DNA from: Bacteroidia bacterium
GTDB taxonomy: Bacteria; Bacteroidota; Bacteroidia; J057
Reading direction: 5' to 3'
Assembly (NCBI GenBank): GCA_030430575.1
Contig: JAUIKF010000002.1
Span: 1 to 64,000, forward strand
DNA length: 64,000 nucleotides
Part shown: positions 1-64,000 of the stretch, in pieces
Numbering within the stretch: position 1 is the stretch's first letter
Layout of the letters: each line of letters opens with the position of its first letter
Translations under genes and position numbers: made by a program
The notes under the pieces: model-generated
Database searches by the model: none
What the model was told of the DNA's origin: nothing
The model's input: only the letters and a program-made list of their open reading frames with translations

Positions 1-1
1 C

Positions 2-121
2 CTCGTAACCGCCAGAATGCAAGGGTATACCGCTTTCCAAGCACTCAATGAGCTTTTTCTAAACCCAGATCAGATTAAAGACAGGCTCATATTGGGGCCA
101 AGTCAAGTGAGGGCTGAATAG
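2..121 (+). CDS. C-terminal fragment, possibly a LacI-type sugar-sensor/regulator
   Basis: The reading frame enters from the left edge and ends at TAG 119-121, leaving 39 visible residues. They contain a QGYTAFQAL segment followed about 20 residues later by a short hydrophobic strand (RLILG) and a polar tail. This resembles the last helix and strand of the periplasmic-binding-protein-like domain of LacI-family regulators, where a Q-G-Y/x-A-x-x-A-L helix precedes the final strand. That assignment rests on pattern memory over a short stretch and could be wrong. The body of the gene lies outside the window. Confidence 0.4.
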   Translation, partial: LVTARMQGYTAFQALNELFLNPDQIKDRLILGPSQVRAE

Positions 122-292
122 TTACAATTAATCAATAATCTATCAATTAATAATTCCTTTATCCCTCAGACTGTGTAATCCCGCTTCAATTTTGTCTTTC
201 TCCAAAAGGGATGTAGTTACTAGCTTTAAATCTATAAGAAAAGACCTAATGATAGTTAAGTAGTGTAGATAGTAGTATTCTCTGCAAGCAGA

Positions 293-318
293 AGCCCGGC
301 CCTGACAACCGGGCTTTT
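293..318 (+). terminator. Rho-independent terminator
   Basis: A 7-bp GC-rich stem (AGCCCGG at 293-299, CCGGGCT at 309-315) with a 9-nt loop is followed on the plus strand by TTTTCTT. It would end transcription of whatever reads rightward from the left edge, and it abuts the stop codon of the opposing gene at 320. The 170 bases between 122 and 292 hold an AT-rich ATCAATAATCTATC-type repeat tract (126-160) and no convincing gene. Confidence 0.6.
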
Positions 319-319
319 C

Positions 320-1036
320 TTATGAGGTTGGTACAAGACGGTTTGCAAGATCGAGTGCAGCTCCCCTAAGTAAGCAAAGCGGACTCATTTCCCATCCATG
401 TCTCAATAGGCTGGGCAGTCTCCTTTGAAGCAATTGGTACAATTCTTCAGGACGAATGAGGCCCATTTCTTTATAAGTAGCAGAAATCAGTTGTGCTGAA
501 AAAAGCCCTCTTTCAGAGGCTTCAGCCGTTTTTCTGATGATATTATTAAGCAACTCTTCTTTGGAACGGGAATAAAACCGCCCTTTGATAGCAAGAAGCC
601 AATTTTCTAGCTCGGGAAAAGTTACGGCATCGTCTTTTCGGTCAGGTAGCTCAAGCTTCCTATAGACATACAGGAAGTCCCTTCCATATAAATCCCTGTA
701 AGCTGAAATCAATTCTTCTAGTGGAACTAGTTTAACTTCTTCGCGCTTAATTGCGCTAATATCAGCTTCCAAGACAAATGTTTGATGTTCGTCAGAGAGT
801 TCATATACTTCACGAAGTTTTGAGGAAGGGTTTTGCACCACCATCGACACTTGGCTCCAATGACTGTCAGCTCCATCGGAAGCATAAGGCCCCCATGTTT
901 TCAGTAACAGGAGATCTCCTGTCATCAAGGAGACTGTGTTGAGGCGCTTTTGAGCGTAACTGGCCATTAGCCATTTTTGGTATTGCTCTCCGCTAAATTC
1001 CCTTCTGATCCTGTTGATCCAGTTTTTGGCTTTCAT
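320..1036 (-). CDS. Permuted papain-like / YiiX-NlpC-type fold protein, probable Cys-to-Ser variant
   Basis: The product has 238 residues and no signal peptide or membrane segment. Residues 39-46 (TGDLLLLK) followed by His59 in a SHWSQVSMVV strand match the start of permuted NlpC/P60-like (YiiX, DUF830-type) papain-fold proteins, in which the catalytic His comes before the catalytic Cys. The usual late F-C-S-x-L motif appears here as FSAQL at 179-183, so Ser180 takes the place of the nucleophilic Cys. This suggests an inactive or altered enzyme, but the family call itself is made by eye. The ATG at 1034-1036 is the only good start. Neighbours give no functional hint. Confidence 0.45.
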   Translation of the reverse strand: MKAKNWINRIRREFSGEQYQKWLMASYAQKRLNTVSLMTGDLLLLKTWGPYASDGADSHWSQVSMVVQNPSSKLREVYELSDEHQTFVLEADISAIKREEVKLVPLEELISAYRDLYGRDFLYVYRKLELPDRKDDAVTFPELENWLLAIKGRFYSRSKEELLNNIIRKTAEASERGLFSAQLISATYKEMGLIRPEELYQLLQRRLPSLLRHGWEMSPLCLLRGAALDLANRLVPTS

Positions 1037-1156
1037 AAGGCTAAAAGACTTAAAAAGGTTGAAAAATAATGCGTATAAGGTTATGCTTAAAACGCCGAAA
1101 AACCATCGGTCGTTTGTTTATCAGACAACTCTATTGGGTAGTGCACTTATTTTTGC

Positions 1157-1190
1157 ATAAAAAAACCTGGGAAGGTGAACTTCCCAGGTT
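1157..1190 (-). terminator. Rho-independent terminator of the nucleotidyltransferase-like gene
   Basis: An 11-bp perfect stem (AACCTGGGAAG 1164-1174, CTTCCCAGGTT 1180-1190) has a 5-nt loop and a run of A on the plus strand at about 1157-1163. Read on the minus strand this is a hairpin followed by a U tract, downstream of the gene ending at 1247. Confidence 0.75.
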
Positions 1191-1246
1191 AGGTTATGTG
1201 TAATTTACGTAAATCGTCGAGGTCTCAGGAGCGAAAAACTAAATGC

Positions 1247-1570
1247 TTATGCAAACGCTACCAGTTTTCTCACTTTTTTGTTGGTGATGTCCATATTAGC
1301 TGACATAGCACTTCCCTTTGTAATAAGGTTCACAGGACGTTCTAATAAGTCTTCTAAAAAGTTTTTTAATCGCCTCCATAAGTCAAATCGGGAATTGTTG
1401 AGTTCCACTAAAATGTTGAGGTCTTGATTATTGATGACTTCTGATTTGGGTAGTTTTCCAAAAACGCCGATTTTAATGACGCCAAAATCTCGTTTAAGCT
1501 TTGCCTTTGTTTCACGTAGGGCTTCAACTACTCCTTCTGTTTCCGGGTTTAATACGATTTCTTTTGCCAT
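1247..1570 (-). CDS. Minimal nucleotidyltransferase-like protein with degenerate active site
   Basis: This 107-residue protein fits the size and pattern of minimal nucleotidyltransferases (MNT, the MntA type that often pairs with HEPN proteins). The GVFG at 35-38 corresponds to the G-S motif and QDLN at 49-52 to the metal-binding S-D-x-D motif. The conserved Ser after Gly is replaced and the second Asp is Asn52, so catalysis is doubtful. No HEPN or other toxin partner is adjacent. The first in-frame ATG is at 1568-1570; a longer frame would need the TTG at 1606, which adds 12 residues not typical of the family. A strong terminator follows. Confidence 0.6.
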   Translation of the reverse strand: MAKEIVLNPETEGVVEALRETKAKLKRDFGVIKIGVFGKLPKSEVINNQDLNILVELNNSRFDLWRRLKNFLEDLLERPVNLITKGSAMSANMDITNKKVRKLVAFA

Positions 1571-1723
1571 GGTTACTTTACGGGTTCTAGGACTAATTTG
1601 TTCCAATCAAAGGAGCTTTTTACCAATACTACATAAAAGGGCAGCTATAAATGCTAAAAAAAATGGAAAATATGCTGATAAATTTGTTATTTTAACTCCC
1701 TAATCATTTTCTAAGCCCTAATT

Positions 1724-3007
1724 ATGTCTCCTATCCAAGAGGATTTTCTCCATTTCATCTGGCGTACCTTACGTTTTAATGTCACACACTTAACCACCAC
1801 TTGCGGACAACAGCTTCAACTTATCCACCCAGGCACTTGGAATCATAATCAAGGTCCTGATTTTTTGGATGGAAATGTGATGATTGGTGAAGTAAGATGG
1901 CGTGGCCATATCGAACTACATATTCATTCTAATGAGTGGTATCATCATAAACATCATAATGATCCCAACTATAATAATGTAGTCTTGCATGTCGTGCTAT
2001 ACGGTTCTGAAAAGCCCATTATCCGCGAAGACGGCACGTCAATTCCCGAACTAGAACTAAATGGTCGGATAGCCCCTTACCTGTTTGAAGCATATCACGA
2101 TTTGGTAACCTCAAGCCAAATGATCCCTTGTGCCTCATTAATTGAAACAGTTAACCCATTTCATCTATATCGATGGATCGATCGGCTCGCCATAGAGCGA
2201 ATAGCTACCAAAGCTACTGTACTCAAAGATCGAATCGAAGAACTCAATGATTGGGATCAATTAATCTGGGAAGAATTGGCTGCTATGATGGGAGGGACTG
2301 TCAATAAGGAAGCCTTTCGGCAAGTGGCCATGCGTGTGCCATATAAGTGGATGACTATATACAGAGAAAAGCCGCTTTGGTTGGAGGCGCTACTGTATGG
2401 GGCTTCAGGCTTATTAGATGGGAAAATAGGAAGCGATTCTTATGTTAAGGAATTAGCATCAATATGGATATTTTTACAAAAGAAGCATCAAATAACAACA
2501 GAAAGCAAAATCCCAGTTCGCTTTTCGCGCATGCGGCCTGCTTCGATGCCTACCATCCGCTTGGCCCAACTGATTGGCCTTATTCGAATTTTTCCGCGCC
2601 TGACACAGCTTTTACTTCCTGAATATAGGCTACGCTTCATGCAAGAGGAAATAGATGTATCTCCTTATTGGCATACCCATTACATATTTGAACGAGAAAC
2701 CGCTTTTACACATAAGTTTTTGGGTAAAGCACAAAAGAATATTTTGGTGATCAATGTCCTAATTCCGCTTGCTTACTTATATCATCAAGCTCATGGAAAG
2801 ACTGCATTGGCAGAGTTGGTAGAAAATGGACTTTCGACTATTCCTGTAGAAAAAAATAAAATTACGAGGCTATTTGATACATGGGGTATTTCGGCGAAAA
2901 ACGCTGCCCAATCTCAAGGAGTCATTCAACTCAAGAAGCATTATTGTGACAAAAAACGATGCCTTGAATGCGAAATAGGGTATCAATTATTGAAGAAGTC
3001 AGGCTAA
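1724..3007 (+). CDS. DUF2851 family protein
   Basis: The 427-residue product matches the Bacteroidota-wide DUF2851 family. Visible hallmarks are the early PGTWNHNQGPDFLDG segment (about residues 46-60), a GEVRWRGHIELH stretch, a His-rich NEWYHHKHHND segment (about 79-90), and a cysteine cluster near the end (C-x5-C-x2-C within the last 20 residues). It has no signal peptide and is probably cytoplasmic. The biochemical function is unknown; the His/Cys clusters suggest metal binding, which is an inference. It stands alone with 70 bases before the next start. Confidence 0.85.
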   Translation: MSPIQEDFLHFIWRTLRFNVTHLTTTCGQQLQLIHPGTWNHNQGPDFLDGNVMIGEVRWRGHIELHIHSNEWYHHKHHNDPNYNNVVLHVVLYGSEKPIIREDGTSIPELELNGRIAPYLFEAYHDLVTSSQMIPCASLIETVNPFHLYRWIDRLAIERIATKATVLKDRIEELNDWDQLIWEELAAMMGGTVNKEAFRQVAMRVPYKWMTIYREKPLWLEALLYGASGLLDGKIGSDSYVKELASIWIFLQKKHQITTESKIPVRFSRMRPASMPTIRLAQLIGLIRIFPRLTQLLLPEYRLRFMQEEIDVSPYWHTHYIFERETAFTHKFLGKAQKNILVINVLIPLAYLYHQAHGKTALAELVENGLSTIPVEKNKITRLFDTWGISAKNAAQSQGVIQLKKHYCDKKRCLECEIGYQLLKKSG

Positions 3008-3080
3008 GGTAAATTCCCTAAAATGGGGTTTGCGATCCAATCGCGATCTAGCGATATTTACAGGATTAACCTATCCGATT

Positions 3081-5915
3081 ATGATCCGCTTATCATTTCT
3101 TCTTTCTTTTATTCTAATTCTCTGTTCTTTTTCTCTTTCTGCTCAGAATGGGACGCTTACTGGAAGCGTGAAAGATGCCAATACAGGCCAGGCCCTATCA
3201 GGTGCTACTGTGTTTATTATTGGTACTTATAAAGGGGCATATACAGATGAAGCGGGCAAATTCAGTATTCCAAATGTTAAATCAGGCGACTACTCCATTC
3301 GATTCACCTATGTAGGCTATGCAGAGAAAATATATAACGGAATCACTATTGAAAGTGGAAAGACCAAACGGCTAGAGGTAACCATGGTAGAAGTGGGTGC
3401 GACGTTGGGTGAAGTGGAAATTGTGGGAAAAAGAGGTCTGATTGATCTGGAGTCAGGTAAATCAGAAACAGATGTGTCGGCTAGTGATATCGCGCAAATG
3501 ACGGTAAAGAACGTCCAAGAAGTAGTAGCGATGCAGGTAGGGGTAAGTGAAAACCCAGACGGGATTCAGATTCGAGGAGGAAGGGTATATGAAACAGAAT
3601 ATCTCGTAGATGGAATCAGCGCACAAGATCCCCTTGCAGGAACAGGGTTTGGAGTAGATGTAAATGCATCTGCCGTGCAAAATGTGAAAGTTATAACAGG
3701 GGGAACAGGTGCAGAATATGGGGGAGGTACCTCTGGTGTGATTGCTACACGTATCAAGGAAGGTTCTAGTCGATATGAGGTAAAAGGAAGTTACCGACGT
3801 GACAATCTTGGGTACAACACCAATCAAGGCCCCAGCTGGAATACAGATGATGGAAATATATCCTTAAGCGGTCCTATACCTTTCACCAATGAAAAAGTTA
3901 CATTTTTCATCAGCGGTAGTGTTTTTTTATCAGATAACTACTTTGGTCCTACAGCCGGCCAATTACACAGTTCTCTTTTTCCTTCAAATGATTCCCTCTG
4001 GTCGCCACGCCAGGACAACCGTTGGTCGAGCACATTCAAATTAGCTTATCAAATAAAGCCTGGCCTAAAATTTAGCTTTACCAATCAGCAAAGCTTAAAC
4101 ATCAACCAGAGCACTCGTTCACTTCAAATCATCGGAAACGATGAGGTGGTACGCCCAGGTTTTCAGTACGGCTTTAGCTTAGACCTAGATCACGCCAACA
4201 CCTATACCCACCACTCCAACCTGAGTGTCGCGAATCTACGTGGGATTATCGGTGAGCAATGGAGCTTTGACGCTGCTGTGGGGCGGCTTTTCACTAACCT
4301 GAGAGCAGATGCCAATGGTCGCCCTTTTCGTACTTCAACGGTAGATCAGATATTTGATCCACAATCAATCGTGACAGGTCAAGTAGACATTTTTAATCCC
4401 AATGATGAGATCGTATATGTCTTTCCTGGACCTGGGCTAACCAATAATGGCGGAATAGCGACCCTGTGGCACGATCACTATGCAGAAGAATATACCTTTA
4501 AGACAAAATTCACCTACAAAAGCAAAAACAAGGTTCACTACCTAGGAATGGGGTTTGAGCACAAAGAACAGACCTACCAGTGGATAGATGTGACTCGCCC
4601 TTGGGTCGGTGCGCCGATTCAGATCAATGATACCTTGACGACGCCTTCGACTAGTCTTGGACGCAGCAGTGACTTTTGGAAAGCAAGTCCCGCGACTGGT
4701 GGCATCTTTTTTCAAGATGAAATTCGTTACAAAGGGATCATTGCGACGCTTGGCTTGCGCTTCAACTATTGGGCGCCTAGTGCCTTTGTCGACAATGCTG
4801 TAGAAGATCCCGCGGCACCTGTGTTGGAAGCAACCAGGGTGGCTTATCAGGAGCAAACTACGCGTTTTTTGGGGCGGCGATGGAAGGCTCGCTTATTGCC
4901 TAGGATCAACGTCTCCTTTCCCGTGACCGAAAATAATGTCCTCTATTTCAACTATGGGCATTCTATGCGTCTTCCTCACCCACGTTTTGTCTATGCAGGG
5001 TTGGATCCCGTCTATCAAGATCGATCTTTCCTTTCCAATCTTGGTAACCCCAATTTGAATCCAGAGGTCACGGTTTCTTATGAGGTAGGGCTAAAGTCTC
5101 AAATTACGAAAGACCTCGCCCTCACCGCGACAGCGTTTTATAATGACAAATTTGACTATATCGTCAGTCGACGGATAGAGGTGAAGGACGCTACAGGACG
5201 ATTTGTGGAAAAGACTTTTTTCATCAACCAAGACTATGCGCGAATCAGAGGCCTAGAATTGGCTTTAACTCGGCGTCTTGGCAATAGCTTGACCGCTACC
5301 CTCAGTGGCGCTTATCAAATCGCCACGGGCAAGTCAAATAGTGCGGCTGAATCTTCCCTCCAAATTCGTCAACAAGGGTTTGTAAATACCACAAAAGAGC
5401 AATTCCTCGCTTGGGATCGACCATTTGACATGAAGTTGTGGTTGGCCTTTACGCCTGACTCTACGGTGTATTTGGGGAAAATTCCTTTAGAAGGATTTCG
5501 TGTGACCATGACTTCTAGTTTTAAGTCGGGCTTGCGCTACACGCCTTTCTTCTTAGCACAAGTAAATGAATTCTCTGGCCGTCCAGAATATGAGCGGATC
5601 GATGATCAGCCTTTTGCCAAGGTAGGTTCACCTTGGTTCTGGCTGAATATGCGCGTCAGTCGCGATTTTTTCTTAGGCAAAAATAGGAACAGTTCTTTGA
5701 CCTTGTATTTCGAAGTCGAAAACCTCACCAATTATCGCTCTGCAGCCATCATCAATGGGGTGACAGGCACGGCTTATGAACTCGGTGACCCTGTCCCGCT
5801 GACTTGGAGAGATGTCAATTATCCTGATCCGCAGGATAGAGGCTTGCCACCGCTGAATCCAGCGCGGTATTTGGCCCCTCGCCATATTTGGTTTGGTGGA
5901 CAGTTTAGTTTTTGA
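3081..5915 (+). CDS. TonB-dependent outer-membrane receptor with carboxypeptidase-regulatory-like N-domain
   Basis: With the ATG at 3081 the product is 944 residues and starts with a clean signal peptide (about 22 residues, ending LSAQ). A longer frame from 3030 would bury the signal, so the internal start is chosen. Order: CarboxypepD-reg-like Ig domain (about 25-110, GxTVFxxGTxxGAxTDExGxF), Plug domain (about 130-230, including QIRGGR, YLVDGIS and a G-rich region), then a large beta-barrel ending in aromatic FGGQFSF. Such receptors import substrates through the outer membrane using TonB energy. No SusD-like partner follows; the next gene is a small lipoprotein. The substrate cannot be told. 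Confidence 0.9.
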   Translation: MIRLSFLLSFILILCSFSLSAQNGTLTGSVKDANTGQALSGATVFIIGTYKGAYTDEAGKFSIPNVKSGDYSIRFTYVGYAEKIYNGITIESGKTKRLEVTMVEVGATLGEVEIVGKRGLIDLESGKSETDVSASDIAQMTVKNVQEVVAMQVGVSENPDGIQIRGGRVYETEYLVDGISAQDPLAGTGFGVDVNASAVQNVKVITGGTGAEYGGGTSGVIATRIKEGSSRYEVKGSYRRDNLGYNTNQGPSWNTDDGNISLSGPIPFTNEKVTFFISGSVFLSDNYFGPTAGQLHSSLFPSNDSLWSPRQDNRWSSTFKLAYQIKPGLKFSFTNQQSLNINQSTRSLQIIGNDEVVRPGFQYGFSLDLDHANTYTHHSNLSVANLRGIIGEQWSFDAAVGRLFTNLRADANGRPFRTSTVDQIFDPQSIVTGQVDIFNPNDEIVYVFPGPGLTNNGGIATLWHDHYAEEYTFKTKFTYKSKNKVHYLGMGFEHKEQTYQWIDVTRPWVGAPIQINDTLTTPSTSLGRSSDFWKASPATGGIFFQDEIRYKGIIATLGLRFNYWAPSAFVDNAVEDPAAPVLEATRVAYQEQTTRFLGRRWKARLLPRINVSFPVTENNVLYFNYGHSMRLPHPRFVYAGLDPVYQDRSFLSNLGNPNLNPEVTVSYEVGLKSQITKDLALTATAFYNDKFDYIVSRRIEVKDATGRFVEKTFFINQDYARIRGLELALTRRLGNSLTATLSGAYQIATGKSNSAAESSLQIRQQGFVNTTKEQFLAWDRPFDMKLWLAFTPDSTVYLGKIPLEGFRVTMTSSFKSGLRYTPFFLAQVNEFSGRPEYERIDDQPFAKVGSPWFWLNMRVSRDFFLGKNRNSSLTLYFEVENLTNYRSAAIINGVTGTAYELGDPVPLTWRDVNYPDPQDRGLPPLNPARYLAPRHIWFGGQFSF

Positions 5916-5946
5916 AGATGACATTCACTATCCAACCCTAATTTTT

Positions 5947-6414
5947 ATGAAGACGGTAGTTTACATTTGTTTTTTGGTAAGCCTATTTGGCTTGACTTCT
6001 TGTGGGCTTGTGGTCAAAGTCGCCAGTAATTCCTCAGTTGAAAATGAAGCTATACCTCCTGATTTTGGCAAAAAAGGGGAGATTTTACTATGTACTTTAG
6101 ATTTAAATGAAAAAAAGAGAAATAACCTATTATTAAAAAAGTATGTCGAGGAAGAATACCATGGGCCTGTTGAGTTTGTTTCATTGAGTGACCTAACAAA
6201 CTCAAAGTATAGGAATAAAGGTAAATACAGGTATCGGCTATTTGCAAGAGAGTTTCACAATGGATCTGCATACTCAACCAAGGTCTCCGTAATTGACCAA
6301 AGGACATCATCTACGTATACATGTCGCGTAACATCATCTTTCTATGGCAAACTAATGAAAGGCTACCTTCGCGCGTTAGAAAAAAAGCGTTTGGAAGAAC
6401 AAGGGGGAAATTAG
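5947..6414 (+). CDS. Small lipoprotein of unknown function
   Basis: The ATG at 5947 gives 155 residues with a lipoprotein signal (hydrophobic MKTVVYICFLVSLFGL then the lipobox LTSC), so the mature protein would be lipid-anchored in the envelope. The frame opens upstream at 5893 but those codons would hide the signal. The remainder is charged and Lys-rich with no recognised domain. It begins 31 bases after the TonB receptor stop and may be cotranscribed with it. The region is more AT-rich than its neighbours, which may reflect transfer or weak selection. Confidence 0.6.
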   Translation: MKTVVYICFLVSLFGLTSCGLVVKVASNSSVENEAIPPDFGKKGEILLCTLDLNEKKRNNLLLKKYVEEEYHGPVEFVSLSDLTNSKYRNKGKYRYRLFAREFHNGSAYSTKVSVIDQRTSSTYTCRVTSSFYGKLMKGYLRALEKKRLEEQGGN

Positions 6415-6501
6415 CATACTTCTTAGATTGGGTAGGAAAAACGGTAGAATCTTTATTCAAGATTTACATAATATCAGGATTCCATCTCTACCCCTATTAT
6501 C

Positions 6502-8874
6502 ATGCATTATACCCTAATTTTCCTCCTCCTCTTCTCCACTTCCTACGCTCAGTCCATCAACTGGAAGCAAATAGACCAGCATACATTCGAAAAATGGGTG
6601 CTTTTTCAAGTAAATGACTTACGGGACAGTTTAGGTCTGTCTACGCTAAGTGTCGATCCTATTTTGGGAAAGGCTGCTTCAGACCAGGCTTATTATCAAA
6701 AGAAAACGAATAAGGTCACCCATGACCAGGTGACCTTAAACAAGGAAAGCCCTTCACGGCGCATCGCTTTTTATGGAGGCACACATAGCCTTACAGGCGA
6801 GAATTGTGCAATGGTCAGTGCAAAGCGATATGGAAAATCCTATCAGCGCCTAGCGCGCGCCTTTTTCCTTGGCTGGCTGAATTCGCCAGGGCATTATGCC
6901 AATATGGTCCACCCCGACTACCACACCACTGGCATCCGATTCTCAGTCAATTTAAAAACAGGAAGGGCCTATGCTACGCAGGTTTTTGGCGGGGTGCCCT
7001 ATGTGCCCCCAAAAGACAATTCCTCTCCTAGGGATGCTTTTGGCGTTTCAGACCCAAATAACAAAGCCTGCAAAAGGCTGGAACCTTTTCGTCACACAGC
7101 AGAAGAGCTGGGGAGCTACCTGGAAACCAGAGGAGACTCCATTTTCATTCATTTCCATGATTTAGCTTACCTAAAAAGGATGCTGAGGCATCCCAATGAC
7201 GGCCTAGCGCTCGATTTCATCGAACCCAGACAATTGCCCTGTGATGGGGCAAATGTCTTTCACGGCTCTGCCGTTTTTGATGGCGTCATGCGTCCGCCTG
7301 TGTACCACTATGAATTGTTTCAATTGAATCGCGCTCAGCGAAAAAATCGACTTGTCAGTTTTTTAGGGACTATTCCCAAAAACCTTGAAGCGAACTACCA
7401 AGTCAATTTACTGACTATCCAGGAAAGACACTTATGTCGATATTCTTACCCTGTGGATGTTCCACAAAGAGACATTCGAGACTTTGAGTTAAAGCCGATC
7501 TGGATGTTGACTTCCGGAGAAATTATACCTGACTCCATTCATGCACAGGCGGCCCATGTAGTTCATTTTGAAAAAAATGTAACCACTTATGAGCAGGAAG
7601 AATTTCAGAATTTATTGAAAGAAATGGGCAATTTATTGCCATTTCTTCAAAAGGTCCACATCCATGCTTATAGTTCTGTAGAAGGAGATTCTGCTATCAA
7701 TATGCGCTTGCAGCAAGAACGGGCAGCGCAAGTGAAGGCTTATTTTACCCAATTGGGAATAGCAGACAGCCTGATTTCATTTGAGTCAATAGAAAGCTGG
7801 GACCTTTTCTATGAACAAATAGATAGCACTGAATACGGCTTCTTGGCTGATTTACCTCAATCGGAGGTAAAGGACTTGCTGAAAGACCCTCAATTCGAGG
7901 AAGAACTTAGTTTTTATTTGGCCGAACAGAGGCGGGCTATGGTAGAGATAGAGATCGCAGGGCGGTATGACAACCAGACACCTGCACGATATTTGGCACC
8001 AGCTTATTATCAATTGATAGAACAAAAAAACGTCGAACAGGCCTGGATTGTACAAAGTAAGATCATTCGTGCCTTGGGCAAGGTTGCGGAGATTTCAGCG
8101 ATGGGTTTATTAGGCAAAAGCTTTCCCGATAGCCTTCCTTTTTATCCGCTTATTAATAATCAAATGGCTGCGATGCTCACTGAAAGCGGAGAGATAGTTC
8201 CTTGGACCTTGGGGAAAAGCAAGCTTTTATGGGGAGAAACGGTCCACGAGTGGCTCACAGACTCTCTTGTACCTCTCCCGATGCGCTATCACCTTCTCCG
8301 TCAAGAGGTGAAAAAATTGAGTGATTTTGCGAATACCGACGGTTTCGAAGCCTTTAGGCCCAACCTTACCGCAGAAGAGATTGAAACGGCTATCGTTCAT
8401 TTAGATGATAGCCTTGGGTGGGATAGGCTAGGTATCACGGATTATCGCAACTTTCTCAGCCGCCTCATGATCAATTTTCACTTAGCTGCCGTCGACTATC
8501 ATTACTATAAAAATAACTATAGACAGAAAATGCGCTCTATGCGTGCTGTGCGTTCCTATTTCCTGCAATCAAATGTCACTGAGTCAGAAGCGCATCGCCT
8601 TGCCCTTTACTTCAATAGACATCAATATTATAGCTGGGCGATAGAGGTCCTTGAGCCTTGGGCAAAGCAGGAAACGGTGCGTACGAACGTGTTGTTTGAT
8701 TTTATTCAAACGCTCATACTCTTGAGGAATGACATGGAATTCAAGGAGCTTAACGTGTACTTAAACCGTCTAATAGATCGTGATCAAGCGCTTTTCTGCC
8801 ATTGGGTTGATAAGTATTATCAACTTCGGCGAACCCCTGAATTGAAGGCATTGGATTGTGAAATATGTCATTAG
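6502..8874 (+). CDS. Exported CAP-domain protein with an OmpA-like domain and helical tail
   Basis: The 790-residue product starts with a signal peptide (MHYTLIFLLLFSTSYAQ). Residues about 30-165 form a CAP/SCP domain: paired hydrophobic helices, GENCA, and the diagnostic WLNSPGH followed by NMVHPDYHTTGI. After a linker, about 350-430 looks like a divergent OmpA/MotB peptidoglycan-associating domain (VVHFEKN strand, later SSVEGD and N-x-x-L-x-x-E-R-A-x-x-V-x-x-Y-F). The last about 300 residues are helix-rich, possibly TPR-like, ending with three Cys. Bacterial CAP domains are often envelope or secreted proteins of unclear activity; the OmpA-like part suggests cell-wall contact. The fusion order is unusual. 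Confidence 0.7.
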   Translation: MHYTLIFLLLFSTSYAQSINWKQIDQHTFEKWVLFQVNDLRDSLGLSTLSVDPILGKAASDQAYYQKKTNKVTHDQVTLNKESPSRRIAFYGGTHSLTGENCAMVSAKRYGKSYQRLARAFFLGWLNSPGHYANMVHPDYHTTGIRFSVNLKTGRAYATQVFGGVPYVPPKDNSSPRDAFGVSDPNNKACKRLEPFRHTAEELGSYLETRGDSIFIHFHDLAYLKRMLRHPNDGLALDFIEPRQLPCDGANVFHGSAVFDGVMRPPVYHYELFQLNRAQRKNRLVSFLGTIPKNLEANYQVNLLTIQERHLCRYSYPVDVPQRDIRDFELKPIWMLTSGEIIPDSIHAQAAHVVHFEKNVTTYEQEEFQNLLKEMGNLLPFLQKVHIHAYSSVEGDSAINMRLQQERAAQVKAYFTQLGIADSLISFESIESWDLFYEQIDSTEYGFLADLPQSEVKDLLKDPQFEEELSFYLAEQRRAMVEIEIAGRYDNQTPARYLAPAYYQLIEQKNVEQAWIVQSKIIRALGKVAEISAMGLLGKSFPDSLPFYPLINNQMAAMLTESGEIVPWTLGKSKLLWGETVHEWLTDSLVPLPMRYHLLRQEVKKLSDFANTDGFEAFRPNLTAEEIETAIVHLDDSLGWDRLGITDYRNFLSRLMINFHLAAVDYHYYKNNYRQKMRSMRAVRSYFLQSNVTESEAHRLALYFNRHQYYSWAIEVLEPWAKQETVRTNVLFDFIQTLILLRNDMEFKELNVYLNRLIDRDQALFCHWVDKYYQLRRTPELKALDCEICH

Positions 8875-9184
8875 TGGAAATGAAGGTCAAAAACAGGGCT
8901 TTTTTAGTCTTTGTCAGCCCTCTAAAATTACCCAATTTGTTTCTGAGGCTTTCAGCGTATTTTTATCCAACTAAGGCCGCATGAAACTGACTTAATTGTT
9001 GTTTCATGGAGACATTTGCCAGACCTGTTAATTGAAATGAAAAATCATTGTTATAGGCTTTTCGAATGAGAAATGTTTTTCCCACTCGCCGCCTGCCATA
9101 AACTGCTACAAACTCCGATTTTCGGGAGATTAAATAGGATTTTAACCTTTTAACTTCTTCTTTTCTGCCAATTAGTGGATTCAT
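8875..9184 (-). pseudogene. Relic of an AAA-type ATP-binding protein with the middle deleted
   Basis: Reading leftward from ATG 9184, 73 codons encode a perfect-looking N-terminus of the Bacteroidota/archaeal-type AAA ATPase family: FxGR-like start (MNPLIGRKEEV), then Walker A YGRRRVGKT. A TAA at 8963-8965 ends it. In the same frame, immediately after the stop, codons for about 29 residues (KYAESLRNKLGN, then TKTKKALFLTFIST) resemble the conserved C-terminal end of the same family. Full members have roughly 380-480 residues, so about 300 are missing. The relic ends at the stop codon of the convergent CAP gene. The C-terminal match is from memory of the family and should be aligned. Confidence 0.7.
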
Positions 9185-9202
9185 CTCAGTTTTTGTCGCA
9201 TA

Positions 9203-10189
9203 TCACTGTGGAATCTGCACCGTCTTTTTCGTTGCTGCCCCAAAAATGCCGTAGCCATTTTCGACATTAGTGTAGACAACTACAGATTCTGAGGGGAATA
9301 AACCGATGTCATCGATGTCGCTTCCCCGTTGAAGATTGACTTTGTCGATGTATTGATACCAATCTGCATTAGCAGATAAGGAGGTAATGATAAGCTCAGT
9401 GAATTCCATGTCAAAAATTTCATTAGGTGCGAGGTCCGAAGTTGGCAAATAACAGAGGAAGTCGATCGTACCAGAGGTTCCGTCAAATGTCTCATCTTTC
9501 CCATAACTCTCTAGTGCTTCATACCCCCCATCACCCGCTTCTTCAGCTACGCCTTCGACATAAATATCCATGGTGAAAATACTGTCAGGAATGCTGGGTT
9601 CAAAAGTATTCCGCACGGTAATTTGAAGATGATTGATTCGGTAGAAATTTTCTATCGCGGCGGGGTCATCAACGGTGATTCGTAGCAAAGATTGGTACTC
9701 TGCATAGCCATCACCATAAACCTTACGAAAAGCGTTTTGTGCCACTTCTGCTTGTGTGATTTTCATGGCTTTCGGCACCGTCGTCTCTGCTGTAACTGAC
9801 TCATAGTCAGGATGTGAGACCTTGATGCTATAGGTATGGTCGGCTTGGGCTAGGTGATTTCTGAGGACATATTTACCCAAGATGATTTCTCCACTTCCCC
9901 AAAAATCTTGCACGGTCGTATCCCTATAAGCCAGCTGCCCCAGTGATTGGCCATTGTCCAATATTTCTACTGTTGCATCGGTGAGTTGGATATTTTCTGA
10001 ATCCACGTCCTCTAATGGACCATAACTCCTTGATACATATACTTCAATAGAATCACCAGCACTTAGTCGTGCATTGACCACAATTTTGGGGTCATGAGGA
10101 GGAAGGGGAAGCTCGACGGATTTTTCGCAAGCTGATAGGAGTCCAAGAAGGACAATGAAAAGGCAGAAAAATTTATACATGAGTCGCAT
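9203..10189 (-). CDS. DUF4249 lipoprotein
   Basis: The 328-residue product has a lipoprotein signal ending in LLSAC (Cys21) and matches the DUF4249 pattern: PKIVVNARLSAGDSIEVYVSRS after the signal, alternating beta-rich segments, and a late A-D-W-Y-Q-Y segment. DUF4249 proteins are regularly encoded directly after a TonB-dependent receptor in Bacteroidota and are thought to be surface or periplasmic partners of it, much as here (69-base gap to the receptor). Substrate unknown. ATG codons at 10189 and 10180 are both possible. Confidence 0.85.
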   Translation of the reverse strand: MRLMYKFFCLFIVLLGLLSACEKSVELPLPPHDPKIVVNARLSAGDSIEVYVSRSYGPLEDVDSENIQLTDATVEILDNGQSLGQLAYRDTTVQDFWGSGEIILGKYVLRNHLAQADHTYSIKVSHPDYESVTAETTVPKAMKITQAEVAQNAFRKVYGDGYAEYQSLLRITVDDPAAIENFYRINHLQITVRNTFEPSIPDSIFTMDIYVEGVAEEAGDGGYEALESYGKDETFDGTSGTIDFLCYLPTSDLAPNEIFDMEFTELIITSLSANADWYQYIDKVNLQRGSDIDDIGLFPSESVVVYTNVENGYGIFGAATKKTVQIPQ

Positions 10190-10258
10190 GATTTTTTAAA
10201 TAAATAGGCACTGTTTTTTTATTCAACATTAGTCATTCAATCATTCAAAATTGTTTTC

Positions 10259-12712
10259 TCATTTTATCTTGAAACTATAACTGACAGAAGGAATGAACGG
10301 GAAAAGGGCAAGACGCCTTAGGACGGGTTTTCCACTACCTTCCCCTGTGAATACATTTCGGTCTCTTCCCAAGAAGTAGGTGTAGGGATTTTGGCGACCA
10401 TAAGCATTATAAATACTGATATTCCAGCTTCTTTCGCCCCATTTTGTTTCTTTATGAAAATTGATGCCTAGGTCCAGCCGATGATAGGATTCCATGCGAA
10501 AGCCATTGCGGCCATTTTCATACAACTGAATCCCGCTGCCAAACTGAAATCCCGCGAAGGTTCGTCCAAAGGATCCATTAGGGCTGAATTCGTTGGGGAA
10601 AATCACTTGACCATACCCCCCACTGGGCAAGGTAAGGGCATTTCCTGTACCATAAACCCAGGTCCCTGAAATACTGACTTTATCCGACAAGTCATGTGTT
10701 ACCACCACACTGATGTCATGTCTGCGGTCAAATTTGTAGGGAAAAGGCTGTCCTGCATTCAGGTTGTCAAATTGACGGTTGTTCCAAGAGAGGGTGTAGC
10801 CGATCCAGCCTGTGGTTTTTCCTTTCTTTTTTTGGAGTAAAAATTCTGCCCCATATGCTTCGCCGTGGCCTGAAGTCTCCACCAGCTCTTGCCAGTCCGC
10901 CCCAGCTACTCCTAGGAAGAAGTTGGTGCCTTCTTTGTAAGCAATCATTCCATCCATTTCCTTATAATACCCTTCTACACTCAGCTCAAATTGATCCCCA
11001 AAAACGGAGGAGGCTACCCCAAAAGCCGCTTGCCAAGACTGCTGAGGCGGGACCTTGTCTGTAGCAGGTACCCAAATATCGATGGGTAATCCCACAGTAG
11101 AATTCGTGAGGAGGTGAAGAAATTGGGTCATCTGGACATAAGATCCTTTCAAAGACACGCGATCTGTGAGCAAATAGCGGGCTGAGGCACGTGGCTGGAG
11201 GGAGAAATAGTCTTTCTTATTTACCCGATACATCACACCATGCACCCCTACATTCGCGCTAAAGCGATCCCCAATTCTAAAGTTGTTTTCGATATAAGCG
11301 GTAGCCTCGACAGATTTTTGTCGCTGAGCGGCAATGGTGGTATCAATGAGGCTCTGGTTGCTTTCTGCAATTCTGAATCCTAGGAGTCCTGGCGTGAATT
11401 GGTGATAGATACCTGAGATGCCAAATTTGATGTCATGATTTGGATTAGGGTAATAGTCAAAATCGAGTTTTGCCGCTAGGTCTTTAATTCCCGATTGATA
11501 GCCCAGGAAGGCCTCGGTACGGGTGATTTGCTGATTGTCTGTGAAAACGTCCAGTACATCGTTTTTGACGTGAAAACGGTAATTGGTGAAGGTCGTGGTT
11601 AAATTACTGAAAAGGCGATTTCCCCAAATGTGGTTCCATCTCAAGGCCGCCAGCTTATTTCCCCAAAGGGTGCGGTTCTTTACATCATATTCCCAATAGT
11701 TGTCATCCCCTGGTGCCCCATTTGCTTCGGCGACACTTACCCCCAAATTATCATCTCCTAAATAGCCACTCAGATAAAGTCGATCCTTGTCTGAAAAAAT
11801 ATAATTTACCTTCGCATTTAAATCATAGAAATAGTATCCAAAAGAGCCGATTCCGCCACTAGCTGCCTTGGAAAGCGGTCTGGTAAATAGGTCCAAATAA
11901 GTCCGCCTTCCTGACACAATAAAAGAGCTTTTTCCCTTGACAAGGGGACCTTGGATAGAAAGTTTAGAGGCGATATTGCTGATGCTTCCCTCTGCCTCAA
12001 ACTTGTTGAGGTTGCCTTCTTTCATGCGAATGTCAAGCACGGAAGACAGGCGCCCGCCATATCGAGCAGGGAAACCGCCTTTCACCAGCTTCACAGAACT
12101 GAGTGCGTCTGCATTAAAAACAGAGAAAAAGCCCCCCAAATGGCTCACATAGTAGAGTGGCACATCATCTAGCAGAATCAAGTTCTGGTCAGGACCGCCT
12201 CCCCGCACATACAGCCCTGTACTGCCTTCATTGCCCGATTGTACACCGGGAAGTAGTTGCACGGCTTTGATGACATCCACCTCCCCAAGCAAAGCTGGCA
12301 GTCGCTTGATCTGCTCGATGGGAATAGAGACTGTGCTCATCTCTGTACGTTCTTCAATTCGCTGCACATTCTCTGCAATGATTTCCACTTCATCTACCGC
12401 ATAATAGTCGAGATTTAGGGTAAGGACCGTGTCTTGGGTCAATTCAAAAGGAATCTTGACACTTTGATAGCCAGCATAGGCAGCGACGAGTTGGACAGAT
12501 CCTGCGTCTAATGTCAGGCTGAAAAAACCAAAATTATTGGTGAGGGCTCCTTGAGCGGTCAATTCGTCATAGACTTTGGCGCTGATGAGTTTCTCGCCAT
12601 TCTGAGCGTCGACCAGGTAACCACTGATGGTGTGCTTCTGGGCCAGGAGCTGTCCTCCCCAGCATCCCATGATGATCAGGGTGAGGAGGAAGCTTAGTTT
12701 GAGGAGTTTCAT
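10259..12712 (-). CDS. TonB-dependent receptor paired with DUF4249
   Basis: The 817-residue product has a signal peptide (about 24 residues ending LLAQ), a CarboxypepD-reg-like domain (about 25-110), a Plug domain with LLGEVDVIKAVQLLPGV and YVRGGGPDQN, and a barrel to the C-terminus. It belongs to the receptor class without a SusD partner that travels with DUF4249. It follows the LolA-like gene by 69 bases on the same strand and could be read through from the TetR-ABC run, though a promoter in that gap is equally possible. Confidence 0.9.
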   Translation of the reverse strand: MKLLKLSFLLTLIIMGCWGGQLLAQKHTISGYLVDAQNGEKLISAKVYDELTAQGALTNNFGFFSLTLDAGSVQLVAAYAGYQSVKIPFELTQDTVLTLNLDYYAVDEVEIIAENVQRIEERTEMSTVSIPIEQIKRLPALLGEVDVIKAVQLLPGVQSGNEGSTGLYVRGGGPDQNLILLDDVPLYYVSHLGGFFSVFNADALSSVKLVKGGFPARYGGRLSSVLDIRMKEGNLNKFEAEGSISNIASKLSIQGPLVKGKSSFIVSGRRTYLDLFTRPLSKAASGGIGSFGYYFYDLNAKVNYIFSDKDRLYLSGYLGDDNLGVSVAEANGAPGDDNYWEYDVKNRTLWGNKLAALRWNHIWGNRLFSNLTTTFTNYRFHVKNDVLDVFTDNQQITRTEAFLGYQSGIKDLAAKLDFDYYPNPNHDIKFGISGIYHQFTPGLLGFRIAESNQSLIDTTIAAQRQKSVEATAYIENNFRIGDRFSANVGVHGVMYRVNKKDYFSLQPRASARYLLTDRVSLKGSYVQMTQFLHLLTNSTVGLPIDIWVPATDKVPPQQSWQAAFGVASSVFGDQFELSVEGYYKEMDGMIAYKEGTNFFLGVAGADWQELVETSGHGEAYGAEFLLQKKKGKTTGWIGYTLSWNNRQFDNLNAGQPFPYKFDRRHDISVVVTHDLSDKVSISGTWVYGTGNALTLPSGGYGQVIFPNEFSPNGSFGRTFAGFQFGSGIQLYENGRNGFRMESYHRLDLGINFHKETKWGERSWNISIYNAYGRQNPYTYFLGRDRNVFTGEGSGKPVLRRLALFPFIPSVSYSFKIK

Positions 12713-12781
12713 AAAATAGAGGTAAGCATTTAGAAAAAATTCTCCCTAAGGACAATTTGGTGGATGCTTACCCCTATTTGG

Positions 12782-13540
12782 CTACTTTTTCAAAATGGCT
12801 TTGGTGAATGTGTGGGGAGGGATGTCTTGGTCAAAAGCCAGTTTGATGATTCGAAATTCTGTGCCTTTTCCGTCTTTGAGCATGTCCTTATAGGTCATCG
12901 TCATGGGATACCAGCGTTCATCGATCTGCTGAACATTGCTGAGGGTCATCCGTTTGAGCAATTGGCCACTTTTGGCGTACATCTCCTGTCTGAGCGGAAC
13001 AAAACGCTCCGCATCTACCCAAAGCTTTTGGGAGTGGTAGGCGATGTCATCTACCTTTGCAAGCAGTTCTACCACATAACACTTTCTATCGTCGATGATC
13101 TCCTCTCCGGTGCGATTGGCGTCATATACATCCAATAGCGTACGGTCGTCCATCATGTCTTCATAGGACATGTCGGAACCCATCACAGACTGGCGAAGCA
13201 TGTGCCCAGATATCTGAATGATGCGATCGGTCTGGGGCGTGTAAATCCACAGTTTTCCTTCAACTTTGAGCATCTTGGTGCCTGCCTCGCGGGCTGGGGA
13301 GAGGTATTCGGAGAAAGATTGTTGATTGCCCACAGACCAGGTCTTGGAGGTGACCGTGCGGTCCCGACGCTTGCCGTGAATGATCATTTCCGACTCAACG
13401 ACACGGTTCTCTGAGGACATATTCGCATCGACTTTCTCGATGATTTCTTCACCCGTCGGTTCAGTAATAGGTGCATAGGTGAAAGCAGTTGTTCCCATAA
13501 AAAGGAGAACAAGGATAAAGATATGCTTGATGGTTTTCAT
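12782..13540 (-). CDS. LolA-like outer-membrane lipoprotein-sorting protein (COG2834 type)
   Basis: The 252-residue product has a signal peptide (MKTIKHIFILVLLFMGTTAF) and the COG2834 pattern: EEIIEKVDANM near the N-terminus, a central strand TSKTWSVGNQQSFSEYLSP, KMLKVEGKLWIYTPQTDR, and GSDMSYEDM. Members carry hydrophobic ligands such as lipids or lipoproteins through the periplasm and are typically linked to MMPL or ABC exporters. Here it follows two ABC permeases by 34 bases, which strongly suggests it receives cargo from them. It is not the housekeeping LolA by context. Confidence 0.85.
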   Translation of the reverse strand: MKTIKHIFILVLLFMGTTAFTYAPITEPTGEEIIEKVDANMSSENRVVESEMIIHGKRRDRTVTSKTWSVGNQQSFSEYLSPAREAGTKMLKVEGKLWIYTPQTDRIIQISGHMLRQSVMGSDMSYEDMMDDRTLLDVYDANRTGEEIIDDRKCYVVELLAKVDDIAYHSQKLWVDAERFVPLRQEMYAKSGQLLKRMTLSNVQQIDERWYPMTMTYKDMLKDGKGTEFRIIKLAFDQDIPPHTFTKAILKK

Positions 13541-13574
13541 GGTATTTGGTAAGAAACAATTTTGAATGAATATA

Positions 13575-14849
13575 CTACACTTCTAATTCCTTAAATAGTT
13601 GGGCAGTTTGTCTCTTGTAAATGCCTATTCCTGATAATGCCGTGCCTAAGACCATGGAAAAGACCCCTGGAATAAAGCCAATCACGAAGGCGTCTGGGGT
13701 GACAATGGAACGGTATACTTGGGGCATCATCATAGATGAGCTTTTCATCAAGGAACTAAAATCAATGCCATTTTCTTGTAAATAAAAGGCAACGGATATT
13801 CCTAAAGCTGTCCCTACGATAGACCCGATAATGCCGATCAGAATCGCTTCATAAATCATGGTTTTATAGATATGCTTTTTTTCTTCTCCCAATGCTAACC
13901 GCAATCCAAACTCCGCATATCGTCGCAGCCCGCCTAGCAATCCCGTATTCCACAGCACAATAGACATCATTAGGATAAAGACAGAGACGAGGATGCTGCG
14001 CATGTTTTCGCTCATATCGATCATTGACATCAAGAGCCCTTGCTCTTTGAGGCGTTGCATGGTTGGCGCGTATTCGTCCTCGGGGTCTGCATGTTTAGCA
14101 TTAAAAGCAGCGGTCATTTCGAGGGCCTTTTTATCATGGTATACATTGTCTCCAAAATATCCCAAGACCTCTGCTGCCGCATCTTCCATATCTAGCGCCT
14201 GCTGCGCATCGGCTAGATCTACGATGATCGCTCCGCGGTCAAGTACCGTCGATCCAAAAGACAAGGTGCCTACCACCTTGAAGTTTTTGAAAGCCATGCC
14301 GCCGTCCATTGTGGATCCAAAGAGGAGGACTTCGTCATTGAGGTTGACATGGAGTTTTTTGGCAAAATCCTCACTCAAAAGTGCTTCGCCCGGCGCATTA
14401 GGAATCCTTCCCTGCTGCAGAGATTTTTCCATGTTCATCCGTTCTGGTTCCTTGGTATTTGGAGAGAGGAGGTCTACTGCTTGCCCAAATGCTGGGCCTT
14501 GGGCTTTGGTCTCTCCATTGGCATCGGGCACATCGATCAAGCCCCCAAAATTGATGCGCTGGACCCACTCCATATCGGGATAGTCTGCTTCGAGGGTTGA
14601 AATCAACTCTTCTACCCCGATGAGTGCGAGGTCATTGGGCCGCTGGGCTGCGTTCTCTGCATAGGCTTTTGTCATCACTTTGACATGCCCTGTCGTAAAA
14701 TTGGCATTCATGTCAATGGCATCACTGAATATGCCCTTCATCCAGGTCGACAATAGCACCGTGAGAAAGACCCCAATAGCAATCACGACAATCGGCAGAA
14801 CACTGCGGCTCCGATCGCGAAGTATGCCTTTTAATAAAAATGAAATCAT
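13575..14849 (-). CDS. ABC transporter permease, FtsX/LolC-MacB type
   Basis: The 424-residue product has one membrane segment at the N-terminus (about 15-37), a large periplasmic domain, then three membrane segments in the last 150 residues, the classical MacB/LolC/FtsX topology. MacB_PCD-like and FtsX domains are inferred from this layout and from the GLRRYAEFGLRLALGEEK coupling segment at about 308-325. It is 29 bases downstream of a second permease, so the two probably form a heterodimer served by the ATPase further upstream. Such transporters extract lipoproteins or lipids rather than pumping across the inner membrane. Confidence 0.85.
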   Translation of the reverse strand: MISFLLKGILRDRSRSVLPIVVIAIGVFLTVLLSTWMKGIFSDAIDMNANFTTGHVKVMTKAYAENAAQRPNDLALIGVEELISTLEADYPDMEWVQRINFGGLIDVPDANGETKAQGPAFGQAVDLLSPNTKEPERMNMEKSLQQGRIPNAPGEALLSEDFAKKLHVNLNDEVLLFGSTMDGGMAFKNFKVVGTLSFGSTVLDRGAIIVDLADAQQALDMEDAAAEVLGYFGDNVYHDKKALEMTAAFNAKHADPEDEYAPTMQRLKEQGLLMSMIDMSENMRSILVSVFILMMSIVLWNTGLLGGLRRYAEFGLRLALGEEKKHIYKTMIYEAILIGIIGSIVGTALGISVAFYLQENGIDFSSLMKSSSMMMPQVYRSIVTPDAFVIGFIPGVFSMVLGTALSGIGIYKRQTAQLFKELEV

Positions 14850-14878
14850 TAGATTTTGTGGTTTGAATTAAGGTTGAC

Positions 14879-16048
14879 TCACTGAATTTTGCCCTTCAAC
14901 GCTTCTGTTGGTTTCATTCGGGCGATTTTCCTTGCAGGCATGTAACTGACGATCGTAGCGGAAAGCACGACCAAAAGAATCGTGCCTACAACCAGGCCTA
15001 GGCCATATACAGGAATGATTTCACTTGAAATGGGAAGGCCTGCGCTGTCTGTACCTGCAGGCATCGGAATGCCTACTTTATTCAGATAGATAAATAGGGG
15101 AATGCCATACAACGCACCTAGCGCTGCGGCGAATAAGCTATGCGCACCACCTTCTATGGTGAATAATTTCACGACCTGTCCACGTGTCATTCCTAGAGCA
15201 ACGTAGGTCCCAATCTCCTTTTGGCGACGAAATATCGAAAGAACCTGTGTGTCAAAAATCGCCAACAGGGCGATACCCAACAATAAAAGATACATAATGG
15301 CGGCACTGCCTTTTTTGGTCTCAATGATTGCACGCATATCAGCTAACAGAAATCCAATGCTTTTGAATTCCCAATTGGCGTCTGCCACAGGCTGATAATC
15401 ATCGCCTACAACAAGAAGGGTCGCCTCGTCTGTCATTCCTGTCATTTCCTGAAGAGACGCTAAGGGAATCCAGACCTGACCGGCATCAATACTGGGAACA
15501 TTGTTTTCAAATACCTTAGTAATGAGAATTTCCTGAGCATCGAATGTACCATTCTTATCGCGCCACCGCAGCAGAACCCTATCTCCTTGTTTGAGTTTGG
15601 TCGCTTCCGACATGCGCCTGCCGATGATCGCAGGGGTCGTCTCCCCTTCGTCCGACAATTCTGCCGTTGGCAGGTCCAGGAGTTGTTGGTCTGTCGGAAT
15701 TCCTTTCAGCAGGATATTTTGCATCCGCCCTTGTGGATAGACAGAAGCTTGTGTGATCAGGATGGGAACGACATCCCCTTTGGTCGCCTGATTTTTTAAC
15801 TCAGGCGGAATCACCGCATGAGCGTCTATCAAGCTATAAGGATCATAGGGATCATAGTCTTTTTCCCATATCTGCCCTTGGCCGATCTCCCAAGCAATCG
15901 TATCCGTCTCTGCCTGTTTATTCCACCCATCGATCATGCTGTTATAAAAAATGATCATTACAAATGAGAGAGACAACACAAATACATTGAGCCAGGTTTT
16001 GAGGCCTGCACCGATGAGGTTTTTTACAGCTATTTTAAAGGATAACAT
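14879..16048 (-). CDS. ABC transporter permease, FtsX/LolC-MacB type (second subunit)
   Basis: From ATG 16046-16048 the product has 389 residues; the frame extends to a TTG at 16054, two codons earlier. It has an N-terminal membrane segment (about 18-40), a periplasmic domain, and three C-terminal segments. The IFRRQKEIGTYVALGMTRGQ stretch is the hallmark FtsX coupling helix that touches the ATPase. It ends in PARKIARMKPTEALKGKIQ, also typical. It lies 15 bases from the ATPase stop at 16064 and 29 from the next permease, so the run is very likely one operon. Confidence 0.88.
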   Translation of the reverse strand: MLSFKIAVKNLIGAGLKTWLNVFVLSLSFVMIIFYNSMIDGWNKQAETDTIAWEIGQGQIWEKDYDPYDPYSLIDAHAVIPPELKNQATKGDVVPILITQASVYPQGRMQNILLKGIPTDQQLLDLPTAELSDEGETTPAIIGRRMSEATKLKQGDRVLLRWRDKNGTFDAQEILITKVFENNVPSIDAGQVWIPLASLQEMTGMTDEATLLVVGDDYQPVADANWEFKSIGFLLADMRAIIETKKGSAAIMYLLLLGIALLAIFDTQVLSIFRRQKEIGTYVALGMTRGQVVKLFTIEGGAHSLFAAALGALYGIPLFIYLNKVGIPMPAGTDSAGLPISSEIIPVYGLGLVVGTILLVVLSATIVSYMPARKIARMKPTEALKGKIQ

Positions 16049-16063
16049 AAGCAAAAATTAGGG

Positions 16064-16771
16064 TTATAATGCAGCCGCAGCTTTTTCCACATCGCTGACC
16101 ACCTTGCCATCCTCAAGAGAAATAATTCGGTCTAGGTACTGCATGACTTTTTCGTCATGGGTAGAGAAAATGAAAGTGGTCTTCAATTCTCTATTGAGGG
16201 CTTTCATTGTTTTCAGGATTTGATGAGAATTTTGGGCATCCAAGTTCGCAGACGGCTCATCTGCCAGGAGGATTTTGGGCCGCTTGACCATTGCCCTGGC
16301 AATCGCTACACGCTGTCCTTCTCCGCCAGAAAGCATGGCGGGTTTAGAGGTCATTTTATCCGTCAGTCCTACCCATTCCAGGGCATCGAGGACGGCCTTT
16401 TTTCGTTCTGATGCTGAGCGGTTCTGGAGCAATAGGGCAAATTCGACATTCTCGAAGACCGTGTAGACAGGCAAGAGGTTGTAGGATTGGAAAATGAAGC
16501 CAATGTGCTGATTGCGTAGCAAGGCGGATGCCTTGTGACTGAGGGTAGAAATATCCTGCCCCATGACGGTGGCCGTTCCTTCAGAAGGCGTATCGAGGGA
16601 TCCGATGATATTGAGCAAGGTCGTTTTGCCCGACCCACTGGGCCCTACTAATCCGGCAAATTCACCTTCCCCAAATTCTAGGTTGATATCATTCAGCGCA
16701 GTGAATTCTCCTTTCCCAACCGGAAACCGTTTGGTCATGTGCTGAATAGAGATAATCGAAGCATGATTCAT
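16064..16771 (-). CDS. ABC transporter ATPase, LolD/MacB type
   Basis: The 235-residue product carries Walker A GPSGSGKT at 43-50, Q-loop Gln95, signature LSGGE at 147-151 (Glu replaces the usual Gln), Walker B ILLADEP at 167-173 with catalytic Glu172, and the H-loop in FSTHD. Length and sequence fit the LolD/MacB/YknY branch that powers FtsX-type permeases. It sits between the outer-membrane barrel gene and the two permeases. With the LolA-like protein it forms a likely envelope export module. Confidence 0.93.
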   Translation of the reverse strand: MNHASIISIQHMTKRFPVGKGEFTALNDINLEFGEGEFAGLVGPSGSGKTTLLNIIGSLDTPSEGTATVMGQDISTLSHKASALLRNQHIGFIFQSYNLLPVYTVFENVEFALLLQNRSASERKKAVLDALEWVGLTDKMTSKPAMLSGGEGQRVAIARAMVKRPKILLADEPSANLDAQNSHQILKTMKALNRELKTTFIFSTHDEKVMQYLDRIISLEDGKVVSDVEKAAAAL

Positions 16772-16788
16772 ATCGAATGGAATTGATG

Positions 16789-17952
16789 TTAATGATTAAA
16801 AACGGCGAGAAACTGTATGCCCTTGCCGCCAAAGAGGTTTTCTATATTCTGTTGTTGGGGTAATTGGCTGTTTTGGGGATTCCAAAACCCGATGACATTC
16901 AGGCTCCAATTCGCAAAAGAATGGCGATATTGGAGGAAATTGTAGAGAGCATCATTGGTCCAGTCGTAATAAAAGATCGCAGACATATTATCAAAAAGGC
17001 CTAAAGGATAGGAGCTAGAGACAGCCGTTAAGGTGCCTGTGTTTTCAAAAACAAAAGGGTCTTCATGTGCTGCAACCACCAGTTGCTCTGCAATCACAGT
17101 CAGGCCGTTTCCTATGCCTAAGGTATAATCCATGCCAAGGTTGAGCATATGCTGATTGGTAAGGAGACCGAGGTCTCTAGTCTTATGAATCCACGTGGCT
17201 TCTACCCAGATCCCTACTTTGACATCCCACTTTCCATCTATTCCGAATCGGTGTTCGGGCGAATTGTCAAGGGTGAACATGTTTAGTTCCGAAATGTCTG
17301 CTTCGCGGTGGTGGTAGGTGAAAGCGGCTTCGCCTTTGGGAGTCGGGAACTGAATTCGCCCCCCAAATTCGGGTACTTTACTATTAGAAGGTACCCTGTC
17401 AAATCCACGGCGGTTTTTATTACCATACAGTCCCCACACCCAGATATTGGTATTATTGAGGAAATAATAGCGCCCTAACACGCCCCAGACCCCGTCTGTC
17501 AGTTGCAAGGGGTCGCGCGGGTCTATTTGGTCAAACCACATCAAGGGCCTGAGGATCGAAGCCGATCCAAAATTGATTTTTTGCAAGCCAATTCGAAGTT
17601 CGGATTGGGCCTTGGAATACCGAACCCATGCACGGTAAGGACGGATGTCGCCAGCGGTGACAGCGGTGTCAAATGGGTGAACCCCCATCGTCCCAAAGAT
17701 ATTGGCAGAGGCTTCCAAGTCTATAAGCCTGTGCTTGGGCAATTTTTTCTCTAAACTGACTTGGGGCATATAGCGTGCACCACTGTAGAGAGAGAGTTGA
17801 TTGTCAGGATTGTAGAGGGTAAAAGCAGATGCCTGTCCCTCGATACGCCATTTGAGTTTGGTAGAGTCAGTGGCAGCGTCTGACTGGCTATATGCCAACT
17901 GACCAAATGCCATCAGGCAAACCAGACAAAATATGGCGCTAGTGGTTTTCAT
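16789..17952 (-). CDS. Predicted outer-membrane beta-barrel protein in the TetR-ABC operon
   Basis: The 387-residue product has a signal peptide (about 23 residues ending LAYSQ) and long stretches of alternating hydrophobic residues with many aromatics (for example RYYFLNNTNIWVWGLYG), ending in QFLAVFNH, as expected of an outer-membrane barrel. I do not recognise a named family. Its start overlaps the TetR stop by 14 bases and the ATPase follows after 17 bases, so it is translationally tied to both. It could be the outer-membrane exit or acceptor of the ABC/LolA-like system; this is inference from context. Confidence 0.7.
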   Translation of the reverse strand: MKTTSAIFCLVCLMAFGQLAYSQSDAATDSTKLKWRIEGQASAFTLYNPDNQLSLYSGARYMPQVSLEKKLPKHRLIDLEASANIFGTMGVHPFDTAVTAGDIRPYRAWVRYSKAQSELRIGLQKINFGSASILRPLMWFDQIDPRDPLQLTDGVWGVLGRYYFLNNTNIWVWGLYGNKNRRGFDRVPSNSKVPEFGGRIQFPTPKGEAAFTYHHREADISELNMFTLDNSPEHRFGIDGKWDVKVGIWVEATWIHKTRDLGLLTNQHMLNLGMDYTLGIGNGLTVIAEQLVVAAHEDPFVFENTGTLTAVSSSYPLGLFDNMSAIFYYDWTNDALYNFLQYRHSFANWSLNVIGFWNPQNSQLPQQQNIENLFGGKGIQFLAVFNH

Positions 17953-18529
17953 GATGGATGCCTAAGCCGTAAAAGAAAAATTTGGTGATTTCCATGATCA
18001 ACTCTTGCTCATTTTCATAAAGTTGGATGAGTTGCTCATCTGCTGCCATTTCAGCCATTTTGCCTAGAAAATAGGCAATCATTTCTGGTTTTATTCCCGC
18101 CCTGATCTCTCCGTTGCTAGCTGCTTGGGCAAAATCCTGAAGCACTTCATTCAAATACTCTTTTTGCTTTTCTTCCAGGATCAAATGAAGCCCCAATTGC
18201 TGATCTTTATAAATATCTTTTACAAATTCACTGCTGATATCTTCCGTATTTTCTAGCTTCAGTTGAATCATTTGTTCAACCTTCTGGGCAAAAGAAATCG
18301 ACTGCTGCATGATATTGCGGTAATCCTGAATGCCTTCTTCAAACTTTCTCTGTAAAAACGCCTCAGCAATGCCCTTTTTATTCGAAAAGTATTTATAAAA
18401 AGTCATTTTGCTAACCCCGGCTTCTTGGCATATTTCAGCTACCGTAACACGCTTCACACCAAACTTCATAAAGAGTTTTCCGGCAGTGTCTACCAGTTGT
18501 TGTTGCTTGGTGGGGGGATCAACCATCAT
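17939..18529 (-). CDS. TetR/AcrR family transcriptional regulator
   Basis: The 196-residue product has the TetR N-terminal helix-turn-helix (about 12-58; RVTVAEICQEAGVSKMTFYK followed by YFSNKKGI) and a helical ligand-binding C-domain without a recognised ligand. It is the first gene of the minus-strand run and its end overlaps the next gene, so it probably represses its own operon for lipid or lipoprotein export. A 9-bp inverted repeat lies in the divergent promoter region just upstream. Confidence 0.92.
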   Translation of the reverse strand: MMVDPPTKQQQLVDTAGKLFMKFGVKRVTVAEICQEAGVSKMTFYKYFSNKKGIAEAFLQRKFEEGIQDYRNIMQQSISFAQKVEQMIQLKLENTEDISSEFVKDIYKDQQLGLHLILEEKQKEYLNEVLQDFAQAASNGEIRAGIKPEMIAYFLGKMAEMAADEQLIQLYENEQELIMEITKFFFYGLGIHHENH

Positions 18530-18557
18530 TTTTATTGTATACTAATTTCTTTTTTGT

Positions 18558-18591
18558 TTACGATTTTGGTTTATTTTGACATAAATCGTAA
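18558..18591. promoter_or_regulatory. Candidate TetR operator (inverted repeat)
   Basis: Perfect arms TTACGATTT (18558-18566) and AAATCGTAA (18583-18591) are separated by 16 bases, in the 117-base gap between the divergent TetR gene and the amidase gene. Location and symmetry suit autoregulation, though the spacer is long for one dimer and two dimers or an unrelated structure are possible. Confidence 0.35.
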
Positions 18592-18646
18592 GATATTGAT
18601 TGTTTCATACGCAAGAAAAGAAAAAGGGTTTTTGTACTTTTAGGGA

Positions 18647-20005
18647 GTGATAAAAAACAAAATCCTCCCCCTCCCAGCGATGATAATAGTCATCGTACTT
18701 TGTGCCAATTGTGCTTCTACTCCCTCATATCCAAAGACTGAGAGCATTCTTGTCGATAAGCTGAATCTGATGTTTAAATCGCCGACGCTGTTTGAACACA
18801 TCGAGATAAGTGAAAACGGCATCCGCTTGTACGAGGATTTAGCAGCAAAGCAGCTTGGTCAGGCTGAATTCGCCATTTTCCCTGACGAATACGACGCTTT
18901 CAAAACGCTTGCCGCCCGTCTCAGTACGGATAGCTTATTGGCACTATACCTTCAAAAAGGGACTGAAAGATGGCCTACTGATGTGAGAATGCAGGCATTG
19001 CGGTCTGACTCATCCAATACCCTAAGAGTCGACAGGTCACTTCCGCTCAGTGGGCTCAAAATAGCCCTAGATCCAGGGCATATATCAGGAGACATGGCGA
19101 CAGCTATGATAGAAGGCAAATATGTGCGAATCCGCCCCACGGCGGCGACAGGGATGAAGGAGATTGGCTTTTTCGAACCGAACCTCACCCTCGCAACGGC
19201 ACACTTGATCCGAAAGCAACTGCTTGAGCTAGGGGCAGAAGTCCTGATGACACGCCTCTCTTCCGGCGTGAATACGCGTGGCATCTCCTTCGAAACGTGG
19301 AAACGTGAGTATATTCAAACAGACCTTCAACGTGCGTATGATTTAGGCTTTATTGATTCCTCTCAAGTAGCTTATTTGCAGCGAGAACCCACTGACAAAG
19401 AGTTATTTGCCAATCTCTACAACCGACTCGACTTGTGGGATCGCGCCCAGAAGATCAATGCTTTTCAGCCAGACTTGACCCTGATTATTCATTATAATGT
19501 GGATTCGGATAGTTGGCGCCTTCGCGATGAAGAGGGCTATTTCCCGGCCAGTGACAAAAATGCCAACTACAATATGGCCTTTGTCCCAGGGAGTTTTATG
19601 GCGGGGGAGTTGGCAAAACCAGAAGACCGCTTGGCCCTGCTGCGGATGATCCTGACGGATAATGTGGCTCAGTCGATCACGCTGTCGGAAGCCATTGTAT
19701 CGCAGATGACTCAGAAGTTGGGCGTGCCGCCAGTGGCGCAGGATGCGCCATTACGCTACCTAGAGATCGCTTCACTCCCTACAAAAGCGCGAGGCGTTTT
19801 TGCCCGTAACCTCACCCTCACACGCCTAATCAAAGGTCCTTTGTGCTATGGGGAATCCCTTTGTCAGGATGGGCTTGAGGAGGCTTTAAGACTTAACCAA
19901 CAGGATATCGTGGTGGCTGGCATTCGCGCACCGAGTAGGGTGCGGGCGGTCGCAGATGCCTATGTGGCAGGGGTGATGGAATATTTGGAACAAAATCGAC
20001 CTTGA
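18647..20005 (+). CDS. N-acetylmuramoyl-L-alanine amidase-like lipoprotein (Amidase_3 fold)
   Basis: The 452-residue product begins at GTG 18647, chosen because it supplies the Lys residues of a lipoprotein signal ending LCANC (Cys22). The Amidase_3 zinc motifs are visible: IALDPGH (about 139-145), a conserved Glu in GFFEPNL (about 176-182), and IIHYN (about 281-285), where His and Asn match the H-x-N motif. The family cleaves the amide bond between MurNAc and the stem peptide. Long insertions separate the motifs and the protein is larger than most cell-wall amidases, so the precise substrate is uncertain. It is anchored to the membrane by the lipid. Confidence 0.75.
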   Translation: MIKNKILPLPAMIIVIVLCANCASTPSYPKTESILVDKLNLMFKSPTLFEHIEISENGIRLYEDLAAKQLGQAEFAIFPDEYDAFKTLAARLSTDSLLALYLQKGTERWPTDVRMQALRSDSSNTLRVDRSLPLSGLKIALDPGHISGDMATAMIEGKYVRIRPTAATGMKEIGFFEPNLTLATAHLIRKQLLELGAEVLMTRLSSGVNTRGISFETWKREYIQTDLQRAYDLGFIDSSQVAYLQREPTDKELFANLYNRLDLWDRAQKINAFQPDLTLIIHYNVDSDSWRLRDEEGYFPASDKNANYNMAFVPGSFMAGELAKPEDRLALLRMILTDNVAQSITLSEAIVSQMTQKLGVPPVAQDAPLRYLEIASLPTKARGVFARNLTLTRLIKGPLCYGESLCQDGLEEALRLNQQDIVVAGIRAPSRVRAVADAYVAGVMEYLEQNRP

Positions 20006-20012
20006 GAAAGAG

Positions 20013-20044
20013 CAAATTCAAACTCAAGTTCAACCTCAACCTCA
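20013..20044 (+). repeat. Hexanucleotide array (CAANYT; TTGARN on the other strand)
   Basis: Five consecutive six-base units (CAAATT, CAAACT, CAAGTT, CAACCT, CAACCT) plus a partial unit fill the space between the amidase stop (20005) and the methyltransferase stop (20042). Two similar arrays occur at 29340 and 34637. Confidence 0.7.
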
Positions 20045-20644
20045 TTTTTCCAACACATACACATAATGATGCTGGTAGGGAAATCCAGGGCGGATATGTG
20101 AGCCATGACAGACTTCCCAGCCCTGGCGTTCAAATTCTTGCTGATAATGCTTATGAGAACGGAATTCTAGCGGAACGGGCACGCCTTTTTTGAGCTTATT
20201 GAGCAAGAAATCTTGGGCTGAAATCCAGATTCGGTCGAGAAAATTGATGTACATCTCTTCTACCAATACCAGTTGGCCGCCAGGCTTGAGGACACGCTGG
20301 AGTTCACCCAGAAAGAACTCTGGGTCGTGGGTATGGTGCATCACAGAGGAGGCGATCGCCGCATCAAAGTGCCCGTCTTCGAAGGGGATATGATCCCCTT
20401 CATATTGCAAAAAGGTCAACTGACCGTCATCGTCAAGGTGCAGGTTTTGGTCGCGGATGACGTCTATTCCCGTGATTGAAAGGTCATTTCTGAGCGCTGC
20501 CAGCGTCTTGGCCGTGAACAAGTTCCCACACCCAAAGTCTAGTATTTGCCCGTTTTCGGGCATAAAAGGCTCCACTTTCTGGGCAATCTTGTGGCTCCGC
20601 TGTCCCGAAAGCTTTTTATAAAAATCTGTCTTAGCTATGAACAT
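20042..20644 (-). CDS. Class I SAM-dependent methyltransferase (Methyltransf_11 type)
   Basis: The 200-residue product has motif I ILDFGCGN (34-41), an acidic end of strand 2 (TGIDVI), and the late LKPGGQLVLVEE segment of the UbiE/Methyltransf_11 group. Substrate unknown. Its ATG shares a base with the TAA of gatC (TAATG), implying translational coupling. Its stop codon falls inside a hexanucleotide array at the 3' end. No membrane segment. Confidence 0.88.
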   Translation of the reverse strand: MFIAKTDFYKKLSGQRSHKIAQKVEPFMPENGQILDFGCGNLFTAKTLAALRNDLSITGIDVIRDQNLHLDDDGQLTFLQYEGDHIPFEDGHFDAAIASSVMHHTHDPEFFLGELQRVLKPGGQLVLVEEMYINFLDRIWISAQDFLLNKLKKGVPVPLEFRSHKHYQQEFERQGWEVCHGSHIRPGFPYQHHYVYVLEK

Positions 20645-20934
20645 TATTTTTTGACCACTTTGGGCACCATAAAGTGCGTACCGTCAGACTGAGGGGCATT
20701 TTTGAGCAATGCTTCTTGTGAAAGGGGCGGCTGGGGCTTGTCTTCTCTTAATCGATTGACCGCATCCGTCATGTGTATGAGTGGCTCCACGCCTGTGGTA
20801 TCGACCTCTTGCAATTTGTCGACAAAGTCGAGCATGCGCTGGAAGTCCTCCTTCAACTCATCGCGCTCTTCTCCGCTCAAGTGGAGTTTGGAGAGGTGGG
20901 CGATCTTGTCGAGGAGTTCGTCTGTGATCTTCAT
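20644..20934 (-). CDS. gatC: Asp-tRNA(Asn)/Glu-tRNA(Gln) amidotransferase subunit C
   Basis: The 96-residue product matches GatC over its whole length: helix pair with IAHLSKLHLS near the N-terminus, LQEVDTTGVEPLIHMTD in the middle (the V-x-P-L belt), and the final G-T-H-F-M-V-P-K-V-V. GatC stabilises GatA in the GatCAB complex that converts Glu-tRNA(Gln) to Gln-tRNA(Gln). gatA and gatB are not nearby, as is common. A near-consensus Bacteroidota -7 box lies only a few bases upstream of the ATG. Confidence 0.93.
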   Translation of the reverse strand: MKITDELLDKIAHLSKLHLSGEERDELKEDFQRMLDFVDKLQEVDTTGVEPLIHMTDAVNRLREDKPQPPLSQEALLKNAPQSDGTHFMVPKVVKK

Positions 20935-20937
20935 GGC

Positions 20938-20948
20938 GCAAAAGTAGG
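20938..20948 (-). promoter_or_regulatory. Bacteroidota-type promoter -7 box for gatC
   Basis: On the minus strand TACTTTTG (TAnnTTTG consensus) lies about 4-12 bases before the gatC ATG. If used, the transcript would have almost no leader. The 50-base gap also holds a TACTTTTA element facing the plus-strand SecD-like gene. Confidence 0.4.
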
Positions 20949-20984
20949 GAAAATGAATTACTTTTATCCAAACAACTCATTTAG

Positions 20985-21956
20985 ATGAAATTCCTTCCCC
21001 TTTTACTGATCACCTGCTTCGCCTTCTCCTGCCAATTCACACCGCCAGTAGGCCATACCACGATCCTCCTAGAGGTGCAGACAGCCTCGATAGAGCCATT
21101 AAAACAGGTATTGCTCACTCGCTTGGATGAATTTGGCATTCCTGCCAACAGGGTGGAGATGTCCTTTGTAGCGGATCGCCTGACGATTGATCTTCAAGGG
21201 ACGTATGATACGACGCGTCTGGCGCATTTGCTGACGGCGACAGGGGCAATGGAATTTTGGGAGACGTATCCGGTTCAAGAATCATTTCCATACATCACAG
21301 AAGCCAATTCATACTTGGGCACACAACAAGAAAATCAAAAAAAACAAGATACCACAAGCTGGGCACTTGAAGATGAGATTGCCCATTTTAAGCGAGTGAA
21401 TCCCCTTTTTGCTGTGCTCTCTCCTCCCTCTGAGAATATTTCTCCTAGTTCTCCAATTGTAGGCTATGCTAAAGCTGAAGATATAGAGACTGTGAATCAG
21501 TATGTTGCTGAAATCGTTGGCCAGAAAATGTTACCTGAAGACATGGTGCTTGCATGGAAACAGGCACCAGTTGAAGGCGTGGAGGAAGAGGTCTATGAAT
21601 TGATTGCCTTGAAGAAAATACCATCTCATTTGACCCCCTTGACAGAAAGGGATATTAAGCTTATTATTCCAGACTTCGACTTGCAAGAACAGCCGGTGAT
21701 CACCATCCATTTGAATCAAGAAGGTACCCAGACTTTTTCAAATATGACGGAAGCCAATGTAGGCAAGGCAATAGCCATTGTCATAGATGGCCGGGTAGTC
21801 ATGGCCCCAGTGGTTCAAGAGCCTATTCGGAAGGGAGATATCATGATCTCGGGAGATTTTACCTATGAGGAAACGAAGGATCTGAGTATTATTTTGAGCA
21901 AAGGGCGACTGCCTGTTGATGTGGCTTTAGTGGGACTCGATTCATTCAATCAATAA
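20985..21956 (+). CDS. Stand-alone SecD P1-domain-like lipoprotein
   Basis: The 323-residue product has a lipoprotein signal ending FAFSC (Cys16) and then the SecD/SecDF first periplasmic domain: an N-terminal ferredoxin-like part (RLDEFGIPANRVEM), the ATGAMEFWE strand, and the P1 head near the C-terminus (PVITIHLNQEGTQTF, AIVIDGRVVMAPVVQEPI, GDFTYEE). Full SecDF has twelve membrane segments; here there are none, only a lipid anchor. In SecD the P1 domain helps pull exported chains into the periplasm. A lipid-anchored copy may assist export or be a paralogue with a new role. It converges on the cyclase gene with a 5-base gap. Confidence 0.75.
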   Translation: MKFLPLLLITCFAFSCQFTPPVGHTTILLEVQTASIEPLKQVLLTRLDEFGIPANRVEMSFVADRLTIDLQGTYDTTRLAHLLTATGAMEFWETYPVQESFPYITEANSYLGTQQENQKKQDTTSWALEDEIAHFKRVNPLFAVLSPPSENISPSSPIVGYAKAEDIETVNQYVAEIVGQKMLPEDMVLAWKQAPVEGVEEEVYELIALKKIPSHLTPLTERDIKLIIPDFDLQEQPVITIHLNQEGTQTFSNMTEANVGKAIAIVIDGRVVMAPVVQEPIRKGDIMISGDFTYEETKDLSIILSKGRLPVDVALVGLDSFNQ

Positions 21957-21961
21957 TTCAA

Positions 21962-22726
21962 TCACCCCACCATCGCCACCACCCGCGCAGGCGCGGCAGA
22001 CGCGCCCTTGATCTTGAGCGGAAATACCGCCACCTGAAATCCCTGAGACGGCAAGGCGTCCAGGTTCACGAGCTGCTCGATATGACAGTATTCCTTGTCG
22101 ATGCCCACGAGGTGCCCCCCCCAGAAATAATCGGCATTGCCGGTTCGCTTGGCTTCTTGCGCCATATAGCGCAAAGGCAGGTCCCAACCCCACTGGTCTA
22201 TGCCCATGACCTTCACGCCTTGGTCGATGAGCCAGGCGGTGGCTTCAGGGCTCATGCCCGTTCCGCGCTCCACGTATTCTGGCGTGCCTGAGAGCTTGTC
22301 GCGTCCTGTCTTGATCAGGACGATGGTTCCAGGCGCTACAACGGCGCCAGATTTGACCAAATCATCTTTCAGGTCATCGACCGTAATTACCTCAAAATCA
22401 GGCTTATGACTCATGTCAATGACGATGCCAGGGCCATAACACCACTCCAAAGGGACTTGGTCGATGGTCTTGGCGGGTTTACCTTCTACGGTAGGACCAT
22501 AGTGCCACGGCGCATCAATATGCGTGGTCGCATGTACCCCCATGCCCATGATCTTGTCATCTGCCCATCCGTGGAAATTTTTAGGGAATAGCTTATTGGG
22601 CAGGCCCACAAAAAAGCGAATGAGCATGCGGCTCTTTCTGTGTGGCTTATGCTTGATCTTGACCCGCATGAAAAAGGGATCCTTTTTGTTGTAGGCGATG
22701 GTTTTGGAGAGGTCGATGAGTTGCAT
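21962..22726 (-). CDS. Cyclase family protein (kynurenine formamidase-like hydrolase)
   Basis: The 254-residue product carries the metal-binding signature HATTHIDAPWH at 65-75 (His65, His69, Asp71, His75) of the cyclase/KynB family, and downstream conserved segments VVAPGTIVLIKTGRD and GVKVMGIDQWGWD. Members are Mn/Zn hydrolases acting on N-formyl or cyclic amide substrates. Without kynurenine genes nearby, the substrate is unknown. It is probably cytoplasmic. ATTGATTA-type repeats lie just upstream (22732-22767). Confidence 0.88.
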   Translation of the reverse strand: MQLIDLSKTIAYNKKDPFFMRVKIKHKPHRKSRMLIRFFVGLPNKLFPKNFHGWADDKIMGMGVHATTHIDAPWHYGPTVEGKPAKTIDQVPLEWCYGPGIVIDMSHKPDFEVITVDDLKDDLVKSGAVVAPGTIVLIKTGRDKLSGTPEYVERGTGMSPEATAWLIDQGVKVMGIDQWGWDLPLRYMAQEAKRTGNADYFWGGHLVGIDKEYCHIEQLVNLDALPSQGFQVAVFPLKIKGASAAPARVVAMVG

Positions 22727-22731
22727 GGGGA

Positions 22732-22767
22732 GATTATTGATTGATTAATTGACTGATTATTAATTTA
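22732..22767. repeat. AT-rich GATTRATT array
   Basis: A run of overlapping ATTGATTGATTAATTGACTGATTATTAA-type tetranucleotide and hexanucleotide units in the gap upstream of the cyclase gene. Similar tracts occur at 126-160, 21943-21967, 33314-33358, 33381-33416 and 52081-52114. Confidence 0.6.
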
Positions 22768-22829
22768 GAAATGCTGAGCTGGATTTCGGAATTGTGAGTG
22801 GGCTAGTGGGTAATCCAGCTCTCTAAGCA

Positions 22830-24335
22830 TTATTTCTTAAAAATAAACAGCCCTAAGAATGTCAACAGCCCATTCACCAGCAATATCTCAAATCCAAATG
22901 TATAGCCCAACAGTGAAGGACTTCCCACTTGAATGCCATAACTCAGAATAGGGGCTGCAATACAGATAAAAGGGACAGCTCGATCATTCACTTGGCGTTT
23001 GGTGAATAAGCCAAAGGCATACAGCCCGAGTAATGGGCCGTAGGTGTATCCCGCCGCTTTGAAGATCTCCCAAATGACGGCTTCTTCATTTAGCTTACTG
23101 AAAATGATAATCACCAGCAGGAGCACCACCGCAAACGCCACATGCACGAGGTAGCGTGTTTTGAGTTTTTGGGCACTATCTGCTTTTTCTTCAAAATCGA
23201 GGATGTCGACACAAAATGACGTTGTCAGGGCCGTAAGCGCAGAATCCGCACTGGAATAAGCGGCAGCGATGACGCCCAGGACAAAGACCACGCCAGCTAC
23301 TGGTCCAAGGTGATTCAGGGCGAGAACAGGGAAAAGTTCGTCAGTTTTTCTACAGTCCATCAAGCCCTCTACACCTTGTAAGCAGATGGCGCAATTTTCT
23401 TCAGCTAATTGCGCAGCCTCAATATCTAAAAAGCCCATTTCACTCCCATACAGGTAGAGCAAAGCCCCAAGGCTCAAGAAGAGGATATTAGCAAATACCA
23501 GTACAATGCTGAACCAGAACATGTTCTTCTGGGCATCGCCGAGATTTCGGCAGGTGAGGTTTTTTTGCATCATGTCTTGATCCAGGCCCGTCATCACGAT
23601 GGTCATGAATGCGCCTGTCAGGAACTGAAAGATGAAGTTTTCTCGCCCATCACTCATGTCCCATGAGAAAATGTCGGAATAGTCGCTCGCCCTGATTTCA
23701 CTGACCATCTCCCCCAAACTCCACCCCAACTGATCGTTGATCAGGAAGATCGTCAAGCCTGCCGCCAGCAGCATACAGAAAGTCTGTAGGGTGTCCGTCC
23801 AGACGACGGTTTTGATCCCACCACGGAACGTATAGAGGTAAATCAAGCCAATGGAAAGAAAGACGGTCACTTCGAAAGGCACACCCAGGGCGTCACACAC
23901 AGCGAGTTGGATGACCATCGCGATGAGGTAAAGGCGCAAACTGGCGCCTATGATGCGCGAAAGCAAGAAGTAGACGGCTCCCGTTTTATAGGCGTGATTG
24001 CCGAAGCGATCGCGGAGGTATTGGTAGATGGAAGTGAGGTTGAGTTTGTAGTAAAGGGGTAATAGCACCGTGGCAATCACGAAATAGCCCAGCAGGTAGC
24101 CGATCACGATCTGCATATAGCCAAACTGCGAATTGCCGACGGCACCTGGGATGGAAATAAAGGTGACCCCTGACAAGGTCGCGCCGATCATCCCAAATGC
24201 AACGGCATACCAAGGCGAGGCCCGGTTGCCTGTGAAGAAGGTCTTGTGGTCTGATTTTCGTCCAGTGACAAGGGAAATAACCAGTAATATCCCAAAATAA
24301 GCGGCAATAACGAGAAGCGCGAGTTCTGTATTCAT
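22830..24335 (-). CDS. Sodium:solute symporter (SSS family)
   Basis: The 501-residue product is almost entirely membrane segments (about 13) and has SSS hallmarks: ARASPW-like FFTGNRASPWYAVAFGMIGA (about 33-52) leading to SGVTFISIPG, then FRGGIKTVVWTDTLQ (about 170-184) and TGLDQDMMQKNLTCRN. It uses the sodium gradient to import a small organic solute, the identity of which cannot be read from sequence. The insertion with Cys residues (EENCAICLQGVEGLMDCRK) in a loop is noticeable. It is followed by the gap upstream of the cyclase-family gene on the same strand. Confidence 0.92.
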   Translation of the reverse strand: MNTELALLVIAAYFGILLVISLVTGRKSDHKTFFTGNRASPWYAVAFGMIGATLSGVTFISIPGAVGNSQFGYMQIVIGYLLGYFVIATVLLPLYYKLNLTSIYQYLRDRFGNHAYKTGAVYFLLSRIIGASLRLYLIAMVIQLAVCDALGVPFEVTVFLSIGLIYLYTFRGGIKTVVWTDTLQTFCMLLAAGLTIFLINDQLGWSLGEMVSEIRASDYSDIFSWDMSDGRENFIFQFLTGAFMTIVMTGLDQDMMQKNLTCRNLGDAQKNMFWFSIVLVFANILFLSLGALLYLYGSEMGFLDIEAAQLAEENCAICLQGVEGLMDCRKTDELFPVLALNHLGPVAGVVFVLGVIAAAYSSADSALTALTTSFCVDILDFEEKADSAQKLKTRYLVHVAFAVVLLLVIIIFSKLNEEAVIWEIFKAAGYTYGPLLGLYAFGLFTKRQVNDRAVPFICIAAPILSYGIQVGSPSLLGYTFGFEILLVNGLLTFLGLFIFKK

Positions 24336-24386
24336 GGGGGTAAATTATGAATTTGCCCACGGATAAAGAATTATTCACGCGAATCC

Positions 24387-26348
24387 CTACTGATCCACTA
24401 ATATTGGGCGAAGAATATGATCAGTAGAAATGATCAATAGACCCTCTTGGTCTTTCTTTCGGACGACAATGTCTTCCGCATCCATTTCTTTATCATCAGA
24501 AAGATAATCGTTGTTTTCGGGGATTACTGGAATGAGGTAATGCCGAATTTTCATTACGCCCGTTTCAAACCCTTCAACTTTTAACAGTCCCTTATGAAAA
24601 TAACTCCCATCGCCCGTGAAATTCCTTAGGGAGAAGGTAGCAGATTGGGAACCATATCTGGAGCCAGCTTCAGTATCAACTACTAACTGTCCTCTATCAT
24701 ATTTAGCCCTTAAATGGGTAATGGGCACTTTTTTGGAAGATTCACTCCTGTCTTTAACCCAACCGAGTGATGTATCCCTCGCTGAATACTGAGACAGTGT
24801 GGTACTATTGATATGAAAAAGGAGACTGCAACCACTATCCCTTGAAGCAAAGGTTATCTGCCCTTTCCAATAGTCTTGGCCAGGTTGGTCGGGAAGGTTG
24901 ACAGATAGAGAATCGATTTCCCCTCGGGAATCCTCATAAAAAGAGAATACCCTTTCCGCTAGCAAAGCGCATTCAAAGCCTTTTTGCGATGGTCCCTGAC
25001 GAGGGGAATTGAATTCACCTATTGAAGCATATTTGATGGAGATGGGGGGAATTTGAATAAATGATGCTTGGTCGCTGGAAATGATCACTGGAAACTGTAC
25101 GTCAAAAGTTTCTGAGTTATTCGCAATAATGACGACTGTTGGAAAATAAAACCGACTGATATGTCCTGATTGATTGAATTCCGCATAATTGTGCGCAGAT
25201 GTATCTCCAAACGCTTGGTAGACTGGGCAATCCTCAATTGCCTTCATCATGCGCTCCTTTTCAGCTTTCTCCTCTGCTTTATATGCACTCGTCTTGGCAA
25301 TTCGTTCTGCCTTGATGTTTGCTTGCCTTTGCCTCAATTCTGCTAAAGATTCTTGATAAATGACCTTGCCAGTAGTATCTATATAGGCATATAAGGTATT
25401 ATTAAAGCCCATACTGAATCCTTCTATGGGGATAGAACAAGGGCTGTTTTTAGGCGTCAGTTTCACTAAGGCCAATCCATTGTGGAACGATGTTGCTTGA
25501 CAAATTTCTTGTCCCTCAATCGGGCTAGAAATAACGACATTTCCATTTTTGTCTATATAATAAATTCCCTCTTCCCCTCTCACTTGCGCTAGTCCTTCTG
25601 AAAAACGATCTGCATATTGGTATTGGGGTTCGATGACCCAGTTCCCTGCTTTATCGATAAATCCATACAGGAAATCGTCCTTTTGAGCCGCAGCAAGTCC
25701 TTCTGAAAAGGAGTTTACGGACTGAAATACCGTATCTATCACGACTTCCCCTTTTTGATTGATAAACCCCATTTTACTGAAAAAGGTAGGTTGGAAAAGT
25801 GCTCGATTGTCATGAAAATCGCCAATATGCCGGTAGGGAGGCAGCTCCAAAACTACGGTCCCTGTTGTATCCATATACCCTGCCTGGCTATGTGACTGAA
25901 AAGCCATCCAACCGCTGGAGACAGGCCTTAGCTTATGATAATTAGGAAAAGTGGTTATTAAATCACCATCCTTAGATAAAAGGTTATAAACCTGATAGTC
26001 TTTCGATAGTAGGATGACACCTTCAGAAAAGTAATCGGTTCGCAGCTCATGGTTATCATAATTAGGCGTCAGGTTAATGGTAGTGGATAATTGATAGGTT
26101 GCAGGAATTATTTCCTTGGCATTTTTATCTATTACCCCCCACTGATTATTCTGTTGAAAAAGCGCCCGATCTTCTGAAAATGGAAATGCATATTGGTACT
26201 TAGGGGGAATTGCCCATTTTCCTGATGTATTAATATAGCCCCACTTATCCCCTCTTTTCATAGGAAAAAGGTCTCCGTGGTCAACCTGCGTGCAACTATA
26301 AAGGCTTCCAATTAATGCTAGGGAAAAGAAGAAGGATAATATTTTCAT
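24387..26348 (-). CDS. WG-repeat lipoprotein
   Basis: From ATG 26346-26348 the product is 653 residues with a lipoprotein signal ending LYSC (Cys19); a longer frame to 26372 would place seven extra polar residues before the signal. The N-terminal half contains repeated WGYI/YGFIDKAGNWVI-type WG repeats (about 25-330), each a short beta motif. A coiled, charged linker rich in Ala, Glu and Lys follows (about 335-370), then a beta-rich C-terminal domain. WG-repeat lipoproteins are common and poorly characterised in Bacteroidota; a binding or scaffold role is only an inference. Confidence 0.85.
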   Translation of the reverse strand: MKILSFFFSLALIGSLYSCTQVDHGDLFPMKRGDKWGYINTSGKWAIPPKYQYAFPFSEDRALFQQNNQWGVIDKNAKEIIPATYQLSTTINLTPNYDNHELRTDYFSEGVILLSKDYQVYNLLSKDGDLITTFPNYHKLRPVSSGWMAFQSHSQAGYMDTTGTVVLELPPYRHIGDFHDNRALFQPTFFSKMGFINQKGEVVIDTVFQSVNSFSEGLAAAQKDDFLYGFIDKAGNWVIEPQYQYADRFSEGLAQVRGEEGIYYIDKNGNVVISSPIEGQEICQATSFHNGLALVKLTPKNSPCSIPIEGFSMGFNNTLYAYIDTTGKVIYQESLAELRQRQANIKAERIAKTSAYKAEEKAEKERMMKAIEDCPVYQAFGDTSAHNYAEFNQSGHISRFYFPTVVIIANNSETFDVQFPVIISSDQASFIQIPPISIKYASIGEFNSPRQGPSQKGFECALLAERVFSFYEDSRGEIDSLSVNLPDQPGQDYWKGQITFASRDSGCSLLFHINSTTLSQYSARDTSLGWVKDRSESSKKVPITHLRAKYDRGQLVVDTEAGSRYGSQSATFSLRNFTGDGSYFHKGLLKVEGFETGVMKIRHYLIPVIPENNDYLSDDKEMDAEDIVVRKKDQEGLLIISTDHILRPILVDQ

Positions 26349-26425
26349 CGGTGTATAATGGTTTTTAGCCAAAGATACGAGCGTAGCGGGCTATTCAAAA
26401 CCACATGAGGATGTGGAGGGCTGAA

Positions 26426-26469
26426 TTTTCTCCAACAGTTTTTTGGGACAAAAAACTACCAGGAGAAAT
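26426..26469. promoter_or_regulatory. Interrupted inverted repeat in divergent promoter region
   Basis: Nested arms TTTCTCC (about 26427-26433) with GGAGAAA (26462-26468) and AGTTTTTT with AAAAAACT surround a 5-base loop, just before the ATP-cone nuclease gene at 26484. It could be an operator or a hairpin in the leader. A second small stem, CCACAT/ATGTGG, lies at 26401-26416. Confidence 0.35.
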
Positions 26470-26483
26470 CGTATCTTCCCCCT

Positions 26484-27323
26484 ATGAATGAACCCATTTA
26501 TGTCACCAAGGCTTCAGGGGAATTAGTTCCTTTTGAGGTAGGAAAGCTTCGCCATTCCCTTTCCAATGCAGGAGCTTCCTCGCAAATCATTGAGCAAATA
26601 GTTGCAGAGGTCTTATCGGATATTTACCCTAGTATCAGCACTAAGAAGATTTACCAAAAAGCCTTCTCCCTCCTTAAAAAACAACATCGCCCTGCGGCGG
26701 TCCGCTACAACCTCAAGAAGGCGATTATGGAACTGGGACCTTCAGGATATCCATTTGAACGGTTTGTAGGAGAAATTCTAAAACATGAAGGCTACGACGT
26801 AGAGGTGGGAGTAATGGAAAAAGGGCACTGCATCATGCACGAGGTGGATGTTCTCGCCGAAAAGGACAACCAGCGGATCATGGTAGAATGTAAGTTTGGG
26901 AATAAAGCAGGCAAAAAGGTGACATCGAAGGTGTCGCTCTATATCCATTCTCGCTTCCGAGACCTTGCGCGTGAATGGGGTCGGACACCTGAGCATTCCA
27001 ATAAAGCATACAAAGGGTGGGTCGTGACCAATGGCTCTTTCACAGATGAAGCCATCAAATATGGTGTATGTGCCGGCCTGCACCTGATCGGTTGGGATTT
27101 CCCCAAGCAAGGAAGCCTCAAGCAGCTTATAGACATCTGTCATCTCTACCCCGTGACCGCCCTTACGGCGATCACCAAAGCTGAAAAGCAGCGTCTGCTG
27201 GATCGTGAAATCGTGCTGTGTAGAGAGCTTGATGGTCGAGAGGACATCCTGCATGACGTTCATGTGCCGCCCTCTCGTATTCGCAAAGCCCTCAATGAAA
27301 TCAGGCATGTATGTGTGGAGTAA
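26484..27323 (+). CDS. ATP-cone domain fused to an Mrr-like restriction endonuclease domain
   Basis: The 279-residue product begins with an ATP-cone (about 4-85; VTKASGELVPFEVGKLRHSL and later AVRYNLKKAIMELGPSG), the nucleotide-binding module best known from ribonucleotide reductases and NrdR. Residues about 90-220 fit a PD-(D/E)xK nuclease of the Mrr_cat type: Glu92 in FERFVGEIL, Asp122, and E135-C-K137. The catalytic triad is intact. The gene is alone; no modification methylase is nearby, so a classical restriction pair is not supported. A nucleotide-sensing nuclease, perhaps in DNA repair or defence, is a reasonable inference. Confidence 0.8.
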   Translation: MNEPIYVTKASGELVPFEVGKLRHSLSNAGASSQIIEQIVAEVLSDIYPSISTKKIYQKAFSLLKKQHRPAAVRYNLKKAIMELGPSGYPFERFVGEILKHEGYDVEVGVMEKGHCIMHEVDVLAEKDNQRIMVECKFGNKAGKKVTSKVSLYIHSRFRDLAREWGRTPEHSNKAYKGWVVTNGSFTDEAIKYGVCAGLHLIGWDFPKQGSLKQLIDICHLYPVTALTAITKAEKQRLLDREIVLCRELDGREDILHDVHVPPSRIRKALNEIRHVCVE

Positions 27324-27417
27324 AGAATATGAGGTGAATTATACAGCATGAAATGAAGAAAGTCAGCTAAAAAAGGTGAAAAAAGTAGTACCTTGATCTT
27401 TAAAAATATCATTACCT

Positions 27418-29307
27418 ATGAAACACTTACTACTCACCCTTTGCCTTCTTTTACCCCTTAGCCTCTGGGCCCAAACCAATCGGAGCTACGACGGCTCCCA
27501 AAACAACCAAACCAACCCCAACTGGGGGCAAGCCCAGGAGCAGCTCATGTATATGTTGCCCATGGCCTATGCCGACAGCATTTCTGACCCTGCGGGCGTC
27601 CTGCGCCCCAATCCACGGATGGTCAGCAACCTCGTCTTTGACCAGACGCAGTCTATTCCCAATGCGCTGGATATTAGTGATTTTGGCTGGGCCTTTGGAC
27701 AATTCATGGACCATGATTTGAGTTTTGTCTTGGACGACGTCACAGAACCACTCAATATCCCCATCCCTGCCTTTGACCCTTTCTTTGATCCGACTGGAAC
27801 AGGTAGCCAAGCCATCCACATGTTTCGGTCATTGTCAGACCCTACCAGTGGTACCAGTATATCTAATCCTCGCCAACATATCAATGACATCACGGGTTGG
27901 ATAGATGCTTCCAATGTCTATGGGTCAGACGCGGCGCGCGCTATGTGGCTTCGGACCCTCCAAGGCGGGAAACTGAAGACCTCTACGGGCAATTTTTTGC
28001 CATATAATACTACAACTGGGGAGGAAAGCGATCCCGTAGATCCCAATGCGCCTTTTATGCTGATAGAAGGCATGCCGCGCACCAAGTTTTTTGTGGCAGG
28101 GGATGTCCGGGCCAATGAGCAGCCGATCTTAGCGAGTATGCATACCTTGTTTGTGCGTGAGCACAATCGCGTAGCCGACAGTCTGGCGGCCTTAAATCCA
28201 AGTTGGGATGATGAAGCATTGTACCAAAAATCTAGGAAAATTGTAGGGGGAATTTTTGCGGCGATCGCCTTTGAAGAGTGGTTGCCTGCTTTGGGCATTA
28301 CCCTCGATCCTTATACAGGATATGATGCCAATGTAGACCCACGGATCATGAATGTCTTTTCGGCTGCAGCCTTCCGATTAGGACATACCCTCATCAATGG
28401 CGAACTCCAGCGCATAGAAAACGATGGTACGCCCAGCACATTTGGCAATATCAACCTGAAAGATGCTTTTTTCAACCCAGAAGTTATTGTAGATGAAGGA
28501 GGCATAGAGCCTTTCTTTAACGGCATGGTCTCTCAGCGTCAGCAGAATTTTGACGCCAAAGTGATCAGTGATCTGCGCAACTTCCTCTTTGGTGCCCCAG
28601 GCGCTGGCGGGCTCGACCTAGTGTCTATCAACCTCAATCGCGGACGCGAGCGTGGCCTGATCGACTATAACTGGATCAGGCAAGAAGTGGGCTTATCCAA
28701 ATACACAGATTTTTCACAAATCACCTCTGACGCCAACCTCGCCAATACCCTCAAAGGCCTGTATGGCTCGATTGAGAATGTCGATCCGTGGGTCGGCATG
28801 TTATCTGAAGACCACATGCCAGGAACGGCGGTGGGCATCACAGTTTTTACCATCCTCAAAATGCAATTTGAGCACCTGAGAGATGGAGACCGCTTTTACT
28901 ATGAAAATGACGTAGACCTGACGGCTCAGGAAATCGCGACGATCAAGGCGACACGCCTTTCGGAAGTGATCTTGCGCAATACGACCATCACGGAGCTGAC
29001 AGGCGACGTATTTCATGTGCCCAACAATACGTCAATTACCTCAAATGACCTCTTGCCATTACACCTAAACGCCTATCCCAATCCGCTTCAAAGCGAATTG
29101 AATATCAGCCTTCAGGCTAGTGAGAGAGAAACAGCACAAGTGATGCTTGCAGACCTTCAAGGCCGTGTAATTTTGCGGGATACTTGGGAGATCACGCCTG
29201 GCGAAAATCGCCTGAAGATGCCTTTAAATACAGATTTAGCTGCAGGTATGTATAGTTTGTCAGTACGTACAGGAAGCAGTATGGGCGTAATAAAGGTGGT
29301 AAAATAA
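27418..29307 (+). CDS. Exported animal-type haem peroxidase with T9SS sorting domain
   Basis: The 629-residue product has a signal peptide (MKHLLLTLCLLLPLSLWAQ), then an animal-haem-peroxidase domain (about 20-520): distal His99 in GQFMDHDLSF, REHNRVAD helix, and proximal His323 in RLGHTLING. The N-terminal RSYDGSQNN-NP-WG pattern is typical. The last about 75 residues form a type A T9SS sorting domain (NAYPNPLQSELNI, GRVIL, GMYSLSV, ending IKVVK). It is therefore likely secreted and uses peroxide to oxidise halides or organics outside the cell. Its TAA overlaps the ATG of the fucosidase gene by one base, implying coupled expression. Confidence 0.93.
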   Translation: MKHLLLTLCLLLPLSLWAQTNRSYDGSQNNQTNPNWGQAQEQLMYMLPMAYADSISDPAGVLRPNPRMVSNLVFDQTQSIPNALDISDFGWAFGQFMDHDLSFVLDDVTEPLNIPIPAFDPFFDPTGTGSQAIHMFRSLSDPTSGTSISNPRQHINDITGWIDASNVYGSDAARAMWLRTLQGGKLKTSTGNFLPYNTTTGEESDPVDPNAPFMLIEGMPRTKFFVAGDVRANEQPILASMHTLFVREHNRVADSLAALNPSWDDEALYQKSRKIVGGIFAAIAFEEWLPALGITLDPYTGYDANVDPRIMNVFSAAAFRLGHTLINGELQRIENDGTPSTFGNINLKDAFFNPEVIVDEGGIEPFFNGMVSQRQQNFDAKVISDLRNFLFGAPGAGGLDLVSINLNRGRERGLIDYNWIRQEVGLSKYTDFSQITSDANLANTLKGLYGSIENVDPWVGMLSEDHMPGTAVGITVFTILKMQFEHLRDGDRFYYENDVDLTAQEIATIKATRLSEVILRNTTITELTGDVFHVPNNTSITSNDLLPLHLNAYPNPLQSELNISLQASERETAQVMLADLQGRVILRDTWEITPGENRLKMPLNTDLAAGMYSLSVRTGSSMGVIKVVK

Positions 29308-30797
29308 TGACCATCCAAAAAACGAAGCAGTTTTCATTCTTGAATTTGAGATTGAATTTGCGCTTGAACTTTATCCTAATTTCTTTTTTCCTCTCATGCT
29401 GGGCATCATCCTATGCCCAGCATGATCCGCTGGAGCAAGAAACTGACTCTGCTGTGCTAGCTAAGCTCGATTGGTGGCAAGACCAGAAGTTTGGGTTTAT
29501 GATGCACTGGGGGACCTATAGTCAGTGGGGTATCGTTGAGTCTTGGTCGCTATGTTCGGAAGATGTGCCTTGGTGCAAGCGGCATATCGCTGACTATTCG
29601 GAATACTGTCGCCAGTATAAGGCGCTAAAAACGACCTTTAATCCAACCCAATTTGATCCAGCGAAATGGGCAGAAGCCGCCGAATATGCGGGTATGAAGT
29701 ACGTGGTATTCACCACGAAGCATCATGATGGCTTTAGCATGTTTGACACCAAACAGACGGAATATGGGATTACAGACCCTAATTGTCCTTTTTCCACACA
29801 CCCTAAATCAAATATCACAAAAGAGGTATTTGACGCATTTAGGCAAAAGGGGTTTGGGACTGGCGTCTATTTCTCCAAAGCGGACTGGAACCATCCCGAC
29901 TACTGGGCGCCAGAGTGGGCACACCCAGATCGCAACGTGAATTACGATCCCGAGAAGTATCCTGAACGGTGGCAACGCTTCAAAGACTTTACCTATAACC
30001 AGATCGAGGAATTGATGACGGATTATGGAAAAGTCGACATCTTATGGTTAGATGGGGGCTGGGTAAGACCTGCCGGAAGTTTGACGGAGGAAACCAAGCC
30101 TTGGCTTGGCTGTAAAGGCTACATCCAGGATGTGGACATGCCGCGAATCGCTGCTATGGCGCGTAGCTATCAGCCAGGCATGTTGGTCGTAGACCGTACT
30201 GTTCATGGTCGTTATGAGAACTATCGGACGCCTGAGCAGCGCGTGCCTGCCAAGGCCCTGGACTATCCCTGGGAGACCTGCATGACCATGGCTAATTCCT
30301 GGTCATTTACACCCAATGACAACTATAAGTCTACCCACAAACTCCTGCATTTGCTGGTAGATATTGTGGCAAAAGGAGGAAATTTCTTGCTGAATGTAGG
30401 GCCTGACGCTAATGGGAACCTCGCGCCAGAAGCCTATGAACGCTTGCGTGAAATAGGGGATTGGATGAAAGTAAATGGCTCGGCGATTTATGGCTCACGG
30501 CCCATTGCGCCTTATAAAGAGGCCAATATCTGCTATACCCAGCTGAGGGACGGGACGGTGAATGCGCTGTATCTAGCTGATGAAGGAGAAACCCATCCCC
30601 CAGCCAAAATCATGCTTCACAGCATTTGTCCAGCGCCTGGGGCGACCGTTACTTTGCTCGGAAGTAATCAGAGATTGAAATGGGAAAAAGTCGGCAAAGG
30701 GGCACTGATCTATCTGCCAAAGAAGTTGCAAGAAACTCCGCCATGTCAGCATGTATGGACTATAAGGGTCTCTGAAAGCGAATTATTAATTGATTAG
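29307..30797 (+). CDS. Alpha-L-fucosidase, GH29
   Basis: The 496-residue product has a signal peptide ending SSYAQ (about 38) and a GH29 catalytic domain: WWQDQKFGFMMHWGTYSQWG near the start, KHHDGFSMF, and the catalytic nucleophile Asp249 in ILWLDGGW. It removes terminal alpha-L-fucose from glycans outside the cytoplasm. The first 22 residues before the hydrophobic core are odd: LNLRLNLRLNF is encoded by a hexanucleotide TTGARN array. Its ATG overlaps the peroxidase stop (TAATG). Confidence 0.92.
   Translation: MTIQKTKQFSFLNLRLNLRLNFILISFFLSCWASSYAQHDPLEQETDSAVLAKLDWWQDQKFGFMMHWGTYSQWGIVESWSLCSEDVPWCKRHIADYSEYCRQYKALKTTFNPTQFDPAKWAEAAEYAGMKYVVFTTKHHDGFSMFDTKQTEYGITDPNCPFSTHPKSNITKEVFDAFRQKGFGTGVYFSKADWNHPDYWAPEWAHPDRNVNYDPEKYPERWQRFKDFTYNQIEELMTDYGKVDILWLDGGWVRPAGSLTEETKPWLGCKGYIQDVDMPRIAAMARSYQPGMLVVDRTVHGRYENYRTPEQRVPAKALDYPWETCMTMANSWSFTPNDNYKSTHKLLHLLVDIVAKGGNFLLNVGPDANGNLAPEAYERLREIGDWMKVNGSAIYGSRPIAPYKEANICYTQLRDGTVNALYLADEGETHPPAKIMLHSICPAPGATVTLLGSNQRLKWEKVGKGALIYLPKKLQETPPCQHVWTIRVSESELLID
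29340..29369 (+). repeat. Hexanucleotide array (TTGARN) inside the fucosidase signal peptide
   Basis: Five consecutive six-base units (TTGAAT, TTGAGA, TTGAAT, TTGCGC, TTGAAC) encode alternating Leu and polar residues before the signal-peptide core. The same unit forms arrays at 20013 and 34637. Confidence 0.7.
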
Positions 30798-30806
30798 GCA
30801 TAGATA

Positions 30807-30838
30807 CACCACAGATGACACAGATTATCACAGATTTT
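30807..30838 (+). repeat. CACAGAT array, left arm flanking GxxExxY gene
   Basis: Three CACAGAT units start at 30810, 30819 and 30829 (9-10 base period). The outermost CACCACAGAT (30807-30816) is an exact inverted match to ATCTGTGGTG at 31234-31243. The start codon of the GxxExxY gene (30815) lies inside this array. Confidence 0.8.
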
Positions 30839-31210
30839 AGGCGTCTAAATGAAATTAGCTATAAAGTTATTGGAGGTGCTTATAAAGTCCATAGCGAGTT
30901 GGGACCAGGTTTGCTAGAATCTACTTATGAAGCTTGTTTAGCTTATGAATTAATACAAGCAGGATTAAAAATAGAGCAACAGAAGGCAATGCCAGTTATT
31001 TATCAAGGGGCAAAACTAGACGCTGGATATAGGATAGACCTTTTGGTTGAGAATAGTATTGTTTTGGAAATTAAATCTGCTGAATCAATTGCCCCTATTC
31101 ACAAAGCACAGCTAATGACTTATTTAAAGCTATCAGGTGTAAAACTAGGTTTACTACTAAACTTCAATGTTAAGGACATGAAGGCAGGTATAACGAGAAT
31201 CGTTATGTAA
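30815..31210 (+). CDS. GxxExxY family protein (PD-(D/E)xK-like)
   Basis: The 131-residue product carries the family signature G32-x-x-E35-x-x-Y38 in GPGLLESTYE and a PD-(D/E)xK-like core, Asp75 in YRIDLLV and E85-I-K87 in IVLEIKS. Length matches the family (TIGR04256-like, 120-140 residues), whose function is unknown; a nuclease fold is likely from the motif. The first eight codons lie in the CACAGAT array, a situation I recall for many family members. The stop is one to three bases before the right-hand inverted array. The gene is slightly more AT-rich than its neighbours and stands alone. Confidence 0.85.
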   Translation: MTQIITDFRRLNEISYKVIGGAYKVHSELGPGLLESTYEACLAYELIQAGLKIEQQKAMPVIYQGAKLDAGYRIDLLVENSIVLEIKSAESIAPIHKAQLMTYLKLSGVKLGLLLNFNVKDMKAGITRIVM

Positions 31211-31212
31211 AT

Positions 31213-31243
31213 AATCTGTGTTAATCTGAGGGAATCTGTGGTG
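31213..31243 (-). repeat. CACAGAT array, right arm (ATCTGTG on plus strand)
   Basis: ATCTGTG at 31214, ATCTGAG at 31224 and ATCTGTG at 31234 occur with an exact 10-base period, inverted relative to the left array. A further isolated ATCTGTA lies at about 31282. Confidence 0.8.
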
Positions 31244-31383
31244 ATATTTAAGGCCCAAATAGAATCCATATTTATCATGTAATCTGTAATGGTTTCAGGC
31301 TTTTTTGAAAGAAAGTTCCTTTAAAAAACTGAAAACCAGTATCTTATCATTCATTAATAATTTCCAACCAAACACCAATAATT

Positions 31384-31791
31384 ATGGGATTCCTATCATC
31401 CTTAAAAAACCTATTTGGCGGTGCCAAAGATCAAGCTGGCGCAGCTGTGGACAAGACCTCTGAGTTTGTAGACGAGTCGGTAGACACCATCAAAGAGCGA
31501 GGCGGCGCGTTTATCGACAAATCCAAAGAAGTCGCCACTGAGACGATGGAAAAAGGCAAAGAAGTAGCTGGGGAAATGATGGATAAAGCCGAAGATATGG
31601 CGGAAAAAGTCAAAGATGCAGCTGAAGACGCTTTTGACAAAGTAGAAGACTTTGTGGAAGATGCAGTAGATGCTGTGAAAGATAAAGCCGAAGCTTTATT
31701 TGGGGACGATGACGATGACGACGATGATGACGACGATGATGAAAAAAAGGCCGCTAGTCCAGCACCAGAAGCCGATGATACCACCGTATAA
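31384..31791 (+). CDS. Amphipathic repeat protein with poly-Asp tract
   Basis: The 135-residue product has no signal peptide. Residues about 12-105 form a long amphipathic helix with an irregular 11-residue-like periodicity of Ala, Lys, Asp/Glu and Val (KDQAGAAVDK, EKGKEVAGEMMDKAEDMAEKV), like YtxH/LEA/apolipoprotein-type proteins. Twelve consecutive Asp (about 108-119) follow, encoded by a GAC/GAT mix, then a Lys and Pro/Ala tail. The chain is strongly acidic. Such proteins often act in stress protection or at membrane surfaces; no enzymatic motif is seen. A strong terminator follows, so it is probably monocistronic. Confidence 0.75.
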   Translation: MGFLSSLKNLFGGAKDQAGAAVDKTSEFVDESVDTIKERGGAFIDKSKEVATETMEKGKEVAGEMMDKAEDMAEKVKDAAEDAFDKVEDFVEDAVDAVKDKAEALFGDDDDDDDDDDDDEKKAASPAPEADDTTV

Positions 31792-31810
31792 AGCGGTATT
31801 TGCTTAGAAA

Positions 31811-31853
31811 AACAACCGCCTCCCTTCAAACCTTTAGGGAAGCGGTTGTTTTG
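31811..31853 (+). terminator. Rho-independent terminator
   Basis: Stem AACAACCGC (31811-31819) with GCGGTTGTT (31842-31850), continued by TCCCT/AGGGA after one mismatch, then TTTTG. It ends the poly-Asp protein transcript and separates it from the aldehyde dehydrogenase. Confidence 0.8.
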
Positions 31854-31897
31854 TATAAAGACGGTTGCTGAGTATCTTGAACCCAAACTAGATCAAT

Positions 31898-33313
31898 ATG
31901 AATACGACGACGGCACATACCCCCCACGAAGTAGGCACAGCGGAAATCCAAGAAGTTATCTCGCGCCAGCGTGCTTTTTTCCGAACAGGAACTACCCTGC
32001 CCGCAGCTTTTCGTCGCAAAAGCCTCAAGGCACTCAAAAAAGCACTAGAGGAAAATGAGCAGGCGTTTTACGATGCAATCTATGCTGACTTTAAAAAACC
32101 AGCAGTAGAAATGTATGCTCATGAGATGGGGATTGTATTTGGCGAAATAGATTTGATGCTCAAAAACCTGGATGAATGGATGCAGCCTAAGCGCGTTAAC
32201 GCGAGCTTACTCAATTTCCCTTCTACAGACTATATCTATTCAGAACCCTATGGCGTGAACCTGATTATCGCTCCATGGAACTACCCTATGCAGCTGACTT
32301 TTTCTCCATTGGTGGGCGCCATTGGAACGGGAAATACGGCTGTTATTAAACCTTCTGAGCTGACTCCTCATACCTCTGCCCTCACCCAAAAAATTGTCAA
32401 CGAGATATTTGATCCAGGGCATGTGCAAGTGATACAAGGAGGAGTTTCTACTTCTACAGCTTTACTCGCAGAAAAATGGGACCATATTTTCTTCACAGGG
32501 AGTGTACCCGTAGGACGTATTGTCATGCAAGCGGCTGCCAAGCACCTTACGCCTGTAACACTTGAGCTGGGGGGGAAAAGCCCCTGTATTGTAGATGAAA
32601 AAGTCGACCTCGACCTCGCTGCCAAGCGCATCGTTTGGGGGAAGTTTATCAATGCCGGTCAGACATGTGTTGCGCCAGACTATGTGCTAGCCCATGCGAA
32701 AATCAAAGATGAATTGATTGAGAAAATGGGCAAATGGGTACAGACCTTTTATGGAGAAAATATTCAAGAAAGCCCTGACTATCCGCGCATTGTGAATGAG
32801 CGTCACTTTGATCGAGTGAGTAAATACCTCGCAGATGGGGTCGTCGCTGTAGGGGGAAAAACGGACAAAGAAGATCGCTACATAGAACCCACGATATTAG
32901 ATAATGTAAGCTGGGATGACGGGGTGATGAAAGATGAAATATTTGGCCCTATTCTCCCAATCCTGACTTTCATTGACATAGATGAAGCCATCCACGCAAT
33001 CAATGATCGTCCCAAACCTTTGGCCCTTTATTTCTTTGGAAATAGAAGCCGGATCCAAGATCGTGTCTTGCGCGAAACATCCTCAGGTGGCGCCTGTATC
33101 AATGAGGTAGTGGCACATCTCGCCAACCATAACCTTCCGTTTGGTGGGGTGGGAAATAGCGGCATAGGTACCTATCATGGCAAGTACAGCTTCCAAGCCT
33201 TTTCTCATCAAAAATCTGTCAGCAAAAAAGGCACATGGTTAGATGTCCCATTACGCTATCCTCCTTACAAAGGAAAATTGGGCTGGATCAAGAAAGCATT
33301 TAAAGTCGGGTGA
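31898..33313 (+). CDS. Aldehyde dehydrogenase (fatty-aldehyde type)
   Basis: The 471-residue product has the ALDH fold with the catalytic Glu223 in ELGGKSP and nucleophile Cys257 in NAGQTCVAPDY. The PWNYPM and FTGS motifs bind NAD(P). The C-terminal LPFGGVGNSGIG and the shorter length fit class 3 / fatty-aldehyde dehydrogenases (ALDH3-like, YwdH). It oxidises long-chain or aromatic aldehydes to acids. Preceded by a terminator and followed by an AT-rich inverted repeat tract, so probably transcribed alone. Confidence 0.93.
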   Translation: MNTTTAHTPHEVGTAEIQEVISRQRAFFRTGTTLPAAFRRKSLKALKKALEENEQAFYDAIYADFKKPAVEMYAHEMGIVFGEIDLMLKNLDEWMQPKRVNASLLNFPSTDYIYSEPYGVNLIIAPWNYPMQLTFSPLVGAIGTGNTAVIKPSELTPHTSALTQKIVNEIFDPGHVQVIQGGVSTSTALLAEKWDHIFFTGSVPVGRIVMQAAAKHLTPVTLELGGKSPCIVDEKVDLDLAAKRIVWGKFINAGQTCVAPDYVLAHAKIKDELIEKMGKWVQTFYGENIQESPDYPRIVNERHFDRVSKYLADGVVAVGGKTDKEDRYIEPTILDNVSWDDGVMKDEIFGPILPILTFIDIDEAIHAINDRPKPLALYFFGNRSRIQDRVLRETSSGGACINEVVAHLANHNLPFGGVGNSGIGTYHGKYSFQAFSHQKSVSKKGTWLDVPLRYPPYKGKLGWIKKAFKVG

Positions 33314-33416
33314 AGAATTATTAATTGAGTGATTATTCATTATTGATTCAGTGATTATGAGTAAATAACCGTTGGGCCTGTTAATCAATCATTAATCAAT
33401 TTATCAATCAATAATC
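33314..33416. repeat. Facing AT-rich GATTRATT arrays
   Basis: The gap between the aldehyde dehydrogenase and the GH5 gene holds two tracts, ATTATTAATTGAGTGATTATT-like at 33314-33358 and its inverse TTAATCAATCATTAATCAATTT-like at 33381-33416, around a short unique core. They could pair into a long imperfect hairpin. No gene is seen. Confidence 0.55.
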
Positions 33417-33420
33417 TCCC

Positions 33421-34653
33421 ATGCCTTCCTTCATTTCTGTAAATGGTCCCCATTTCGAATTTGAAGGAGCCCCCTATCGATTCATTGGAACCAATTTTTG
33501 GCAAGGCATGCACCTCGCGGCCTTTGACCGTCCCAAACTCCTTCGTGAACTTGAGCACCTCAAGCAGCTAGGCATCACCAATCTACGATTGATGGCCTCC
33601 AGCGAAGGGCCTGACACGGCCCCTTGGCGGGTGGTGCCGTCCCTCCAACCTCGTCCTGGCGAATACCATGAGGCCTTACTGAAAGGCCTTGATTTCTTAT
33701 TAGCAGAAATGGGCAAGCGAGGCTTGTTTGCCGTCCTTTGCCTAGGCAATTTCTGGCCCTGGTCAGGCGGCATGAGCCAATACCTGGCCTGGCATGGCAA
33801 AGGGCCTATTCCCTATCCTCCACCCGCCGAAGGCGGGAACTGGGCGAAGTACGCGCTGTATACCAGCCGTTTCTTCTACCACGGAGCTTCGCGCTGGGCC
33901 TATGAAGCTCATGTGCGGAAGATCGTGACACGCATCAATTCCCTGACGGGCATCCCCTACCGCGATGACCCTACGATCATGACCTGGCAACTTGCCAATG
34001 AGCCGCGCGGCATGCTTCGGGCTCGCGCTTATCGTCGCTGGATCCGAAAAAGCGCAGCACTCATCAAGTCATTGGACCCCAATCACTTAGTCAGTATTGG
34101 GAGTGAAGGACGCACGGCGACATTCCTTTCTGGGACCCGCCCTGTGCGCGATCATCGATGTCCTGGAATCGACTATATGACGTGTCATATTTGGGTGCAA
34201 AATTGGGGCTGGTATGACCCCTTATTTCCTGAAGAGACTTATGAAGCCGGGGAAAAGAAGGCGTTGAAATATTTGGGAAAGCATGTGAAAAAAGCTCAAA
34301 AACTGGGTATGCCGCTGGTATTGGAGGAGTTTGGTATCGCAAGAGATAGCAATGCCTATGAGCCTAGTTCAGGGACTGCTATTAGAGATCGATACTATAA
34401 GCGAATGTTTGAAGAAGTCTTAACCCACCAGGCAAATAGCGGGGTGCTGGCAGGAATCAATTTCTGGGCATGGGCGGGGGAAAGCCGTCCACCTGTGCCT
34501 GGTGCGATCTGGAAGACTGGTGACTCACTAATTGGCGATCCACCTCATGAGCATCAAGGATGGTATTCCGTGTATGATTCAGATAAAAGTACCTTGGCAG
34601 TGATAGAGGAAGCAGCTTCTATCGTTGGGGAAACTCTTGAACTTGACACTTGA
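33421..34653 (+). CDS. GH5-family glycoside hydrolase (mannanase-like), no signal peptide
   Basis: The 410-residue product matches clan GH-A enzymes of the GH5 beta-mannanase (GH5_7-like) type: RFIGTNFWQGMHL at the N-terminus, TNLRLM, acid/base Glu194 in WQLANEPRG, and nucleophile Glu303 in LEEFGIARD. The NFWAWAG segment near the C-terminus is also typical. Unusually there is no signal peptide, so it is either cytoplasmic, acting on imported oligosaccharides, or the start is wrong; no upstream ATG in frame offers a signal. The final residues TLELDT are encoded by a hexanucleotide array. Confidence 0.85.
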   Translation: MPSFISVNGPHFEFEGAPYRFIGTNFWQGMHLAAFDRPKLLRELEHLKQLGITNLRLMASSEGPDTAPWRVVPSLQPRPGEYHEALLKGLDFLLAEMGKRGLFAVLCLGNFWPWSGGMSQYLAWHGKGPIPYPPPAEGGNWAKYALYTSRFFYHGASRWAYEAHVRKIVTRINSLTGIPYRDDPTIMTWQLANEPRGMLRARAYRRWIRKSAALIKSLDPNHLVSIGSEGRTATFLSGTRPVRDHRCPGIDYMTCHIWVQNWGWYDPLFPEETYEAGEKKALKYLGKHVKKAQKLGMPLVLEEFGIARDSNAYEPSSGTAIRDRYYKRMFEEVLTHQANSGVLAGINFWAWAGESRPPVPGAIWKTGDSLIGDPPHEHQGWYSVYDSDKSTLAVIEEAASIVGETLELDT

Positions 34654-34667
34654 GCTTGAAGTTGAAT
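34637..34667 (+). repeat. Hexanucleotide array (TTGARN) at the end of the GH5 gene
   Basis: TTGAAC, TTGACAC, TTGAGC, TTGAAG and TTGAAT run across the stop codon of the GH5 gene. The array matches those at 20013 and 29340 in unit and orientation relative to TTG. Confidence 0.65.
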
Positions 34668-34681
34668 TTGGCCTTCTCCCC

Positions 34682-35164
34682 CTACTTCCCCTTATCTGAA
34701 GGGTTTTTCAATCCATTTTGAAGCTTATCAAGTGTCTTTTCGAGGCGCGATAGGCGCGTAGCTTCACGTTTGGCGTCAGCAATCCAACGAGCGTATTCTT
34801 TTCGATTAGTATAAGATAGAGATTCGTAAAAGGATTTAGCTGACGGATGTGCATCCAACAGGTCTTGAAGGGCTTTTGGTACCTCAACAACCCGCTCTTC
34901 GGTATCGCGCTCAATCTCTACCATGATGGTATCTCCGTGGGTCTTGCCCAGCTTTGTGCGGTATTCCTTGGTCACCACCAGGATATGGCAATGGTGGCCC
35001 ATTTTGGCAATAGAACCACGATACAGATGACCATCAAAATAAGCTTTTACTTTGACCTGACCTTTTACCCCAAATACCTCCTCTACGCTAAAAGGAATTT
35101 CAATGAATCCTGCACCTGGGAATTTGGGGGATTGTAATATCTCAGCGGTAAATTGAAGTTCCAT
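34682..35164 (-). CDS. DUF1905 / YdeI-OmdA family protein
   Basis: The 160-residue product has an N-terminal DUF1905 barrel (about 3-85; GAGFIEIPFSVEEVFGVKG, VKAYFDG, YRGSI) and a C-terminal YdeI/OmdA-like helical part (about 95-150; VPKALQDLLDAHP, then YESLSYTNRKEYARWIADAK). Relatives are linked to bacteriocin or peptide resistance and to unknown roles in Bacteroidota. It lies 3 bases downstream of pdxA on the same strand and is likely cotranscribed with it. Confidence 0.85.
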   Translation of the reverse strand: MELQFTAEILQSPKFPGAGFIEIPFSVEEVFGVKGQVKVKAYFDGHLYRGSIAKMGHHCHILVVTKEYRTKLGKTHGDTIMVEIERDTEERVVEVPKALQDLLDAHPSAKSFYESLSYTNRKEYARWIADAKREATRLSRLEKTLDKLQNGLKNPSDKGK

Positions 35165-35167
35165 TAG

Positions 35168-36340
35168 TTATCCCTCATTCACTTCTGGCGTTTCTATTGG
35201 AGAAGTTTCTTTGGAGGTTTCGGGTTTTGCCTTCTCTACTTGGGGAGGCTTTTTCTCAGGAATTTTCATTTCGGGTTCCTTGAGTTTTGCATTCCTGACA
35301 GCATTTAACGGCTTGGCCTGCAAGTCAATATTCTCTTTGCGGCGATTGTAGGTATCGATAGCAAGGTACATCGCTTCTCTGAAGCTGACGGGATTGGCTT
35401 TGCCTGTGCCTGCGATGTCATAGGCTACGCCATGGTCAGGAGACGTCCGCACGATCGGCATGCCCGCAGTAAAATTGACCCCTCTATATCCAGAAATGAG
35501 CTTAAATGGAATCAGCCCTTGGTCGTGATACATGGCGAGAATTCCATCAAATTTGCGGTAAGTCAAGGAACCAAAAAAGCCATCTGCGGGATAAGGACCT
35601 TCTACTAGAAGGCCATTCTTTTTTGCCTGTGTAATGGCTTGTTTGATGACTTCTTGATCTTCTTTCCCGATCAGGCCATTGTCTCCCGCATGAGGATTTA
35701 AGCCAAGAACCGCGATTTTAGGTTTAGGGAGGTTAAAATCATTGTGCAAAGATCGGTTCATGATCTTGAGCTTAGAGATAATCCGTTGCGCTGAAATGTT
35801 GCGCGCGACTTCACTGATAGGCAAATGATTGGTCACCATGCCAATTTTCATTTCCTCCGAAACCATCATCATTAAGCTATCCTGCGCCCCAAAAGCTTTG
35901 GCCAGCATTTCTGTGTGACCGCTGAAATCAGCGGCGTGTTTTTGGAAAGTCGATTTATCGACAGGCAAGGTGACGATAGCGTCAATATCCCCGTGCTGTG
36001 CATCTTTGATGGCACGCTGGAGTGCCTGAAAAGCCGCCCGCCCACCAGATTCCGAGGGCTGGCCTATATCTACTCGCTCAACATTGGTTGACGTCTCAAT
36101 GATGTTGAGTTTATTATGCTGAGCCTGATTGGCATTTTGAATCACGATATAGTGAAACTTGGGCACTTGAAGAATCTTTCGGTAAATATTGATGACGCGC
36201 GCCGATCCATAAAGGATAGGAATACATGCTTCTTTCAAGTAAGATGTTCCAAATGCTTTGATGAGGATTTCAGGACCTATGCCATTGATGTCACCTATTG
36301 TAATGCCTATTTTGATGCGTTGATGTCTATTATTGCTCAT
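35168..36340 (-). CDS. pdxA: 4-hydroxythreonine-4-phosphate dehydrogenase with unusual acidic/Pro-Lys tail
   Basis: The 390-residue product matches PdxA: GDINGIGPEI near the N-terminus, DAIVTLPVDKS, the zinc ligand His in SGHTEMLA, GLNPHAGDNG, and YHDQGLIPFK with a second His ligand. It oxidises 4-phosphohydroxy-L-threonine in pyridoxal phosphate synthesis. Usual PdxA ends near residue 345; here a tail of about 40 residues rich in Lys, Glu, Pro and Thr follows (EKKPPQVEKAKPETSKE). The tail looks disordered. The start overlaps the pepA stop by 11 bases. Confidence 0.95.
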   Translation of the reverse strand: MSNNRHQRIKIGITIGDINGIGPEILIKAFGTSYLKEACIPILYGSARVINIYRKILQVPKFHYIVIQNANQAQHNKLNIIETSTNVERVDIGQPSESGGRAAFQALQRAIKDAQHGDIDAIVTLPVDKSTFQKHAADFSGHTEMLAKAFGAQDSLMMMVSEEMKIGMVTNHLPISEVARNISAQRIISKLKIMNRSLHNDFNLPKPKIAVLGLNPHAGDNGLIGKEDQEVIKQAITQAKKNGLLVEGPYPADGFFGSLTYRKFDGILAMYHDQGLIPFKLISGYRGVNFTAGMPIVRTSPDHGVAYDIAGTGKANPVSFREAMYLAIDTYNRRKENIDLQAKPLNAVRNAKLKEPEMKIPEKKPPQVEKAKPETSKETSPIETPEVNEG

Positions 36341-37784
36341 AGTTTGAAATAAAATTAATCAATAGGCGCACACCGACCCCCGTGCCTTGCTGGCCACGGT
36401 AGCTATGGTTACTGAAAAGCCATGAGGCGCCTGCTATATCCAAATGTATCCAAGGATACTGGGTAAAATGTTCAAGAAATTTTCCTGCCCGAATCACATC
36501 TGCTCCATTGCCCCCTACATTTTTGAGGTCAGCAATTTCGCTCTTTAGGGGTTCTGCATATTCCTTCCATAGGGGAAACTCCACAAGCCGTTCGTAGACT
36601 GCTTCTCCAGAAGCCATGAGGGCTTGTTTCGTAGCAGGAGCTGCTGTGGACATCATGGCAATGCCTTCATTGCCAAGTGCCATGACAGAAGACCCTGTAA
36701 GGGTAGCTAGGTCGATGACCAGCTCAGGCGCGTATTGTTGGGCGAAGGCGAGCGCATCGGCAAGAATCAAGCGCCCTTCCGCGTCTGTATTCATGACCTC
36801 TACCGTAGTCCCATCATACATTCTGATGACATCACTGGGCGCCATGGCATTGACCCCCGGACGGTTGTCCGTGGCAGGAATCAAGCCGATGACATGAAGA
36901 TTCAATTGCAAGTCTGCCATCCCACAGAAAGCACCAACAATGGCCGCTGCGCCTGCCATATCCGCTTTCATGAAGTCCATGGACTTCGCCGTGGGTTTTA
37001 GGCTTAGCCCTCCCGTATCAAATACGACCCCTTTCCCCACCAAAATCAGCGGTTGCTTATTGATGGGTTTCTTGGGCTTATACTCCAAGATGTTGAAAGT
37101 CGGTGGCTCGACGCTCCCTGCATTGACAGCCAGCAGACCTCCCATTTTCAGGGCACTGATTCGGGCCTTGTCCATTACTTCCACCTGAAAACCATGTTTA
37201 TCGCCAAGCGCAGAAATCCGTTTGCTCAACGTACGGGCAGTCAGAGTGACGACTGGCTCGTTGGTGAGGTCACGAGCAATGCAGGTCGCCTCGGCAATTT
37301 TTTTCCCCCTACTCAATGCTGCCTCTACTAGTTCAGACCCTGCGACGAGTTCTACTGTCAGAGGAAATTGAGGCCGCTTCTTCGTCTTATAGGTAGAGAA
37401 ATGGTATTGACTTAAAAAAAGCCCTTCTGCCAAGGCTTCATAATGCTGCAAACTGTCATCACCAGTGGGGATGATGACCAGCGTCTCGAACTTATGTTTT
37501 TGGGCAAATGAAAAGGCTGTATAGGCGACATGCCGAAAGTCTTCGGCGTCTTGCAGGTCACCTAACCCTATGGTAGCGACGATGCCATCTCTACAAGGCA
37601 AAAAAGAGATAAAATCCTTCTCTGCATGGCGTTTGGGATCAAACGTGACATCAGCTCCTATGAGTCGCTTGCACAGGTCCGCACTACTTAGTAGGTTGTC
37701 CTTCGAAACGAGGAAAACCGTTACCTTCCCGGAATTGAGCTCAGGCAAATCGTATATGGCTCGAACCTCCATGATTTGGTGCAT
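36330..37784 (-). CDS. pepA: Leucyl aminopeptidase (M17)
   Basis: The 484-residue product shows M17 signatures: GKGVVFDTGGLSLKP with metal-binding Lys and Asp, DMAGAAA, and NTDAEGRLILADAL. These bind two metal ions and remove N-terminal residues from peptides in the cytoplasm. ATG codons at 37784 and 37772 are both possible; the -7 box favours the first. It heads a probable operon pepA-pdxA-DUF1905. Divergent from rsmA. Confidence 0.94.
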   Translation of the reverse strand: MHQIMEVRAIYDLPELNSGKVTVFLVSKDNLLSSADLCKRLIGADVTFDPKRHAEKDFISFLPCRDGIVATIGLGDLQDAEDFRHVAYTAFSFAQKHKFETLVIIPTGDDSLQHYEALAEGLFLSQYHFSTYKTKKRPQFPLTVELVAGSELVEAALSRGKKIAEATCIARDLTNEPVVTLTARTLSKRISALGDKHGFQVEVMDKARISALKMGGLLAVNAGSVEPPTFNILEYKPKKPINKQPLILVGKGVVFDTGGLSLKPTAKSMDFMKADMAGAAAIVGAFCGMADLQLNLHVIGLIPATDNRPGVNAMAPSDVIRMYDGTTVEVMNTDAEGRLILADALAFAQQYAPELVIDLATLTGSSVMALGNEGIAMMSTAAPATKQALMASGEAVYERLVEFPLWKEYAEPLKSEIADLKNVGGNGADVIRAGKFLEHFTQYPWIHLDIAGASWLFSNHSYRGQQGTGVGVRLLINFISNYEQ

Positions 37785-37791
37785 TAACTAA

Positions 37792-37799
37792 CAAAGCTA
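37792..37799 (-). promoter_or_regulatory. Bacteroidota-type -7 box for pepA
   Basis: On the minus strand TAGCTTTG fits TAnnTTTG exactly and lies 8 bases before the pepA ATG, within the 24-base gap to rsmA. No clear -33 element at the ideal distance was seen. Confidence 0.45.
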
Positions 37800-37808
37800 C
37801 GACATCCC

Positions 37809-38570
37809 ATGCACAATCTGAAACCGAAAAAACACCTGGGGCAGCATTTCCTGACGGATCAAGGAATAGCCTTAAGAATCACAGAACTATTGCGTGCTGA
37901 ATCTTCGGATCAAGTAGTTGAAATAGGGCCTGGGAAAGGGGTTTTGAGCCAATATCTGATGGAGCAATTTGAGAATCTTCGCCTAATAGAAGTCGATCCC
38001 GAAGCCATTACATATCTCACCGCAACGTTTGATCCCAGCAAATTTGAACTGGTCCATCAAGACATCTTGAAGTGGGACTGGGCCCAAGGCACGCCCCCTG
38101 ATAGCCATTTTATTGGCAATTTGCCCTACAACATCAGCTCCCCCATTTTCTTCAAACTCCTCGAACACCAGCCCCAAGTCAAGGAGGCCGTCTTCATGAT
38201 TCAAAAAGAAGTCGCTCAGCGGATTTGTGAAGGGCCAGGGAGCAAGACTTATGGGATTCTGAGCGTATTGCTAGGGGCTTATTTCGAGTTAGAATATGCC
38301 TTCACGGTAGGCCCAGGGGCCTTTCATCCGCCACCCAAGGTACAGAGTGCTGTCATTCGTCTTACGCGAAGAGATAATCCCCCTGAGGTGGAATTCCCCC
38401 AGCTCAAGCGCGTCGTCAAACAAGCTTTTTCTCAACGTCGCAAGACCTTGCGCAATGCTCTCAAAGGTCTGTCTTTCAAAGACTTTGAGGAAAAAGCATT
38501 CTGGATGACCAAGCGTGCGGAGCAGCTAGGCGTGGCGGATTTTGTGAAATTGACGAAGATGTTGGGGTAA
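37809..38570 (+). CDS. rsmA: 16S rRNA (adenine1518/1519-N6) dimethyltransferase
   Basis: The 253-residue product matches RsmA/KsgA: KKHLGQHFLTD at the N-terminus, SAM motif VVEIGPGKGVLS, the catalytic motif NLPYNISSPI, and the C-terminal SQRRKTLRNAL. It dimethylates two adenines in helix 45 of 16S rRNA during small-subunit maturation. Divergent from pepA with 24 bases between, and convergent with hslV. Confidence 0.96.
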   Translation: MHNLKPKKHLGQHFLTDQGIALRITELLRAESSDQVVEIGPGKGVLSQYLMEQFENLRLIEVDPEAITYLTATFDPSKFELVHQDILKWDWAQGTPPDSHFIGNLPYNISSPIFFKLLEHQPQVKEAVFMIQKEVAQRICEGPGSKTYGILSVLLGAYFELEYAFTVGPGAFHPPPKVQSAVIRLTRRDNPPEVEFPQLKRVVKQAFSQRRKTLRNALKGLSFKDFEEKAFWMTKRAEQLGVADFVKLTKMLG

Positions 38571-38603
38571 TGTAAAATGGAGAAAACTACGTTCTTCATT
38601 AGT

Positions 38604-39140
38604 CTACTCTCCCAAATCCAAAATCTCAAAATTGTGATTCGTGTAAATACAGATGTCCGCAGCGACAGTAAGGGCCTCTTTGACCATTTCTTTGGCAGAA
38701 AGATGAGGCGCGTGCTTCTTGAGAGCCACGGCAGCTGCCTTGGCATAGTTGGAGCCAGAGCCGATGGAGAGGATCTGGTCCTCAGGCGCGAGGACGTCTC
38801 CCGTTCCACTCACGATGAGGCCATCGTCCTTGTCCATGACGATGAGCATGGCTTCCAAGCGGCGCAGGTAGCGGTCTGTCCGCCAGTCTTTGGCGAGTTC
38901 TATCGCCGCACGGCGTAGGTTGTTGCGGTGCATATTGAGCTTCTCCTCGAAGCGTTCGAGGAGGGTGAACGCATCGGAGGTGGAACCGGCGAAGCCAGTC
39001 ATGATTTTGCCATCAGCGAGCTTACGCACTTTTTTCACGTTGCCCTTGACCACTGTATCACCCATCGTCGCTTGGCCATCTGCCCCTAGCGCGACCTCTC
39101 CATTGTGAATAATGCCTAATACCGTTGTAGCGTGAATCAT
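38604..39140 (-). CDS. hslV: ATP-dependent protease proteolytic subunit HslV
   Basis: The 178-residue product is full-length HslV. After cleavage of four residues Thr5 (ATTVLGI) would be the catalytic N-terminal threonine. Family segments VALGADGQATMG, GFAGSTSDAFTL, WRTDRYLRRLEAML and SIGSGSNYAKAAA are all present. HslV forms the two-ring peptidase that works with the unfoldase HslU. hslU is not next to it, unlike in Proteobacteria. Confidence 0.96.
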   Translation of the reverse strand: MIHATTVLGIIHNGEVALGADGQATMGDTVVKGNVKKVRKLADGKIMTGFAGSTSDAFTLLERFEEKLNMHRNNLRRAAIELAKDWRTDRYLRRLEAMLIVMDKDDGLIVSGTGDVLAPEDQILSIGSGSNYAKAAAVALKKHAPHLSAKEMVKEALTVAADICIYTNHNFEILDLGE

Positions 39141-39148
39141 TGGGGGAA

Positions 39149-39231
39149 ATTAAAATTAAAGTGAAAATGAAAATGAAAATAGGAAAACCTAGGCCATACT
39201 TTGATTTTAATTTTCATTTCTATTTTTATTG
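39149..39231. repeat. Two facing hexanucleotide arrays between hslV and nuoI
   Basis: ATTAAA, ATTAAA, GTGAAA, ATGAAA, ATGAAA units (39149-39181) face TTTGAT, TTTAAT, TTTCAT, TTCTAT, TTTTAT units (39199-39231) around a short core containing CCTAGG. The second array reaches the nuoI stop codon. The arrangement is an imperfect inverted repeat with 6-base periodicity. Confidence 0.6.
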
Positions 39232-39813
39232 TTCATCCCTGTTTCTCAGGGTATGAATATTGTTTTTTGGATCAAAATTGTAGACTTCGCCGAAGTTCGG
39301 ATTGCGCTTCTTCGCAAGGAAATCGAGACGTGGCTGGACTTCTTCTTTTTCTTTCAGAAGCTTATCCTTGCCATAAACAGCGTCTTTGCGGTCCTGGAAA
39401 TTGTAATCGTATTCAGGACTCATCACAATCGCCTCTTCAGGGCATACTTCTTCGCAGAAGCCACAGTAGATACAGCGGAGCATATCGATCTCAAATCGCT
39501 CTGGAAAGCGCTCTTTCTGGTCCTCCGTCTCGGAAGCTTGCATGCTGATCGCCAAAGGAGGGCACGCACGTGCACAGAGGCCACAGGCGACGCACCTTTC
39601 GGTGCCTTTCTCCGCGACCAGAACAGGTCTCCCACGAAACTCAGGCCCTAGCTCGATGGGCTTCTCTGGATAGCCAATGGTGACCTTGGGACGAAACATA
39701 TGCTTGAGGGAAAACATCATTCCCTTCAGCACTTCTGGAATATATAGCTTGCCAGAGAGCGTGAGTTTGCGCTCCTTTTTATCTCCTTTGGTAATGCCTT
39801 GTTCTACTGCCAT
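39226..39813 (-). CDS. nuoI: NADH-quinone oxidoreductase subunit I
   Basis: The 195-residue product has two 4Fe-4S motifs: C74-x2-C77-x2-C80-x3-C84 followed by PP, and C114-x2-C117-x2-C120-x3-C124 followed by PE. This is the N6a/N6b cluster pair of complex I subunit I, which passes electrons toward quinone. Length and the C-terminal extension fit Bacteroidota NuoI. No other nuo gene is in the window, so either the nuo genes are dispersed or this is a separate copy. Confidence 0.93.
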   Translation of the reverse strand: MAVEQGITKGDKKERKLTLSGKLYIPEVLKGMMFSLKHMFRPKVTIGYPEKPIELGPEFRGRPVLVAEKGTERCVACGLCARACPPLAISMQASETEDQKERFPERFEIDMLRCIYCGFCEEVCPEEAIVMSPEYDYNFQDRKDAVYGKDKLLKEKEEVQPRLDFLAKKRNPNFGEVYNFDPKNNIHTLRNRDEQ

Positions 39814-39835
39814 AAGTGGTGTGATAATTAGCGGT

Positions 39836-39867
39836 CAAAGTTAGCAGACTTCTATGGGTCTACCAAA
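39836..39867 (-). promoter_or_regulatory. Bacteroidota-type promoter for nuoI
   Basis: On the minus strand TTTG (39867-39864) and TAACTTTG (39843-39836) are separated by 20 bases, close to the Bacteroidota consensus TTTG-N19-TAnnTTTG. It lies 23 bases before the nuoI ATG and overlaps the last codons of the sulfatase reading frame. Confidence 0.6.
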
Positions 39868-41434
39868 TCTCCTAAGACCTCAATTTTGAATCGATCCAGC
39901 GTTGCTGGTTCATGCGCTGATTCCATGATTTGGGCGATTTGGGCAATGATCTCGGGATATTGACTCGCTACATCTTGCTGCTCCTGTAGGTCATTTTCCA
40001 AATCGTATAACTCAATTGTCAAGTTTCCTTCCAACATATTTTTCCGAATCCCTTTCCATTTGCCCATTCGTACCGCTTGCTGTCCTTTGTAGGCGGGAAA
40101 TTCCCAGTACAGGTAGTCGTGCGCTTTTTGAGGTTGTCCCAAAAGGGTGGGCAAAAAACTGATGCCATCCGTTTCTATGGGATTGAATATGCCTACCAAC
40201 TCGTTGAGCGTCGGCATGACATCATAAAATGCCGAGATATGGGAAGAAACACTATTGGGCTCGATGTGCCCTGGCCAACTCGCAATCATAGGCACCCGAA
40301 TGCCGCCTTCATGTACAAATCCTTTGCCCCAACCGTATTCGGTTTTAAAAGGTTTGGCACTGTCAAAAAAGGGCGTATCGGTGCCCCCGTGTACGTAGGC
40401 CCATTATCACTAGAAAAAATGATCAAGGTATTTTCATAAACGCCCATTTCCTTGAGTTTTTGTACCAATTCCCCTACTTGCTCATCCAGATAGGAGATCA
40501 TCGCTGCATAGGTCGCTTTGGGATAAAGGTTAGGGAAATACCCGCCATTCGTATAGGGGGGTTCTGGACCTATTTTTTTTCGATAATGATCTACCCAATG
40601 CTGCGGCGCTTGAAGGGGAAGGTGAGGAATCGGCGAAGCATAATAGAGGAAAAAGGGCTTCTCCTGATGCGCCTCCATAAAGCCCAAAGCCGCTTCATGC
40701 ATCAAATCAGGTGCATACGCCTTGAGCTGGAAGTCAGCGTAGCTGGCTGGATCAGTCGTGTCTGCGTCCGCAGCTAGGTTGGCGTGTGGAGGGACGGATT
40801 TATTGCCTAGCAATACCTTTACTTCATTTTTCCATAAATGCATCGGGTAGTAGGTATGGGCCTGGCGCTGGCAGTTGTAGCCATAGAAGAAATCAAAGCC
40901 TTGCTTATTGGGTACGCCTTCGGTCCCAGGCGCCCCCAGACCCCATTTTCCCACCATACCCGTCTGATAGCCAGCTCCTTTTAGCACTTCAGCAAGCGTC
41001 ACAATGCTATCCAAAAGCGGACGCTGCCCTTCAAGGGAGGAGTCTTCAAACATGGCCTGATAGTCCCATACATTTCCGCGGGACTTCCATTCGTCATTGC
41101 CTCGGATATGGGCATGGCCTGTATGCTGACCTGTCAGCAGGACGCAGCGGGCTGGCGCACACACAGGCGCGCCTGTATAATGCTGCGTGAACCGCATGCC
41201 TTGTCGCGCCAAGGCATCGATATGCGGTGTCTCTATGATTTTTTGCCCATAAATCCCCAACTCTCCATAGCCGAGGTCATCTGCCAGGATGTAAATGATA
41301 TTGGGAGGTTGGGAATTAGGGGAGGAAGTATTGGCACATCCAATACAAAGCCAACTCAAGCCCAGGAGATAAAGCGCTATGCGGACGGAATGGAAAGGAT
41401 TTGTAGAATTCGTATTCAAAATTAAATCATTCAT
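39852..41434 (-). pseudogene. Arylsulfatase lipoprotein, single-base frameshift in a C5/G5 tract
   Basis: Two overlapping frames together encode one sulfatase. The first (41434 to 40286) has a lipoprotein signal ending LCIGC (Cys33), metal ligands Asp52-Asp53 in ILADDLGYG, and the formylglycine motif Cys92-A-P-A-R. It follows the family to SSDNGPTYTG and then drifts into nonsense. In the next frame the expected continuation GTDTPFFDSAKPFK, WGKGFVHEGGIRVPMIASWP, and so on runs to the stop at 39852. The switch falls at five C (40384-40388, plus strand); one extra C would restore a protein of about 527 residues. It may be a pseudogene, a sequencing error, or a slippage-controlled gene. Sulfatases of this type desulfate polysaccharides after Cys-to-formylglycine activation. 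Confidence 0.9.
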
Positions 41435-41595
41435 TCATTCAAAATTAGTTCTTAATCAAAAGTAACAAAAACCTGCGCGATGCAATATGGAGAGGGGAAT
41501 AGGATCACTATTGCCCTAAGTCATTTTGATTTCGGTGAATTTCGGTTTACATTGTAAATACAAGCTGGCAAAATGGATCTAACCTTGACAGAATC

Positions 41596-44049
41596 ATGAA
41601 AAAACAGCTATTGTGCTTTGCTTCTACTATCCTGTTTTTATGCCATACAGGGATTTCTCAAGTAACCATTTTTAGTGATACGTTTGCCTATGACATCACA
41701 GGCCCTAAAGGCTGGACGATTGTCAGCCTCAATAGCAGTGGTCCTGGGGCAAGCAATAATGCCCTCTGGGAGATGACGCCTGACGGCAAAGCCGACGGCG
41801 GTGCCTACTGGGAAGGGCGTCCCGCCATTCAGTCCAAGACCGCCGCCACAGGTGCCATCTTATTCAATTCAGACTCCCTCGACAATGGCGGCACCGCCAA
41901 CAACTCCTGCGGCACAGGGGCCGTTGCCTGTGCGCCTCATGAAGGCGTGATTATTTCTCCCAAAATTGACGCTTCCACTATCGCTAGCGTCGGTGTGAAA
42001 TTTCACCAATACTACCGAGGGCACGCTTCGCGAACCTACCTCGAAGTCTCAACTGACAGCATTTCGTGGACCACTTTTGAGATAAATAAAGACATCAACG
42101 ATCGTCCGTTTGGGGGGGAGACCGCTGAAGCAGATAGTCAACTGATCAATATAAGTTCCGTAGCGGGTGGGCAATCTGCCGTGTGGATACGGTTCCGATT
42201 TGAAGGAGATTATTACTTCTGGATCATCGATGATGTGGAAGTAATGCAGGTTTTTCCCGCAGACCTTGCCCTGACACATGTGGTTTGGCCTGATAAAGAC
42301 CTGCCTTGTGTATTAGGAGATCAGGAGCAGATTCAGGTAAAGATTCAAAATTATGGAGATTCGGCACAAACGAACTTTACGGTAGATTTAATTCTCAATG
42401 ATACCGTCCTCTTTGGCCAAACGGTGACAGAGACATTACACCCAAATCAATGCCTGATCGTCACATTTGATACCTTGCTAGACTTACAAGGGGGCTACCG
42501 ATTTGATGTAGGGGTGAATACGAATAGGGATCAGAATTTTAATAATAACTGGAAATTCTGTGCAGATGAATGCTGCTTGGTTCAAGATACGGTAGGAGGG
42601 ACTTATGTCTGCAATCAGATGATTGTTCAATTTACCTCTACAGCTACACAGAAGGAAAAAGATTCCATCCGTATGGCCTATAATGCGCATGTCGAGCGAT
42701 TTTGTAGCTGTGACACGATAGAGTTATGGGAAGTGGATTCTTTTCCCATCAACCTCCCCACAGACACCATCAAATCACAGTTTCGTGAAGAGCATAAGCA
42801 GTCCCTCGCCAAGTCCCCCAAAGTCGTCAAAGCCGACTTGAATTATGTGACGCGCATCAGAAGGCCTGCCCAAACGGCTCGTATGGGAGGGTTCCCGACC
42901 AATGGCAATGGGACTATTACTGATACCCTCGTCGTGGCTGTGATAGACACAGGCTTGGATTTTTTCCACGATTCGCTGAATTCTTCTTTTTGGCGAAATG
43001 AGGCAGAGCTGGTAGATCGGTACGGCACGGACAATGACTCCAACTGTGTCCTTCAGGACAATTGGGGCGCGAACCTGATTCAGCCAGCGCGCGTCCCACT
43101 CGATGATGAATCACATGGAACACATGTGAGCGGACTGGTGCTCCGAGAGTTGCCGCCTTGCTTGCGGCTAGAGGTGTTGCCGATCAAGATTCTGGCACAA
43201 AACGGCGGAGGAACGCTGTTTGAGATGATTTGCGGAACGTATTACGCGCTGGAAAAAGACGTAGACCTCGTCAATATGAGCTTAGGCTACCCCGCCGCAC
43301 ATGCCTCTTCCTTTTTGGATAGCATCTTCAATCAGCTAAAGCTCAAAGACATCATGGTCATTACGGCGGCTGGAAATGATACAAGCAATAATGACTCTAT
43401 CGCTTTCTGGCCAGCACATTTTAACCAAGAACATACCAATGTCCTATCAGTCACTGCCCTCGATAGCATGAATCAGTTGGCCCGGTTTGCCAATTGGGGC
43501 AGGACTTCGGTAGATATAGGCGCGCCGGGAGTTGGGATTCTGGGGCCTGTCCCAGGGGGTGAGTGGGAAGAGAAGAGTGGCACATCCATGGCTGCGCCTT
43601 ATGTGACACGGGCCGCCGCCCTATGTCGAGCGACCCATAAGACGGATCCTTACACGGTGATTCGGGACATCCTTTTCCAGCAGGCCCTCCGCTTTCCTTC
43701 CTTGACAGATTCTGTCATACATGGCAAAAGCCTGAACTTGGTAGACCAGCATCCATGCCAAGTAGGAGTTGACCCTTTGGAGGACCGTTTGACGCCATTG
43801 ATTCATACTTTCCCCAATCCTTTTGACTGGGAAGTGAACATATCATTTACGCTTCCAAGCCCCCATGAAGTCTCCATCGACATTTACAATGCCTTTGGGC
43901 AATTGATTCATCGCCATCAGCAGCCTTATCCAGTAGGGGCGCATGCCTTTGTATGGAAAGCACCTACCTTGCCAGCGGGATTATACCTGTATCAATTTGT
44001 GCTAGAAGGGCGGTTGGTAGAAAGTGGAAAATGGATCAAAAGTCGATAG
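41596..44049 (+). CDS. Secreted S8 subtilisin-type protease with T9SS sorting domain
   Basis: The 817-residue product has a signal peptide (ends HTGISQ, about 21), a beta-rich N-terminal MAM/CARDB-like region (about 25-320), a propeptide-like segment, and a subtilase domain with Asp451 in VIDTGLD, His507 in ESHGTHVSG and Ser664 in GTSMAAPYV, an intact triad. The last about 80 residues form a T9SS type A sorting domain (HTFPNPFDWEVNISF, NAFGQLI, GLYLYQFV). It is probably secreted or cell-surface anchored. A CHAT-domain gene follows 55 bases downstream on the same strand. Confidence 0.93.
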   Translation: MKKQLLCFASTILFLCHTGISQVTIFSDTFAYDITGPKGWTIVSLNSSGPGASNNALWEMTPDGKADGGAYWEGRPAIQSKTAATGAILFNSDSLDNGGTANNSCGTGAVACAPHEGVIISPKIDASTIASVGVKFHQYYRGHASRTYLEVSTDSISWTTFEINKDINDRPFGGETAEADSQLINISSVAGGQSAVWIRFRFEGDYYFWIIDDVEVMQVFPADLALTHVVWPDKDLPCVLGDQEQIQVKIQNYGDSAQTNFTVDLILNDTVLFGQTVTETLHPNQCLIVTFDTLLDLQGGYRFDVGVNTNRDQNFNNNWKFCADECCLVQDTVGGTYVCNQMIVQFTSTATQKEKDSIRMAYNAHVERFCSCDTIELWEVDSFPINLPTDTIKSQFREEHKQSLAKSPKVVKADLNYVTRIRRPAQTARMGGFPTNGNGTITDTLVVAVIDTGLDFFHDSLNSSFWRNEAELVDRYGTDNDSNCVLQDNWGANLIQPARVPLDDESHGTHVSGLVLRELPPCLRLEVLPIKILAQNGGGTLFEMICGTYYALEKDVDLVNMSLGYPAAHASSFLDSIFNQLKLKDIMVITAAGNDTSNNDSIAFWPAHFNQEHTNVLSVTALDSMNQLARFANWGRTSVDIGAPGVGILGPVPGGEWEEKSGTSMAAPYVTRAAALCRATHKTDPYTVIRDILFQQALRFPSLTDSVIHGKSLNLVDQHPCQVGVDPLEDRLTPLIHTFPNPFDWEVNISFTLPSPHEVSIDIYNAFGQLIHRHQQPYPVGAHAFVWKAPTLPAGLYLYQFVLEGRLVESGKWIKSR

Positions 44050-44069
44050 GAATGATTGTTAAATAAATT

Positions 44070-44097
44070 GATAGATTATTGTTTGAAATAATCTATC
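44070..44097. promoter_or_regulatory. Perfect hairpin between S8 protease and CHAT gene
   Basis: GATAGATTATT (44070-44080) pairs with AATAATCTATC (44087-44097), a perfect 11-bp stem with a 6-base loop, ending 7 bases before the CHAT ATG. It is too AT-rich for a strong terminator and has no U tract; a regulatory or attenuating role is possible. Confidence 0.4.
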
Positions 44098-44104
44098 GTG
44101 CTAT

Positions 44105-46918
44105 ATGACCAGAATTTGTGTGCTGACAGTCTGTATGATGGGCTTTTCCCTGCTGGGAATGGGCCAGGAGGAAGATATCTCTCCCCTTTTCCTCGATACA
44201 TTGGTACAAATCACGGAACTCCCCCACCAAGAAATAGAGCCAGCGGTTGGTGTTTTTATGCAAAAAAATGCTGCCTTGCAGGAAGAGGAATTGGCTGAAA
44301 GCTATTATGGAGCGATCCAGGATAAAGGCTTCGAATTCTTTTCCACTGGGGAAGGTGAAAAAGCAGTGCCTTATTTTCTGGTCGCCACCGGCATATTGAC
44401 CCACAAAAGTGCGCCTCAGTTGGGACGGAAAGGCCATGTCTATTTCAATATCGGCAGTACGTTGTTGGAGGCAGGACGTCTCAAAAAGGCCGAGCAGTAT
44501 TTTTATGAGGCGATAGATTTGCTTACTACCCATGGCATTACCCAAGAATCCCATGCCGCTAAGACCAAGTTTGAGTGGGTCCTGGGAAATTGCCATTACC
44601 AGTTGGCTGTTATGTACAAAGCAGCGCTTGATTATGACAGGGGCTTGCGCCACTGTGAAGATGCCCTGGCATCGTACAATACTTCGGAAGACAGTGCCAA
44701 TGTCTTCCTGTGCAAAGGAGCCCTTTACGCCAATCTCTATCAGCCAACAGCAGCTATTGCCGCTTATACGAACGCCCAGCAGCGGTATCACCAACTCAAT
44801 ATCCCGCATGAAGAAGTTAAATGCTTTCAGAATTTGACGGAAGTGTATCTGCAACTTGAGCAATGGGATGCGGCCATGGAAAGCTGTAAAAAGGGCTTTG
44901 AGCTATTCCAACAGCTGGATACCACGGATGCCACCTTAAAAGCCGTTTTGGCACAATTATATATAGAAAGGGGCATCGCATTAAAACACCTCAATACCTA
45001 TCCCAAAGCCCAACAAGATTTTGCTACGGCCCTTGCCTTGAGCAGGCAGCTAGGCCATCAATCGCCCAGCCCACAATTGGCGCAAATATATGATAATCAA
45101 GGAGATGTCTATTGCCTTGAAGGCCAAATGGACAAAGGGCTAGCGCTTTACCGCCAAGCGATTTTGCAACTAATACCAGATTTTGATAAGGAAAATATTC
45201 TCAATTCGCCTGCGAAGTTGGATACCCTGCCCATCTTGGGATCCTCTGCGAGTTTGTTGATTTACCTGACGGACCGCGCCAAGGCGCTGGCACAATTTCC
45301 TGATTCGCTGGATCAGGCCATCAAGCTTTACCAATTGGCAGATCGCGTGATCTTCCGTATGCGGAAGAGCCATCGCGCCCTCGAATCGAAATTGTTTTGG
45401 ATCAAACACACACGACCTTTTTACGAGCATGCCATTCAGCTTTGCCTCCTACAAAACCAACTGCCGTTGGCATTTGAGTTTCTGGGACGAAGCAAGTCCA
45501 GCCTGTTGTTGGCAGCCGTTAGAGAGGCGCGGGCAAAGGAGAAGGCACCGCCTCCGCTAAGCAAACTGGCTCAGGAGCAGGTATTTAAAGACTCGATCGC
45601 ACATTATGAAAACGCGCTCACGGCGTCCTATTTGACCCAACAATCCAATATGCCTCAAACGGCAACATACAGGCATAAACTTCGGAAATGGCGGTCCCAA
45701 TTTGCCCTATTCATTGACCAGCTAGAAGAAGAACACGTGTTGTATTATCAGTACAAACACCTCAATACAGTTGCTTCCTTGGACGCCATTCAGGCCTATC
45801 TGCATTCAAGTGGAGGTGACACGACGGCATTGCTAGAATACTTTGAAGGCGACAGCTCTATCTGGCTGTTTTATGTGGACCATAAAACGGCTGTGGCGCG
45901 CGAATTTCCCAAAAGCCCCGCCTCATACAAGACATTTTTACAAGCGGTATCCGCTCATCCTGAGCAAGACGCGGCTTATGCTTCCTATCGCGCTACAGCT
46001 TATCAGATGTATCAATACTTGCTAGGTTCTCTTGGGGCAGTAACATTGCCGCGTAACCTGATCATTGTGCCAGATGGCAGCCTCGCCAATATACCCTTTG
46101 AAGCCCTGCTCAAAGAACCGACCTCAGATGATAATGGAATCATGGAGCACGCGATATTAGTTCATCACCAGTGCAGCTATGCTTTCTCAGCTTCTATTCT
46201 GCTCCATTCTGCTGAGAGAGGAGGAAAATTCTCGCAAAATGTACTGGGAGTTGCTCCGGTCAATTTTGGGCCAGGCCATGTGCCTTTGGCGGGAAGCGAA
46301 GTAGCGGTTGAGGATATTGTGAAATTATTAGGAGGAGAAACCCTTACAGGAACGGATGCTACCAAGCGAAAATTCATCGAAATGGCCGCTCAGCCCTTTC
46401 AGGTTTTGCACCTGTATGCCCATGCTGAGGCGAATGAGATTCAGCCGTTTATCGTGCTGAGTGGGGATTCTTTATGGCTATCTGATATTTATGCGATGTA
46501 TACACGTGCATCGCTCGTGGTCTTGGGGGCTTGTGAGACGATCAAAGGGGAGACAAAAAAAGGCGAAGGCGTCATGAGCCTGGCGCGCGGATTTCGCTAT
46601 ATCGGCGTGTCGAGTGTTGTAGCCTCCTTGTGGAAATGCCCAGATCAGGCTACCGAGCAGATCCTGGGGGTTTTTTACCAAAACCTCAAAAATGGCCTGG
46701 CCAAGGATGAAGCCCTATATCAAGCCAAGCTGACTTACCTCTCACAAACAGGACGGCCAGAGCCGTTCTATTGGGCAGCATTTATCCATGTGGGAGATCC
46801 CACTCCTATGACATTTTTGAATATATGGATGAAGTATTGGAAATGGCTCTTGGTGGCCTTGGCAGCTATAGGGATTAGGATTTTTGGGGAAAAGTTTAAA
46901 CAGTTTTTACCCCAATAA
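44105..46918 (+). CDS. Exported TPR-CHAT protease-like protein with C-terminal membrane anchor
   Basis: The 937-residue product has a signal peptide (about 21 residues, ending GMGQ), TPR repeats (about 60-400), a helical linker, and a CHAT domain (about 600-900). The caspase-like dyad is visible: His773 in LHLYAHAEA and Cys810 in VLGACET. The LIIVPDGSLANIPFEAL strand and VVASLWKCPD are also typical. A single membrane segment near the C-terminus (about 912-928) is followed by a Lys-containing tail. CHAT proteins are caspase relatives used in signalling, defence or cell death. The signal peptide puts the catalytic domain in the periplasm, next to a secreted subtilisin-like gene. Confidence 0.9.
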   Translation: MTRICVLTVCMMGFSLLGMGQEEDISPLFLDTLVQITELPHQEIEPAVGVFMQKNAALQEEELAESYYGAIQDKGFEFFSTGEGEKAVPYFLVATGILTHKSAPQLGRKGHVYFNIGSTLLEAGRLKKAEQYFYEAIDLLTTHGITQESHAAKTKFEWVLGNCHYQLAVMYKAALDYDRGLRHCEDALASYNTSEDSANVFLCKGALYANLYQPTAAIAAYTNAQQRYHQLNIPHEEVKCFQNLTEVYLQLEQWDAAMESCKKGFELFQQLDTTDATLKAVLAQLYIERGIALKHLNTYPKAQQDFATALALSRQLGHQSPSPQLAQIYDNQGDVYCLEGQMDKGLALYRQAILQLIPDFDKENILNSPAKLDTLPILGSSASLLIYLTDRAKALAQFPDSLDQAIKLYQLADRVIFRMRKSHRALESKLFWIKHTRPFYEHAIQLCLLQNQLPLAFEFLGRSKSSLLLAAVREARAKEKAPPPLSKLAQEQVFKDSIAHYENALTASYLTQQSNMPQTATYRHKLRKWRSQFALFIDQLEEEHVLYYQYKHLNTVASLDAIQAYLHSSGGDTTALLEYFEGDSSIWLFYVDHKTAVAREFPKSPASYKTFLQAVSAHPEQDAAYASYRATAYQMYQYLLGSLGAVTLPRNLIIVPDGSLANIPFEALLKEPTSDDNGIMEHAILVHHQCSYAFSASILLHSAERGGKFSQNVLGVAPVNFGPGHVPLAGSEVAVEDIVKLLGGETLTGTDATKRKFIEMAAQPFQVLHLYAHAEANEIQPFIVLSGDSLWLSDIYAMYTRASLVVLGACETIKGETKKGEGVMSLARGFRYIGVSSVVASLWKCPDQATEQILGVFYQNLKNGLAKDEALYQAKLTYLSQTGRPEPFYWAAFIHVGDPTPMTFLNIWMKYWKWLLVALAAIGIRIFGEKFKQFLPQ

Positions 46919-46932
46919 ATCACGATGCCTTT

Positions 46933-48186
46933 TCATTTCTCATACGCTTTCAACCGCAACACCAAAATCAGCCCGCCCATAAATAACACGATGCTAATAA
47001 GTCCCAAAGCATAGACGACATTCCCGCCATTCTCCTCATGGGCGAAGAAAGGCAAGGTAAGCATGGCCAGGAAGGAAAAACGCATAAAAACGTTGACCAC
47101 CATCAAGAAGGAATTGACGCGGCCTACGACGCGGTTGGGGACGGTGCGGATGATATAGGTGATGCGCAAGATGCGCGTGCCAGCATTGGCGATGCCTAAA
47201 AACAGCGCAGCGGTAAGGGTGATCACCACTGACTGCGTCAGTGCCAAGGTCAGGAAAAGCGTACTCGCCATCCAAATCAAAAAGATGATTTTTTTGATCG
47301 TTCCCTTAGGGCTGCCCAAAGCGGTCAGCCCGAGCAATCCCGCGATGATCGCGCCAGTGGCGTAGGTACTACTGAAGTTGGCCATGACATTGGCAGGCGC
47401 CTGGAGGTAGTCGTTGACATAGATCGCCGTGAGGGCCTGAACAGTGACAATCACCGCAAAAAACACCAGGTGTGAATTGATCCCAAAGATCAGCAAGGGC
47501 TTATGAGACCATAGGTATTGGAAGCCTTGACGGATACGGGCGAAGGTGGAGCCTTTGTCTATTGTTCTTAAGGAAGCGTTATAGGGAATTAGGCTAATAA
47601 AGCAAAAACTCAACAGGTAAGTACAGCCGTCCAACAGAAATACCTCATTGAGCTTCCAGGCGTCAAAGGCTGCAGGCCACCACTGGGGCAAGGCACTGGA
47701 CCCCACGAGCAAAATCCCTCCGGTAAACATGCCCAAGGCATTGGTGAGTTGGCCTTGAAGCTCTACCGCGCTATTGACTTTTGTATAGAACTTCCGCTCG
47801 AAAAGCTCCTGCACAAACGCGTAGAGATTCGGATAGTGGAGGTTAAAGGTAAAAATGGTGGTAACGGCGGCAATGGCGATGAGGAAAAAGGGCATTTCCC
47901 CAAAATAGGCCCCCATCGTCCCTAAACCAATCATGATGATGCCATCTACGCCATTGAAGGTCTGAAAAATCCGCTTGCGGTTGTATCGATCCACCAAAGA
48001 CCCTGCAAATATCCCCCAAAACAGCGACCCTAGCGTAATGCCCGCCATCAAGGCGGAATTGAGCCATTTCCCATCATCATAATGACTGACGAGGTACCAA
48101 GGAATCGATAGCATCGTGATGCCTTGCGCAAAGCCCGAAACGAAGTTGGCGAGGAAAAGGAAGACGAGGGCTTTGAGGTTTTTCAC
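46933..48186 (-). CDS. MFS transporter
   Basis: The 417-residue product has about 12 membrane segments and the MFS pattern near loop 2-3 (GSLVDRYNRKRIFQTFN) corresponding to motif A. The start is GTG 48184-48186 because an in-frame stop lies just upstream. The MFS_3-like layout suggests drug or metabolite efflux; substrate unknown. It converges on the CHAT gene (14-base gap). Confidence 0.85.
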   Translation of the reverse strand: MKNLKALVFLFLANFVSGFAQGITMLSIPWYLVSHYDDGKWLNSALMAGITLGSLFWGIFAGSLVDRYNRKRIFQTFNGVDGIIMIGLGTMGAYFGEMPFFLIAIAAVTTIFTFNLHYPNLYAFVQELFERKFYTKVNSAVELQGQLTNALGMFTGGILLVGSSALPQWWPAAFDAWKLNEVFLLDGCTYLLSFCFISLIPYNASLRTIDKGSTFARIRQGFQYLWSHKPLLIFGINSHLVFFAVIVTVQALTAIYVNDYLQAPANVMANFSSTYATGAIIAGLLGLTALGSPKGTIKKIIFLIWMASTLFLTLALTQSVVITLTAALFLGIANAGTRILRITYIIRTVPNRVVGRVNSFLMVVNVFMRFSFLAMLTLPFFAHEENGGNVVYALGLISIVLFMGGLILVLRLKAYEK

Positions 48187-48229
48187 AAAAGAGAGGATTC
48201 ATGGATAAGTAAAAACAAAAAATGAAGCA

Positions 48230-48250
48230 TGTCCTGAGCGGAGTCGAAGG
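48230..48250 (+). repeat. Dispersed repeat TGTCCTGAGC-n-TCGAAGG (copy 1)
   Basis: TGTCCTGAGC GGAG TCGAAGG matches the second copy at 52240-52260 except in the 3-4 middle bases. This repeat type is widely scattered in bacterial intergenic DNA. Confidence 0.75.
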
Positions 48251-48285
48251 AAACAAGAAAGGGAAAAGGAATGATGGCATTTCTC

Positions 48286-49992
48286 CTAATTCCCCCGCCG
48301 AAATGGATTCGGCGCATTGCCATCTGGCGGTCCGCCTGCCTTCGGGCCTGTCCCAGGCCCTGTAGGCACAGCGACTTTCGCATTGGGGTCTATGACGATC
48401 TGTTGCTCCTCAAAGTCCCAATTGGCGCGAATGGAAAAAGTCTCTGAACTTTCCACCATACGCTCGGGAAGCCTATAGGGAGAAAGGGAGCCTGGCGTCA
48501 GGATGCCATTGCCGTCCAAGTCTAGCAAGACAGAAACCTTATAGGTACCAGGCGCGACCCGCTGAAGGTTAAAAACACTGTCTCGAATGACATATTCCTC
48601 TTTTCCTTTAAAATACACCACAAATGGCCCTTCATACCCAAGTACCTTCACCGTTCCTGAAAATGTGCCAAAATCCTCTTTCACAAATGTCTGAATGGGA
48701 TAGCGAAAAACGGTGTCTATTTCGCCTACCATTTCTCCCGAAATATGTACCTCATAAGAAATCAAAGGATCTAAAACGGTGTCGGGAGAAAGCCATATCT
48801 CAAAGCCGTCAAAGCGCAAACTTGTGGGAAGGGCTCGCCCTGCGGTGTCTACCAAAGAGACAAATGCTGTGTCTGAAGCTTGGATAGGGACAGGCATCAT
48901 CCACATATAGGCGTTGCTATCAACAGTCCATTTCGGCTTTTGGTGGAATAAAGGAAACATGTCTGGCTTGCGCGCCCTGCGTGGACGAACCAGTAACAAA
49001 CTGTCGGATGCATTGCCTAAACTATCTCTCAGATTCAGAAAGGAAAGCACACTGAAAGAATCTCTTGGGAAAGGGCTTTTGATCAACAATTGACGATCAA
49101 TATAGGTAGCTATCGAAATGGGAAAAGTATCCTGGCCCAGCGTGTCACGCATGACCAAATTCAGGGAGTCGGAGACGATGCCTTCGTTGAAAGTGATGCG
49201 TAGCACGCTATCACTTAGCCAGTTGTAGCCATTGATGGCGGGGGCTCGTGCATCGGGGATAAAGCGAAGCAGGGTGACTTCCACAGTATTGGTGGTGTCG
49301 CTAAATCGAATCAGCGGGGTATCGGCGAGGGCGAGGACCTCCGTCGGAAGGTTATACGTACTCGACTTGTCGATGTCTTCGATGCCATAGATTCGGTAGG
49401 CTGTGTGGCGGAGGTAGGGAAGGGTAAATGTGCCGTCTTTATTGGATTTGGTAATGTATGCAGGCTTTTTGCCATAAAAATCATTGCCGATCGCGCTATC
49501 CGCATCAAACAATAATAGGGTGATATCTTCGACGCCCTTTCCTTTGGTGGTACCTTCTACCCGCCCTTTCACTTCCATGCTATCGATGGCATCGCCCGTA
49601 CTGAACGCCAAAGTGAACGCATTCATCTTATTGCTCGCATTTAGGTCTTTTATTTCAGTAAAAGAAAGTACATAGGTTGTGTTTTCAAGCAGTTTTTCTT
49701 GAAAAGCGACTTTGACTTTCTTGCCTGACATAGAGACCTTAGGTGGTTCAGGTAGCAGGGGAGAGATAAACAAATCCTGGCCATAAGTAGGCGCTTTCAC
49801 ATACTCGTCAAACTTGAGCACGACTTCGTCTCCCTCAAAATTCAGGGTCTTTTGCAACGGGATCGTATCCACGATGACGGGAGGTGTCTTGTCTGGTGGG
49901 CCACCAGAAGGGTTGCCCTGCTGGGCACAGCTTGCCAATAAGCTGATGATCACGATAAGCAAAAGCCCTACAACCTTCTGAGGATTTGACAT
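48286..49992 (-). CDS. Lipoprotein with SbsA/Big_5 Ig-like domain
   Basis: The 568-residue product has a lipoprotein signal ending LLASC (Cys22) then the conserved Bacteroidota segment GGPPDKTPPVIVDTIPLQK and an Ig-like Big_5 domain (about 30-130; VVLKFDEYV, YVLSFTEIKD). Several more beta domains follow, and a Pro/Gly-rich tail. Members are common, often single-copy lipoproteins of unknown function, possibly in cell-surface or gliding machinery. It stands upstream of a long palindrome. Confidence 0.85.
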   Translation of the reverse strand: MSNPQKVVGLLLIVIISLLASCAQQGNPSGGPPDKTPPVIVDTIPLQKTLNFEGDEVVLKFDEYVKAPTYGQDLFISPLLPEPPKVSMSGKKVKVAFQEKLLENTTYVLSFTEIKDLNASNKMNAFTLAFSTGDAIDSMEVKGRVEGTTKGKGVEDITLLLFDADSAIGNDFYGKKPAYITKSNKDGTFTLPYLRHTAYRIYGIEDIDKSSTYNLPTEVLALADTPLIRFSDTTNTVEVTLLRFIPDARAPAINGYNWLSDSVLRITFNEGIVSDSLNLVMRDTLGQDTFPISIATYIDRQLLIKSPFPRDSFSVLSFLNLRDSLGNASDSLLLVRPRRARKPDMFPLFHQKPKWTVDSNAYMWMMPVPIQASDTAFVSLVDTAGRALPTSLRFDGFEIWLSPDTVLDPLISYEVHISGEMVGEIDTVFRYPIQTFVKEDFGTFSGTVKVLGYEGPFVVYFKGKEEYVIRDSVFNLQRVAPGTYKVSVLLDLDGNGILTPGSLSPYRLPERMVESSETFSIRANWDFEEQQIVIDPNAKVAVPTGPGTGPKAGGPPDGNAPNPFRRGN

Positions 49993-50017
49993 GGTCAGTC
50001 GAATAGATTTTTACCAA

Positions 50018-50051
50018 ACTATTGCGACGGGTTTAAACCCGTCGCAATAGT
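50018..50051. repeat. 34-bp perfect palindrome (REP-like)
   Basis: Arms of 17 bases meet with no loop around GGGTTTAAACCC (ACTATTGCGACGGGTTT and its inverse). It lies between two minus-strand genes, with no U tract for a terminator. GACGGGTTTAAACCCGTC-type palindromes are recalled as dispersed repeats in Bacteroidota; only one copy is in this window. Confidence 0.85.
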
Positions 50052-50114
50052 GAAAGAAACACAAAAATGTTAACACCTTCGTATCACTAAATTTGCGAGG
50101 CTTTGCGAGCAAAT

Positions 50115-52031
50115 TTACCTAACCTCCACCTGATGCAAATTGTCAGAACGATCTGCATCGGGAATGGTAGGACCGCCCAATGCCACCTGCTTGACAGGTT
50201 GATCAAATTTAAACTTGAGGTTGATAGAATCTTTTTCCTTCCACACTTCTGGACTTTCATGCCTCTCCTCTACAGAGCCATCTGCCAATACAAACGTCAA
50301 ATGAACTGGTAAGGGCATGCCTCCTTTATTTTCTATGGTCAATTTTGCCGAATTGCCACTGAGCGCAACACTCTCAAAGCCCAAGTCTGGTACCAGCGCT
50401 TCAAAGAACCACGGCTGCCAAAACCAGTCAAGGTCTTTGCCATAACTCGCTTCCATGCTATTGAAGAAGTCGTGAGGAATAGGGTGTTTCCCACGCCAGT
50501 TCTCGACATAGTGCTGTACCGCTTTAGCAAATTGCTTCTCTCCCATCAAGTCTTGGAGAAAGGTGTATGCCAACGCAGGTTTAGAGTAGGCATGTACGCC
50601 ATAACCACTGACAGCCGTGAATACGGTGGGGGTCATGAGCGGAAGTTCCATGCTTCCTCCAGCTGTGCGTTCGTAAGACATCGTGACCCAGCGCATGGCA
50701 TTGGGACCATCTGGTTCCAATTTGAAGGCAAGGTCATAGGGTAACATTTGCGCCCAGCCTTCATCCATCCACGCGTATTTGCGCTCATTGATGCCCATGA
50801 GGAAGGGGAAGTAGGTATGTGCTATTTCGTGGTAAGTAAGGGTAATTAAGCCAAAGCGACTGGTGACACGACCGTCGTTGACGATCATCGGGAATTCCAT
50901 GCCGCCAGAACCGTTGAAAACGGTGACCGCAGGGAAGGGGTAAGGTACCCCTGGAAGGTTCTCGGAAAGGTCTTCGACCACAGCGCGAGCGATCTCTGCT
51001 GCCTGATCATAAAAGTCCGCGTCGGGACGATATGCAGCATCTACCAAGACGCGACGGCCTTTTTCTACCTCGATGCTGGTCGCATCCCAGAGGTAAAAGT
51101 CGCTCACAGCGAAAGCAAAATCAGGCACGTATTGCGCACTGAACTTCCAGGTGTTCTGGCCATTTTTCTTCAAAAATTTCCCTTTCTCCTGATCTTCAGC
51201 GGTGACAATGCGCACCACCTCATCTGAGGTTTGCGCTTTCTTGAAGCGTTTGGCTTGTTCCTTCGCCAATACCTCTTCAGGGTTTTGCAGCAAGCCTGTT
51301 GCCCACACCATCACACTGTCAGGCATGGTCAGCTCTACGTCAAAATCCCCAAAGTCATTATACATCTCAACGGTGCCTGTATAGTTGGTCTTATCCCATC
51401 CGTCGATGTCATCATAGACGGCGATCTGGGGGTACCAGTACGCCACAAAAAAGGAAGAAGGCCCATAGGAACCCATGCGCATGCGGGAGTCTTGAGGGAT
51501 AATGAAGCTCCAGTCGATTTCTACCTCGACCTGCTGTCCCGTCCCAATTTTCTCATTGAGCTGCACATAGAGATTGGTGCCGTAGCGGGTCAGTTGGGCT
51601 TTAGGACCGCGGCTGTAGCGGGCTGGGACGCCTGATACCTTGCTGAGGTCAGCCTCCTGGCCGTTTAGACTCAGGCGACTGATCTGGGTGCCGTCCGTGA
51701 GGTCGTCTGCTTTTACACTGCGATCACGCGGATTGCCTTTTTTGAAAATGTCTTGGTATAGGCGAATGACAATACTGCCCAGACTATCAGGGCTATTGTT
51801 GGTATAAGTAATCGTCTCACTGCCCTTTAGTTCACGGGTAGCAGGGTCGATGCTCGCCTGAATCTTATAGTCAGAGCGATTTTGCCAATACTTAGCGCCT
51901 GGTGCGCCATCCATTGATCGCGTTTCTTGGTCATAGGCCGCTTGGAAATTGCGCTTTACTTCCAGTTGCGCATTGGCTCCAAGGCTCAAGCACATGAAGG
52001 CCATCCCTAGCCAAATCAGTTTATTTATCAT
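50115..52031 (-). CDS. M1 family metallopeptidase, exported
   Basis: From ATG 52029-52031 the product is 638 residues with a signal peptide (ends LGANAQ, about 22); the frame continues to a TTG at 52067 that would mask the signal. Zinc motif HEIAH followed 19 residues later by Glu in WMDEGWAQ matches HExxH-x18-E, and GGMEFP is the exopeptidase motif (GxMEN type). An N-terminal beta domain precedes the catalytic domain. It trims N-terminal residues from peptides outside the cytoplasm. No T9SS tail is seen, so periplasmic or outer-membrane release is likely. Confidence 0.92.
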   Translation of the reverse strand: MINKLIWLGMAFMCLSLGANAQLEVKRNFQAAYDQETRSMDGAPGAKYWQNRSDYKIQASIDPATRELKGSETITYTNNSPDSLGSIVIRLYQDIFKKGNPRDRSVKADDLTDGTQISRLSLNGQEADLSKVSGVPARYSRGPKAQLTRYGTNLYVQLNEKIGTGQQVEVEIDWSFIIPQDSRMRMGSYGPSSFFVAYWYPQIAVYDDIDGWDKTNYTGTVEMYNDFGDFDVELTMPDSVMVWATGLLQNPEEVLAKEQAKRFKKAQTSDEVVRIVTAEDQEKGKFLKKNGQNTWKFSAQYVPDFAFAVSDFYLWDATSIEVEKGRRVLVDAAYRPDADFYDQAAEIARAVVEDLSENLPGVPYPFPAVTVFNGSGGMEFPMIVNDGRVTSRFGLITLTYHEIAHTYFPFLMGINERKYAWMDEGWAQMLPYDLAFKLEPDGPNAMRWVTMSYERTAGGSMELPLMTPTVFTAVSGYGVHAYSKPALAYTFLQDLMGEKQFAKAVQHYVENWRGKHPIPHDFFNSMEASYGKDLDWFWQPWFFEALVPDLGFESVALSGNSAKLTIENKGGMPLPVHLTFVLADGSVEERHESPEVWKEKDSINLKFKFDQPVKQVALGGPTIPDADRSDNLHQVEVR

Positions 52032-52080
52032 AATAGTTATAGTTTTAGCGTGAAAATCAGCGGACAAAAATACACAAGGA

Positions 52081-52114
52081 TTGACTAATTAATTGATTGA
52101 TTGATTATTAATTG
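52081..52114. repeat. AT-rich GATTRATT array
   Basis: TTGACTAATTAATTGATTGA continues as TTGATTATTAATTGAA in the gap upstream of the M1 peptidase; same type as 22732-22767. Confidence 0.6.
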
Positions 52115-52180
52115 AACGATCGACAACTAAGCTTCTGACAATCAGCAACTTACTGATATTGAGTACTTGTGCGGCTGGGA

Positions 52181-52289
52181 TGAAACGGGCGTGAGCGGAC
52201 GGATTGCAGCGTTGGTATTGGTTGGCCCGTTTCGATTCTTGTCCTGAGCTTGTCGAAGGATCTGGTTACTTTTTTCTAAAAAAAGTAAC
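52181..52289. repeat. Structured intergenic element with two inverted repeats and dispersed repeat copy 2
   Basis: The 323-base gap between the divergent M1 peptidase and oxoprolinase genes contains GAAACGGGC (52182-52190) pairing with GCCCGTTTC (52225-52233), then TGTCCTGAGC TTG TCGAAGGA (52240-52260, copy 2 of the dispersed repeat), then GTTACTTTTTT (52265-52275) pairing with AAAAAAGTAAC (52279-52289). The remainder of the gap has no gene. It could be a repeat remnant, a MITE-like element or a small RNA. Confidence 0.6.
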
Positions 52290-52354
52290 ACCACAAAGGG
52301 TAAGTATTATAATGTGTAAAAAGCTAGGAAAAATTAAAAAACCAAAAATTGCCC

Positions 52355-55300
52355 ATGCAAGACAACTGGCAACTATACATCGATACAGGCGGCACCTTCA
52401 CAGACTGTATTGCTTATGATCCTTTAGGGAAATTGTTTCGGGCAAAAGTGTTGAGTAGCAGTAAGTTAAGGGGGCAAGTTGTCAAAACTAATTTACCCCA
52501 AAACACCCTTTACATCTCCCAAAATTGGGGCACACCAGCAAATATCTTTGAAGGGTATGCTATACATATTTTTGGCGTCGATCACCCGCCTATCCATGTA
52601 GTTTCCAGTGACATAAACGAAGGCATCCTTCGACTTTCTTCTCTCCCTAAGGAGGTGAACCTTGATGGAAAAACCTTCGAACTCCAGTCGGACGAAGAAG
52701 CGCCCATCCTCGCTGCGCGTATCCTTACCGCCACCCCTCGTCATCAGCCGCTCCCCCCCATTGCCATGCGTCTCGGCTCCACCAAAGGTACCAATGCGCT
52801 CCTAGAGCACAAAGGTGCGAAAGTGGCCCTTCTGATCACAAAAGGCTTCGGCGATTTGCTGCAAATTGGAACCCAGCAACGCCCAGATTTGTTCGCACTA
52901 GACATACAAAAACCGCAACCCCTCTATGATAGTGCTATCGAAATCCCCGAGCGACTGGATGCCCAAGGAACCGTTTTGCAGCCTTTAACTCCAGAAGCTA
53001 TAGCCACTATCGTCGAGCAAGTGCAAGCCAGTGATTGTGATGCGGTAGCGCTGGTCCTGATGCATGCCTATCGCAATCCGCTTCATGAGCAGCAAATTGC
53101 AGAAGCGTTACGGGCCGCAGGGATTCTTTACGTCTCAGCTTCGCATGAGATCGCGCCTGCTGTGCGGCTCTTGCCCAGAGCAGAAACCACAGTGATCAAT
53201 GCCTATTTGGCACAAGTCATAGAAACCTATTTATCCGCTGTAAAAAGCAAGCTAGAACAAGGAGAACTCAAAGTCATGACCAGCGCTGGCGGCTTGGTGG
53301 ATCATCGATACTTTTTGCCTAAAGACAGCCTGCTCAGTGGGCCTGCTGGTGGCGTGGTAGGGGCTGCTCATTGTGCACGACAAGCGGACTGCCATCAAAT
53401 CCTGACGCTGGATATGGGCGGAACCAGCACCGATGTCGCGCATTATGATCACGGCTATGACTATCGCTATGAATCAAAAGTGGGCGATGCTCACTTGCTC
53501 AGCCCTTCAATGGCCATCGAAACCGTGGCTGCGGGCGGTGGGTCTATCTGCCAATACGATGGCTATAAGCTCTTGGTGGGGCCCGAAAGTGCGGGTGCTC
53601 ATCCTGGGCCAGCTGCTTACGGCGCTGGAGGGCCGCTGTGCTTGACGGATGTCAATCTGCTCATGGGATACCTGGCCTCAGATGCGTTTGGGATTCCCCT
53701 CAACCAGGAGAAGGCAGAGGCTGCATTGCTGCCTTTGATGGAGGCAAGTGGATTAGAACGCGAAGCGCTGTTAGAAGGCCTGTTGGCCATAGCCAATGAG
53801 AAAATGGCAGAAGCCATCCGCCATATCTCCGTTCAGAAGGGGTATGACCCGAAAGCGTATGCCTTATTGGCATTTGGCGGAGCAGGTGGTCAACATGCGT
53901 GTAGTGTGGCGGAATTATTGGAGATCGACCATGTGATCATCCCTTTCGACGCAGGCTTGCTAAGTGCTGTGGGAATGGGAGCCGCCGTCATTGAGCGTTT
54001 TGCGGAACGACAAGTGCTCCAGCGGTTGGGTAGGGTGGAAAAGGAATTGGAAGGGTGGGTAAATGAATTGAGGAAGGAGGCAATAGACAAACTAAGCAAA
54101 GAAGGTTTTGGGCCTTCAGAAATCGAGATTCAGTCGATTCAACTCTTTTTGCGCTTGGAAGGCCAAGATCATCAATTAGCCATTGATTATTCTCCTGAAA
54201 TCTCTCCTTTAATAGCTTTCCGCCAAACGTATGAACAACTCTACGGCCATTGGATAGCGGGCAAAGAACTGGAACTTGCTTCCATCAAGGTCCAAGCTGT
54301 CAGCCTTTCCACCGAAACAGCCATTTCTCCGAATACTGCTTCTCCCAATTCCCCTTCCGCCTATAAGCATCAAGATGCATACGTTGAAGGAAGATGGTTG
54401 CCCATTCCCTTATATGACTGGGAGAAGCTCGAGCCAGGCGCTACCCTCCAGGGCCCTGCCTTGGTCTTGAATCAGACAAGCACGCTGCTCGTCAAGCCCC
54501 ATTGGACTTTTTATCTTGATGAGGCGAATAATGCCCACTTGAATCTTGAACAAATTTCCCTGAATCAGGCCATTACCCAAACCCACCAAACCCCTATCCA
54601 GCTAGAACTCTTCACCAACCGCTTTCGCGCGATCGTTGAAGAAATGGGGGCTTTGCTGGAGCGGACAGCCTTCTCCGTCAATGTGAAGGAGCGCCTGGAC
54701 TTCTCCTGTGCGATGCTCGATGCAAACGCGGAATTGGTGGTGAATGCGCCCCATATCCCTGTCCACCTGGGCAGTTTGGGCCTTTGCGTACGCAAGGTGC
54801 TTGAAGTGCTGCCATTGGCACCAGGTGACGTAGCCATCACCAATCATCCAGGGTTTGGCGGCTCCCATTTGCCCGATATTACGCTTATCCAAGGCGTTTT
54901 TGACAAAAATAATCACCTCGTAGGTTATGTCGCCAACCGTGCCCATCACGCCGAACTCGGTGGCAAACGCCCTGGTTCCATGCCTCCCGACGCGAAAAGC
55001 TTGGCGGAAGAGGGCGTCGTCATTCCTCCTATGTACCTTGTTCGAGACGGCCAACCTCAGTGGGAGACGATTGAGGATTTGTTGACAAATGACCGACACC
55101 CTACCCGTGCCCTCACGGAAAACATCGCCGACCTGAATGGAGGTCTTGCTTCCTTACAAGTCGGTGTGCAATCATTAAAAAAGCTATGTGAGGTCCATGG
55201 GTCGGACAGAGTAAGTCATTATCTCAAAGCACTCAAGCAGTATGCCGCTAGTCGAATGCAAACGGCTATTTTAGGGCTCAAAGATGGGATGTATGAGGCA

Positions 55301-56119
55301 GAAGAGTTTTTGGATGATGGGGCTTGTATCCGTGTAGCGATTGCGATACAAGGTGCCCAAGCCCACCTCGATTTCACTGGGACCAGTCCCGTTCATCCAG
55401 GAAACCTAAACGCCAATCCTGCGATTGTCAATAGCGCTATTCTCTACGTCCTGCGCCTGCTACTGGCAGAAGACTTGCCCCTCAATGAGGGACTTATGGA
55501 GACCGTGGAACTGACCTTGCCATTGAGTATGCTTAATCCCCTTTTCCCAAAAGACCCCACCAATTGCCCTGCAGTAGTGGGAGGCAATACAGAGACTAGT
55601 CAGCGGCTGGTAGATACCTTGCTGAAAGCGCTTGGCGTAAGTGCGTGCAGCCAAGGCACGATGAATAATTTGCTTTTTGGAAACGAAACCTTTGGCTATT
55701 ACGAGACCATAGGTGGCGGCACAGGCGCTGGGCCAGGCTTCCACGGCGCTCACGCCGTGCATCAGCACATGACCAATACGCGCATCACCGATCCCGAAAT
55801 TCTAGAGCTTCGCTATCCTGTAAGGCTGGAGCGGTTTGCGATTCGAAGGGGCTCTGGGGGGATGGGCAAATGGAATGGAGGGGATGGCATCATCCGTGAA
55901 TTGCGGTTCCTGGAACCCGTTTCCCTGACGGTCCTCACGCAGCATCGCGAAGTGGCTCCCTATGGACTGGAAGGAGGAGGTCCTGGCAAAAAAGGCCGCC
56001 AGTCCATCCTCAAGGCTGATGGGTATGAAATAGCCTTAAAAGGAATAGACGAGGCGGAATTGGCTGTTGGCGATATGATTGTGATGGAGACGCCAGGCGG
56101 CGGTGGGTGGGGATCGTAA
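52355..56119 (+). CDS. 5-oxoprolinase/hydantoinase, fused HyuA-HyuB
   Basis: From ATG 52355 the product is 1254 residues; a TTG at 52349 precedes it by two codons. The N-terminal half (about 4-690) is the HyuA-type ATP-using part: [45 protein letters not shown]. The C-terminal half (about 720-1250) is the HyuB domain: [35 protein letters not shown] and ETPGGGGWG at the end. Single-chain fusions resemble eukaryotic 5-oxoprolinase, which hydrolyses 5-oxoproline to glutamate with ATP; hydantoin substrates are the alternative. The stop codon lies inside a 53-bp palindrome. Confidence 0.92.
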
Positions 56120-56164
56120 ACGCGTAGAGACGGAGGATTCCTCCGTCTCTACGCGTTTACGATC
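56112..56164. repeat. 53-bp near-perfect palindrome overlapping the oxoprolinase stop
   Basis: Two exact 26-base arms (GATCGTAAACGCGTAGAGAC then GGAGGA, and the inverse) flank a single T at 56138. It lies between convergent genes and includes the TAA 56117-56119. It may work as a two-way terminator, but has no U tract. GTAGAGACG-type palindromes are recalled as REP-like repeats in other phyla such as cyanobacteria. Confidence 0.9.
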
Positions 56165-56169
56165 GTATT

Positions 56170-57771
56170 TTATCGTTTCACGATTTTCTTCACGACAACC
56201 TGGTTGTCGATATGGAGGCGCAGCATATACATGCCTGCACTAAGGGCAGAGAGATCAAGGGCCTGACGGCCTACGCCAGGGTGTGCACCTTTTCCTAAAT
56301 CCCGCCCTTGCATATCCATCAACTGCCATGTGACAGAAGGACTAAGAGCGCGGCTGTATTCCACAAAGAGGGCATCAGTAGTAGGATTGGGCGAAATGCT
56401 TACTTCTGCATCTAGCAATTCTCGCTCGACCGAGGTCGTCATGGTGCTATTGCACTGGTAGCCTTGGGCGTTGTAAAAACGCTGGATGGAATCCACATGT
56501 TGAGTCATATTGGCTACACTGCCAATTTCATCCATAAAATATCCCCGTGCATATACATAGGCCAAGTCCAGACAGATCTTTTCTCCAGCGTCCAAAGTGA
56601 TAGAACTCGTTGATCCCATCCCACGCCTATCAGAAGGCGGTCGAGCCGAATTCTTTTCTGTCCAGCCCGTTCCATTTACTGGGTCTCCAGGCAATAAATA
56701 TGATGTCGGGTTGCCATTTCCATGTCCGGTGCCTGAGCCTCCATTATTATAGTTATCTACCCATGGGGACCCATCCGGCCAATATCCTGTCAAATAGCCA
56801 TAATAGGCTGAAGGCGAAGTAGGATTTCCCATCGAGTCAAGAGTATTGTTATAAGTGGCAAAGTGGGTCATGGGCTGATTGAGGAAAGTAATGGCTTGTG
56901 CAGGCGGGTTGGCACCGTAGCCAAACATACCATCATCATAACTATCCCCATTATACCCATAGAAAGTATTTCTGTTTGTATCACATCCTACATAATCATC
57001 TCGAAAAAAACCGAGATCAAAATCCACCCAGTTTCCGATAGAGAAATCATTGATCCGGCTGCCAGAACGATTAAAAATGGTATAATTAAAGAAAATGGTG
57101 TGGTGTATAATAGAGTCTTGTGGTCGATCATAGGCATAGGCCATGCCATGGACTTCTACGCCTAGCGGCTCGCCGCCTGTCTCAGTGTGTATGGTACGGG
57201 TATCATTGTAGATGAAAAAAACGGCCATATCGCCGCGAATATGGGGATAGTCGCCAAGGGCGGGTTCATAAGTTCCATTTCCGTTGGCATCGTGGAAGAG
57301 GGCGAGCTGCGCAGCTTCGCCGTTGGCGACATCGCCATGGGCAGGCCAATCAGCGATGACAGGAGGTACGGTATACCCTGGATTATTCCAGTTGAGGATA
57401 TGGTCATCGATTTGGGTTTTGGTGATCTTCCAAACGCGTTTGTAGCGGGCATCATATGCCATGGAGTAGCTGTTGGCTATGGGACCAGCCCAGGTGTCAT
57501 TGCCAGACTGGCGATAGGTATTGGCGGCTAGGCGAAGACTCCCTGACTGGTCGATGCCCCCCATCCACAGATTGGCGGCAAACAGGGTATGACTTCCTGA
57601 ACCTTTAGGTACTTCAAATTGGTTATTGCCAATCAAGTCCCAAAATAAGTCGCCCGAAGGGTGGATCATGGCGTCTATGCCATTTATATCCAAATTGGCT
57701 GGCGTCTGGCCATGCACGATGAGTACTATACTCATAGAGGCAAGCCATAGGGTAAATAGTTTTCTAAGCAT
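56170..57771 (-). CDS. Secreted T9SS-sorted protein of unknown function
   Basis: The 533-residue product has a signal peptide (about 21, ends VHGQ), a region common in Bacteroidota exported proteins (DLFWD, LWMGGIDQSGSLRLAANTYR, then SGNDTWAGP), and a C-terminal type A sorting domain (VSISPNPTTDALFVEY, DMQGRDLG, GMYMLRL, ending VVKKIVKR). I know no function for the central domain, which has many Asp and aromatic residues. It converges on the oxoprolinase gene. Confidence 0.85.
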   Translation of the reverse strand: MLRKLFTLWLASMSIVLIVHGQTPANLDINGIDAMIHPSGDLFWDLIGNNQFEVPKGSGSHTLFAANLWMGGIDQSGSLRLAANTYRQSGNDTWAGPIANSYSMAYDARYKRVWKITKTQIDDHILNWNNPGYTVPPVIADWPAHGDVANGEAAQLALFHDANGNGTYEPALGDYPHIRGDMAVFFIYNDTRTIHTETGGEPLGVEVHGMAYAYDRPQDSIIHHTIFFNYTIFNRSGSRINDFSIGNWVDFDLGFFRDDYVGCDTNRNTFYGYNGDSYDDGMFGYGANPPAQAITFLNQPMTHFATYNNTLDSMGNPTSPSAYYGYLTGYWPDGSPWVDNYNNGGSGTGHGNGNPTSYLLPGDPVNGTGWTEKNSARPPSDRRGMGSTSSITLDAGEKICLDLAYVYARGYFMDEIGSVANMTQHVDSIQRFYNAQGYQCNSTMTTSVERELLDAEVSISPNPTTDALFVEYSRALSPSVTWQLMDMQGRDLGKGAHPGVGRQALDLSALSAGMYMLRLHIDNQVVVKKIVKR

Positions 57772-57894
57772 TATTCTTTGGATTTTGAGGGTGAAAAAAT
57801 AATTGTACCCTCAAAGTATATCCTATGAATGGGAATGTCATTGTCTTTTGAATGGGTGGATTACGCTGAAAGTGAAATGTTGAATAGAAAAAAA

Positions 57895-57945
57895 GGGGAT
57901 AAAAGAAGAAAGCCCCCAAAGGTTTTCTTCAACCTTTGGGGGCTA
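57895..57945 (-). terminator. Strong terminator after the cyclic-nucleotide-binding gene
   Basis: A 14-bp stem (AGCCCCCAAAGGTT 57912-57925, AACCTTTGGGGGCT 57932-57945) is followed on the minus strand by TTCTTCTTTT. It ends transcription of the gene 58073-59464. The other bases between 57772 and 58072 hold no visible gene. Confidence 0.85.
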
Positions 57946-58072
57946 TAGCAATCAAATACTGCCTACCCATTTATGTGAGTCAATAAATAAAGACCAGGTT
58001 ATTGCTTATTACCCTTAAGAAATGGTCCTGACAAAAACGAAAATGAATTACTTACTTCCCAATCAATAATTT

Positions 58073-59464
58073 CTAAATAAGCGTCAATTTCCGATCTACT
58101 TCAAGGGCCATGGCCTCCTGACTCAGTTCCAATTTGAGTTTTTTCACCAGACTCACAACTTCATCCAGGTGGGTATTCATGTCTTGTTGGCTCATGTAGG
58201 ATTCGACGATAAACACTTTTTCCCCTACCAAGCCGACATCTTCACTGTTCCACACCCCACTCGCTTCGCGACAAGTCGCTCCGCCAAAGCGCTCCGCCAT
58301 GAAATTGAGGACTTCGTCCACATAAGTACTGGTGTCTATGGACTGGTCCACATCAGTGGTCGTAGGAATAAATACCCCAATGTTATGTGTGCGTTCAAGG
58401 CGATCAATACATGTATCGATCACATCCAAGATCGGATCTGGGATAGCGAGTTTTTTCTTTTTGGGTAATGAATAAGCGGGAAAATCATCCATATAGGGCA
58501 GCTCAAAGTCCGTTGGAGGTGGAGTGATCTTTAGGTCTTGATATTCAGGCTTGGCACGATTGAGCATTGTGAAGACACTGGTTTCTCCTGGCCGCAAGCG
58601 CTTGCGCAACTGTGCATTGATGGCATCAATTTTTTCGCGGGCATCCTCTAGCGGAGATATCAGCAGCAGGACTTGGTCCACATGTTCTAGCATCAAGCTG
58701 CTAGACTCGTCTAGGTGGTCAGGCAGGCTGATGACGATATTTTCGTATGTGTTTTGCAGTTTATCCATCATCAACGTGGTACGGGTGGTCCCAGGCAGGT
58801 AATTGTCCTCGTTGGGGAGCATAATGTCAAATCCACTGGGGTGATGGAACGTGCCCCCTCCTTTTGGGCTACGAATATTTTTGGTGACTTCCTCATCCGT
58901 CCGAAACTCTACATAAACCGTGGGGCGTTGATTTTTGGCAGCGAGTTCTTGGGCGATGAGGCTGGCGATACCCGTCCCGCCAGTGTCTTCGTGAAGATTG
59001 AACAGTAGGATCACCTGAATCTTTTTTTCATCCTTGGCCAATCTACGATTGGATTCTACCAGATATCGCCCCAAGATGCGTGACAACTCGATGGCCACTT
59101 GGGAATATCGATTGAGCATATAAAGAAAGTCATCCCGCTGGATGACCAGAAGGTCTACTTCACTGAGCGCTACGACGCTAGCCGAACGGGGTTGATTTTC
59201 CAAAATCCCGACTTCTCCAAACGTATTGCCAGGCATAAGGTAGGCAAGCAGGTTCTCTGCTTCATAACTGACACGCTTGACTGCTACGATGCCATTGGTG
59301 ATGACAAAGAGGCTGTTGCTGGGCTGACCTTGCCAAACAATGATTTCTTCTGGAAAATACTGACGCACCTTTACCTTATTGGCTACTTTGCCAAGTTGGG
59401 TTTTGTTCAGACTTTGAAACAAGGGACTTTTGAGAAGGGTGTCGACTATCTTTTTCTTGTCCAT
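58073..59464 (-). CDS. Cyclic-nucleotide-binding protein fused to a degenerate ParA/MinD-like domain
   Basis: The 463-residue product has a cNMP-binding domain (about 8-135) with the phosphate-binding cassette F82-G-E84 ... R93-S-A: Glu84 and Arg93 are the residues that hold cyclic nucleotide. Residues about 148-300 look like a ParA/MinD/CpaE-type P-loop fold (VILLFNL, TGGTGIASLIAQELA, VYVEF, VISLPDHLDESSSLMLEHVD), but the P-loop Lys is absent. A C-terminal domain (about 355-463) with RFGGATCREASGVW and a final charged helix is not assigned. There is no HTH, so this is not a Crp-type regulator. Divergent from the adenylate cyclase gene. Confidence 0.75.
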   Translation of the reverse strand: MDKKKIVDTLLKSPLFQSLNKTQLGKVANKVKVRQYFPEEIIVWQGQPSNSLFVITNGIVAVKRVSYEAENLLAYLMPGNTFGEVGILENQPRSASVVALSEVDLLVIQRDDFLYMLNRYSQVAIELSRILGRYLVESNRRLAKDEKKIQVILLFNLHEDTGGTGIASLIAQELAAKNQRPTVYVEFRTDEEVTKNIRSPKGGGTFHHPSGFDIMLPNEDNYLPGTTRTTLMMDKLQNTYENIVISLPDHLDESSSLMLEHVDQVLLLISPLEDAREKIDAINAQLRKRLRPGETSVFTMLNRAKPEYQDLKITPPPTDFELPYMDDFPAYSLPKKKKLAIPDPILDVIDTCIDRLERTHNIGVFIPTTTDVDQSIDTSTYVDEVLNFMAERFGGATCREASGVWNSEDVGLVGEKVFIVESYMSQQDMNTHLDEVVSLVKKLKLELSQEAMALEVDRKLTLI

Positions 59465-59675
59465 TATATAGAGAGGCTATTTCGCAACTTGAATATAGTA
59501 CAAATTTGTTTCTTCTTAGGCATTTCTTTTGCAACTTAGAGGTTTAAGGCGTCGCGAATTTATCAAATGATAGATTGGTCGGTCATAAATTACTGATAAT
59601 CAAATAGTAATGATCTATTTTGTTTATTAATGATTCTTCGAGAATTATTAGCATATTTTTTATTTTCCCTTTCTT
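59465..59675. promoter_or_regulatory. Divergent promoter region between cNMP-binding gene and adenylate cyclase
   Basis: This 211-base AT-rich gap must carry both promoters. TATTTTG and TATTTTTTATTTT-like tracts resemble weak -7 boxes but none fits TAnnTTTG exactly, and no TGTGA-n6-TCACA Crp-type site is visible. No gene is seen. Confidence 0.4.
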
Positions 59676-61397
59676 ATGAATTTTAAGGTAACACTTACTT
59701 GCCTAGCCCTTTGTTGTTTATTTTTTCCACTCAATCTTCTTTCTCAAAGTGCAAAACAGAAGATTGCACAAGTTCAGAGGGAAGTCAGCAATGCTCCAGA
59801 CAATGAGGCCAAAATTGAGCTGCTGGTCCGTGCTTCCTATGAACTTCGCGGGATTGCTCCCCAAACGGCATTGAAGTACTCTAAGGCGGCTGTTCGCCTT
59901 GCCAAGCAGTTCAAAGAGCGTCAGGGGCAAGCTTACGCAAGCTTGGGAGCACGCTATATCAACCAAGGAAATTATAAAGACGCCATTGGCGCCTACAAAA
60001 GAGCCTTGCCCTTTAATAAAGGGGAAGCCAATGTGAAGAGTCGGCTGGTGAATTACAAGTCACTAGGGCACTCTTATGATCAAATAAAGGATTACCCCAA
60101 TGCGCTCAGCAATTATAAGGAAGAACTTGCTATCCAAAAAAAGCTTAATGACGAGGCTGAAATAGCCGTTGCACACAATAAAATAGGTCAGATTTATTTC
60201 AAGCAAAAAAACTATAAGGAAGCGCTCAAGTCTTTCGAAGCCGCATTGGTGCTCGCCAAAAAACTCAAAAACCAAGACGACGTCAATCACCTTGAAAACA
60301 ATATTTCCCTTGTAAAAGAGCTTATCAGAAATGCGGGCAAGCCCTCGGCTCGTGCTGTGCCTTCCAATCTTCAAACGCTAAAAATGGAGGCCCAGGAATT
60401 TCAAGAAAAATATGAAATAACCCTTGATAGCTTGGTTGAGGCAAGGCAAATGGTCCAGCGTGCTGTAGATGAGCTTCAAGTCAAAGAAAGTGAGCTAAAG
60501 CAAAAAGAGGATTCCCTCAAAGAAAAAGAAGACATTATCCTTACCCTGGAACAGGCAAGGGCTGTATTGGCTGAGGAAAAGGCATTGCAAGAACGCTATA
60601 ATCAGCTTATCGTTTTGGGAGGCAGTGCTGCCCTGCTAGTCATGGTAGTGATTGCCCTATTGATATACAGTCAATATCGAAGCAAAAAGCGCTCAAACAA
60701 GGCCCTAGAAGCAGAGAAGCGTAAATCGGATGATTTGCTCCTCAATATTTTGCCTGACAAAGTAGCAAAAGAACTCAAGGATAAGGGCAAGGTCCAGCCA
60801 GCCGTTTTTTCTAATGTGACGATGCTGTTTACTGACTTCAAGGGATTTACCAAAATCGCTGCACAGTTGCCGCCAGAAATACTGATCAAAGAATTAGAAT
60901 ACTGCTTTGAAGCATTTGACGAAATATGCGACAGGCACAACCTAGAAAAGATCAAGACGATAGGCGATGCCTACATGGCTGCTGGCGGAATCCCCGACAA
61001 AAATAGCACCCATGCACGTGATGCTGTGAGCGCAGCCTTAGAGATGCAAGCCTTTATGTGGAAGTGGAAAAAAGAAAAAGAAGCGAAAGGAAATCCTTTT
61101 TGGGAACTTCGAGTAGGAGTGCATACGGGGTCCGTGATTGCTGGGGTAATTGGTAAATATGACATAGAAGAAGTCGCCGCTAGCCGCAAGCGCAATAAGA
61201 AATTCACTTTTGACATATGGGGAGATGATGTAAACATCGCTAGCCGCATGGAATCTTCTGGTGAAGAGTGGAAAGTGAATATTTCTCAGGCGACCTACAA
61301 CCGCGTGAAGAAGGACTTTGTGTGCCTACATCGTGGAAAAATAGCCATCAAACACAAAGGGCCTGTTGACATGTATTTTGTCGAAAGTCAATTATGA
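59676..61397 (+). CDS. TPR-sensor class III adenylate cyclase, membrane-anchored
   Basis: The 573-residue product has a signal peptide or membrane anchor (about 1-23, LLSQ), TPR-like repeats (about 30-215) probably in the periplasm, a coiled coil (about 230-310), a membrane helix (about 313-333), and a cytoplasmic class III cyclase domain (about 350-573). Catalytic residues are visible: metal Asp387 and Asp431, adenine-selecting Lys427 and Asp513, and transition-state Asn520 and Arg524. This set predicts ATP to cAMP rather than cGMP. Between GVIGKY and KFTFDIWG an insertion of about 15 residues is seen. It pairs by position with the cyclic-nucleotide-binding gene. Confidence 0.92.
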   Translation: MNFKVTLTCLALCCLFFPLNLLSQSAKQKIAQVQREVSNAPDNEAKIELLVRASYELRGIAPQTALKYSKAAVRLAKQFKERQGQAYASLGARYINQGNYKDAIGAYKRALPFNKGEANVKSRLVNYKSLGHSYDQIKDYPNALSNYKEELAIQKKLNDEAEIAVAHNKIGQIYFKQKNYKEALKSFEAALVLAKKLKNQDDVNHLENNISLVKELIRNAGKPSARAVPSNLQTLKMEAQEFQEKYEITLDSLVEARQMVQRAVDELQVKESELKQKEDSLKEKEDIILTLEQARAVLAEEKALQERYNQLIVLGGSAALLVMVVIALLIYSQYRSKKRSNKALEAEKRKSDDLLLNILPDKVAKELKDKGKVQPAVFSNVTMLFTDFKGFTKIAAQLPPEILIKELEYCFEAFDEICDRHNLEKIKTIGDAYMAAGGIPDKNSTHARDAVSAALEMQAFMWKWKKEKEAKGNPFWELRVGVHTGSVIAGVIGKYDIEEVAASRKRNKKFTFDIWGDDVNIASRMESSGEEWKVNISQATYNRVKKDFVCLHRGKIAIKHKGPVDMYFVESQL

Positions 61398-61457
61398 TAA
61401 AAGTCATTTCTGCGGAATTCTCTTCGTGCTAAATTGGAACCCAAACAGCATCCAATT

Positions 61458-62186
61458 ATGAGCTTTATCCACCATACAAATACCCCCAGGGAAGTTGTCA
61501 TTCACAATCCCATGCTTTCCATTGTTTTTGAGCGATTTGGCATGGTCAGTACGACAAATGATGTTCCGTTAAGGCGTATTGACAAGCGCCAGTGTCCAGA
61601 CGTGAATTTCCTTGTGGAGGTGCTACGCGCATTTGATCAGCCTGATGGTTTTGACCCTAGTCGATTTCACAATTTTTCCACGTATATCATTCTCGATTAC
61701 CTGTATAGGACTCACCGCTATTATGTGGATAAACGCCTGCTGGAAATAGAGCGCTCCATCGATTCTTTGACCTTGGCGTATGGCCAAGATCATCCCCTGC
61801 TGACCCTCCTCAATAATTTTTTCTCTGCATATAGCAAGCAGATGGTGAAGCATATCAAATTGGAAGAAGATACCCTGTTTCCCTATGTCCTTCATTTGGT
61901 GGAGTTGGTCGAGACGCCAGGGATGGAAAGAGCTGACAGCGTTTTTGGAAATTATCAACTGGCAGCCTTTGCAGGCCAGCACGAAGCAGATGAACTGGAC
62001 ACCCAGCTAGGGAATCTCCGACAACTCATCCATGATCAGTACCCAGAGCTTACAGGGACTTTCCCATTTATGATTCTTTCTTCCCAGCTCGACGCCTTTG
62101 AGCGCGACCTCTATATCCACGAGTGTATCGAGGAAGAGGTGCTTATGCCGAGGGCGAAGGAGTTGGAGCGGCAGGCATTTGGGTGA
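61458..62186 (+). CDS. Hemerythrin-domain / RIC-like di-iron protein
   Basis: From ATG 61458 the product is 242 residues; the frame reaches a TTG at 61434 but the eight extra residues are not needed. His86, His132-x3-Glu136, His175 and His221-x3-Glu225 fall in four predicted helices, matching the ligands of hemerythrin/RIC (YtfE/ScdA)-type di-iron proteins. RIC proteins repair iron-sulfur clusters after nitrosative stress; others sense oxygen. The typical N-terminal ScdA domain is absent. It follows the cyclase gene by 60 bases and may share its transcript. Confidence 0.8.
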   Translation: MSFIHHTNTPREVVIHNPMLSIVFERFGMVSTTNDVPLRRIDKRQCPDVNFLVEVLRAFDQPDGFDPSRFHNFSTYIILDYLYRTHRYYVDKRLLEIERSIDSLTLAYGQDHPLLTLLNNFFSAYSKQMVKHIKLEEDTLFPYVLHLVELVETPGMERADSVFGNYQLAAFAGQHEADELDTQLGNLRQLIHDQYPELTGTFPFMILSSQLDAFERDLYIHECIEEEVLMPRAKELERQAFG

Positions 62187-62219
62187 AGCATCAATAATGG
62201 TAGAAGTATAAAAACAATA

Positions 62220-62263
62220 GGAAGAATCCCGAATCCTCATTGCTGAAGATTCGGGATTCTTCC
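62220..62263. terminator. Bidirectional terminator hairpin
   Basis: A 16-bp perfect stem (GGAAGAATCCCGAATC 62220-62235, inverse 62248-62263) lies between the convergent hemerythrin and PNGase F-like genes. On the minus strand it is followed by CTATTGTTTTTA. Confidence 0.75.
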
Positions 62264-62284
62264 ATTTACCCTAAAAGTAATAGG

Positions 62285-64000
62285 CTATTTCATCAAAATC
62301 GTCTTGCTAACCTGCTGATTACCAGCCTGTATACGCACGACATACATGCCTTTTGCCGCTAAAAGGTCAATTTCAAATTTCGCAACAGCTACTTGCCCAA
62401 AATCTTTCCGATATACCTCTTTCCCTAGCATATCATACACCACTATTTCCGTAGCCTGAGCCCGCTCAAACTCCGTCTCCACAAAGAAGCGATTCTGCGC
62501 GGGGTTGGGGTAAATGCTAATGGGCAATGCTTCGACTTCAGGTGCGTCTATGGAAGTGAAATCGTTACAAGGAATATCATAAAACTCTTCCCCCAGATTG
62601 TACCCAATCGTGAACTGGTGACGAATCTCCGCCCCGAAGTCAGGGTCAAAGCGGCGGATAATATTGCCCCCCGAAGGTGCCAAAAAGCGGATAAATCCTG
62701 TACCCGCTGTCGCACGGTTGAAGAAGAAATCGAGGCCATCTTCTCCGACATCTGGCAATACAAAGGTGTAACATCCATCTGGCAGATCAATGGGGTCGTT
62801 GTAAGTGGTATTATTGACCAAAAAGTCCTTACGCTTCACGACATTGCCCATGTCGTCCTCGATATACCAGCGATTTTCATTCGCACGATTATTCGTCTTG
62901 AGTTCTATGACAAAATTGGTAGGATACTGCGGAGGCAGGTCAAAGGGAACTTCTATATAATTATTCCTGTCGTAACCATCTGTTGCATAATTGGGGTAAC
63001 TGACATCTGCATAGAAGGTGGGCTGAGCAGGAATGTGCGCGCCTGTCCAGTTGAATAATGGCAAGGTGACCGTTTCCTCCTCCAGAAAGCCTAATTTCCC
63101 TTCCCAGCGATAATAACACGGTTTAAACCCGTTTTTTACCCCATAGGTGATGATACAGCTCGTGAGGGTATCTGTCCCTCGGTTGCTGATCTTGACAATG
63201 GGATTGTCACAGATTGGATTGAAGTGGCCGTGAATGTCTGTGGTAGTTGGCGCCAACACATCTTCCACAGCAAGGTCCAGCTTGTGGTTCGGCGGGCCGT
63301 AGCTGACTAGCTGGGCGCGCAGCACCCAGTTGCCTTCGGGCTGCTGGCCGAGTGGGTCTACTTCGTAGTCGAGTTCTACGGTATCGCCAGGACTGACCAG
63401 ATCTGTCAACTCATGATCGTAGGTCTGTACCGCATCGCCAGGACACCAGCCTGCGCGGTCAAATATCCACGTTCCGCCTTGTGGCTGGACGGGGTTTTTA
63501 GCACATTCATTCCACAACCACCATTTAAATGTCTCATTTCCATTCAGCCAAACGGAATGCTCTCTGCGGCAAAACTCAGAGCAGTTGGTACCTGCACCTC
63601 CTCCAAAGCCATGACCTGTAGTACGCGTTTTGACCCGGTACATGGAGGCGGCAGGGTCTAGACGGAACGTCTGCGGCGTGGCCCGTGTGCCATTCACAAA
63701 GCTGGCAAAAGACCAGCTCCCATCATAGATTTTCTGAATGCGCTTGACATCTCGCGCAGGCTCACCTTTGATCATCAAGAACTTCAGGTCTAGCAATTCT
63801 TGGTTATTGCCTGCTTGAAGGTATACCCAGTCATGCAAGAGTGGCGCATAGTCTGTCACGTCAAATACCCACATCGTGCCTTCAGGCCCGAGGTCTAGGT
63901 TGATGCCATAAGGCGTGATATATCGCCCGATCTCGTACCGGACAATATTATTATACCATACTTTATCATTTCTCCTCAGCACATTACCAGATGCAATCCA
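62285..64000 (-). CDS. Peptide-N-glycosidase F-like secreted protein with T9SS domain (5' end beyond window)
   Basis: The frame is open to the right edge, so the N-terminus is missing; 571 codons are visible. The first part (RYITPYGINLDLG, WVFDVTDYAPLLHD, ELLDLKFLMIKGEPARDV) matches PNGase F, which cuts N-glycans from asparagine as amidase; further segments (GFGGGAGTNCSEFC, WGCP-like GWCPGDAV) also fit its second domain. Three beta-rich regions and a T9SS type A sorting domain (ISIYPNPAQNRFFVE, DMLGKEVY, GMYVVRI) follow. Together with fucosidase and GH5 genes it suggests use of host or algal glycoproteins. Confidence 0.88.
   Translation of the reverse strand, partial: WIASGNVLRRNDKVWYNNIVRYEIGRYITPYGINLDLGPEGTMWVFDVTDYAPLLHDWVYLQAGNNQELLDLKFLMIKGEPARDVKRIQKIYDGSWSFASFVNGTRATPQTFRLDPAASMYRVKTRTTGHGFGGGAGTNCSEFCRREHSVWLNGNETFKWWLWNECAKNPVQPQGGTWIFDRAGWCPGDAVQTYDHELTDLVSPGDTVELDYEVDPLGQQPEGNWVLRAQLVSYGPPNHKLDLAVEDVLAPTTTDIHGHFNPICDNPIVKISNRGTDTLTSCIITYGVKNGFKPCYYRWEGKLGFLEEETVTLPLFNWTGAHIPAQPTFYADVSYPNYATDGYDRNNYIEVPFDLPPQYPTNFVIELKTNNRANENRWYIEDDMGNVVKRKDFLVNNTTYNDPIDLPDGCYTFVLPDVGEDGLDFFFNRATAGTGFIRFLAPSGGNIIRRFDPDFGAEIRHQFTIGYNLGEEFYDIPCNDFTSIDAPEVEALPISIYPNPAQNRFFVETEFERAQATEIVVYDMLGKEVYRKDFGQVAVAKFEIDLLAAKGMYVVRIQAGNQQVSKTILMK

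Follow-up and report, generated by a model that had tools for sequence, protein, structure and literature searches.

A GxxExxY gene encoding a predicted Cas4-like nuclease lies between inverted word arrays that recur as dispersed palindromes in its host genome

What does a small predicted nuclease gene have to do with the inverted repeat arrays that enclose it? The question is raised by a GxxExxY gene in the window, a 64,000-nucleotide stretch of a Bacteroidia bacterium genome (contig JAUIKF010000002.1, positions 1 to 64,000). A first-pass annotation of this DNA had described inverted CACAGAT arrays on either side of the gene, the right one with an exact 10-bp period, a start codon lying inside the left array and a stop codon touching the right one, and had proposed that gene and arrays form one unit whose protein may bind or cut its own repeats. 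All six repeat units and the perfect 10-bp pair at the outer ends were found again (Table 1). The 10-bp period holds for the right array, with steps of 10 and 10 bp, but not strictly for the left, with steps of 9 and then 10 bp; the left spacing is the geometry of one arm in the dispersed palindromes described below. A search for CACAGATNNNCACAGAT with up to two mismatches returned three matches in the window, all at this locus, with 0.38 expected, and none of 100 shuffled windows reached three. The first codons of the gene are array sequence: the ATG lies within the left array and is the sole in-frame ATG, GTG or TTG start upstream of the conserved domain. The right array starts 3 nt past the stop codon.

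Table 1. Coordinates of the GxxExxY gene, its arms and its predicted active site in the window
Feature	Position	Strand	Details
Gene plus both arms	30807-31243		
Left arm	30807..30835	+	three CACAGAT units at 30810, 30819 and 30829; spacing 0/9/19
Outer perfect inverted repeat, left copy (CACCACAGAT)	30807..30816	+	perfect 10-bp pair
GxxExxY gene	30815..31210	+	131 aa plus stop; TIGR04256 E 2.5e-45, PF13366 E 2.3e-43
Predicted active-site residues D75, E85-x-K87, Q99xxxY103	31037..31123	+	PD-(D/E)xK plus QxxxY motif
Right arm	31214..31243	-	inverted units at 31214, 31224 and 31234 (ATCTGTG, ATCTGAG, ATCTGTG); spacing 0/10/20
Outer perfect inverted repeat, right copy (ATCTGTGGTG)	31234..31243	-	perfect 10-bp pair

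Other short stretches of the window also recur. Positions 29332-29383 and 33310-33349 have several further matches in the host genome and belong to other repeat families; positions 31705-31742 are a low-complexity GAC/GAT run that encodes aspartates in the next ORF and matches many genomes.

The protein exceeds the curated cut-offs of TIGR04256 (153.6 bits, cut-off 35) and PF13366 (PDDEXK_3; 147.7 bits, cut-off 22), the only families over cut-off for the gene between the arms. Across 51 aligned proteins G32, E35, Y38, D75, E85, K87 and Q99 are invariant and Y103 is nearly so; QxxxY is a motif associated with RecB/Cas4. A confident AlphaFold2 model (pLDDT 96.5) has a minimal PD-(D/E)xK fold. 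Its best structural match is the Cas4 protein SSO0001 (VIA Z 9.7, rmsd 3.2 over 98 residues), and no other chain reaches a Z of 8; Foldseek gives SSO0001 an E value of 1.7e-3 and nothing at E ≤0.001. The Cas4 profile PF01930 scores 17.1 bits, below its cut-off of 22.7, PADLOC Cas4 models match at E 4.6e-4 and weaker, and no sequence relative with a solved structure was found at E up to 1. The window protein is predicted, on the strength of this model, to be a Cas4-like PD-(D/E)xK protein with conserved catalytic residues. LAGLIDADG, HNH and GIY-YIG are homing endonuclease motif families, and none of them matched it. Phage origin was set aside because viral contigs yielded no confirmed relatives and a phage collection none. 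Relatives occur in eight plasmid records; the one from Bacteroides finegoldii (L409) carries radA and thrA and looks chromosomal.

Inverted arrays accompany the family at large. We scored 186 of 194 distinct genes (8 were dropped for a short flank or N), a set biased to close relatives of A1 and to high-scoring Bacteroidota members. The left-versus-right inverted flank score averages 21.5 for a gene's own flanks and 11.6 for swapped ones; it reaches at least 18 in 123/186 genes, as against 5.9% of swapped pairs, and the 63 genes below 18 include some without a clear array (for example L048, L061 and L118). Among 80 loci from many phyla, of which 5 were dropped for a short flank or N, the mean is 22.1 (n=75) versus 10.9 for 696 control ORFs of the same loci. 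The controls' 95th percentile (15) is reached by 58 of the 75 loci and their 99th (24) by 23, the controls themselves including high outliers up to 96.

The units point predominantly inward. At least two inward units lie in 132 of the 186 left flanks, with 38 for the opposite orientation, and in 143 right flanks, with 45 for the opposite orientation. The first-pass reading would have been undermined by an absence of arrays from most family members; instead, inward units stand on both sides of 115/186 genes and on at least one side of 160/186. Fewer than two CRCNRAK-type units on both sides were counted for 26 genes, several of which have other words and some no visible word. The median distance from stop codon to right array is 4 nt (quartiles 1 and 33.5, n=143), so the close abutment seen in the window is typical of the family. 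A start codon encoded by the array, correctly described for the window gene, is unusual elsewhere and was found in 7 of 118 genes with at least two left units and an in-frame ATG.

Words differ between genes (CACAGAT, CGCAAAG, CACGAAG, CAGGATT, CATATAAGG and others), and CACAGAT and CATATAAGG have a common geometry, each arm carrying its units at 0/9/19. The letters of the unit track the protein tree: over 148 genes the last letter of the unit, G or T, changes 6 times versus 21.1 times in shuffles. Single residues show strong raw associations with the word; a lysine, for example, occupies residue 85 of the aligned L038 fragment in 24/60 CGC-type genes versus 2/88 CAC-type genes. Among the results listed, co-variation of residue and unit was non-significant on independent pairs, too few of which differ. 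In Bacteroides fragilis, an uncultured Bacteroides and B. finegoldii (L095, L099 and L409) the gene follows radA, which is annotated in L409 and was recognised by eye in the remaining two. The genes downstream resemble each other in L095 and L099, but the words there differ, CACAGATT versus CGCAGATT. In Sphingomonas parapaucimobilis (L410, NZ_CP155749.1 482837-483265) a GxxExxY gene sits between fabD and fabG.

The arrays are not confined to the gene. The host genome (G000; 8.16 Mb, 127 contigs) contains 35 matches to CACAGATNNNCACAGAT and 138 to CACRGATNNNCACRGAT, which describes CACRGAT pairs; the reversed patterns used as controls gave 0 in both cases. From these we extracted 44 distinct full palindromes, which are built like the arms around the window gene and consist of CACGGATTACACAGATTTNCACRGAT, a loop mostly of 11 nt (TAAAGAAGAAA) and an inverted arm. 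They contain 62 of the 95 distinct CACRGAT matches in the fetched stretches, the remaining 33 failing the full-palindrome criteria or sitting too near a stretch end. Of the palindromes 41/44 lie outside mechanically called ORFs, and their units are conserved and their spacers variable. The window gene occupies the loop position between two palindrome arms. That gene and arrays form one unit is well supported, and the unit extends to these dispersed cognate palindromes, which the first-pass annotation had missed.

On contig C105 of the same genome, both arms, the left one without its first unit, surround the last 46 of the 117 profile positions of the gene; by its sequence, this locus is an internal-deletion form of the gene-bearing element. 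CACAGAT-type copies of the gene in the host genome thus comprise one full and one deletion form. With so few gene copies per type, movement of the gene is less clear than movement of the palindromes. The start of C105 (L004 1-108) and the end of contig C15 (the end of L332) have in common at least 84 identical bases and a 16-mer, which directly abut an array in both contigs, that of the gene remnant in one and that of a palindrome in the other. To judge from its sequence, this common stretch may be one end of an insertion sequence with these arrays as its target.

A second GxxExxY gene of the host genome, on contig C28, is flanked by CATATAAGG-type units, a word without evident kinship to CACAGAT. 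Here CATATAAGGCATWTAAG gave 102 matches and its control 0, and the extraction yielded 18 full palindromes, both arms of which have the 0/9/19 spacing. This spacing was imposed in both extractions, having first been seen unconstrained for CACRGAT and by eye for CATATAAGG. Three PF01797 (Y1-transposase) matches, one with an internal stop, were found in the host genome; none of the three words occurs as arrays within their fetched flanks, and a Y1 transposase was rejected on these grounds as the partner of the palindromes.

The dispersed words follow the matching gene from genome to genome. Across 22 genomes of the order we found 28 GxxExxY matches in 11 genomes. We read the flanks of 27 of the 28, many with differing inverted arrays (CACAGAT, CAGGATT, CGCAGATTT, CACAAAGG, CATATAAGG and others); words were assigned to genes by eye, and some of the word matches counted below are the genes' own flanks. 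The CATATAAGG type, with up to two mismatches, occurs 199 times in G000, 46 times in G007 and 27 times in G013, the three genomes in which a gene carries this word; none of the other 19 has more than 6. The CAGGATT type occurs 64 times in G013, 27 times in G015 and 13 times in G000, all with a matching gene; G016 (87% complete) and G020 (8 of the 9 matches on one contig) have 9 each with no gene found, and the others at most 2. CACRGAT, with 138 matches in the host genome where its gene is present, reaches at most 7 elsewhere. Even two species of one genus differ greatly, G000 and G013 having 138 versus 7 CACRGAT and 13 versus 64 CAGGATT matches. Each of the three tested words is thus numerous chiefly in genomes that have a GxxExxY gene flanked by it. 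Tandem CATATAAGG-type units were seen in G007 at C91:6878-7086 and C283:240-370, with 64-bp and 38-bp spacing.

A broader survey covered 296 Bacteroidota genomes, 152 with TIGR04256 (including 3 with sub-cut-off matches) and 144 without; the family is also present in many other phyla. Genomes with the gene have on average 9.6 (median 3.5) pairs of CRCARAK units at a distance of 10 bp and those without have 1.33, with control means of 0.61 and 0.69. At least 10 dispersed pairs were counted in 52/152 genomes with the gene and 0/144 without. When 4 matches per gene copy are subtracted for the gene's own flanks, 14 genomes keep at least 10; in at least one of them, G183, a single local tandem array makes up much of the count. 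In that genome, CACAGAT pairs lie in tandem about 47 bp apart at C30:42628-42926, near a GxxExxY gene at C30:43456-43809. Within the family f12 the mean is 15.5 with the gene (n=22) versus 0.43 without (n=7), and 9 of the 10 families having at least two genomes of each kind show the same direction. The exception, f25, has a mean of 0.8 with the gene (n=5) versus 1.36 without (n=59) and supplies 59 of the 144 gene-less genomes.

Presence and absence of the element could be compared directly at a junction between map and a methyltransferase gene. We searched 199 genomes of one Flavobacterium-like genus and, from the junctions listed, picked 64 to cover all states: 24 (24 species) hold a type-A GxxExxY gene with arrays, 14 a second GxxExxY subfamily (type B) with CACGAATT/CACAGATT-type arrays, 19 no insert, and 7 remnants, other palindromes or another gene. 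Orthologous loci do vary, then, in whether they contain the element, and invariance, which would have weighed against the first-pass reading, was not what we found. The 19 junctions without an insert comprise 6 with a bare TAATG, in which stop and start codons overlap, and 13 with an array-less gap of 12-37 nt between aligned flanks; in filled loci the insert lies between stop and start. A duplicated A would fit the difference between the empty TAATG and the filled TAA...ATG, but the comparison is confounded because stop and start codons are themselves under selection. Target duplications, which the first-pass annotation had suggested looking for, were not definable in the loci compared, and neither were exact element ends. 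Empty sites, also suggested there, were found at the map junction and not for the window's own insertion: in G013, the single same-genus genome compared, the region is non-syntenic, the two long matches, one to the second gene upstream and one to the second gene downstream of the window gene, lying 119 kb apart and on opposite strands.

At the map junction the two arms of one element also match each other better on average than swapped arms do, with a score of 22.52 versus a swapped mean of 20.39 for 21 type-A elements (11/20000 permutations) and 28.14 versus 25.73 for 14 type-B elements (292/20000). This is weak evidence of arm co-evolution because shared ancestry of both arms can produce it. 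Solitary palindromes near map are present in some species and unalignable in others, and they are not counted here among the clean empty sites. In L308 and L309 (G378 and G357) another long palindrome (CCTGCAAGGTTTTCAAAACCTTGTAGG) replaces the insert beside a short, old left-array remnant; in L327 and L328 (G371 and G415) the left array is retained and is followed, instead of GxxExxY, by an ORF of 431-436 aa that starts with MKIKLQNIGIIEEA and is presumably ATPase-like.

A single model may account for these observations. The Cas4-like GxxExxY nuclease would read a private word of ~7-9 bp as double-stranded DNA; the word recurs every 8-11 bp in each of two inverted arms, between which the nuclease gene lies. 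Where a short spacer stands between two such arms instead of the gene, the result would be the dispersed, non-autonomous palindromes. By cutting or nicking cognate arms, the protein could cause rare copying or insertion of palindromes at intergenic sites in trans, while the gene-bearing form would serve as the source of enzyme and insert more rarely than the palindromes. What the data show is the association, its specificity and the variation in presence and absence; binding, cutting and transposition are what we infer, together with the role of this protein, and not of another enzyme, as the copier. A protein that acts on its own repeats would be in keeping with both the predicted nuclease fold and the co-occurrence of gene and word type. 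Y1-type transposases, the one family surveyed, are present in the host genome, and another enzyme could therefore move the palindromes. On balance we favour, with somewhat better than even confidence, the reading that gene and arrays are the coding member of a REPIN/RAYT-like repeat system, in which an unrelated nuclease acts on, and probably spreads, its own palindromes. A bolder proposal would make the GxxExxY family a new class of enzymes that mobilise elements: stand-alone Cas4-like nucleases that, with no classical transposase, spread their own palindromes by way of a private word present three or four times per arm. It seems to us evenly balanced between true and false.

Chief among the rivals are homing into palindromes already in place and a host role for a domesticated protein. 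In the former, palindromes that spread by other means would be the target sites of a free-standing, homing-type nuclease gene, which lodges at the loop and splits the arms. The loop position of the gene would be explained, as would the finding that, within one genus, two GxxExxY subfamilies occupy a single junction in different species; a stand-alone nuclease gene under purifying selection also fits. Homing alone leaves unexplained, however, why a word's palindromes are numerous chiefly in the company of the matching gene. Moreover, no orthologous pair of an intact and a gene-split palindrome was present among the loci read, and the empty site in six species is the bare TAATG with no palindrome. 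We consider homing rather unlikely.

Alternatively, the protein could be a domesticated DNA-binding protein and the palindromes regulatory or chromosome-organising sites that are mobile rarely or were so formerly. Selection on the gene is indeed strongly purifying: the median dN/dS of genes at the map junction is 0.056 for type A (22 of the 24 genes) and 0.074 for type B, after pairs with dS >1.5, <0.05 or saturated were dropped (146/231 for type A, 44/91 for type B). The gene, once in place, is therefore kept for its protein. Orthologues of the gene at a single locus in 24 species, palindromes that avoid ORFs almost entirely and the combination of conserved units with variable spacers would likewise suit a host function. 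It is at odds with the empty state of 19/64 junctions within a genus, with the great difference in copy number between two species of another genus (G000 and G013) and with the conservation of the predicted active site, and we regard it as unlikely.

The palindromes might instead act as RNA hairpins, that is, as terminators or mRNA ends copied along with a gene whose protein is incidental; their arms are largely complementary and intergenic. Pairing between arms argues otherwise. Across the 44 CACRGAT copies most variable positions pair at about the frequency expected from independence or below it, two exceed it slightly (0.84 vs 0.81 and 0.70 vs 0.63), and the 18 CATATAAGG copies show no excess over independence at variable positions. 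The lack of clear compensation between arms in either word type speaks for sites in duplex DNA rather than a hairpin. Together with the type-specific association with the gene, these counts make an RNA role very unlikely. Finally, a chance or passive placement of GxxExxY genes beside repeats of other origin, for which further repeat families, other transposases and the control ORFs that lie between strong inverted repeats could be cited, is highly improbable given the excess of own flanks over same-locus controls and swapped flanks, the inward orientation of the units, the closeness of array and stop codon and the co-occurrence across genomes.

In the literature searched, mostly by title and start of abstract, we found no description of these repeats with GxxExxY and no mention of TIGR04256; in one published passage, GxxExxY is a label for a gene adjoining a reverse transcriptase. 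With the present association, a large family of uncharacterised proteins, found in 152/296 Bacteroidota genomes, gains a role that can be tested, and dispersed palindromes with an 8-11-bp period, a wide class, gain a likely cause. Related genes with different words in other bacteria look like an unrecognised route by which tiny DNA elements spread. If the new-enzyme-class reading is true, many 'unexplained' bacterial intergenic repeats would share one cause, and the set would be large, given that roughly half of the sampled Bacteroidota genomes have the family and that it extends to many other phyla. If the protein only binds, the family would offer a natural series of matched protein and word pairs from which DNA recognition could be learned and re-aimed.

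How does the system compare with those already known? The model shares with Cas4/RecB-type PD-(D/E)xK nucleases (SSO0001, Pcal_0546, lambda exonuclease) its predicted fold, catalytic D and ExK, and gives weak Cas4 profile matches; unlike Cas4, the protein has ~120 aa, stays below the Cas4 profile cut-off and is encoded here beside repeats. Homing endonuclease genes likewise place a single nuclease gene between the halves of a palindromic site, but the GxxExxY site is dispersed in tens to >100 copies and covaries with gene type. MITEs and their parent insertion sequences offer a further parallel: the palindromes are short, non-autonomous copies with the same two ends as the longer gene-bearing form, C105 has a form with an internal deletion, and presence or absence varies at orthologous sites (the map-methyltransferase locus). 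In contrast to MITE parents, the sole ORF between the arms encodes a PD-(D/E)xK protein and not a DDE, HUH or serine/tyrosine recombinase, and the element ends are multi-unit arrays instead of one terminal repeat, with no target duplication established.

The closest resemblance is to REPIN/RAYT systems. In PMC3116915, REPINs are described as dispersed, intergenic pairs of inverted repeats whose cognate gene is flanked by the same repeats; a genome can hold several repeat 'flavours', each beside its own gene, which is present in few copies, and RAYTs are proposed to spread REPINs in trans. In these respects the GxxExxY system is similar: its repeats both flank the partner gene and are dispersed, and several words coexist with few gene copies. 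It departs from REPIN/RAYT in its enzyme, PD-(D/E)xK and Cas4-like in place of an HUH/Y1 tyrosine transposase, and in its repeats, which are arrays of 7-9 bp words at 8-11 bp spacing. REPINs are by definition hairpin-forming REP doublets, whereas GxxExxY arms lack compensatory pairing. Because the enzyme and hairpin features fail, we do not file the GxxExxY system under REPIN/RAYT. If its protein moves the palindromes, it would be a PD-(D/E)xK counterpart of the RAYT, through which DNA spreads without a known transposase.
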